Origin: a bacterium
GTDB lineage: Bacteria > UBP14 > UBA6098 > JAFGQG01
Reading direction: 5' to 3'
Length of the DNA: 38,341 bases
NCBI GenBank assembly: GCA_016930435.1
Contig: JAFGGQ010000058.1
Location: 1 to 38,341, forward strand
Shown here: piece after piece, positions 1 to 38,341 of the stretch
Layout of the letters: every line of letters starts with the position of its first letter
Numbering within the stretch: position 1 is the first letter of the stretch
Notes under the pieces: generated by a model
Told to the model about the DNA's origin: nothing
The model's database searches: none
The model's input: only the letters and a program-made list of their open reading frames with translations
Made by a program: the position numbers and the translations under genes

Positions 1-3000
1 AGAGTGAGAAGGTCCATTCCCCGTCGCAGGGGATATTCACTTCGTAGATATGGTCTTCGGCATACATCATAGAATTAGGATCGCAGTTATCGATTGCTCC
101 GCAGGTGGAATCCTCCCAGACTCCGGGGGCAGTAACAACGAAATCGGGTATGCAGGTATCTACGGGTACGATAATTAACTCATAATTACCGCAACTGGAG
201 TACCCTTCGATATCCACGTAATAAGTATCGGCTATCAGGTTAGCGAGTATCTCTGACTGCAATCCACAAGCATCGTCATTTATAGCGATGTCATCCCAGC
301 AGCATTCGGTACCGAGTGCCATCCAGGTATCATAAGAAGAGCCACAGAGTGAGAATAACCAGTATCCGGTGTAGGGGATAAAAACTTTATGGATATGATC
401 TTCAGTAATTTGAAGATCGCAATGGTTACCCGCTCCGCAGGTGGAATCGGTAACAGTGTCCGGTGCAATAATAAAGAAATCAGCGACACAAGGAGACCAT
501 GGCAAGCACCCCAGGGATGCTACATAATCATTAATACAGGGGTATTCAAAAAGGGTATCGGGAGCAATGTAGAACCAGTAAATGCCGGGAGCGATAGTAT
601 CCACTATTACCAGGGTATCGCAAACCAAACCGGTATCGGCAGCCATAGGAGGCATGGGTGGGCAGCCAAAATTCCCATCATAGAGGTATGTAACTACTGG
701 GAAATCTGCATATACCGACCAAATTACGATTATAGATTCAGCGGTGAAGAATTGATACCAATCAGTATCACGGAATCCGGCATCTGCCCAGGCTGATCCG
801 CAGATGGTATCACCGCAGAATACGGGAGTAAACCGAGGGTCAATGGCATTATCGCATCCGCCATTAGAATCATCCCCGCAGGGTTCGGGTTCTAAAATAG
901 CAGTAACTGGGCATTCCTGGATGCATTCCCATTCCTCGATGAAGAGGTCAAAAGAATCGATGCAGGTTGGTGAAGGCCAGGTGTCGATCATGAGGTAATA
1001 GGTGTCCGGAGTAAGCAGCATTCTTTGCCAAACCCGGGGCGCAGCAGTAGAGCCGGTAAGGATATTCAAACATGTTTCTCCGGGAGGACAAAGGGTATCT
1101 ATAAGTATCCCGCTCCAGGTAGAAGAATATGGGTCCATAGTGATATTGACCACAATGGGGCTGGTAACTACCAATTCGTAGATGATATCCTCTCCGCCAT
1201 CGTAGTATCCCAAACAGGTTGAGTCATAATCATTTACCCGGCAGCAGGTGGACTGATTGAAGTCGGCATAGGGCAGATCAGATGGTAGAAAGATTGTAAT
1301 AGGGTTATCGCAGTTATCCCCCTGGCCCCTGTTAATATTCAGGATGTAATCGCCGCAGTTGGTCGAATATCCATCCACGACCACGTAATAGTAACCGGCA
1401 ACGAGGGTCCAGACCACTTCGGATTGCAACCCACAGTAGTCATCATTGTATGCAATCAGGAGGGAGCAGCATTCTTCAAAAACAGCGATCTTGGTGTCAT
1501 AAGATGATCCGCAGAGTGAGAATGTCCATTCCCCGTCGCAGGGTATCTCCACTTCATATATATGATCTTCAGATTGAAGGGCGGGAGTTCCCGGGTTACA
1601 ATCATCACCGGCGCTGCAGGTGGAATTCTCCCATGTTCCGGGAGCTGTCACCGAAAAATCGGGGAAGCAGGTCGGTGGATACTCACAATGCAGGGAGAGC
1701 ATATACAAATTGGGGCAAGGGTAGTCATAGAGAATGTCAGGGAACACTACAATGACAAATTCAGTAGCCGGGAAGTATAAGGAATCTACCATTAACACTG
1801 TATCGCAGTTAGTAGTTAAGAGACTATCGATCACCCGGAGGCTGTCGCAACCTTCAGTGATATCATAAAGGTATAACCAAAGGGGTATTTCGGTAACCAG
1901 GGAGATATGAGTATAAGTAGTGCCAGCGGTGGGGGTGAACCAGTACCAGTCGGCATCTCTGGCACCTCCGTCGGCCCATGTAGTAGCGCAGAAGGTATCC
2001 TCGCAGAATATCTGTGTATAGAGTGACGCGGTAGGATTGTCGCATCCGCTGTTAGAATCATCACCGCAGGGTTCCGGCTCAGGAATTGCGGTAACCGGGC
2101 AGATTACGCAGGGCGGACATTCAGTGATCTCAATAGTATAATTGCCGCAAGTATCACCGTATCCATCGACCACGATATAGTAATCAAGACCAGCGGTCAG
2201 GTAAATACCCAGGAGTTCGGGTAGAAAAGCAGAAGTGAATGAATCGGAGGAACAAGCATCATCGTTGCAGGCAATAGGAGCGCTTCCACATGAATCTTCA
2301 TAAATATACATCTTTGCATCGAAATCAGTAATGCCTGTACAGAGGGTCAGGTTGATGCAGATATTTTCGCTGGGGGAATATCGATACACGACATCAGGGG
2401 CGGTGGAGCCGGTGTAAGGGCATACTTCGTCATAATCATCATTGAATCCGCAGGTATTTCCGGTATCGGAAAAAGGTATTCCATGAATTACAAAAGGGCT
2501 TTCGCAATTATCACCTGGGCTGGGAAGCAGGCAGAAGGCTAAATCGACGTCTAAAATACTATAACCATAGCCATCGTTTTGATAGCTAAATTCGTTAGGT
2601 CCATAACCAGATAACCAGAGGAATACGCATGAATCGCCATCAGCGCCCTGGATGGATACCCAGCCATTATCGGTAGAACAGCAAGGTTCAAAATAAGTCA
2701 AATAATGATTCAGTTCGAACATACCAAAGAAGGTTTCCCCTTCGGGTTCTGCAACAATAGGCAGGGTATAGGCGCATTGGGTATCTCCGGGGTATCCATT
2801 GGTGTCATTATAGAACACAATAGAAAAAAGCATGGTATCGGAGAAACATTCGTACCAACCGGTATCAAAGTAATCATCAAATCCCCAGAAGCTGATCCCG
2901 CAGATGGGTTCTGTAACTCCGGAGAAATCGTCGAACACGGTATATGGGAAATAGCTGTCGCTGGTATATGCAGCAGCTTCGGTTTCCAGTGTGCCATGAT

Positions 3001-5932
3001 AAGATTGGGAGTAAATAGCGCCAGGAGGGCAGTGATCGGGAGGAATGAACTCTTCGATATAGAGGACATAGGCTCCGCAGGTGTCGTAGCCCTCGATCGT
3101 GAGATAATAGGTCCCGGCTTCCAGATATTCCCTGATAAAGGAATGTAAATCGCAGAAGTCGTCGTTAATAGCGATGTCATTACTGCAGCAGTAAGATCCC
3201 AGTGCAATCCAGGTATCGAAGTCGCGGTCAGAATCACAGAGGGAAAAGTCCCAGTAACCAGCATAGGGTATGATTACTTCGATAATATGGTCTTCAGTGT
3301 TTCTAAGTCCGCAATCATCACCTTCGCCACAGGTGGTGTCGATGATGGTGTCCGGTGCGGTGACTATATAATCAGGCACACAGGCAATTCCCCTTATTTC
3401 CAGATCGAAAGTGGTATTAATGGAAATGGGGTCATCCATCATCAGGCGGCTGATGGATGGGTCGGAGTCGATCATAAGGTAGTATGTCCCAGCCCGAAGG
3501 GAGTATGTCATCAGGGAGCATCCGCCAGCCATTGCAGTAGCAACGGAGTATAAGCAACTTGCTCCGGGAGGACAGACAGTATCTATAAGAAATCCGGTTC
3601 CGGCTGAATCAGTGCGCATGATTATGTCAACGATGAGATCGGTTGTAACGGTCAGTTCATAAATAATATCTTCACCGGCGTCATAAGGAGCCAGGCAGGT
3701 GCCCCAATAATTATTCACTCTTCCGGCGGTGGTTTGGTCGTTATCGAAGAATGGTAGCATAGCGGGAAGGGTTATTTCGATTGGATTTTCGCAGCTGTCG
3801 CCGGGATTTTCGTAAGTAATTGAAGCCAGGTATTGGCTTCCGCATTCGATCCCGTCGAAAACTTGCGGAGCGACGAAGAACCAATAGATGCCGGGTTGGA
3901 GGTAGGGTGTGGTTACACTGACCTCGATACATGGTTCGGCGGTTCCCCAGGGGTCGATAGTACCCAGTATTGCGCCGCAGTCAGGAATGCCGGGCGGGTC
4001 CGTAGGTACCAGTCCCATAGAAACCGGGAATTCTGCAACTACCGTCCAGGTCAGCACACCGGAATTTAATAAAACCAGCTCAAACCAGTCGGTATCCCGG
4101 CTGCCCCATGCGCCGGATTGGGCGCAAACAGTATCGCCGATATCAATGGGGAAGAATACTGGAGGAGAGCTGTTGCATCCGCCGTTATGATTATCTACGT
4201 AACCCACGGAGCAGACCGGCTCATCTTCTAAAATAGCGGTTGCCGGGCAGATTACCTGGCAGGGATAAACGGAGAAGACATATTCACCGCAGCTATCCTC
4301 GTAATGAGATTCTATTACAACGAAATAGGTATCTGCTTCCAGGTACATACTGATCTGGGATTGTGAGCTGCATGCTTCAGCGTCGTCGTTAACGCCCAGT
4401 TCATAAAAGCAACATTCTCTGCTAAGAGCGATCCAGGTATCGAAAGAGGAGCCGCAGGTAGAGAAGGTCCAGTAAGCTCCGAAGGGAAGTATAACCTGGA
4501 AGATATGCTCTTCAGATGGCATCAGGTCGCAATCGTTCCGGGCTTCGCAGAGTGATCCCAGTACGGTATCGGGGGCGGTCATCACGAAATCCGGGAAGCA
4601 AGGTCCGCTCTCTTTGACCTCAAGATGAAAGCTTGGAATGCAGTCTGGAAATGGCCATGTATCAATCATCAGGTAATAGGTTCCGGGGACAAGGTCAATG
4701 TTCCTTTCCCGGTAAGGGGAACCTGTAGGATTAGTGCTTACAACGATACAATCGGAATCAGGCGGGCAGATTGAGTCCAGGCTGAATCCAGTCCATGGAG
4801 TGCCCAGAGGATCCACCATAATATCGATGGAAATAGGCACGGTTACATTTAAGCGGTAGATTATATCTTCCCCTCCGTCATAGGGTGACAAACAAGTGGA
4901 ATCGTAATCATTTATCCGTCCGCAGGTGGTTTGGAAGAGGTCAATAAATGGCAAGCTTCCGGGTAGATTGATCTCTATGGGGTATCCGCAGGTATCGCCG
5001 GGGAATACAATAGCCTCCGTCAAGCAGAAGGCTTGATCGTAGTAGCGTTCAACTAATACCCCGCTTTGCAATTGATAGCAAAAGGAATTTGGCCCGGAAC
5101 CACTCATCCAGAGAAACCAGCAGGTTGTGTCTCCCTGGCCCATAATGGAGACCCAGCCGGAATCCAATTCACAGCATTCATCGAATTCGGCATTGAATTC
5201 ATAAAGATAGTAACCTGAGTAAGTGTTCCAGGTGTTCACCATGTTAAGGGTTTCAGCGTATGTGCATACGATATTTCCGGGTGCGCCGGTATCCTCATAA
5301 AAGGTGATCAGGAAGGGCATCGGGTCTTCCTCACAATTGGTCCAGCAGCAAGCCAATACTAATCCCCAGAAGTGAATGTCGCAGATGGGAGCGGTAATCC
5401 CATGGAAATCGTCATATATTATATAACCGGGATTTTCTTCACTGGTAGCCGCGCTCCAGCCTCCTTCGGGGGATATTGGGGTTTGACCATAAATTGTATT
5501 CAAGGGACAGACTAAAGGCAGGGGAGGTTGAGGACATTCCGTTTCAGTGATCTCTATTGTGTAGTTACCGCAATCCCCGCCGTAACCGTCAATGATTATA
5601 TAATAAGTGTGTCCGGGGTTGAATTGCAGTCCTTGAAGTTCGGAGACAAAGCTAAAGGGGTCACCACAGAAATCATCATTGCAATCAACGAGAAACAGTG
5701 TATCCCCGCAAATGTCTTCAAAAACATAAAGCTTGGTGTCATAGTATGTGATACCTGTGCAGAGGGTGATATCAACACAGATGGTTTCAATAGCGGTGTA
5801 AGCGTAAACGACATCCGGAGAAGTGGATCCGGTATAGGGGCAGGCTACATCGTAATCATTGTTGAATCCGCAGGTATTTCCGGAATCGCTGAATGGGATC
5901 GAGGGAACCGGGAATGGATTAGTGCAACTGTC
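1..5932 (-). repeat. Protein-level modular repeats, five families in a mosaic order
   Basis: Within the giant gene, my residue boundaries are: A1 172-303, B1 304-482, C1 483-615, D1 616-728, E1 729-881, C2 882-1021, D2 1022-1138, B2 1139-1310, A2 1311-1445, E2 1446-1592, D3 1593-1708, C3 1709-1840, E3 1841-1985, D4 1986-2097, D5 2098 to the edge. Family marks: A has NTCGFN.DYD..CPYTGST.PDVVY; B has DDF.G.T.PIC.I.FWG and GWVSI; C has GDxC..PI.I.LP followed by GGEDIIY and IDT.CPPG; D has C.PDF.VTAP, TEDHI, FS.CGSS.DTW and NDD; E has CP.TAI.E.EP.C, then RD.DW and G.YWF.IAP. Boundaries were set at recurring cysteine landmarks and are accurate to a few residues. The order is A-B-C-D-E-C-D-B-A-E-D-C-E-D-D. 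Confidence 0.82.
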
Positions 5933-6445
5933 CCCAACTGCCATTGTGGAAAATGGGCGGTACAATGCCCGGCCGCCGGAATTATTTAAACGAGCATCTT
6001 TGGCTTCTATTAATTGTATCGCAGCATTATTAAAGGAGGAAGAGGAAAGCTCGGCCCTGTTTGTAAAAGAGAGGATTTCATTGGATTTTCTGTTACAGCC
6101 CGGGCAGGGAACGGTCTTCACCTTTGCGCCATGCCTGGATATATTACGGGCGTTGACTCCTTCCGGAGGGGTAGAACTCAAGGAATTTAAGGAAAGTGCT
6201 TTAGAATCACCCGCAGGGAGTATCGGTTCGGCGGAAAGCACCTGGTTCGCTTCAGAATCAGCTTTCAGCGGCTTAACCGGCCTTTCCCTATTGGATACAT
6301 GACTGCTTTGTGAAAGATAACCAGCGTCCATCCCTTCAGGGGGATCTTCTGCCCAGGTTTTAGTTGAAAAAGTACCGCCGATTAACAACACAACCGCGGC
6401 AACCAAAGCAACGCTGGCCAATAAAACTACCAGGTTCTTTTTCAT
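1..6445 (-). CDS. Giant secreted cysteine-rich modular protein, C-terminus beyond the window
   Basis: Reading the minus strand from the ATG at 6445 gives one frame with no stop down to base 1, so at least 2148 residues are encoded and the end is missing. An AAAGGA Shine-Dalgarno-like site precedes the ATG by 7 nt. Residues 1-32 are a signal peptide (MKKN, then a long hydrophobic stretch, then TWAED). Residues 33-171 are low in cysteine except for a single CPGC at 114-117. From residue 172 on there are about fifteen 112-179-residue beta-rich modules of five families (see repeat entry). Recurring motifs are SLCGSSYDTW, AINDD, GTYYLMIDTWP, DGYG.TCGNYTIEI and GGEDIIYEL, which resemble bacterial pre-peptidase C-terminal (PPC) domains. 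Cysteines are frequent and paired, implying disulfides outside the cytoplasm. No catalytic domain is visible in the part present. Role unknown; a surface or extracellular structural or binding protein is an inference. A C-terminal sorting domain may lie off the edge. Confidence 0.9.
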   Translation of the reverse strand, partial: MKKNLVVLLASVALVAAVVLLIGGTFSTKTWAEDPPEGMDAGYLSQSSHVSNRERPVKPLKADSEANQVLSAEPILPAGDSKALSLNSLSSTPPEGVNARNISRHGAKVKTVPCPGCNRKSNEILSFTNRAELSSSSFNNAAIQLIEAKDARLNNSGGRALYRPFSTMAVGDSCTNPFPVPSIPFSDSGNTCGFNNDYDVACPYTGSTSPDVVYAYTAIETICVDITLCTGITYYDTKLYVFEDICGDTLFLVDCNDDFCGDPFSFVSELQGLQFNPGHTYYIIIDGYGGDCGNYTIEITETECPQPPLPLVCPLNTIYGQTPISPEGGWSAATSEENPGYIIYDDFHGITAPICDIHFWGLVLACCWTNCEEDPMPFLITFYEDTGAPGNIVCTYAETLNMVNTWNTYSGYYLYEFNAEFDECCELDSGWVSIMGQGDTTCWFLWMSGSGPNSFCYQLQSGVLVERYYDQAFCLTEAIVFPGDTCGYPIEINLPGSLPFIDLFQTTCGRINDYDSTCLSPYDGGEDIIYRLNVTVPISIDIMVDPLGTPWTGFSLDSICPPDSDCIVVSTNPTGSPYRERNIDLVPGTYYLMIDTWPFPDCIPSFHLEVKESGPCFPDFVMTAPDTVLGSLCEARNDCDLMPSEEHIFQVILPFGAYWTFSTCGSSFDTWIALSRECCFYELGVNDDAEACSSQSQISMYLEADTYFVVIESHYEDSCGEYVFSVYPCQVICPATAILEDEPVCSVGYVDNHNGGCNSSPPVFFPIDIGDTVCAQSGAWGSRDTDWFELVLLNSGVLTWTVVAEFPVSMGLVPTDPPGIPDCGAILGTIDPWGTAEPCIEVSVTTPYLQPGIYWFFVAPQVFDGIECGSQYLASITYENPGDSCENPIEITLPAMLPFFDNDQTTAGRVNNYWGTCLAPYDAGEDIIYELTVTTDLIVDIIMRTDSAGTGFLIDTVCPPGASCLYSVATAMAGGCSLMTYSLRAGTYYLMIDSDPSISRLMMDDPISINTTFDLEIRGIACVPDYIVTAPDTIIDTTCGEGDDCGLRNTEDHIIEVIIPYAGYWDFSLCDSDRDFDTWIALGSYCCSNDIAINDDFCDLHSFIREYLEAGTYYLTIEGYDTCGAYVLYIEEFIPPDHCPPGAIYSQSYHGTLETEAAAYTSDSYFPYTVFDDFSGVTEPICGISFWGFDDYFDTGWYECFSDTMLFSIVFYNDTNGYPGDTQCAYTLPIVAEPEGETFFGMFELNHYLTYFEPCCSTDNGWVSIQGADGDSCVFLWLSGYGPNEFSYQNDGYGYSILDVDLAFCLLPSPGDNCESPFVIHGIPFSDTGNTCGFNDDYDEVCPYTGSTAPDVVYRYSPSENICINLTLCTGITDFDAKMYIYEDSCGSAPIACNDDACSSDSFTSAFLPELLGIYLTAGLDYYIVVDGYGDTCGNYTIEITECPPCVICPVTAIPEPEPCGDDSNSGCDNPTASLYTQIFCEDTFCATTWADGGARDADWYWFTPTAGTTYTHISLVTEIPLWLYLYDITEGCDSLRVIDSLLTTNCDTVLMVDSLYFPATEFVIVVFPDILYDYPCPNLYMLSLHCEYPPTCFPDFSVTAPGTWENSTCSAGDDCNPGTPALQSEDHIYEVEIPCDGEWTFSLCGSSYDTKIAVFEECCSLLIAYNDDYCGLQSEVVWTLVAGYYYVVVDGYSTNCGDYILNINRGQGDNCDNPITIFLPSDLPYADFNQSTCCRVNDYDSTCLGYYDGGEDIIYELVVTSPIVVNITMDPYSSTWSGILIDTLCPPGETCLNILTGSTAAPRVWQRMLLTPDTYYLMIDTWPSPTCIDSFDLFIEEWECIQECPVTAILEPEPCGDDSNGGCDNAIDPRFTPVFCGDTICGSAWADAGFRDTDWYQFFTAESIIVIWSVYADFPVVTYLYDGNFGCPPMPPMAADTGLVCDTLVIVDTIAPGIYWFYIAPDTLFEYPCINDYVASLGCLPWSPCVADFFIIAPDTVTDSTCGAGNHCDLQITEDHIHKVFIPYTGYWLFSLCGSSYDTWMALGTECCWDDIAINDDACGLQSEILANLIADTYYVDIEGYSSCGNYELIIVPVDTCIPDFVVTAPGVWEDSTCGAIDNCDPNSMMYAEDHIYEVNIPCDGEWTFSL

Positions 6446-6626
6446 GACTCCATCCTTTTCTTATAATGTTATTTATTTCTGAAATTACTTTTTATACATT
6501 TTAAGTTTTATAAAAACCCTTTAGCGATAAATATCCATATTAAAGCATAAAACACCATACTTGGAAAAAAAATACTATAATCCAATTAGTAAGAATAAGC
6601 CCTAACTGATTAAAAAAACTATGCTT

Positions 6627-7553
6627 TTATAGCTCATCAGGCAAACAGGTGATAGTAATCGCAATACTGTGTAATCCCATAGCATTAACACCCGAAGAAG
6701 TAGTGGGCATGATAAGATTCAGCCATAAAGCGATTTCCTTGTTTGGCGGTACCTTTTCTCCTTTCGAATTAAAGCCGATCGCGAAAGCTGGTCCCGATGC
6801 GATTTTAATGGCTTTGGTAATAACATCATCGTTGTAAATTTCATTAAAAGAATTATAGTCAACTTGCATAAAGTCTTTTTCGGTGAGTAAAGCTGAAAGG
6901 GCATAGGTGTTAATATCAATGCCCTTGATGCTATCCGCTGCCATCCAGCCGTCCTGCTCATGTGCATCTTCCTGGCTTATGGAAAGTGCATATTTTTGGT
7001 ATCCATTCCCTAAATTCTGCAGTATTATTCTCTGGTCAACACCAGTTATATGAGAACTGGCGGGGCGCAGATCGCGGCCCACAAACCAGTAATCCGGTTG
7101 TGCGGAGAAGGCCAGGTGCTGCTTTAATAGCGGCCCGTTGCGGAGGTGAGTGGAATATGTCCGGTTTCCATCGGAAGCGGAAAAATAATAGGAAAGATCA
7201 TTGTACCTTCCGGGAACGAAGGAGAGTACAAGCGTGGTAAAATAGATAACGCCCTTCTGATAATTTGTGCCCTTGAGCACCTCAAGCGGAAATTTTTCCG
7301 ATTCACTGAAGAAACCATCATCATTGGTGTCAATACTTGCTATGATCCAAAGGGGAGGGGCACCTTGAGGGTGCTGATACATGATTTGAAAGGTGAAATC
7401 TGTGGCCTTAGAGCCGTATTCCGGTTCAAGCCCATCGTTTTCGAAACCGGGTGAACCCACCCACTTTAAAATGCTGACGGTATTCCCGTAACTGCTTGCA
7501 GTAAAGGAAATTAGCAGCAAAAAAATGATGGCAGAAAGGTGAAATTTTCTCAT
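6627..7553 (-). CDS. Secreted protein of unknown function with an EF-hand-like loop
   Basis: The 308-residue product starts with a clear signal peptide (residues 1 to about 23, MRKFHLSAIIFLLLISF then SSYGN). I do not recognise the family. Residues 75-86 read DTNDDGFFSESE, which fits the 12-position calcium-binding loop of EF-hand/dockerin type (D1, N3, D5, G6, S9, E12). The rest looks beta-rich, with aromatic strands such as YNDLSYYFSASDGNRTY around residues 115-135. It follows the response-regulator gene in the same direction after 86 nt and lies upstream of the giant secreted gene. Its location points to the periplasm or outside. A single loop without its partner may still bind calcium in secreted proteins; that is an inference. 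Confidence 0.75.
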   Translation of the reverse strand: MRKFHLSAIIFLLLISFTASSYGNTVSILKWVGSPGFENDGLEPEYGSKATDFTFQIMYQHPQGAPPLWIIASIDTNDDGFFSESEKFPLEVLKGTNYQKGVIYFTTLVLSFVPGRYNDLSYYFSASDGNRTYSTHLRNGPLLKQHLAFSAQPDYWFVGRDLRPASSHITGVDQRIILQNLGNGYQKYALSISQEDAHEQDGWMAADSIKGIDINTYALSALLTEKDFMQVDYNSFNEIYNDDVITKAIKIASGPAFAIGFNSKGEKVPPNKEIALWLNLIMPTTSSGVNAMGLHSIAITITCLPDEL

Positions 7554-7639
7554 TTTACCTAAATATTACCTTCCCTTTCTCTAAACCCGTAGTTTAAAAA
7601 TTCATTAATAAGTTATATACTATTATGTTTTTTGGCAAG

Positions 7640-8956
7640 TCAATTTTTATTAATTCCTAATTTTTTTATTTTAGAATAAATTGCCCTTCTGGTAATCCCC
7701 AAAATTTTGGCAGCCTCCGTTTTGTTCCCCCCTGATTTCCTTAGCGCTTCGATCAGGAGGGTTCTTTCCGCTTCCTCTAAATTCAATGTATTTCCGGCAA
7801 TTGCAGGGGTTTTCATTGGGCTCAACAGGGGGAAGTGAACGGGTTCGAGTGGGGCTTCTCCGGAAAGGATAAGAGCGCGTTCCAGCACGTTTTCCAGTTC
7901 CCTGACATTGCCTGGCCAGTGATAATTCATAAGATGATCCATAAGGGACACATCCATCTTTTTGGAAAGATTTTTTTTATTCAGAAAGTTATCGACCAGC
8001 AGTGGAATGTCCTCTTTATGCTCCCTTAAAGGGGGCATTTTAATGGGAAATACAGCAAGTCTGAAATAAAGGTCCTCCCGGAAGGTTTTTTGCTGGATCA
8101 TCAATTCCAGATTACGGTTTGTGGCGGCTACTATCCGGACCTCCACCTCAAGGGGAGATATTCCACCCAGGTGGACTATCTTTTTTTCCTGCACTGCTCT
8201 GAGCAATTTAACCTGTATTGATAGGGGTATATCACCGATCTCATCTAAAAATAATGTGCCACGGTGTGCTATTTCAAACAGGCCTTTTTTACTTTTGACG
8301 GCCCCTGTAAATGCCCCCTTCTCGTAGCCGAATAATTCAGCTTCGAAGAGGGTCTCGGTTATGGCAGCACAGTGGACGGGTACGAAGAGACCGGCATTGC
8401 GTTTGCTGAGCCGGTGAATTTCCCTTGCCGCAAGTTCCTTTCCGGTTCCGCTCTCCCCGGTGATCAGTACAGTAGCATCAGTAGGAGCGACCTTGCCGAT
8501 TAATTCCAGCATCTCCATCATCGCGTCTGATTTTCCGATAAGATTTCCGTAACGTTTATCGCTTTCCTGCTGGTGGATCTGAAGTCCTCTTTTCAATCTT
8601 AATTGTTCTTCTACCCGTGCGACCTTAAGTTTCATCTCCTCCATGGAAAACGGTTTGATGACATAGTCCACCGCCCCGGCTTGCATAGCTTCGACTGCCG
8701 TATTGATGCTCCCAAAGGCAGTCATTATAATGAACTGCAGCTCCGGAAAATCCCGCTTGACCGCTTTCAGTAGGGCAAGCCCATCCATCCCCGGCATCTT
8801 CAGGTCAGAGATAAGCAGGTCGAACTCCCGTTTCTCCAGCAGTTCCAGAGCTTTTTCGGCAGATGATACCCGTTCAGCCTGGTGTTTTTCCCGGGCAAGG
8901 GCAACCATTAAAAGCTGCGCGATCTTGGGCTCATCATCAACGATTAAAATGTTCAT
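7640..8956 (-). CDS. NtrC-family sigma54-dependent response regulator
   Basis: The 438-residue protein has the three standard parts of this family. The receiver domain (1-120) has the acidic pair D7-D8, the phospho-acceptor D51 in SDLKMPGMDG, T78 and K100. The AAA+ domain (about 138-370) has Walker A GESGTGKE at 166-173, the sigma54-contacting GAFTGA loop at 213-218, and Walker B TLFLDEIG at 233-240. A Fis-type helix-turn-helix is at the C-terminus (GGNKTEAAKILGITRRAIYS). It should activate sigma54 promoters once phosphorylated. The start codon lies inside the end of the histidine kinase gene (4-nt ATGA overlap), so the two are almost certainly partners. I searched for a TGGCAC-N5-TTGC promoter in nearby gaps and found no convincing match, so its targets may lie elsewhere. 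Confidence 0.95.
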   Translation of the reverse strand: MNILIVDDEPKIAQLLMVALAREKHQAERVSSAEKALELLEKREFDLLISDLKMPGMDGLALLKAVKRDFPELQFIIMTAFGSINTAVEAMQAGAVDYVIKPFSMEEMKLKVARVEEQLRLKRGLQIHQQESDKRYGNLIGKSDAMMEMLELIGKVAPTDATVLITGESGTGKELAAREIHRLSKRNAGLFVPVHCAAITETLFEAELFGYEKGAFTGAVKSKKGLFEIAHRGTLFLDEIGDIPLSIQVKLLRAVQEKKIVHLGGISPLEVEVRIVAATNRNLELMIQQKTFREDLYFRLAVFPIKMPPLREHKEDIPLLVDNFLNKKNLSKKMDVSLMDHLMNYHWPGNVRELENVLERALILSGEAPLEPVHFPLLSPMKTPAIAGNTLNLEEAERTLLIEALRKSGGNKTEAAKILGITRRAIYSKIKKLGINKN

Positions 8957-10296
8957 GCTTCCTCCACCTGTGGAAATCCCAGGAGCACTTCGGTACCCTG
9001 GTTCTTCCTGCTGATGATCTCAATAAAACCGTCATGATCATTTATGATCTTCTGGGTTAAAAAGAGTCCCAGGCCTGATCCCTGAGGCTTTGTGGAAAAG
9101 GTCAGTTCAAAGACCTTCTTCAAATTCTTGCGGGGAATTCCCTCCCCGGAATCCTTCAGGCTCAGTACCGAAAAGGGTCTGCCTTTCCGGTTCCGGGTAT
9201 AGGTTTTAACGGTTATTTGACCCTCCCCGTGAATGGCGTCACGGGCATTCAATATGATATTAAGAATAACCTGCTTCAAGGCGTTAGGGGCGATATTAAC
9301 GGGTGAGGTCGGCTTGATATCCTTGACGATATTGATGCCAGCCTTTATTAACTCAGGTTCCATACGGGCAACGATCTCACCGGCAACCTCGCCAATATCT
9401 GCGTTCTGATGGATTGAAGGGGATTTTGAGGAGAGGGAAAGGTAGCCTTCGACGAGGCTGTTAAGCCGATCGATCTCCTCCTTGATAAAAAGAGTCCATT
9501 CCTTCTGCTGGGAGGAAACGTGGTTTTCCAGTTCCTCAACGGATAATTTCATGATGGTAAGGGGATTACGGATTTCATGGGCCATCATAAAAGCCATTTC
9601 CCCCATGGTGCTGAGGGTCGCTGTTTTCACCAAGGTTCTCTCCGTTTTTTTCAGAACGCCGGAGATGATGAGGGTAAGAACAACGATCATGAGTATCGAT
9701 GCGATGCTGAGGATGGCAAATAAAATTAGTCCTTTTCTGGCAATACGGAGAATGTTGAAATACTCGTCTCCGGCTTCTATCCCCAGAACAGCAATCACGT
9801 TTTTATATTTATCGTAGAGCGGGGCATAGCCGGTCTTGGAATAGCGGTCATTGGACTCGTAGATCTTAGATGCGTTGGGGATGCCGGTAAGGCTAAGGTT
9901 GAAGGCATTATAATCAAGGGTTAGGTAAGGGTTCTTTTCGCCAAGCGGAAGTGACCAGTCGAAGGAATAAAGGGTATATCCCAGGGTATCCAGGATGAAA
10001 ATATTGGATAATTTTTGCTGTTCTAAAAGGTCAGCAAATATCTCCTCGGAGCGGGAGGGTGAATAGAAACGGGGATCGATCTCCAATTGATGGATCCATT
10101 CGGAGGATATGTTGCTGACCAATAACCGACTGACCAGGTTGAGGTTATCCTCCAGTTCCTGATTAAGGAAGGACCTGAAGTGCTTGTAACCGATGAAGAG
10201 AAAGAGATTAAAGGTGATGAGAATAACAAGGATTTGCAGGGATGCCCAGAGTACGAAGAGCTTCAGGGATGATTTTCGAGAGGGAATCCCACTCAT
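8953..10296 (-). CDS. Membrane sensor histidine kinase, partner of the NtrC-type regulator
   Basis: The 447-residue kinase has a transmembrane helix at about 16-37, an extracytoplasmic sensor region at about 40-186, and a second helix at about 187-213. The HisKA domain has the phospho-acceptor H240 in AHEIRNPLTIMK. The ATPase domain has an N box at about 345-355 (LNIILNARDAI), a G1 box DSGEGI at 382-387, and GSGLGL at 406-411. All catalytic motifs are intact. The sensor region (FILDTLGYTLYSFDWS, then YDKYKNVIAVLGIEAG) has the look of a PAS/Cache-type extracellular sensor, so a small ligand is likely; which one cannot be told. The gene lies 7 nt downstream of a TPR lipoprotein gene and overlaps the regulator gene by 4 nt. 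Confidence 0.94.
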   Translation of the reverse strand: MSGIPSRKSSLKLFVLWASLQILVILITFNLFLFIGYKHFRSFLNQELEDNLNLVSRLLVSNISSEWIHQLEIDPRFYSPSRSEEIFADLLEQQKLSNIFILDTLGYTLYSFDWSLPLGEKNPYLTLDYNAFNLSLTGIPNASKIYESNDRYSKTGYAPLYDKYKNVIAVLGIEAGDEYFNILRIARKGLILFAILSIASILMIVVLTLIISGVLKKTERTLVKTATLSTMGEMAFMMAHEIRNPLTIMKLSVEELENHVSSQQKEWTLFIKEEIDRLNSLVEGYLSLSSKSPSIHQNADIGEVAGEIVARMEPELIKAGINIVKDIKPTSPVNIAPNALKQVILNIILNARDAIHGEGQITVKTYTRNRKGRPFSVLSLKDSGEGIPRKNLKKVFELTFSTKPQGSGLGLFLTQKIINDHDGFIEIISRKNQGTEVLLGFPQVEEA

Positions 10297-10303
10297 GGAA
10301 CCC

Positions 10304-11038
10304 TTAAAATCCCCGAAGCTGCTTCAGTTCACGCCGGGCTTCATTAATATCTGGAGCATAGGGTGCTAACTGCACATATTTTTCAAGCATCTTTATGGCC
10401 GAATCGAAATCACCTCTCTGGTAATACGCTGATTCCAGATTGCGGTATGGAGCGGGGTAGGTGGGTTCGAGTTCTTTGGACCGCAGGAACTCCTCGATGG
10501 CTTTTTCATACAAGCCCTTCTTGAAGTATGCCCCTCCCAGGTTGTTGTGAAAGATATGATTTTCGGAGTCGATGGAAACCGCTTTCTGGTATTGCTCAAT
10601 GGCATCATCATAGCGACCCCGCTGATAATAAAGCCAGCCCAGACCGTAATAACCCCAGGGGCAATTGGGATCCAGTTCCAGAGCCTTATTATAATACTCC
10701 TCCTGCTGCTTGAAACTGGAGAGCAACTTACCGTAAAGGTAATATACGACTGCAGCGTCCTTATGGGCTTCCAGCAATTCGTTATATTTGGTCAGTAATT
10801 CGTTATCCGAGAGTTCATTACTGAGAATAGCCTGGTATTTGATATGGGCTTCAGGATAGGTAGGATATATCTCGATGGCCTTCTCCAGCTCCAATTGCAT
10901 CTCCTTCAGGTTACCTTCCCGCTCGAATCTCAGGGCTTCTTCGAAATGCGGCTGTGCCTGATGTTCCAGTTTTTCTTTCTGGGAGCCCCAACAACCTATT
11001 AATAGTATTGGAAGAAGGAGAAAAAGAAGTTTTCTCAT
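10304..11038 (-). CDS. TPR-repeat lipoprotein
   Basis: The 244-residue product begins with a lipoprotein signal peptide ending in the lipobox LIGC (C16), so it should be lipid-anchored in the envelope. The rest is tetratricopeptide repeats, at least five, with typical A/G/Y/P spacing, for example WGYYGLGWLYYQRGRYDDAI and NLGGAYFKKGLYEKAIEEF. TPRs act as protein-protein scaffolds; no enzymatic part is seen. Its ATG shares one base with the stop codon of the preceding TPR lipoprotein gene (TAATG), which indicates translational coupling. It lies 7 nt upstream of the histidine kinase gene, so it could help sense or relay envelope state to that kinase. That link is inferred from position only. Confidence 0.88.
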   Translation of the reverse strand: MRKLLFLLLPILLIGCWGSQKEKLEHQAQPHFEEALRFEREGNLKEMQLELEKAIEIYPTYPEAHIKYQAILSNELSDNELLTKYNELLEAHKDAAVVYYLYGKLLSSFKQQEEYYNKALELDPNCPWGYYGLGWLYYQRGRYDDAIEQYQKAVSIDSENHIFHNNLGGAYFKKGLYEKAIEEFLRSKELEPTYPAPYRNLESAYYQRGDFDSAIKMLEKYVQLAPYAPDINEARRELKQLRGF

Positions 11039-12378
11039 TATTTATCCTCCAGGCTGACTTCCGGTAACTTGCCTTTCATGTGTATGTAGGCGGCTTTCTC
11101 CTCGGCGGTAGCCAGATATGGTTTGAGAAAATCGATTTTACTTTTAGCAGGTGCATTCCATTGGGAGTCTTTGAGGGCTTTTCTGTATTGCTCAAGAGCC
11201 TCCTCGAATACCATTTTGGATTCCATGTTCAGAGTGCCATCCGGGGGAAGAATGGCCATTCCGTAACCCTCGTATATTTCTCCCCGGACAAAATAAGCAT
11301 AATAATACTTACTGTCGATGCTGATGGCTTTGCTGATGTATCCATTGGCGGTTCTATACTTTTTCAGGTCACGGTAAACCTCGGCGATATCCACCTGGAT
11401 CCGGGGACTGTCAGGGTTCAAACCGGCGGCCTGTTTTAATTTCTCCAGGCTTTTGGTGTATTCCTTCTGGCGGAAAAATACCAGGCCCAGGTAATGCATT
11501 CCTTTGGGATCATCGGGATTCGACTGAGTATATTCTTCCAGAAGGGCCATGGATTCATCGAAACGCCCCAGCTGTCCGTAAACCCTTCCCAATTCAAGTT
11601 TAACATCCTGATCATCAGGCTGGAGCCGAAGCAGGTTCTGATAGGCAATGGCCAACCCCTCATTATTCCTGCGTGTCTCATAAAGCCTTTCAAGTGTCTT
11701 CCAGATTGCTACCTGGTTGGAGTCACACCGGGCTCCTTTCTCATACCAGGCGACAGCGCTGTCCAATTTGCCATCCTCCAGATAGATACGCCCCAACTGA
11801 CGCATACTTTCACAGTCCTGAGGGTCCAATTCCACACTTTTCTTGTACTCCAGAATGGCAACTTGATTAACATTCTCAATGGAATCAATTATACAGGAAT
11901 AGATATTTTGTTTTTCGGGGTCCAATTGTTCTAAGGAGTCCACATTAGCGATTAAGGAATCCCTTCTGTCAAGGTATCCCTGTTTTTCCTTGAAGTAAAT
12001 ATATGCCAATCCGCAATGCAGGTTCGATTTATCCGGAAACTTGTCTATTGCTTCCTGATACATCACCTTGGCTGTATCCAGCATATCCAGGCGGATGTAG
12101 GTGTCAGCCAGGTAACGGTAAGCCTTCTCACAGAATTCGGTCTGGCAACCGGAATCCAACTCCAAAATCATCTTTAATGGGTCAATGGCATCGGTATATT
12201 GTTTATTCTTATAATATTCATAACCATTGCTGAATTGAACTTTTACCTGGTATTCCAGTTCGGCCAGATCCTGTTCCGGGGTGGTTTCGGGCTGCATTTC
12301 AACCTGAGGTTGTTGGTTGCAAGAGGCAAAAAGAAGGATAACGAACAGGCCAATGATCAGAACACCTTTTTTCGGCAT
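11038..12378 (-). CDS. Large TPR-repeat lipoprotein
   Basis: The 446-residue product has a lipoprotein signal peptide with lipobox FASC (C20), then Gln/Glu-rich linker sequence and a long array of TPRs from about residue 45 to about 400 (for example AYRYLADTYIRLDMLDTAKVM, SMRQLGRIYLEDGKLDSAVAW, MHYLGLVFFRQKEYTKSLEKL). It is probably a periplasmic or outer-membrane scaffold. A strong AAAGGGGGAA ribosome site lies just before its ATG. The gene follows the ApbE-like gene after 47 nt and overlaps the next TPR lipoprotein by one base. Two adjacent TPR lipoproteins of different length suggest old duplication, but the sequences are too diverged to state this firmly by eye. Confidence 0.88.
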   Translation of the reverse strand: MPKKGVLIIGLFVILLFASCNQQPQVEMQPETTPEQDLAELEYQVKVQFSNGYEYYKNKQYTDAIDPLKMILELDSGCQTEFCEKAYRYLADTYIRLDMLDTAKVMYQEAIDKFPDKSNLHCGLAYIYFKEKQGYLDRRDSLIANVDSLEQLDPEKQNIYSCIIDSIENVNQVAILEYKKSVELDPQDCESMRQLGRIYLEDGKLDSAVAWYEKGARCDSNQVAIWKTLERLYETRRNNEGLAIAYQNLLRLQPDDQDVKLELGRVYGQLGRFDESMALLEEYTQSNPDDPKGMHYLGLVFFRQKEYTKSLEKLKQAAGLNPDSPRIQVDIAEVYRDLKKYRTANGYISKAISIDSKYYYAYFVRGEIYEGYGMAILPPDGTLNMESKMVFEEALEQYRKALKDSQWNAPAKSKIDFLKPYLATAEEKAAYIHMKGKLPEVSLEDK

Positions 12379-12425
12379 TGTTCCCCCTTTGTTTTATATA
12401 TTTTCATATTTTTTCATTTTAATTG

Positions 12426-13469
12426 TCATTCCAATTCGAACACTTCAAAATCAAGATTTTTTGAAGTATAGTAACTGGTCCCTGTTTTTCTTACTATTAT
12501 AAAAATTCCCTCGGTTTTGTCAAGCCCATTTATGAAATTTAAGCCATCCTTAAGTCCCATCACGAAAACCGCGGTACTTAGTAAATCCGCTTCAGCAGCG
12601 GTGGGTGCGATAATGGTCACGCTGCTTAGTGATTCTGCCGGGTATCCGGTAAGTGGGTCGAAGATATGGTGGTATCGGCGGCCCTCTTTAAGGAAATACT
12701 GTTGATAGTCCCCGGCGGTGGCGCAGGCCATTTTTGAAGGGATGGAAAATTTACCAATAAGGGCTCCCGGTTTGCGTGGGTGCTTAAGCCCGATTCGGAA
12801 CTCCCGGTCTTTTCGGCTAAAACCGCGGATAGTGCCACCTGCATCTATGAGAAATCCCTGCACTTCTTCCATGCCGATAAGAAGATCATAGATAAGGTCG
12901 GCAGCGTAACCCTTGGCAATTGCCCCTAAATCAAGTTTGGCGCCGATCAAGCGCTTTTGAATCCTGCAGGATGCCGAATCGAAATAGAAGGCTTCGAGCC
13001 CCACCAATCTCAAAACCGAATCCAATTGGGAAGGAGAAGGTATAAATTCAACCTTTTCCCCCATTCCCCACAGACTGGTCAATGGACCGATGGCCGGCTC
13101 AAATGCCCCCCCGGTAAGCTCTCTGCCCCGGTAGCTTAAAACCAGCAAAGAACATAATTGCCGGGACAGGATAATCGAAGAATCAGGATAAGACTCATTT
13201 ATGCGAAAAATCTCACTTGGCTCATAGAAATTGGTAGTATTTTCCAGATTGTGAAGGAGGTTCTGGAGGGAATCAGATAACCATTCCAGCAGGAAATCGG
13301 AAGGAGCTTTTCCAAGAAGTCGAAGGTTGATGTATGAGCCCATGGCCAGATAGCTTTTTTCAAAGGCCACCTTCTCGGAGCGTTTTAATAGACGCGGAAT
13401 GAAACCAAGCAGGATGATAATGACGATTAGGACTAAAGCAACTACTTTCAGGATAATTTTGCGGGTCAT
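12426..13469 (-). CDS. apbE: FAD:protein FMN transferase (ApbE family)
   Basis: ApbE enzymes use FAD to attach FMN covalently to a threonine of target proteins on the outer face of the inner membrane. The 347-residue protein has an N-terminal membrane segment (about 5-25), fitting a periplasmic location. Family motifs are present: LTGGAFEPAIGPL (118-130), LDLGAIAKGYA (179-189), IDAGGTIRG (208-216), HHIFDPLTG (267-275), and the metal-binding AD..ST element (D295, T299). Length is typical. Known partners such as Nqr or Rnf subunits are not in the window, so its substrate is unknown. An AGGG ribosome site precedes the ATG. It heads a co-directional group with the TPR lipoproteins and the two-component system. 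Confidence 0.93.
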   Translation of the reverse strand: MTRKIILKVVALVLIVIIILLGFIPRLLKRSEKVAFEKSYLAMGSYINLRLLGKAPSDFLLEWLSDSLQNLLHNLENTTNFYEPSEIFRINESYPDSSIILSRQLCSLLVLSYRGRELTGGAFEPAIGPLTSLWGMGEKVEFIPSPSQLDSVLRLVGLEAFYFDSASCRIQKRLIGAKLDLGAIAKGYAADLIYDLLIGMEEVQGFLIDAGGTIRGFSRKDREFRIGLKHPRKPGALIGKFSIPSKMACATAGDYQQYFLKEGRRYHHIFDPLTGYPAESLSSVTIIAPTAAEADLLSTAVFVMGLKDGLNFINGLDKTEGIFIIVRKTGTSYYTSKNLDFEVFELE

Positions 13470-13794
13470 AAAGCCCTGCCTGGTTATGAATAATAAAAAA
13501 TTGAATTTACTCAGTTGCGAAGATGCTATTTCTTATACCAGTAAAATGCAGTTGTTAATACCGGATATTAGTTATATACAGATAGATATGTATTCATTAG
13601 TTATTTACATACTGTACAAAAAAATGCAAATTATATTCCGAAGGTTATATTCTGATATTCTGCTTTTCGATATTTTAGAAAGTATAGTGAATTCCAACTG
13701 CGCAAACGGGTTAAAACAGCTACCTATCCATAGAACCAGGTTCTATGGATAGGTAGTCAGATTTTCAAAACAGTTACCGGATTGGCAATGGTGT
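13470..13794. other. Intergenic region between apbE and asnA
   Basis: This 325-base stretch is AT-rich and holds no convincing reading frame. Its clear element is the perfect inverted repeat at 13720-13756, listed separately. The part nearest apbE should hold the promoter of the minus-strand apbE group, but no hexamer pair there is good enough to name. Confidence 0.6.
13720..13756 (-). terminator. Perfect 18-bp inverted repeat with one-base centre, possible asnA terminator
   Basis: The arms CTACCTATCCATAGAACC and its exact reverse complement flank a single A at 13738. It lies 39 nt past the asnA stop codon. Read on the minus strand, the stem is followed by CTGTTTTAA, a weak T tract, so it could end asnA transcription. 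A stem this long and perfect with a one-base centre is unusual for a simple terminator; an operator or a dispersed palindrome is also possible. Confidence 0.5.
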
Positions 13795-14934
13795 TTATTC
13801 AAGAACGAAAATGTTCCGTTTGGAACAGATTTCCTTTAGTTGTTTTGGCCAGACGGTAACGCTGCATTCACCAAGATGAGCTTTGTGAAGTAGTCTCATA
13901 TATGTTCTGGATTGACCGATGCCTCCGCCGACGGAGAGAGGGATTTGGTCATTCAGGATCATCTTGTGGTAGGGCAGTTCCAAAAAATGGAGTTGATCGG
14001 TTATGGATAATTGTTTCTGGAGGGTTTCCTTGGTTACCCTTATACCCATGGAGGTCAGTTCATGGCGTCTGCCGGTAACGGGGTTCCAGACCAAAATATC
14101 TCCGTTCAAACCGTGCATAAGTTTGTTGTTTTTATTGATGGTAGGGGTTACCCAGTCATCATAATCAGCAGCTCTCATTTCATGGGGATAGCCGTCTTCC
14201 AGTGTCCAGCCGATACCGATAATAAAAACTGCCGGGTATTTTTTTAGTATTTCAGTTTCACGGGTTTTCCGGGGGAGATCCGGGAACATGTCCAGTATCT
14301 CTTCAGCGTGCAGGAAGGTCAGCTCTTCAGGGAGTGATTCATACTTGCAATTATCTAATTTGGGGAACATTTCGTGAGCCAGGTTTTCGGCCCCTTTGAG
14401 CACTTTCCACAGTTTCCTGACTACTTCTTTCAGGAAATCCAGGTTCCGGTCCCCCATGGTGATAACCCTTTCCCAGTCCCACTGATCGACATAAGAGCTG
14501 TGGTCGTGGTCGAGAAAGTAATCCTTGCGAACTGCTCTCATATCGGTGAGAAGGCCTTCTCCAATGTCCATTTTATATTGTTTCAGTGCCCACCGTTTCC
14601 ATTTTGTAGCGGCTTGTACCACCTGGGCTTCGATCTTCTTTTCAAGGCCCAATCCGCATTGAAAATCGATCGGGGTACGGGAGCCATCACGGTCCAGATA
14701 ATCGTTCATACCGCTGGCTTTCTCGAGGATCAAGGGACATTCTACCCGGATCAGGTTCAATTCTTTGCACATATTCTCCTCGATATACTTCTTGATTTCG
14801 GAGATTGCAATCTGGGTTTCCTTGGGGTCTAAAATGGGCTTGTAATCGGCAGGTAAAACTTGTTCTAACTTCTCATAGGTACTGACTCCCGGGCCTGCCA
14901 GGTCAGCAGTCTTGTCATATTTCTCGTTTGCCAC
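13795..14934 (-). CDS. asnA: Aspartate-ammonia ligase (asparagine synthetase A)
   Basis: AsnA makes asparagine from aspartate, ammonia and ATP, and is related to class II aminoacyl-tRNA synthetases. Family landmarks are clear: VECPLILEKASGMNDYL (64-80), KWKRWALKQY (111-120), LLTDMRAVRKD (128-138), SYVDQWDWERVI (147-158), and the C-terminal GGGIGQSRTYMRLLHKAHLG (336-355). At 379 residues it is longer than the roughly 330 of the classical enzyme, chiefly through an N-terminal extension before about residue 40. The start is GTG, supported by AGGAGG 8 nt upstream. It is monocistronic by layout, between the palindrome and mgtE. A small perfect hairpin (14964-14978) lies in its leader. Confidence 0.95.
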   Translation of the reverse strand: MANEKYDKTADLAGPGVSTYEKLEQVLPADYKPILDPKETQIAISEIKKYIEENMCKELNLIRVECPLILEKASGMNDYLDRDGSRTPIDFQCGLGLEKKIEAQVVQAATKWKRWALKQYKMDIGEGLLTDMRAVRKDYFLDHDHSSYVDQWDWERVITMGDRNLDFLKEVVRKLWKVLKGAENLAHEMFPKLDNCKYESLPEELTFLHAEEILDMFPDLPRKTRETEILKKYPAVFIIGIGWTLEDGYPHEMRAADYDDWVTPTINKNNKLMHGLNGDILVWNPVTGRRHELTSMGIRVTKETLQKQLSITDQLHFLELPYHKMILNDQIPLSVGGGIGQSRTYMRLLHKAHLGECSVTVWPKQLKEICSKRNIFVLE

Positions 14935-14963
14935 TACAGTTTCCTCCTGTTTAGTGTGGTTTT

Positions 14964-14978
14964 GCCCTTAATCAGGGC
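14964..14978 (-). other. Small hairpin in the asnA leader
   Basis: GCCCT and AGGGC form a perfect 5-bp stem around a 5-base loop, about 30 nt upstream of the asnA GTG. The following bases are not a T tract, so it is not a terminator. The rest of 14935-15184 shows nothing recognisable. Confidence 0.3.
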
Positions 14979-15184
14979 GATTAACACAAAGTTTATATAG
15001 TGTATTAAAAGAACTAAAAATGTACCTGAAAAAAGCCCCAAAAAGATATATCATAAGTTTAATTTAGCAAGAAAAATCTACTTTCTGGTGCAAAATAGTA
15101 ATAGGATAAAAAGGGGGAAATGGTGAGCGATACTTCTGCAAGATAGTACTCTCCGGAAATACTCAAAAGGAGTGTGAGGAAGTT

Positions 15185-16531
15185 TTATCCCATCCTGAAC
15201 AGCATGGTACCGATGAAAAGGTAGATCAGAATACCTACGATATCGTTAAAGGTGGTAACAAAAGGCCCGGATGTGATGGCCGGGTCGATACCGATCTTCT
15301 CGCAGATAAGGGGTATCATCACACCATTGGAGGATGCGAACAGGATAGATGTAAACATTGAAAGGGTGACCACCAGGCCGACCTTAAACGAGCCGGATAT
15401 AAAGGCTCCTCCCAATCCGGCGAGAATGCCGCACAGGAATCCCAACATTAAGCCCACACGGATCTCCCTCAAGATATATAAGAAGGATGTTTTAAGCACT
15501 AATTCTCCGGTAGCAAGACCACGTACCATGATGGTGGATGATTGTATCCCCACATTTCCGGCTAACCCGATCACTACCGGGATGAAGAAGGCAAGTGCCA
15601 CGATTTCATTCAGGGTTTCCTGGAAGCTTTTCAGGATAGTACCGGCAATTAAACCTCCGAAGAGTGTCATGATCAGCCATGGGATGCGCCGCAGGGCCTT
15701 CTTGAAAAGGGGTTCAGTGAAAGGTTCCTTTTCGGATGTACCAGCCATTAATAGCATATCCTCGGTGTTTTCTTCCTGAACCACATCAAAAAGATCGTCG
15801 CTGGTGATAACTCCCTTTAAAACATTGTCATCGTCCACCACGGGAAGGGCAAGCAGATCGTACCTCTGGAGAAGATTAGCGGCTTCTTCCTGGTCAGCGT
15901 TGATATTAATGGAAACCGCATCCCGGTTCATGACCTCGAAGACCTTGTCATTGTCATCAGCGAAAAGCAGGTTCCTCGAGCGTACGGTACCGGTTAGGCG
16001 GCCTTCGTCATCAATAGCATAAATATATAGAGGCACATCAGCCGGATAGCTTTTCTTACATTCCCTGATGGCTTGTTCTACAGTATAGTTTTCCTTTATC
16101 CGGACAACTTCCGGGGTCATGATCCCGCCGGCGGAATCGATGGGGTAATTAAGGATTTCCTTCAGCATGCCAGCATATTCACGGGGGATGCTGTTTAAAA
16201 TGCGGACCGCACGGGAGGGCTTTAAGTAAGCTAAAATATCCGCCGCCTCATCAGGGTGAATGGCCTCGATGATCCGGGAGATGGATTCAACACTCATAGC
16301 CTTTAATAATTCCTTGGTGGTAGCGGAATCCATTTCGTAGAGAACCGCCCCGATCTTGGAGGGTTCCAGGAATGTAAGTATCCGAAGACGATCTTCCTCT
16401 CCCAGTATCTGCAGAAAAGCGGTGATATCCGCTTCATGCATTTCCGCCAGAACTTCTTTCAGTTCGGATAAGGAGTTGCTTTCAAATAGAGAATATAACC
16501 TGTCCTGTTGACTACCAGTCTCTTCTTCCAT
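15185..16531 (-). CDS. mgtE: MgtE-family magnesium transporter
   Basis: The 448-residue protein has the full MgtE plan: an N-terminal helical MgtE_N domain (about 15-130, with IHPDEAADILAYL), two CBS domains (about 138-253, starting GIMTPEVVRI and ending VITSDDLFDVV), a plug linker, and five transmembrane helices from about 283 to 446. The membrane part keeps GLAGNVGIQSSTIMVRGLA (322-340) and DPAITSGPF...FNDI, whose D430 fits the conserved pore aspartate. The family is gated by cytosolic Mg2+ through the N and CBS domains. It can also carry Co2+ in some bacteria. There is no room upstream for an M-box riboswitch (81 nt to the next gene), so control is probably at the protein level. Confidence 0.95.
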   Translation of the reverse strand: MEEETGSQQDRLYSLFESNSLSELKEVLAEMHEADITAFLQILGEEDRLRILTFLEPSKIGAVLYEMDSATTKELLKAMSVESISRIIEAIHPDEAADILAYLKPSRAVRILNSIPREYAGMLKEILNYPIDSAGGIMTPEVVRIKENYTVEQAIRECKKSYPADVPLYIYAIDDEGRLTGTVRSRNLLFADDNDKVFEVMNRDAVSININADQEEAANLLQRYDLLALPVVDDDNVLKGVITSDDLFDVVQEENTEDMLLMAGTSEKEPFTEPLFKKALRRIPWLIMTLFGGLIAGTILKSFQETLNEIVALAFFIPVVIGLAGNVGIQSSTIMVRGLATGELVLKTSFLYILREIRVGLMLGFLCGILAGLGGAFISGSFKVGLVVTLSMFTSILFASSNGVMIPLICEKIGIDPAITSGPFVTTFNDIVGILIYLFIGTMLFRMG

Positions 16532-16612
16532 GAATTAAAACTCGATTTCAGTTATTTTGAATTATTAATGCTTAGTGTTATCTTTTTTTTGGAACTAATC
16601 CGTGCATGGAAC

Positions 16613-17434
16613 CTATTTTTTATATTTTTCTAAGGGGCCTCCTAAATGATTTATCATATCTCTAAAACGATCCCGGTTTACCATTAAAGAATCTGAAAGG
16701 TCGAAGTTTTCCAGTTGCCTTTGAACCGCGGCTATCCTGTCCGAAGCTGGGGGATGCGTTGAAAACAATTCTCCCAAAAGTGAAGAGGTGCCCCCTAATT
16801 CCTGCAGGAATTCCAGGACTTCCAGCATCCCTTCACGGGGGTCATAATCAGCCAGATACTCGTAGTATGTACCCAGTGAATCCGCTTCAAATTCGTTTTG
16901 CCGGGAGAAATGGAGGATACCGGCAGAGCCCAGAAGATTGGCCATGAGTTCTTCCCAGAAACCAGGATTGGAGCCCAAAAGAACGGAGACCAGGATCGAG
17001 TAACCGTAGATTTGGGTCAATTGTTCTGCTGAGTGCCGGGCTACCACGTGGGAGATTTCGTGAGCCAGCACACCGGCTAACTCCGATTCGTCCTCCAGCC
17101 GCCTCAGTAAACCGGTGTATATGTATATCCATCCGCCTGGTAAAGCAAAAGCGTTGATAGTGGTATCATCCTGCACGACCTTAAAATAATAGGTGATCTC
17201 GGAGCGTTCACATACGCTTACTATACTCTGGCCAACATAATCTACATAATCAACAACGGCGGCATTGTTGATTAGGTTAAGTTCAGCATCCAGTTCCTGT
17301 GAGAGTGAATCACCGATCTCGATTTCCTGTTGGGTGGAGATCAAACTCAGATCACCCTCGTTGGGGCCCGTTCCGCAAGCGCATAACATTAATAGTAATA
17401 TGGTTACAATGGTTCCTGCTATTTTTTTTACCAT
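16613..17434 (-). CDS. M48-family metalloprotease lipoprotein
   Basis: The 273-residue protein has a lipoprotein signal peptide (lipobox LCAC, C20) and the zinc protease core: HEISH at 125-129, followed by VVARH, and the third-ligand region NEFEADSLG with E181/E183. Related proteins (BepA/LoiP type) are periplasmic or outer-membrane quality-control proteases. There are no C-terminal TPRs as in BepA, so it is closer to the short LoiP/YcaL type. The ATG has GGAGT upstream. It follows the UbiA-type gene after 12 nt, which suggests co-transcription, and precedes mgtE. Confidence 0.92.
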   Translation of the reverse strand: MVKKIAGTIVTILLLMLCACGTGPNEGDLSLISTQQEIEIGDSLSQELDAELNLINNAAVVDYVDYVGQSIVSVCERSEITYYFKVVQDDTTINAFALPGGWIYIYTGLLRRLEDESELAGVLAHEISHVVARHSAEQLTQIYGYSILVSVLLGSNPGFWEELMANLLGSAGILHFSRQNEFEADSLGTYYEYLADYDPREGMLEVLEFLQELGGTSSLLGELFSTHPPASDRIAAVQRQLENFDLSDSLMVNRDRFRDMINHLGGPLEKYKK

Positions 17435-17446
17435 ATCAAAACTCCT

Positions 17447-18343
17447 TTAAAAGGGATTCAATCCAAGCCTGAATTTATTATATAACAATGTAAATATAAT
17501 AGCCGGAATAGCAATGATAAAATAAAAATTAAAGAGGTAAGCTGCAAATGCCATAAAGAAAAGCACGACGGTTTTATTTGCCAGAAGGTACCATTTACGC
17601 CCAAGGAAGATGGCTGGGAGATAGAGAATAAAGGCCAGGATTGCGGTAAAGACTATCTCTATTTCCCATGCGATATACCCGCTAACGAATGCCATCAGGA
17701 CGAGCAGGATTATCAGTATGCCGGAGATTTTAGACCCGAGCAGCACGGCCAGTGTTCGTTTGTGGGACTGGTGGTCGCCCTTCAGGTCGGGAATCGTTGT
17801 AGCAAGGTAAACGGCAGAATAGGCGAAAAAATATGGAATAGAGAGGATCAGGGAAGTATAGGAGAGGTCGCTGGTCACCACCCATCCCATTAGAAAGATT
17901 ATGCAGCCATGACCCAACCCATTTTCGAGGAGGGCCAGTATCCCGCGATTTTTAAGGGCCAGTGGCGGGGCGCTGTATATGATCCCCATAATTACTGCGA
18001 TAGTTGTCAGAAGGCCCATCTCCCAGCTATGAAGCAAGCCCAGTATCACCGCGATCAAGTCTAAAATGACGACCCCTATCCAGGCCTCATTGAGGGAAAC
18101 ATAACCCCGGGGCAGTATGAATAGCTTGCGGTTAGCGCGGTCGGATTCAATATCGAATATCTGGTTCAGAATAAATCCCCCTCCACCAAGGGCTGTGATC
18201 ATCAGGAAGGGCAGAACCAGTTCCCCGCTTTTAAAGCCTCCGGACCGGTAATATCCGAATAGAAAGGGCGTCCAGATGGGAATTAGAAGCAGAGGACGCA
18301 TCAAAAAAACAAAATCCAATAGCTTTAAAAGCGCTCTTTTCAT
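17447..18343 (-). CDS. UbiA-family prenyltransferase
   Basis: The 298-residue protein is almost wholly transmembrane (8-9 helices). It has the first Asp-rich motif as NQIFDIESD (60-68; D64 and D68) and the second as PDLKGD (185-190; D186, D190), both needed for Mg2+-prenyl diphosphate binding in this family. Such enzymes join a prenyl chain to an aromatic or other acceptor, as in quinone, heme O, chlorophyll or archaeal-type lipid synthesis. The neighbours do not show which. The motif is NQxxDxxxD rather than the usual NDxxDxxxD, a mild change. No ribosome site is visible in front of the ATG, because a hairpin ends 10 nt upstream. Confidence 0.88.
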   Translation of the reverse strand: MKRALLKLLDFVFLMRPLLLIPIWTPFLFGYYRSGGFKSGELVLPFLMITALGGGGFILNQIFDIESDRANRKLFILPRGYVSLNEAWIGVVILDLIAVILGLLHSWEMGLLTTIAVIMGIIYSAPPLALKNRGILALLENGLGHGCIIFLMGWVVTSDLSYTSLILSIPYFFAYSAVYLATTIPDLKGDHQSHKRTLAVLLGSKISGILIILLVLMAFVSGYIAWEIEIVFTAILAFILYLPAIFLGRKWYLLANKTVVLFFMAFAAYLFNFYFIIAIPAIIFTLLYNKFRLGLNPF

Positions 18344-18352
18344 TAGAAAAAG

Positions 18353-18397
18353 ACACCGGGATTGGGCCAGGTTAAAAACGCCTCCCCTGCCCGGTGT
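18353..18397 (-). terminator. Hairpin with T tract between the transglutaminase-like gene and the UbiA gene
   Basis: On the minus strand an 8-bp perfect stem (ACACCGGG with CCCGGTGT) encloses a 29-base loop and is followed at once by CTTTTTCTA, then the ATG of the UbiA gene. It looks like an intrinsic terminator or attenuator. The loop contains GGGGAGG. Confidence 0.5.
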
Positions 18398-18431
18398 TCT
18401 CAGATAATGGCGTTAGAAGTACAATTATCTT

Positions 18432-20519
18432 CTATTCTATTTTAACCAGAAATATCTGTTCATCCTGGTAGGCCATGATTCTTTCCACATCGGTCTTGTA
18501 AAGCTGGTAATCAGCAACCGGTATGCGCAGGGTCTTTCGCTGGAATTCATTGGTGAACAGGATTTTATTATCTTTCTCGTTATAACTTGCCTTGTAGCTT
18601 ATATGGGCATTCTCCAGTTCTATTGGCTGTGGGAGAAATTCGACCTTGTAACCCTCCGGGATTTCGATGGTTATATGGTTGGAGACCATCTCGGTCATAT
18701 CCATCTTCAGCCCGTATTTTCGGGTTCTCAGGGCTATCTCGGGAAAATCAAGCTGGCTGCCCGGGACATCAAAGATCATCAAGTCGCCGGCGAAAATGGG
18801 GTATTGGTCAATAGTATAACTGGTGTGGATGTAGAAAGGGAGGGAAAAATCAACGGGATTTTCCAGCTTTAGGTTTTGGATTACCGCACCGGGACTTTCG
18901 GAGTTCAGCCAATTTGAGAAGACCTCCTCATGCCGCGCCTCCGGCGTGTAGGCGAAGAAAGCACGATAAGCCACTTCCCAGTTTCCGGTAAAACTGATTG
19001 TCTGATCCATCTCGACCTGTCCGTCAGGGTGCAGCTTAAGGGTAGCCTCCTTTCTCCGGGCGTTATCCTGAGGGGGTATAGGCGGAATATAATTTATTTC
19101 CCTCTTGATATAATTGACATATTCAAGATCGCAGTCCCCCATGGAGTAATAGGGGAAGCGGAAGAAATTGTTGGTGGCGTCCAGGATTATCTTTTTACCG
19201 TTCAGGTGAACTTCATTGATAGCATGATTTCCACCCCAGAGCGGGAAGCTTCGGCGGTCAAGGTAACCCCCATCATTGGTCTGTACTATGATAGGGTAGC
19301 TTTCAACCCCGATCACCTTCAGCATGCTGGAGAAAAGGATGGCCTTATCTATACAGTCGCCGTATTTATTATTCAGGGTATATGAGGCGGGATGGCCGGC
19401 GATACCGGAGCCAAGACTGCCCTTAACCGAAATATAGCGGATATCCTCCTGTATATAGTGGTAGAGTTTCGCTACTTTTTCCTCAACAGTTTCCGCGCCC
19501 TCTACTACTTCCAGTGTCTTGGCCTCGATCTCCGGGGTTACCTCTATCCGCTTCTCATGGAACTTGCTGAATTTATCGTAAAAATAATCCATGTTATCAT
19601 AAAGGCTCCCCATTAATAAGGGAGCTATATTATAAAAGGAAGGCATATAGGGTTCTTCGATCAAAGGAGGGGTATCCCTTACCTCCCAACGATAAATACG
19701 CGATGCATTTGTAGTAGATATAACGGGTTCTTCTGTACCCTCAGGCATCAGATAGGTTATGTAGTTCAGCTCACGGTCCTTGGGGAGCTCTACCTCGATC
19801 GATGAGTAATACATGGGCTCTTCACTCTGAAAGAAAAAACGGGGCGCGAAAAGATTAGGGTCATCCGGAGCATATTGATTTTGTTCAAATGCATATTCAA
19901 CTATAGAACCGATCTCCACATCGGGAATGGTAAAGCTGTAGATCTTACCCTTTCCGAAGAAAGCCATATCCCGGGAAGGTTCGGAAATTGTTACATTAGC
20001 CTTGTCGAATTCGCTAACATCCCCGGCTGGGGATATTGACCTGGCGAACAGTGCGTAGGATTCTGATTCCCCTTCATCATAATAAAGGGATATCTCACCC
20101 CAATTCAGTGCGTCAGTAGAAAGAACTTTCCCCACAAAATGATACCGGAATACTATTCTACCATCGTTTGTGAGAATGTAATTGCCCTCATCATAGAGAA
20201 TAAGACCTGAAGCTTCCGGATATTGCGCTTCCATCTCCTGTGCAATACGGAGATATTCTTCAACCTGAGATGATTGTATGGCAGCACTTTCAGTCGCACT
20301 TTCAGACTCCTCCTGATGCTGGAAGTATATCGACTTTACGTCGTCCCGGGAGATTTCCTCCCCGTTTTCCAACTTAAATTTTTCCTGATCATAGGTAATA
20401 TTGCCCGATTCCTGGGTGTTCTGGTCGATCAGCTCTAATTTGTCTGCCTGAGCAATACCTGCCAGTAAAAGTATGATTAACATACTAATTAATGGTGCAT
20501 TCATTGCTTTCTTGAACAT
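18432..20519 (-). CDS. Secreted DUF3857 / transglutaminase-like protein
   Basis: Translation probably starts at the ATG at 20519, which has GGGAGG 4 nt upstream; the frame extends 18 codons further but those lack support. The 695-residue product has a signal peptide (1 to about 25, ending IAQADK), a DUF3857 region (about 125-300), and a transglutaminase-like domain (about 330-465) with C389 in YGDCIDKA, H432 in NHAINEVHL and D447 in LDATNN. The triad is intact, so it may act as a peptidase or transglutaminase, though substrates of this pairing are generally unknown. The C-terminal part (about 490-695) is beta-rich. A Glu/Ser-rich stretch lies at 69-85. Location is periplasmic or extracellular. 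Confidence 0.88.
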   Translation of the reverse strand: MFKKAMNAPLISMLIILLLAGIAQADKLELIDQNTQESGNITYDQEKFKLENGEEISRDDVKSIYFQHQEESESATESAAIQSSQVEEYLRIAQEMEAQYPEASGLILYDEGNYILTNDGRIVFRYHFVGKVLSTDALNWGEISLYYDEGESESYALFARSISPAGDVSEFDKANVTISEPSRDMAFFGKGKIYSFTIPDVEIGSIVEYAFEQNQYAPDDPNLFAPRFFFQSEEPMYYSSIEVELPKDRELNYITYLMPEGTEEPVISTTNASRIYRWEVRDTPPLIEEPYMPSFYNIAPLLMGSLYDNMDYFYDKFSKFHEKRIEVTPEIEAKTLEVVEGAETVEEKVAKLYHYIQEDIRYISVKGSLGSGIAGHPASYTLNNKYGDCIDKAILFSSMLKVIGVESYPIIVQTNDGGYLDRRSFPLWGGNHAINEVHLNGKKIILDATNNFFRFPYYSMGDCDLEYVNYIKREINYIPPIPPQDNARRKEATLKLHPDGQVEMDQTISFTGNWEVAYRAFFAYTPEARHEEVFSNWLNSESPGAVIQNLKLENPVDFSLPFYIHTSYTIDQYPIFAGDLMIFDVPGSQLDFPEIALRTRKYGLKMDMTEMVSNHITIEIPEGYKVEFLPQPIELENAHISYKASYNEKDNKILFTNEFQRKTLRIPVADYQLYKTDVERIMAYQDEQIFLVKIE

Positions 20520-20913
20520 TAAACCTCCCGTAATATAAAGGTGTTTTAGACTTCTGCTATCTACGTAAATCATTTGTTTACTTTTCTTTGTCTCATTACA
20601 ATTTCATAAAACTGATTTTTACATGAAATCAAAAAAAAAGACATTAACCTAAAAAAAAACTTGACTTTTAAAAACCTCGCTTTAAATAATAGCACATTGA
20701 AAATAAATGGTCTATAAACAGTCCATTATTCTTCAACAGATAACGAAAATAAACATACTCCTTAACAAAGCAAATAAAAAATCTTTTTTGTTGACTAAAA
20801 AGTAATTTGTATTATAATTGTTATAAGTTCATTAGTCTTGTCAAAACCCCAAAAATGCTTTTCAATGCGCTGTCGGAATATTTTATTTTAAATTCAACAA
20901 AACAATATTTATT
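20520..20913. promoter_or_regulatory. AT-rich divergent intergenic region
   Basis: This 394-base gap separates the minus-strand transglutaminase-like gene from the plus-strand LytR_C operon. It contains the plus-strand promoter at 20791-20818 and a second TTGACT at 20661-20666 with only a poor -10 (AATAAT at 20685). Several A runs are present. No reading frame is convincing. Confidence 0.6.
20791..20818 (+). promoter_or_regulatory. Sigma70-type promoter for the LytR_C-rsfS-argS group
   Basis: TTGACT at 20791-20796 and TATAAT at 20813-20818 are separated by 16 bases, matching the consensus at 11 of 12 positions. Transcription would start near 20825, about 90 nt before the first start codon. 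Confidence 0.65.
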
Positions 20914-21348
20914 TTGAGAAAGCAAATCAGAGATAACAATAATTCAATAGGGGACATGGTAGTAATAGTTATTGGGTTCCTGTTCCTGATCCCCTGGCTG
21001 GCAGGTTTTATTACCGTTAACAATAGCGCGACTGAGACACGGGTTCCCGATGCCCGTGAGTCTATCAAGGTTGAGGTTCTGAATGGTTGTGGTGCAGAGG
21101 GCATTGCGGGTCGTTTTGCGTCTTACCTTCGTCAAAACGGAATCGATGTTATTTCCCCTGAAAATGCAGCCAGTTTTGGGTATCCCAAAACCCTGGTGCT
21201 GGATCACCGGGGTACACATATAGAAGCCGATTCGGTAGCCCGGGCGCTGGGGATCGAACCCGATCAGGTTATCTTGCAACGCAAAGAAGGGATTGCTGAC
21301 GCTACCGTAATTATCGGAAAAGACTATCATAAATTTTTGACCAGATAA
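20914..21348 (+). CDS. Membrane-anchored LytR_C-domain protein
   Basis: The 144-residue product has a short positive N-terminus (MRKQIR), one transmembrane helix (about 15-34), and a LytR C-terminal-type domain (about 50-141) with the landmarks VEVLNGCG (53-60) and ATVIIGKDY (130-138). The domain should lie in the periplasm. Its function is unclear, although it is often found next to cell-wall or ribosome genes. The start is uncertain. TTG at 20914 keeps the positive residues before the helix, but has no ribosome site; ATG at 20956 is preceded by AGGGGA only one base away and would remove them. I favour TTG. The rsfS gene follows after 19 nt. Confidence 0.8.
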   Translation: MRKQIRDNNNSIGDMVVIVIGFLFLIPWLAGFITVNNSATETRVPDARESIKVEVLNGCGAEGIAGRFASYLRQNGIDVISPENAASFGYPKTLVLDHRGTHIEADSVARALGIEPDQVILQRKEGIADATVIIGKDYHKFLTR

Positions 21349-21367
21349 AATATAGCAAGGAGTATTA

Positions 21368-21724
21368 TTGGATTCCCACGAACTGGCACGGTTATGCGCT
21401 GAATTTCTATACCAAAAAAAAGCTGAGGATGTCGTTATCCTGGAAATCAAAAAACTGACCGATATCGCCGATTACTTTGTGATCTGCACCGCAGTTACAC
21501 CAAATCATATTAAATCCATGACCAATGATCTGGAACGTGAGCTAAAGAATGCGGGTTTCAAGGCATGGCATATTGAAGGTCGTAAAGCTATGAAATGGGT
21601 GTTGGTTGACCTCATTGAGGTGGTCATCCATATCTTCCTGGAGGATCATCGTGAATTTTATAACCTTGAATCACTCTGGGGTGATGCCCCATCAGAAACG
21701 ATAGGTGATAATGAACTGGACTAA
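21368..21724 (+). CDS. rsfS: Ribosomal silencing factor RsfS (YbeB/Iojap family)
   Basis: RsfS binds ribosomal protein L14 of the large subunit and blocks subunit joining in starvation. The 118-residue product has normal length and the family motifs: KAEDVVILEIKKLTDIADYF near 18-37, followed by FVICTA, GWVL-like KWVLVDLIEVVIHIF (around 77-91), and YNLESLWGDA. The start is TTG, supported by AAGGAG at 21357-21362, about 5 nt upstream. The end overlaps the argS start by 14 nt, indicating coupling. Confidence 0.95.
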   Translation: MDSHELARLCAEFLYQKKAEDVVILEIKKLTDIADYFVICTAVTPNHIKSMTNDLERELKNAGFKAWHIEGRKAMKWVLVDLIEVVIHIFLEDHREFYNLESLWGDAPSETIGDNELD

Positions 21725-23360
21725 TCTGCAGGATACTATCCAGGGGGTGATTTCCCGTTTATACCCTGAGGCCCGGGATGTAGAGCTGGTAATGGAGAAG
21801 CCGCCCCAGCCCGAATTCGGGGATATTGCCATTCCCGTCGCCTTTTCCCTGGCCAGGATAGTTAAGAGGAATCCCATAGAAATCGCACGGGAGATCGCCG
21901 ATAACCTAACCCTGAATGCCAGGTTTTTTGACCCAGCGGAAACCCGCGGTGGGTTTATCAACCTGACCTATTCCCGCTCATTCCTCATGGCCTGTCTCCG
22001 GGATATCAACCGGGACATCGAGTCCTTCAGGTCCTTTAACCTGGGCAATGGTGTAAAAACCCAGGTTGAATTCGTCAGCGCTAATCCCACCGGCCCTCTG
22101 ACCGTAGGACATGGCCGGCAAGCAGTGCTGGGAGAAACCCTGGCAAATCTCCTCTCGCTCGCCGGGTACAAGGTAACCCGGGAATATTACTTCAATAATA
22201 CCGGCCGGCAAATACGTTTTTTGGGTGATTCCGTTCGCCTTCGCTATAAAGAACTGAACGGCGAACCGGTCGATTTCCCGGATGACTATTACCAGGGTGA
22301 ATATATTGTGGACCTTGCTCAAAAATTCAGGGATCAGTTCGGATCAGACCTCTCAGATAAAAAACACCTACCCCTTTTCGAAAAATTTGCCGCAGAACAG
22401 ATGATGAACCAGATTAAAAATACACTGGAGCAAATCGGCATCAAATATGATTCTTACTTTAATGAAAACCAACTTATAGATTCCGGAAAATTAAAGGAGG
22501 TCCTGGAACAATTAGAAGCAAAGGACCTAAGCTACCTGAAAGATGGGGCATTGTGGGCGAGAACCTCACAACTGGGCCTGGATCAGGACAGGGTGCTTAT
22601 AAAATCCACCGGCGAACCTACCTATCGGCTGCTGGATATAGTATATCATAAGGATAAGTTTGACCGTGGTTTCCAGCTTATTGTGGATGTATTCGGCGCG
22701 GATCATCAAAGCACTTACCCGGATGTCCTTGCCGTTGTCGGGGCATTGGGTTACGACGTTTCAAGGATAAAAGTCGTGATACACCAATTCGTTACCCTGA
22801 CCCGGGGGGGCGAGACCATTAAAATGTCAACAAGGAAGGCCAATTTTGTTACCCTGGATGAACTTGTTGAAGAAGTCGGTCCGGAGGCTACACGGTTTTT
22901 CTTTATTTTAAGAAGCGCTAATTCCCACCTCAACTTCGATTTGGAGGTGGCTAAAAGTCAGTCCGATGAGAACCCGGTATTCTACGTGCAGTATGGCTGC
23001 GCCCGGATAAGCAGCATCATCCGCTTCGCCCAAAACAAGGATGTGCCCCTGCTCAATCCGGAGGAGATCGAAGAAAGAATATTGAATTACCTGGATTCAC
23101 CGGAAGAACATAACCTGATCAAAATGCTGATAGAATATCCTCAGGTGATACGGAAAGCCGCTATCGAATTTAACCCGCACCTGATCCCTCAATACCTGAT
23201 TGACCTATCAAAACTATTCCACCCGTTTTACCACGATTATCGGGTGGTTTCAGGTGACCTGGAGCAGAGTATGGCCAGGCTGTTCCTGGTCAACGCGGTC
23301 CGGGAGGTATTAAGGGACGGACTGAATATTCTGGGTATTTCAGCCCCTGAAAAGATGTAA
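21711..23360 (+). CDS. argS: Arginyl-tRNA synthetase
   Basis: This class I enzyme charges tRNA-Arg. Counted from the ATG at 21711 (549 residues) it has an N-terminal Add-1 domain, the HIGH-type motif in FVSANPTGPLTVGHGR (121-136), and the KMSK region as IKMSTRKANF (370-379), followed by the DALR anticodon-binding domain from about 435, including QYGCARISSIIRFAQ. A GTG at 21705 is a possible alternative start in the same frame. The 5' end overlaps rsfS by 14 nt. AGGTGA just before the ATG may serve as the ribosome site but is very close. KMSTRKA differs from the common KMSTRKG at one residue. Confidence 0.97.
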   Translation: MNWTNLQDTIQGVISRLYPEARDVELVMEKPPQPEFGDIAIPVAFSLARIVKRNPIEIAREIADNLTLNARFFDPAETRGGFINLTYSRSFLMACLRDINRDIESFRSFNLGNGVKTQVEFVSANPTGPLTVGHGRQAVLGETLANLLSLAGYKVTREYYFNNTGRQIRFLGDSVRLRYKELNGEPVDFPDDYYQGEYIVDLAQKFRDQFGSDLSDKKHLPLFEKFAAEQMMNQIKNTLEQIGIKYDSYFNENQLIDSGKLKEVLEQLEAKDLSYLKDGALWARTSQLGLDQDRVLIKSTGEPTYRLLDIVYHKDKFDRGFQLIVDVFGADHQSTYPDVLAVVGALGYDVSRIKVVIHQFVTLTRGGETIKMSTRKANFVTLDELVEEVGPEATRFFFILRSANSHLNFDLEVAKSQSDENPVFYVQYGCARISSIIRFAQNKDVPLLNPEEIEERILNYLDSPEEHNLIKMLIEYPQVIRKAAIEFNPHLIPQYLIDLSKLFHPFYHDYRVVSGDLEQSMARLFLVNAVREVLRDGLNILGISAPEKM

Positions 23361-23447
23361 TTATCTTCTAAAATAAAAACGAAAACAAAACAATTAATAA
23401 CAGTTCACTTTCCATAATGATAGTGAGCAAAATACCAGGAGAAAAAA

Positions 23448-24698
23448 ATGATTGACCTGACCGAGATTAAAAAAAAGAGCATCTCGGAGTTATTGAAATT
23501 TGGCAAGGAACTGGGTTTGGAAAAAGCTACCGTATTGCGCCGGCAGGATCTTATCTTCAGGATACTTGAAGAAGAGGTAAAGCAGAACGGATATATTTAC
23601 GGCGCTGGTGTGCTGGAAGTGCTCAGCGATGGTTATGGCTTTCTGCGTTCACCGGATTATAACTATCTGCCCGGTCCCGATGACATCTATATTTCACACT
23701 CCCAGATCAAGAAATTCGAGCTTCTGACCGGAATGAGTATTTCAGGGCAGGTTCGGCCTCCCAAAGAAGGTGAGAAATACTTTGCCCTGCTCAAGGTGGA
23801 AAAGATCGACGAGGTCTATATCGAGGATTTCCAGGAACCGATCATCTTCGATAATCTTACCCCACTTTATCCCGAGGAGAAGATCAAGCTTGAGAACAAG
23901 GCGGAGGACGCTTCCACAAGGATCATGGATCTATTATGCCCAATCGGTAAAGGACAACGGGGCCTTATCGTTTCCCCGCCAAAGGCAGGTAAGACTATCC
24001 TCTTGCAGAAGATCGCCAATAGTATCCTGAAAAACCATCCCGAAATCTTTTTGATCGTTATGCTCATCGACGAGCGGCCGGAAGAGGTAACCGACATGAA
24101 GCGAACGGTCGATGCGGAGATTATCAGTTCTACCTTTGATGAACCCGCCTCCCGGCACGTTCAGGTAGCTGACATGGTAATCGAGAGGGCAAAAAGGCTG
24201 GTAGAGTTCGGGAAGGATGTGGTTATCCTCCTTGACAGTATCACCCGATTAGCCCGGGCTTTCAATTCAGTAGCCCCCCATTCCGGCAGGATACTTACCG
24301 GAGGAGTGGACTCTAATGCTCTACAGCGCCCCAAGAGATTCTTCGGCGCTGCCCGGAATATTGAGGAAGGCGGTTCACTCTCCATCATCGCTACCGCCCT
24401 CATCGAAACCGGATCCAAAATGGATGAGGTTATCTTCGAGGAGTTCAAGGGCACCGGGAACATGGAAATCATCCTGGACCGGAAATTGTCCGACCGCAGG
24501 ATATTCCCCGCTATCGATGTGAACCGCTCCGGTACCAGAAAGGAAGAATTGCTCCTTTCCGAAGAAGAACTATCCAAGGTTTGGCTGCTCCGGAAGATAC
24601 TCTCGGACATGAATCCGGTGGAAGCTATGGAATTTATACGGGACAAGATACTATCCTACAAGACAAATAAGAAATTCCTCAGCTCGATGAACGAATAG
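23448..24698 (+). CDS. rho: Transcription termination factor Rho
   Basis: Rho is a hexameric RNA-dependent ATPase that ends transcription. The 416-residue protein has a Rho_N helical domain (1-45), the cold-shock-like RNA-binding domain (about 50-125) with GYGFLRSP (62-69) and DDIYIS (78-83), Walker A PPKAGKT (177-183), Walker [11 protein letters not shown] (258-267), the Q loop [22 protein letters not shown] region (283-304) and the R loop EEFKGTGN (331-338) with K334. Length is typical of compact Rho without insertions. AGGAG lies before the ATG. It follows argS after 87 nt, in the same direction, with no clear terminator between them. Confidence 0.97.
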
Positions 24699-24734
24699 CA
24701 TATTAAAACCCGCAACTTAGGGCTTACGTTATTT

Positions 24735-24763
24735 TCGGGCAGATAAATCCCGATAGTATTTTT
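24735..24763 (+). terminator. Weak terminator candidate after rho
   Basis: TCGGG and CCCGA form a 5-bp stem with a 9-base loop, followed by TAGTATTTTT. It lies 36 nt after the rho stop. The stem is short, so confidence is low. Confidence 0.35.
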
Positions 24764-24837
24764 GAAGTAGAGATATCAGTTATCAAATCATTGACCCTTT
24801 TGAAATTCTTTGGATTGAATGATCCGATTAAATTTTA

Positions 24838-24850
24838 GTCCCGTAGGGAC
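24838..24850. repeat. GTCCC-GTA-GGGAC palindrome followed by GAAATAG
   Basis: The perfect 5-bp stem with GTA loop and the flanking AGTCCCGTAGGGACGAAATAG pattern resembles a short palindromic repeat that I recall seeing dispersed in intergenic regions of other bacteria, mainly Bacteroidetes-like genomes. Only one copy is in this window, so its repeat status here is unproven. Confidence 0.4.
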
Positions 24851-24925
24851 GAAATAGAATTAAAATCTTATACTTATTTCCAAATTACCGGGAATATTCG
24901 GTCCAACCGTTCACCGGGGGGACCT

Positions 24926-24941
24926 CTCCACGCAAGTGGAG
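24926..24941. repeat. CTCCAC-GCAA-GTGGAG hairpin, GNRA loop, in a G-rich context
   Basis: A perfect 6-bp stem is capped by GCAA and flanked by GGGGGGACCT on the left and TAAAGGGGG on the right. Short elements of this look occur as dispersed intergenic repeats in some bacteria. It appears once here, about 75 bases after the GTCCC palindrome. Confidence 0.4.
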
Positions 24942-25119
24942 TAAAGGGGGAAAACACCATAAAGGAAAACCGAAAATTTTTTGTGGTCTTAACCGAAGAG
25001 TAACCAACCTGGATAATATATTCTTCAAAGATTTATTGGAAATGATTTCGGCTTGTTTAGGAGAATTGCAGCTAAATTGCAGGTGAACCTTCCATATATT
25101 ATAAAGAAATAGCGAAGAA

Positions 25120-27501
25120 TTAACCGTCGGGATACTTTACATCACCCCAAAAATCCACAAGGACATTTTCTATTTCGTCCCCTTTGACAACCTCTACGGC
25201 TTTCCAGTCTGAAGGGAAAAGGCACTGATACTGCTCGTTTAAGAAGCGAGTTCCCAGCAGCACGATAACACCGCGGTCATCCTCCGACCTTATCACCCGT
25301 CCCGCCGCCTGAATGGTGCGGTTCATGCCCGGATAGAGGTAAGCATATTCGAATCCCTGTCCCTTCTTATCCTGGTAATACTTACAGATTAATTCCTGCT
25401 TAACCGTAGGCGGGGGGATCAATGGACCTGCTAATATCACCCCGATAGCAGTATCCCCCAGGTAATCCACTCCCTCCGCGAATACACCGCCCTGAACCCC
25501 TAACAGAAGGTGGGGCTCCTCTTGTCCCCTCATGGCTGTCAAGAAAATTTCCCTTTCCTCAGTACTCATCCGCCGCCGCTGTACCAGCTTGATAAATCCC
25601 TCAGGGCGAATTAAGAAGGAAACCTGCTCCAGAAATTCGAAGGAGGGGAAAAAAACCAGGTAATTCCCCCGTTTGACACTGATCACCTTCTGGATTAAAT
25701 CCACAATATTGAGCAGGTTCATGTTTCGATTGGTGTACCGGGTATCCACTTCCGGAAGGATGAGTATCTTCCTGTTTTCAGGTGGAAATGGTGAACGCAA
25801 GCTAAGGAATCTACTATTACCCGGATCGAATCCCAGCAACTCCGCGTAATAACTGTAGGGATTCAATGTTGCCGACATCCCTACAACGGCATGGAAACCC
25901 TGGATTCTCCTGGCCAGTTGGGAACTGGCTTCCCGGCAGAATATCTGAAAGGTACCTCCTTCAGCTGCACTGAAGTAAAGATAACTGCCCGGATTCTCCT
26001 CCCTTAATATGCTAAGGAAATTTTGAAAGTCGAAATATAGATCCCTGAGTGGATTGATGAGATCCGTGTAAAGGGCTTCTTCAATCTCAAGTAAGTAATC
26101 GGTGTAGAAATTTTCGAATTCTTCGAAGAGTGGGAGAAGGTCGCTTTCACTGATGGTGCATGAATATTCTTCGCGGTCCGGGAATTCGGACTTACCGCGC
26201 TCGTAATATTGCTTGAATATACTGATTAACTGCTTTAGAGTTCGATGCATCTTTTCCTTTCCCCGGAATTCATGATCCTGGAGATACTGAACCGCTTGTT
26301 TGATGCCCCTTAAAGAGAGAGTGCAGGAATAGTAATCCCGGCTGCGCTCAACCAGGTTATGGATTTCATCACAGACCAGGATAAAGTGTGAATAGCTACG
26401 GTTCAGGAAGAATCGTTGAATAGTAGCCCGGGGATCAAAGACATAGTTGTAATCGCCCACGATGAGATCGCAATGTTCAGCGATGCTCAATGAAGTTTCA
26501 AAGGGGCAAAGCAATCTTTCCCGGGAGACCGAGTATATTTTCTGGGGAGTGATGAGATCCTCCTTGAGCAGTTCATCAACCACTACACGGCCATATTCAA
26601 GAAAATTGCGCAGGTATGGGCAAAACTGAACGCTACAGAATCGCACAGCAGCGAGACACATCTGTTCAGCGGCTTTGAGAAAAACGGTTTTTACACCACG
26701 GCAACTTTTTATGGTTTCCATTACGATCTGCTGTTGGGTGTTTTTGGAGGTGGCAAAGAAGACTTTATGATCATTAAGCAGGGCGAACTTCAATGCCGGG
26801 TAGAGTATCCCGGCGGTTTTTCCGCATCCGGTGGGAGCCTCCATCAGAAGGTTCTCACCCTTATCCAGGGTTCTTTTCATAGCCAAAGCCATCTCCCTCT
26901 GAGACCCCCGTAATTCAGGAAAGGGAAATAACAGCTTTTCCCCAAGGATTTTTTTCTTCAGGACGGATTCCTGGCGCTGATTAAAGATGTCCACTACCCT
27001 CTTCAATGCTGAAAGATAATATTGTTTATATTCCCTTACCCTGAAAGAAAGCTTGAATTCACGAACCTCACCGGTAGGAAGATTGACCAGTATAAGTCGA
27101 GGGCGCAGTATTTCTCCCGCCTTACGCGGATAAATGGCGGCATACAGCTTAAGCTGATTTTCAAAAAAAGGGAGGTCGGTCAGATCCAGTTTATTGAAAA
27201 CTTCATCTTTAAGGGCAACTGTCTTCAACTCATCCAGGTATATACCCCTTTCGTCAGTATTTGAATGGTCGATACGCCCCCCCACCCTAATTGATATACC
27301 TTCTATGGTTTCTTCCCTTTGGACAAAAACTTCCTGCTCCCCGGGCAGGTTCTCAAAAAAGGTGGAATGTAGCTTCTGCCCCAGTCTGCCCCGGTTGACC
27401 AGGGTTATACCCTCGAGGATAACCGGTGTGGTTAGTAGCCCCGCGAGGTCCCTGATGCTCAACTCAACCCGCTTATTTTTCAGATCGATATAGATGGGCA
27501 T
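25120..27501 (-). CDS. DinG/XPD-like superfamily 2 helicase with N-terminal RecB/Cas4-like nuclease domain
   Basis: The 793-residue protein combines two parts. Residues about 35-160 carry PD-(D/E)XK nuclease marks of the RecB/Cas4 kind: D78 in GRIDHS, E91-L-K93, and QxxxY as Q116-Y120 (QLKLYA). Residues about 190-785 are a DinG/Rad3/XPD-type helicase with Walker A APTGCGKT (222-229), DEIH box (378-381), and motif VI QAAGRVIRS near the C-terminus. Cysteines C282, C289, C294 and C332 (CPFE) fit the iron-sulfur cluster of XPD-like helicases. It should unwind DNA 5'-3' and possibly cut it, for repair, replication clash or defence. The T9SS-type gene ends 26 nt upstream on the same strand. It converges with rho. 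Confidence 0.88.
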   Translation of the reverse strand: MPIYIDLKNKRVELSIRDLAGLLTTPVILEGITLVNRGRLGQKLHSTFFENLPGEQEVFVQREETIEGISIRVGGRIDHSNTDERGIYLDELKTVALKDEVFNKLDLTDLPFFENQLKLYAAIYPRKAGEILRPRLILVNLPTGEVREFKLSFRVREYKQYYLSALKRVVDIFNQRQESVLKKKILGEKLLFPFPELRGSQREMALAMKRTLDKGENLLMEAPTGCGKTAGILYPALKFALLNDHKVFFATSKNTQQQIVMETIKSCRGVKTVFLKAAEQMCLAAVRFCSVQFCPYLRNFLEYGRVVVDELLKEDLITPQKIYSVSRERLLCPFETSLSIAEHCDLIVGDYNYVFDPRATIQRFFLNRSYSHFILVCDEIHNLVERSRDYYSCTLSLRGIKQAVQYLQDHEFRGKEKMHRTLKQLISIFKQYYERGKSEFPDREEYSCTISESDLLPLFEEFENFYTDYLLEIEEALYTDLINPLRDLYFDFQNFLSILREENPGSYLYFSAAEGGTFQIFCREASSQLARRIQGFHAVVGMSATLNPYSYYAELLGFDPGNSRFLSLRSPFPPENRKILILPEVDTRYTNRNMNLLNIVDLIQKVISVKRGNYLVFFPSFEFLEQVSFLIRPEGFIKLVQRRRMSTEEREIFLTAMRGQEEPHLLLGVQGGVFAEGVDYLGDTAIGVILAGPLIPPPTVKQELICKYYQDKKGQGFEYAYLYPGMNRTIQAAGRVIRSEDDRGVIVLLGTRFLNEQYQCLFPSDWKAVEVVKGDEIENVLVDFWGDVKYPDG

Positions 27502-27527
27502 GGAATTAAAACGGTTTCCCTGAATCG

Positions 27528-29603
27528 TTATTTCAGCAATAGTGTCCGGTGAGTTAATGTGGCATTCTCGGTTTTAATACGGATATAATAGATGCCGGAA
27601 GGCTCTCCCCTAAGGTCTGCCTTGAATAGATTCGTTCCAACCTCCAGCGGTATCCGGTAAACCTCCTTCACCATTCTGCCACGGACGTCCAAAATTTTAA
27701 TTGTAGCATAACCGGTGGTAAGGGAATTGAAGATTATTGTTGTGCTTTCGTTGAAGGGATTGGGGTAGCTGCCCAGCAGTTTGCAGTACGGTTTAATTAC
27801 CGGAGATGAGTTGATCCCTGTTCCCTCAACGTATGCTTCCCAGCAGGTGTTAAGGGTGTTGGATCCGCAGATATCCACTATGTCCCGGGCATAAATGCAG
27901 ACTTCCAGTGTATCGCCCAGCTCCAAAGTGATCCCGGTCCGGTCAAAATCCAGGGTTAAGCTGTCATTTGAGTAAGAGAGGATGCCTCCTGAAAGGTCAA
28001 AGCTAATCCCGTTAAGTGTAAGCAGAATAGATTCCCGGTGGATACTGCTGTAGTCCCACAAACCAATGATCACGGTATTGAAGTCCGGGGCAATGGAATC
28101 GCCCTCACCGGGCAGGGCGGTGATTATCTGCGGCGGAATATTGTCGATATAGAATTGATAGTTATAGGCCGAATCCATGGGAATACCGGCTATATTCTCG
28201 ATACCGGAGATTTCGACATCGATAGTATCATAAGTGGCAAATGGGCTTACTGGGATAAAGATAACTGAATCCCCGGAAACGGTTACGGGTCCGCCGTCGG
28301 GCATATAAGTTGCTCCGTTTACGGTGATTTGGATGGTGCCGGGATCGATTCCCAGGCGGTCGGTTATCCGGAATATGATATTCTGGTCGGCGCAGGCGGT
28401 AGTCTGGCCCGGTCCGGGTATGAAGCCATAAGCAAGCGGCCCTTCACTGGTTTCAACCGGGGGATCGATGAATAGTCCATAGATATCAGAGTCGTAGGTA
28501 TTCCGGTAATCCCCCCAGACAGCCAGAAAGCGGATGCCGTTCCATGCTACTGCAACATCCTGCTGACCGGCTAAAGCATCACAGACAATGAAATCGGTGT
28601 CTAAAAGGTTCCCATTCCAGGTTACCCATTGGCCGTAGATATCGCTGTACAATCCGCTTCGGTCGTCCTGCCAGGCAGTGAGGTAGGCGGTACTACCCCA
28701 TACGGCATCGGAATTGGACTGGTTGGCATTAAGTAGTGAGATGGGTAAATATGCCGGAAAGACCTCGCCCGTAGTGGAGATTTTGCAGCCGAAAACATCG
28801 GTATAGGTAATATAATCATAATTTTGCCAGGTGAGGAAGAATGTAACCCCATCCCAGGTGATCTCCGGGAAATTAACCGATGGGGCCTCCCTAAGCAGGG
28901 TGATCGGTTCGCTCTCGGGATTGCCTTCGCAGTCCAGGAAGCGCCCTGTAAGTCCGATATGGTCGCTGGAATCCCGGTAAACGGCAAGGTAGTTTTCTCC
29001 GTTCCAGGCAAGGGTGGGTACGGTGAATTTCCCGGCACGTGGTGAAATATAAAGGGCCGTATCAACGGGACTGCCCGTGGGATCAATCAGAAGCCCCTTG
29101 ATCCGGATGGTTTCCGGCGTTTGACTGTCCTGCCATAACACCAGAAAATTATCGCCATTGGAAGCTACGGTTAAACGCGATTTATATGATGGCGTGGAAG
29201 TGACCCGGGAAGCCGAAGAAGTAAAAGAAAGGGTTTGTGGATCAAAGTAACGGCAGAAAAGTTGAGGGTATTCACTGACCTCATGGTCTAACCAGATAAT
29301 GATAAAAAGATCACCATTCGAGCCTACTGCAGGGGAGGTCTGGTTGCCGTCATCTGTGCTTATAGCATAACCCGCTGTGGGGGACGCCCCTTCAGCAGGG
29401 ATGAACTGGCCGTATATATTAATATTGGTTGTGCCCCGCCGGTAGTCCTCCCAGGCAATAAAGAAATTTGTGTCGCAGACACTTATTGAGGGATATTTCT
29501 GATCCATACCGGCATAGGAAATGGCTATCTCCTGGGCCCGGGAAAGAGAAGTTCCCATGAATAGCAATGTTAATAAAACCAGAATAAATGATCTTCTAAG
29601 CAT
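27528..29603 (-). CDS. Secreted beta-propeller protein with Ig-like domains and a T9SS-type sorting domain
   Basis: The 691-residue protein has a signal peptide (1 to about 23). Seven blade-like repeats follow (about 40-380), each with a pattern like FLAxWxDxR...DIYGxxVxxxG, starting near residues 47, 99, 152, 204, 255, 306 and 358; seven fits one closed propeller. Two Ig-like domains lie at about 390-488 and 489-595. Residues about 609-691 form a sorting domain (GSYPNPFN at 611-618, ILDVRGRMV, SGIYYIRI), like those of type IX secretion or FlgD-Ig-type C-termini. It is thus likely exported and cell-surface attached or released. No enzyme motif was seen. Confidence 0.88.
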   Translation of the reverse strand: MLRRSFILVLLTLLFMGTSLSRAQEIAISYAGMDQKYPSISVCDTNFFIAWEDYRRGTTNINIYGQFIPAEGASPTAGYAISTDDGNQTSPAVGSNGDLFIIIWLDHEVSEYPQLFCRYFDPQTLSFTSSASRVTSTPSYKSRLTVASNGDNFLVLWQDSQTPETIRIKGLLIDPTGSPVDTALYISPRAGKFTVPTLAWNGENYLAVYRDSSDHIGLTGRFLDCEGNPESEPITLLREAPSVNFPEITWDGVTFFLTWQNYDYITYTDVFGCKISTTGEVFPAYLPISLLNANQSNSDAVWGSTAYLTAWQDDRSGLYSDIYGQWVTWNGNLLDTDFIVCDALAGQQDVAVAWNGIRFLAVWGDYRNTYDSDIYGLFIDPPVETSEGPLAYGFIPGPGQTTACADQNIIFRITDRLGIDPGTIQITVNGATYMPDGGPVTVSGDSVIFIPVSPFATYDTIDVEISGIENIAGIPMDSAYNYQFYIDNIPPQIITALPGEGDSIAPDFNTVIIGLWDYSSIHRESILLTLNGISFDLSGGILSYSNDSLTLDFDRTGITLELGDTLEVCIYARDIVDICGSNTLNTCWEAYVEGTGINSSPVIKPYCKLLGSYPNPFNESTTIIFNSLTTGYATIKILDVRGRMVKEVYRIPLEVGTNLFKADLRGEPSGIYYIRIKTENATLTHRTLLLK

Positions 29604-29767
29604 TTTTGTTACCTTTCTCCTTATAATAATATTTTATCATTTTGAAATATAATTATTGAAACGATTTTATCAACAGAAATTATTCAGAAAATATAGTATG
29701 TAGTCAAATATGATATAGCTGAAGCCGATATTTTGGCACAGCAGAATGTTATTATTTTATAAACCTG

Positions 29768-29795
29768 TTGACTTTAGGTATGATTTTGATAAATT
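29768..29795 (+). promoter_or_regulatory. Possible promoter for ftsE-ftsX
   Basis: TTGACT at 29768-29773 is followed after 16 bases by TAAATT at 29790-29795. The -10 is weak. A start site near 29802 would fit initiation of ftsE at the ATG at 29819. Confidence 0.35.
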
Positions 29796-29818
29796 TTCAA
29801 AAATTATGGATGGTGTAT

Positions 29819-30475
29819 ATGCTGTTGAGTTTAGAGAAAGTAGGAAAGATATATAAACGGGACTGGGTTGCCCTGTCAGATATCAGCTTTTCGCTTGGAA
29901 AAGGGGAATTCGTTTTTATGGTAGGGCCCAGCGGCGCGGGAAAGAGCACCCTTCTCCGGTTGATTTACCTTGAAGAATACCCGGATGCCGGTGAAGTAAA
30001 GTTCGATGAGTATTCCTCGAAAACCATCCACCGGTCTCAGATCCCCTATCTCCGCCGGAAACTGGGGATAGTATTCCAGGATTTCAAGTTGATCCGGGAT
30101 ATGACCGCTTTTGAGAACGTTTACTTTGCCCTGCGGGTGATTGGAGTACCCCGCAAATTAAGGAAGCGAAAAGCGTTTGAACTTCTTTCCTGGGTGGGCT
30201 TAACCCACAAGAAGGACTCGTATCCGCATGAGCTTTCAGGAGGAGAACAGCAAAGGGTTGGAATAGCCCGGGCATTAGCGAACGATCCCCTTTTAGTATT
30301 AGCGGATGAACCAACCGGGAACCTTGACCCCCAGGCTACTGAAGGGATTATAAAATTATTGATGGATTGCCATCGCCAGGGCACCTCGGTGATCATGGCC
30401 ACTCACGATATAGACCTGGTTAAAAGGTATAAATACAGGGTATTACAGATTCAAGAAGGGATTCTGCTGGAATAA
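29819..30475 (+). CDS. ftsE: Cell division ATP-binding protein FtsE
   Basis: FtsE is the ATPase of the FtsEX complex that controls septal peptidoglycan hydrolases. From the ATG at 29819 the product is 218 residues, the usual size. It has Walker [10 protein letters not shown] (36-44), Q87 in VFQD, the signature LSGGEQQR (139-146), Walker [10 protein letters not shown] (158-166), and the switch ATHD near the C-terminus. The frame is open further upstream to 29768, but that part overlaps a promoter-like TTGACT and has no homology to the family, so I use the later ATG. A second ATG at 29810 is possible. ftsX follows after 2 nt. Confidence 0.95.
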
Positions 30476-30477
30476 TC

Positions 30478-31338
30478 ATGTTAAAATTTGGCGACATAAT
30501 TTTTGCAATCAGTCAAGCATTAAAGAGTTTTTCAAGAAGGGGTTTTATTACGTTTCTTTCTATTTCCACAATTACAGCCGCTCTGGTCGTATTTGGTATA
30601 TTCGGGGTGATCTCCACTAACCTCCGATACGCCATGGGCAGGCTCGAAAAAAAGGTGGGGGTGGAAGTTTACCTTCCTATTGAGCTTGATGAAACGCAAA
30701 CCGAAGTGCTCAAAAGCAAAATCGAAGCATTCCCCGAGGTGGAAAAAGTCATCTATATTTCCCGGGAAAAGGCATATTCCAAATTCAAAAGGGAATATGG
30801 GGATAACCTGCTCAAGCAGCTCGATGAAAATCCCTTCCCCGCGTCCTTTCAATTGCGTTTAAAATCCTCATTTTTGGTTCACAGTGAGATCTCGGAATTG
30901 ACCCGGAAATTAGAACAGCTTGAAGGGGTTAGTGAGATTGCGTCCGAGAGTGAGATTGCAGCCCGGATTTCCCGGATAGCAGGGACTTTTAGGCTGTTGG
31001 AAATAGGGTGGGGTGTACTCCTTTTCATTGCCGCAACGGTTATTATATTGAACACTATCAAGTTCACTATCGCCGCCCGTAAGGATACAATAATGATAAT
31101 GGAACTGGTAGGTGCTACCCGGCATTTCGTTCAGCGCCCATTTATTTATGAAGGAATGCTGAAGGGATTCATCAGCGGAATATTTGCAGCTTTGATCATC
31201 TATGGATTACAGAAAGGGATACGGATAATCCTCCCTCAACTGGTTTCACTTTCCGATCTGGGCTTGGGTTTAATAGTGCTTTTGGGAATAGTATTCGGGG
31301 GTATCGGGAGCAAGTTAGCAGTGAGAAAGTTTTTATGA
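30478..31338 (+). CDS. ftsX: Cell division protein FtsX
   Basis: FtsX is the membrane partner of FtsE. The 286-residue protein has one transmembrane helix at about 23-46, a periplasmic domain with the ECD fold (about 50-170, VGVEVYLPIEL at the start), and three further helices at about 175-197, 224-246 and 258-278. The conserved cytoplasmic loop MELVGATRHFVQRPFIYEG is present (208-225). Length and layout are standard. An EnvC or M23 peptidase gene, a common partner, does not follow. Gene order ftsE-ftsX and 2-nt spacing show an operon. Confidence 0.95.
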   Translation: MLKFGDIIFAISQALKSFSRRGFITFLSISTITAALVVFGIFGVISTNLRYAMGRLEKKVGVEVYLPIELDETQTEVLKSKIEAFPEVEKVIYISREKAYSKFKREYGDNLLKQLDENPFPASFQLRLKSSFLVHSEISELTRKLEQLEGVSEIASESEIAARISRIAGTFRLLEIGWGVLLFIAATVIILNTIKFTIAARKDTIMIMELVGATRHFVQRPFIYEGMLKGFISGIFAALIIYGLQKGIRIILPQLVSLSDLGLGLIVLLGIVFGGIGSKLAVRKFL

Positions 31339-31417
31339 TGGATTTTCAATAGCGCATGGGGCGGCGTTCCCCTCTTTCGTGACAATAGTGTTTTCATAAA
31401 AGCGGAAAACAACTTTA

Positions 31418-32143
31418 ATGGACTACTTTATAATTATAATGTTAGCCGCCGTGATCGTGCTCATTGCACATACGGTCAAGGGTCTGACTGGATTTGCCTC
31501 TTCGTTGATCTCTGTGCCCTTGTTGGCACTTTTTTTGGATATTAAATTTGTAGTACCGGTAGTAACTATCACTACCCTGGTTTCGGGAGCGATATTATTC
31601 TGGAAAACCCGGAAAGATATTAAAAAGGATGAGTTTATTATCGTTCTGGTTTTTGTGATCATTGGTTCCTTTATTGGAATACGTTTATTAGCCGGTGTTG
31701 ATTCGCTGATAATTAAAAAGGTCTTTTCGATATTGGTGGTTCTTTTTGGGCTGAACCTGCTCTTTATAAATCGACCTTCCCGGCGCCGGGACCTTCCGGG
31801 ATTCTGGGGCGCCATAGCCGGGTTTATCGGTGGAATACTGGGCGGTATGTTCGATACCAATGGACCCCCTTTGATAATTTACTTCAGTCAGAAATTGAAT
31901 AAACAACAATTCCGGGCAACCCTGGTCGCCATTTTCTTTATCGATGCCATCTGGCGTAATGGCCTTTATATAGCAAACGGTATTACCAACTGGGAAACAC
32001 TTAAATTTGGGCTCTTGATGCTACCCCCATTGATCCTGGGAGTCCTGCTGGGGATGAAACTGCACATCAGGGTTAATGAAGCGGCGTTTAAAAAGGTAGT
32101 AGGGATAATCCTGCTGATTACAGGCGGGTTGCTTTTTTACTAA
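31418..32143 (+). CDS. TauE/SafE-family membrane permease
   Basis: The 241-residue protein has about eight transmembrane helices and two related halves. The halves carry the family signatures VKGLTGFASSLISVPLL (22-38) and GFIGGILGGMFDTNGPPLI (about 136-154). Family members (formerly DUF81) export sulfite, sulfoacetate or related anions; the substrate here is unknown. It follows ftsX after 79 nt and has no clear ribosome site. Its stop overlaps the stop of the convergent NTF2-like gene by three bases. A weak GGGG/CCCC hairpin lies in the gap to ftsX. Confidence 0.9.
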   Translation: MDYFIIIMLAAVIVLIAHTVKGLTGFASSLISVPLLALFLDIKFVVPVVTITTLVSGAILFWKTRKDIKKDEFIIVLVFVIIGSFIGIRLLAGVDSLIIKKVFSILVVLFGLNLLFINRPSRRRDLPGFWGAIAGFIGGILGGMFDTNGPPLIIYFSQKLNKQQFRATLVAIFFIDAIWRNGLYIANGITNWETLKFGLLMLPPLILGVLLGMKLHIRVNEAAFKKVVGIILLITGGLLFY

Positions 32144-32556
32144 GTGGTTATTCTTTTATCGGCAGTTATTCTAAATTCCTCTCTGCGTTGGTTATTGTCT
32201 TCCATGGCATACTGGAATTCCCGGGTTTTCCCATCCCGGATGAGTAAGCGGTACAACCGCCGCTGGCGGATCTCTTCAGATGGCGGTTTCTGGTCACAGG
32301 AGCCGGTCGTTCGAGCTACTATAATAATATATTCATCGTTCATGAATATCTCCCCGATATGGATCTGGAAATCGGGCCACCGGCACGTATAATCCCGCAG
32401 GGTTTTTAGCGAAAGCTCCTGCCCTTCTTTTATCTCTCCGCTATCAGAAACCAGCCGGTGGGCAGGACTCATCAGCTCCCCTAAACCATCAAAATTCCTA
32501 CGATTGATACATTCAATAAATTTTACAGCTATGTCAACAGTGCTGTTGATGCTCAT
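32140..32556 (-). CDS. SnoaL/NTF2-like small protein
   Basis: The 138-residue product reads MSINSTVDIAVKFIECINRRN at the start, then a hallmark of the NTF2-like fold: DGLGELMSPAHRLVSDSG, GQELSLKTLRDYTCRWPDFQI, and IIIVARTTGSCD. The fold hosts many unrelated enzymes (polyketide cyclases, isomerases) and binding proteins, so no function can be named. AAGGAAG lies before the ATG. The gene is downstream of the permease-EIIA gene by 47 nt and its stop overlaps the convergent permease gene. Confidence 0.8.
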   Translation of the reverse strand: MSINSTVDIAVKFIECINRRNFDGLGELMSPAHRLVSDSGEIKEGQELSLKTLRDYTCRWPDFQIHIGEIFMNDEYIIIVARTTGSCDQKPPSEEIRQRRLYRLLIRDGKTREFQYAMEDNNQRREEFRITADKRITT

Positions 32557-32603
32557 AATGCTTCTTCCTTAACTATGATAATTAATTAATTAATGTTGTC
32601 CTT

Positions 32604-34469
32604 CTATCGCCCATTGTAACATCTATGCCTTTTACGTTCAGCGAGCAGGATGATATCTCTTAATTCATTACAAGTCTTGGCATTATGCCAATTTTTTTCA
32701 AAATCCTTATCCTGAATGATCTGGGCGATCGCGGCCAGGGATTTCAGATGGAAATTCCGCTGATCATGTGAACCGAATAGTCCAAAAACTACCTTTACCG
32801 GCACCTCCTGACCGGGGAAATTTATCCCTTTCTTACAACGGGCTACCAGAATATTAAAGTTGCCCTCTCCTTCAACAATAACATGGGGTATAGCTAATCC
32901 GGGTGATATAACCGTTGATGATTCCTGCTCGCGGTCTATCAGGAGTTTGATTAAAACCCGGTCTTCCATACCCAATTTCTGGTTGATCGTTTGAGCCACG
33001 ATCCGGAAAAAATCACAGGCTTCCAGTGGACCTTCCAGGTCAATGAGATCACAATCCTGGATCAACCTGTCAAAACGGTCCTCGATCAGGTCATCCCTTT
33101 CCCTCAGGATATCCCGTAATTCACCGGTGAGAACATTTTCGGTTAATTTACGGGATGTTAACCGCTGGATGAAATAGACCAGAGCCGATTCCCGTTGCAC
33201 CTTGATTTTGGAATAAAACCAATACCAGAGCAATGAAACCCCGAAAAAACCTCCGGCAATGGCTAAGGGTATCCACCCGATTTTGACGAGCAACAAGGCG
33301 TAACCCGCAATCCCCAATATCTGTATCCAGGGATAAAGTGGGGATTTGAAAACAGGTTTATAATTTATTATACGGCTTTCCCTCATTACGATTACCGAGA
33401 GATTGGCAGACATAAAGAGGAGTATCTTGAATGTGGAAGCTACCTTGACCAGGGTAGTGAGATTAAGGAAAAGAATAACAGCGATCATAAAGGCGGCAGT
33501 AAAAATAATGGATTTATATGGGGTGCCGTATTTCGGGTGTAAGTTTGAGAAGAAAGAGGGGATATGTCCATCCTGGCTCATTGCCATGGGTGTTCTGGAA
33601 GCGGCCATAATGCCGGCGTTTGCCGTGGATACAAAGGCCAGAATGGCGGCGATGGCCATCACTGCAACGCCAAAAGTCCCGGCGAATGTTCCTGCGCTTT
33701 GTGAAATAGGAATTAAGGAGGTCCGGAGTGTTTCAGCGGGAAGCACCCCAACGGTTACGATTACCGTAAGACCGTAAAATATGGAGATGATTATTAATGC
33801 CAACAGCATTCCCAGTGGGATGTTCCTGCCAGGATCCTTGGTTTCTTCGGCTAAACTTGCAATTTTAGTTATACCGCCATAAGCAATAAACACCAGACCT
33901 GTGGTTGTAAGGACCGACCCGAATCCGAATGGCATAAATGGTGAGTAACGACTCACATCAACAGTGTGAAAACCCCAGAATATGTATGCAGCCAGGAGTC
34001 CCAGTAATACAAGTACCAGGCCGATTTGGAGTTTCCCGGCATGCTTTACGCTGACTGTATTTATAACTGAAAAAAGTACACAGAGCCCTATGGCAATGAA
34101 TTTGAATTGCCATTCAGTAAGGTTAGGAGCCAGCAGGTAGGCAAAGGCGCTCATTCCAATCAGGGCAAAAGCGCTTTTAAAACTCAGCGAGAACCATGCG
34201 GATATCCCCCCGAGTGCGCCTGCTGCAGGACCAAAACTGCGGTCAAGAATGAAATAATCGCCGGCGGCTTTTGGCATAGCCGAAGATAACTCGGACTTGC
34301 TGAATACCGCGGGGACTACCAGCAAACTGGCTATTATATATGCTAATATCACCGATGGTCCGGAAGTAGCAAAAGCAATACCGGGAAGAATGAACAGGCC
34401 CGAGCTGATCATCGCTCCGGAGGCAATGCAGAAGATATCGATTAACCCTAATTTGCGTTCCAGTCCCAT
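32604..34469 (-). CDS. APC-family amino-acid permease fused to a PTS EIIA-like domain
   Basis: The 621-residue protein has a membrane half (about 1-420) typical of APC/AAT permeases: GLIDIFCIASGAMISSGLFIL at 8-28, SLAEETKDPGRNIPLG at about 205-220, and about 12-14 helices. From about 475 to 612 there is a PTS EIIA type 2 domain, with the phospho-acceptor candidate H529 in GLAIPHVIVE (524-533). No other PTS gene is in the window. The fusion suggests the phosphotransfer system may gate amino-acid uptake; the related COG0531-COG1762 fusion is, as I recall, known in some phyla. It lies 40 nt downstream of asd and upstream of an NTF2-like gene. Confidence 0.9.
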   Translation of the reverse strand: MGLERKLGLIDIFCIASGAMISSGLFILPGIAFATSGPSVILAYIIASLLVVPAVFSKSELSSAMPKAAGDYFILDRSFGPAAGALGGISAWFSLSFKSAFALIGMSAFAYLLAPNLTEWQFKFIAIGLCVLFSVINTVSVKHAGKLQIGLVLVLLGLLAAYIFWGFHTVDVSRYSPFMPFGFGSVLTTTGLVFIAYGGITKIASLAEETKDPGRNIPLGMLLALIIISIFYGLTVIVTVGVLPAETLRTSLIPISQSAGTFAGTFGVAVMAIAAILAFVSTANAGIMAASRTPMAMSQDGHIPSFFSNLHPKYGTPYKSIIFTAAFMIAVILFLNLTTLVKVASTFKILLFMSANLSVIVMRESRIINYKPVFKSPLYPWIQILGIAGYALLLVKIGWIPLAIAGGFFGVSLLWYWFYSKIKVQRESALVYFIQRLTSRKLTENVLTGELRDILRERDDLIEDRFDRLIQDCDLIDLEGPLEACDFFRIVAQTINQKLGMEDRVLIKLLIDREQESSTVISPGLAIPHVIVEGEGNFNILVARCKKGINFPGQEVPVKVVFGLFGSHDQRNFHLKSLAAIAQIIQDKDFEKNWHNAKTCNELRDIILLAERKRHRCYNGR

Positions 34470-34509
34470 AATATGGTCCTTTTTATTTTGCAGGCCTCTT
34501 GTAAATAAT

Positions 34510-35532
34510 TTATAATAGCCCCACTTTCACTAATTTAAGGGCGATCTGCACGGCATTGCCAGCAGCGCCCTTGACTAAATTATCAGCTACGATCCACATA
34601 TTCAAACAGTTTTCCCGGGAGTAATCCCGGCGTATCCTGCCTACAAACACCTCGTAACGACCCCGGGCTTCCAGTGGCGTGGGGAAATTGGGGGAGTTCG
34701 GTTCCCGGACAACCAGTCCCGGGTAAGTTCTCAATACCTCGTGAACTCTATCTAATTCAACAGCTTCCTCAAATTCTACATTTACCGATTCTGAGTGCCC
34801 GACCGAAACAGGAACCCTGACCGCCGTCGCAGTAACCTTTAAATCGGGCTGTTCCAGTATCTTCTGGGTCTCCTTGATCAGTTTTAATTCCTCGGTGGTA
34901 TAACCATCTTCGCCCTCAGAATATATAGGATCATCGAACTTGCCGATCTTGGGGACCAGGTTATCAAGGATAGGGAATTCAAAAGGTCCTTGCAGGGTTC
35001 CTCCGCGCCTCTGATCGTGAAGTGCTTCCAGTCCCTCGCGCCCCGCTCCGGTCACCGATTGGTAAGTGGATACCACTATTCTTTTCAAGGGTGCCAAACT
35101 CCGGAGAGCCGCTAATACCATGACCAATTGGATGGTGGAGCAATTGGGATTTGCGATGATCCGGCTGGGTGATGATCGAATGGTCTCGAAGTTGATTTCG
35201 GGCACTACCAGTGCTTTATCCTCATCCCTTCGGAAGGCGGAGCTATTGTCGATCACCCAGGCGCCCTTCCCGGCGAAGAGGGGGCTGTACTCAAGGCTGA
35301 TTTTGGATCCCGCAGAGAAGAGCGCAAGGTCAACCACGGGATCAAAAGCCCGTGTCAATTCCCGAACAATGATGTCTTTCCCCTGAAACTTGCGAATGGC
35401 GCCCCGGGATAAAGAAGAAGCATAAAGCACTAATTCACGAACCGGGAATTTCAGCTCCTCCAGACTCTCGATGAATCTGTCACCAACTAATCCGGTGGCT
35501 CCTATAATTGCTACTCTGTAACCCTTCATCAT
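34510..35532 (-). CDS. asd: Aspartate-semialdehyde dehydrogenase
   Basis: Asd reduces aspartyl phosphate to aspartate semialdehyde with NADPH, the second step to lysine, threonine, methionine and diaminopimelate. The 340-residue protein has the dinucleotide motif [10 protein letters not shown] (11-20), the catalytic C131 in NPNCSTIQL, the active-site H246 in [13 protein letters not shown], and a C-terminal dimerisation region. Length is typical. Its start (ATG at 35532 or the next codon) overlaps lysC by 4 nt, so both are translated as a pair. The permease-EIIA gene is 40 nt downstream. Confidence 0.96.
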
Positions 35533-36722
35533 CCTGGCCTTTTCTGTTTGATGAGTACCTGATGGAGATACAAGGCAATATTTTCAGCTTTTTGATGATC
35601 CACCAGAAGGGAAAGCGAGGTACAGGAAGTATTTAATTGGAAGATCTTATAACCCTTTTCATTAAGCAATTCAATTATCTGGGAGAGTACTGAGACATTC
35701 CGGTTTATCTCTTTGCCAACGAGGGTTACCACCCCTACAGGGCTTATGGTATGGAAGGAATATCTTTCGATTAGAGCCTGGAATTTGGGAAGCTCGATCC
35801 CCGGTATCCAGAATGAAACCATTGTTTTGTTTTCCTGCGAATGCAGTTGGAACTGCTCGGTTTCAATTCTGATACCCTTTAATTCGTCAAGAAGCTGTGA
35901 GAGTTGTGCTTCGGTCAGAGGGGTGGATTGAAAAAACGTCAGATTATCTCTATGGGATATGGCTACGATTTCGGGAGTTTCCATGATCTGGTTTTCTCCT
36001 TTTATAAAGGTGCCGGTCTTATTTACAAAGCTGGATTTTATCTCGACAGGAATACCTTTGGTTCGGGCAAGTTCTACCGCCCTGGAATGGAATACCTTTG
36101 CCCCGGATACTGCCAGCTCCAGCATCATTTCGTATGAGATCTCGGGCAGTTTGATGGCATCCGGATCAAGTCTGGGGTCGATTGTGAATACCCCTTCCAC
36201 ATCGGTATAGATTTCGCATTTTAGAGCTCCCAGCGCTGCTGCAAGGGCAACTGCTGTGGTATCCGAGCCACCACGGCCCAAAGTGGTAACCTCCCGTTCC
36301 GGGCTGACCCCCTGAAAGCCGGCTACAATAACAATGCGCTGCTTGTGAAGTTCCTCGATGATGCGGACAGCCTTTACCTCGATTATCTTTGCACGGGTGT
36401 GATTATTATCACTGATAATTCCGCTCTGGGAACCGGTAAAGGAGATAGCTTCCAGCCCTTCCCGCCAGATGATCATGGAAAGGAGGGCCATGGAGATCCG
36501 TTCGCCGGCAGTAAGAAGCATATCCAATTCGCGTTCCCGCGGATTTGCGGTGATCTCTTGGGCCAGTCCTAAAAAATCGTCGGTTGTATTAGCCATAGCC
36601 GATACTACAACTACAACCTGGCGACCTGCCCGGTAGGTTTCGATCACCCGACGAGCGACTGATTCCAGGCGCTCAACATTGGCTACGGAACTTCCTCCGA
36701 ATTTTTGAATTACGATATCCAT
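35529..36722 (-). CDS. lysC: Aspartate kinase
   Basis: Aspartate kinase phosphorylates aspartate, opening the aspartate amino-acid family. The sequence shows KFGGSSV and GRGGSDTTA (catalytic and ATP/aspartate-binding motifs), then two ACT regulatory domains in the last 145 residues, starting near TPEIVAIS. The enzyme may be feedback-inhibited through the ACT domains by lysine, threonine or both, as known for the family. I take the ATG at 36722; the frame extends to a TTG at 36728 that adds two residues. A strong ribosome site is not seen. The gene overlaps asd by 4 nt. Confidence 0.96.
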
Positions 36723-36775
36723 TTTCAAACTTATATTAGTAAATTTAATCCTGATCAGATTCCGGCGATCCCGTT

Positions 36776-38014
36776 TTATTTTCGGGAAACCTCTTTGGCT
36801 ACCCTGAATCCGATATTCCCTTTTCTGTCAGTAATGTCCCGTTTGTTTCGTTCGCAGTTTCGTAAGGCATTTGAGGTGGGGTCAGCCAGATGGGGATCGG
36901 ATAGCCAGCTCCCTCCGCGGTAAACCTTCTGGCTGCCGCTGGACGGCCCCTGTGGATTGTCCCCGGTATATTCGGCATAATAAGTTGGGGCATACCAGTC
37001 TGAACACCATTCGGAGACATTGCCCCCCATGTTTTCGCATCCGTAAGGGGACACTCCGCCTGGGAATGAGCCCACCGGCGCGGTCCCCGTGTAACCGTCA
37101 ACCTCGCCGTACGAGGGGGCCAGACCATCTCCGTAATTACATTGAACTGTGTCCCCGGCGATAGCCATGAAAAAATCATTACCCCAGGGGAACTTATATC
37201 CATCGGGATGGCTGTCTCCGGTATGGTCGAGCCCTTCAGTGCCACGGGCTGCCTTCTCCCATTCAGCCTCGGTAGGCAAACGACCACCCGCCCAGCGGGA
37301 ATAGGCTTGCGCCTCATACCAGGATACCCCCACCACGGGGTAGTTAGGGTAATCGGGTCCGCTGTTATAGTTGCCATCTTCCCACCACTTAGGGGCTTCA
37401 ATGCCGTTGCGCTGTACCCAATCCCAGCCGGCTGAATCCCAGAACGCCTCCCTGAAATACCCGCTGTCCGAAATAAACGCCCCAAAATTGGCATTGGATA
37501 CCTCCCTGATCCCAATTCTGAAAGCATCAATACTGAACCGGGCATTAGGGGTTTCATCGAACTCACCGTCTTCCCAGACATCACCCCTGGTAAAGCTACC
37601 CCCAGGGATTAATACATACTGATAATCAACATGGGAGTTGTTAACGGTTACCATCACGGTGTCGGAAGCCCCTTGGTTGCCAGCGGCATCGTAAGCAATT
37701 GCATACAGAAAATGCTGAGTTCCGTTGATTAAACCGGATGCCACCCAGATAGCTACCCAGGGTTCATTATCGTCCTCAGCCAGTAAAGAACCGTCGAGAT
37801 AGAATTTTACCCGTTCTACTCCTACATTGTCCGATGCAATGGCTTCGACCGTAACTGTGTCCGAAACCTCTGATCCATTTTCAGGGTAACTGATAAAAAT
37901 ATCGGGGGCAGTGGAGTCATGGCCGTTGTTGTTATCCTCACCGCAACCAAGCATGAAGGATAGTGCGATTAGTATTATTGAAGAAAAAAGGTAAGGGGCA
38001 TTTCTGTAGATCAT
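36776..38014 (-). CDS. Lipoprotein with Ig-like domain and formylglycine-generating-enzyme-like (FGE/SUMF1) domain
   Basis: I take the ATG at 38014, with GGAGGA about 9 nt upstream; a TTG 18 nt further falls inside that site. The 412-residue product has a lipobox LGC (C24), an acidic Asn/Asp linker ([13 protein letters not shown]), an Ig-like domain (about 38-125), and an FGE-sulfatase domain (about 131-410) with [32 protein letters not shown] and [11 protein letters not shown]. Family members include formylglycine-generating enzymes, EgtB and non-catalytic binding proteins. One cysteine aligns with the FGE active site (ALRNCERN), but the partner cysteine five residues before it is absent by eye, so it is probably not a true FGE. 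Confidence 0.85.
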
Positions 38015-38341
38015 TTTAAAGTATTCCTCCAAAGTTACATATACACTCTCAGATCTATCATTTACATTCCCTGTAATATGGTATAATTTTCAGATATTCT
38101 TCAATACTAAATTACATATTTTCCCCAGTGTTACAAGAAGATTTTGAATATTTCCAAAGATATTTTTTTTGTTTTAATAAACGAGATATATATGCATTCT
38201 GTTTAAAAACCAGCTAATTTTAAAGGAAACATAGATCATTATGGTTCATATGCAATTTAGCTGCATGGTATTATTTGAAATTTACCATAACTGCCACTGG
38301 ATTGCTGGATGGTTGCCTCTCCTGTATTGTTGAGTGATGAT
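38015..38341. other. Right-edge intergenic region
   Basis: This 327-base AT-rich region lies upstream of the FGE-like gene and probably holds its promoter. It includes a second copy of a 15-base sequence (38251-38265, minus strand) also found at 25067-25081. On the minus strand a short open tail ends with TAA at 38257-38259, possibly the end of a gene beyond the window, but only 27 codons are visible. Confidence 0.5.

Follow-up and report, generated by a model that had tools for sequence, protein, structure and literature searches.

What does a reading frame encode that fills one end of a contig, and how did its repetitive product come about? The window analysed here (38,341 nucleotides) is an entire contig (G000:C90) from a 2.85 Mb genome of the uncultured and poorly known candidate phylum UBP14, present in 180 contigs and 90% complete. 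Because the window is the whole contig, the giant gene cannot be extended in this assembly, and searches of the same genome for the missing 3′ part, with the protein and with a profile of its D modules, gave only pieces of other paralogues (contigs C45, C106 and C13). C45 and C106 do not look like a continuation of the window gene and were left unjoined; 17 bases are common to their ends, and the two may be one other gene. Rfam and tRNA searches of the window gave no match.

An open frame of fifteen modules

An earlier note, made from the letters alone, had described an uninterrupted frame leaving the window, and this was confirmed: 2148 codons without a stop, exiting at the contig end. Within-family blastp also reproduced exactly the 15 modules that had been listed and their order along the protein, A-B-C-D-E-C-D-B-A-E-D-C-E-D-D, the last module being cut. 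The features, all on the minus strand, are as follows.

2..6445, minus: giant open reading frame, a single long frame in the positional orthologue (other assembly) too
6347..6445, minus: putative Sec signal peptide, about residues 1–33, recognised by eye from a charged start and a long hydrophobic stretch
5936..6346, minus: N-terminal linker of about 135 residues (34–170), not conserved in the orthologue
5510..5935, minus: module A1, probably PPC-like (blastp and module comparison)
5000..5509, minus: module B1, predicted distinct beta-sandwich (weak DUF7901 match at residues 319–389)
4607..4999, minus: module C1, probably PPC-like (blastp and module comparison)
4256..4606, minus: module D1, probably PPC-like (blastp and D alignment)
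3803..4255, minus: module E1, probable PPC-like fold (blastp and module comparison)
3389..3802, minus: module C2 (blastp and module comparison)
3035..3388, minus: module D2 (blastp and module comparison)
2516..3034, minus: module B2 (blastp; predicted structure all beta, pLDDT 90.3)
2108..2515, minus: module A2 (blastp and module comparison)
1676..2107, minus: module E2 (blastp and module comparison)
1322..1675, minus: module D3 (blastp and module comparison)
920..1321, minus: module C3 (blastp and module comparison)
497..919, minus: module E3 (blastp; structure predicted jointly with D4)
158..496, minus: module D4 (blastp; structure predicted jointly with E3)
2..157, minus: module D5, represented by its first 52 residues before the contig ends (blastp and module comparison)
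6627..7553, minus: neighbouring gene, 308 aa, secreted-looking, carrying the class-specific C-terminal domain described below in diverged form (match 6684–7115)

Within-family E-values were 8e-52 for A, 3e-31 for B, 2e-33 to 2e-47 for C, 1e-11 to 3e-41 for D and 2e-8 to 1e-36 for E, and composition-preserving shuffles of the modules gave no match at 1e-5. The protein looks exported, in agreement with the signal peptide claimed previously, the N-terminus having been read by eye only.

Assemblers struggle with repeated modules, and the contig breaks off within a D module, which would suit a fusion of unrelated repeat units in the metagenome assembly. However, the module copies differ at roughly 30–70% of residues, a divergence that rules against confusion by the assembler. 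The frame is not broken by the frameshift or assembly error that had been named as a possible refutation, and the orthologue at the same place in an independent assembly is likewise one long frame. We reject an assembly artefact as extremely improbable.

Cysteine makes up 5.8% of the giant protein, versus a mean of 0.77% across the remaining genes of the window and 0.2 to 2.8% for those other type IX-tailed proteins of the genome that were sampled. This excess, together with the lack of matches to VKOR, DsbB and Thioredoxin_4 (DsbA-like) in the 90% complete genome, would fit cysteines that bind metal or sulfur species under anoxia, the protein acting as a surface metal or sulfide trap with no disulfides. 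We find this highly improbable. The oxidase searches covered these three families in an incomplete genome, so the missing Dsb/VKOR matches are not evidence against disulfides. Moreover, every module type has conserved cysteine columns (eight are invariant in D), a pattern also known from PPC domains with presumed disulfide bonds, and relatives in other phyla are equally cysteine-rich. The regular cysteine pairing of the earlier note goes beyond these conserved columns.

Relatedness and predicted fold of the modules

The five families are not independent of one another, and a reading of them as something new is not supported. Modules A, C and D cross-match in blastp (A1–D3, 3.7e-10; A1–C1, 1.3e-5), and on this sequence criterion A and C appear to be of common ancestry with D; E is more distant in sequence and of the same fold class. 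Searched as a whole against Pfam, NCBIfam and PDB sequences, the window protein gave nothing above the cut-off, the Pfam family PPC (PF04151) included.

Structures were predicted for the E3–D4 pair, with AlphaFold2, and for module B alone. The E3–D4 model has a pLDDT of 90.1 and a pTM of 0.62, the latter leaving the relative orientation of the two domains uncertain. Its best PDB match was 5iku, the tandem collagen-binding domains s3a–s3b of Hathewaya ColG (E 2e-11, with a low alignment-wide TM of 0.33–0.35), and it also matched a pre-peptidase C-terminal domain of solved structure, 5sv5 (TM 0.74 by target length, rmsd 3.5). Among the relatives, the D module of a Phycisphaerae MAG (L091) exceeds the Pfam cut-offs of both PPC (28.8 versus 25.9 bits) and GBD_T9SS_assoc (63.2 versus 27 bits), and PPC matches below the cut-off were obtained for a Zixibacteria D (E 0.0019) and a planctomycete E (E 0.026). 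As the window protein itself has no sequence match above the cut-off, the PPC assignment rests on the fold and on these relatives; from both, modules A, C, D and E are very probably divergent forms of the known PPC-like fold, mostly missed by Pfam. Four of the five families would thus belong to one PPC-like beta-sandwich superfamily, and the modules are present in many bacteria.

Module B, judged from its model, appears to be a separate beta-sandwich kind among the five. Blastp gave no sequence link between B and A, C, D or E, and the confident all-beta sandwich model of B2 found only mixed folds in the PDB, at E-values of 0.007 and up and with no convincing match. DUF7901 aligned to B1 below the threshold (E 0.0019; 18.6 bits versus a cut-off of 24) and over 71 of its 205 positions.

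The modules may alternatively be mainly structural, as a disulfide-stiffened stalk or sheath that spaces the unseen C-terminal part or the cell and has no binding of its own. Bead-like repetition, the high cysteine content and the long, unconserved N-terminal linker would suit such a spacer (blastp gave no significant match between the N-terminal regions of the window protein and its orthologue). However, a simple spacer does not need five module kinds in variable order, spacers being usually uniform repeats, and the solved structure most like the E3–D4 model is a tandem of binding domains, so we regard the purely structural reading as unlikely.

Module order at the same locus in a sister genus

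The claim that the modules had been shuffled by repeated recombination was borne out by a genome of the same family and a sister genus (G001), which carries several paralogues. On its contig C64 lies the positional orthologue of the giant gene: nine of the 11 window neighbours tested occur there in the same order at 50–77% identity, namely the 308-aa gene, a two-component pair, two TPR genes, AsnA, MgtE, M48 and UbiA, while ApbE and the gene at 18432–20573 had no match in the C64 stretch examined. The locus is therefore not the curiosity of a lone genome. The module order of the orthologue is A-D-E-D-E-D-E-D-E-C-D-C-D-A-D-A, and its longest common subsequence with the window protein is 9, against a shuffle mean of 8.7, so that the two orders are no more alike than chance would make them. 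Further orders in the same genome are D-E-E-E-D-D-A-E-D-A-D (C102), D-C-D-C-D-D (contig C90 of G001, complete), D-D (C50) and C-C-C (C82).

In trees of the D, E, C and A modules the proteins interleave, with modest support at many nodes. Identity among D modules is 50% within the window protein and 48% between it and the orthologue. With identities within and between proteins so nearly equal, most duplications seem older than the split of the two lineages, and entire modules have since been moved, lost or exchanged. An orthologue at the same locus with another module order gives direct support for shuffling; this comparison, in which the order has been rewritten between related genera, is the strongest part of the finding.

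Matches to the window protein were found in four of 17 genomes of the class, whose lineage is UBP14; one locus (L107, DIWU01000024.1) is deposited as 'bacterium UBP14_UBA6098'. A scan of 84,980 named genomes for module E gave 35 loci, a biased sample since a single pattern ([GST]xRDTDWYQ) was used. These loci lie in UBP14, Planctomycetota, Zixibacteria, Cloacimonadota, Calditrichota, Eisenbacteria and Delongbacteria, among others, and many combine E with A, C, D or B in mixed architectures. The earlier note had proposed counting homologues and comparing module order in related genomes, and homologues with other orders indeed occur across several phyla; the spread of E loci indicates that the module kit is widespread. 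No relative was found on viral contigs.

Proposed export and role, and likeness to known systems

The own genome encodes the type IX translocon SprA, recognised by SprA_N (contig C77, E 1.7e-32), and SprA was found in 14 of the 17 class members, including all nine most complete. The sorting domain Por_Secre_tail gave about 138 matches in the own genome at E <= 0.001, most of them above the cut-off. Two paralogues, the complete L033 of G001 (923 aa, with D and C modules) and a second, L036, end in a domain of 145–155 residues that has no Pfam match. A profile of this domain detected it in 17 of 17 class genomes (1–21 copies each) and in none of 44 others. All 28 distinct copies reach to within five residues of the protein end, mostly finishing in -LP, -LY or -LD, on proteins that are otherwise dissimilar, many of them in frames of 2000–3800 aa. 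A terminal position on otherwise different proteins is what one would expect of a domain for C-terminal sorting or anchoring, and from these sequence data the class-specific domain is a candidate for a new signal of export or anchoring. The 308-aa gene with the diverged copy adjoins the giant gene in both the window and G001.

In accordance with the earlier note, Pfam recognised no enzyme domain in the visible 2148 residues, nor a protease domain. With the C-terminus cut off, the unseen part might hold an anchoring, enzyme or toxin domain, and the visible modules might serve as accessories to the catalytic domain there of a secreted enzyme or polymorphic toxin. PPC domains typically accompany proteases in the literature, and on contig C106 of the own genome one frame joins a B module to a right-handed beta-helix after it. 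Against this, L033, the one complete relative built of D and C modules, lacks an enzyme domain, and the class-specific domain closes both it and L036; we consider an enzyme or toxin quite unlikely.

We rather favour the reading of a giant exported protein, its N-terminal part visible here, that acts as a multivalent adhesin at the surface or in the matrix, which we think is probable, if by no great measure. The frame, the modules and their relatedness, the predicted folds of E, D and B, the reshuffling against the orthologue and the presence of SprA are results; signal peptide cleavage, the export route, the surface location, a fibre shape, binding and a ligand are what we infer. The protein would leave the cell by Sec and then by an outer-membrane route (type IX is present in the genome), and would expose at the cell surface or in the matrix many weak, partly different modules in series for binding polymers or particles. 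Modules of differing specificity could then together hold polymers, particles or cells strongly, in a multivalent manner, and the gene would evolve as whole modules are duplicated, lost and swapped among members of the paralogue family. PPC domains can also serve as folding or secretion aids and not as binders, and the likeness to ColG does not imply collagen as the ligand. More tentatively, and as a possibility that we hold to be less than even, the giant gene and its paralogues might form a recombining cassette system, in which divergent binding modules are reassorted within and between loci to give a lineage-specific multivalent surface binder, exported and anchored by the class-specific C-terminal domain as an undescribed sorting signal next to the usual one of type IX secretion. 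If the modules bind polymers, nature would here offer a ready-made set of multivalent binders, and the protein would hint at how members of this phylum attach to particles or biomass.

Searches of open-access literature gave nothing directly on an architecture of multiple PPC domains with type IX secretion. Collagen binding has been demonstrated for PPC domains of bacterial collagenases (PMC6168687). With PPC and collagen-binding domains in general, the modules have in common a beta-sandwich of about 110–140 residues, a tandem arrangement and an extracellular setting; however, those domains usually stand in one or two copies behind a protease, whereas the window protein has at least 15 modules of several kinds, is cysteine-rich, has no visible protease and stays below the Pfam cut-off. 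GBD_T9SS_assoc (PF23759) is matched strongly by the D relative in L091 but not by the D modules of the window, and the likeness of B1 to DUF7901 (PF25470) is partial and sub-threshold. Closest in composition are proteins of Zixibacteria and Planctomycetota (e.g. L090, L092, L089 and L101), which are cysteine-rich and combine the same A, C, D and E module kinds in varying order. They differ in carrying, in the loci seen, no more than about seven modules and in having other C-terminal parts; among the relatives, L094 ends in a Por_Secre_tail and L091 in a dockerin-like part. No mosaic in the sample is longer than those of UBP14, and the window protein stands out among these systems as an extreme, shuffled expansion of probably PPC-like modules, unusually long and largely missed by Pfam.

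Known and candidate C-terminal sorting domains

A C-terminal domain of approximately 145–155 amino acids, without a match in Pfam, was detected in all 17 genomes compared within the bacterial class of G000 (the genome carrying the giant protein) and in none of the 44 genomes outside it. In 28 of 28 distinct copies the domain extends to the end of the protein, and it resembles a signal for sorting or anchoring. Copies were found in the window and at loci L033 (the complete paralogue from the same family), L036, L042, L045–L059 and L126–L136. G000, a genome from a candidate phylum, also has a large predicted type IX secretome: it contains a single SprA translocon gene, and its proteins match the Por_Secre_tail sorting domain approximately 138 times. 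Both domains occur in the window:

6684-7115 (-), copy of the class-specific C-terminal domain
27528-29603 (-), example of a Por_Secre_tail protein

No matches to VKOR, DsbB or Thioredoxin_4 (DsbA-like) were found in G000, yet its giant secreted protein is very cysteine-rich.

Other module proteins of the genome

Two further contigs of G000 encode module proteins:

G000:C45:1-2291, protein with a D module
G000:C106:3-2543, protein in which a right-handed beta-helix comes after a B module

The contig ends have 17 bases in common, and the two pieces may be parts of a single gene; the tail at the C45 end is divergent, and possibly chimeric.

Relatives in other genomes

In a MAG (L099:5807-11462), five adjacent genes each encode a short A-E protein, a tandem array of separate genes built from the same two modules. 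The C-C-C proteins of L035, L037 and L038 terminate in repeated acidic motifs, e.g. PGNEGLDLRDGEEIDL. The E-E and E-A proteins of L039 (G024:C74) carry terminal repeats, GDLN...DVV, that by eye look dockerin-like; this suggests another mode of anchoring elsewhere.
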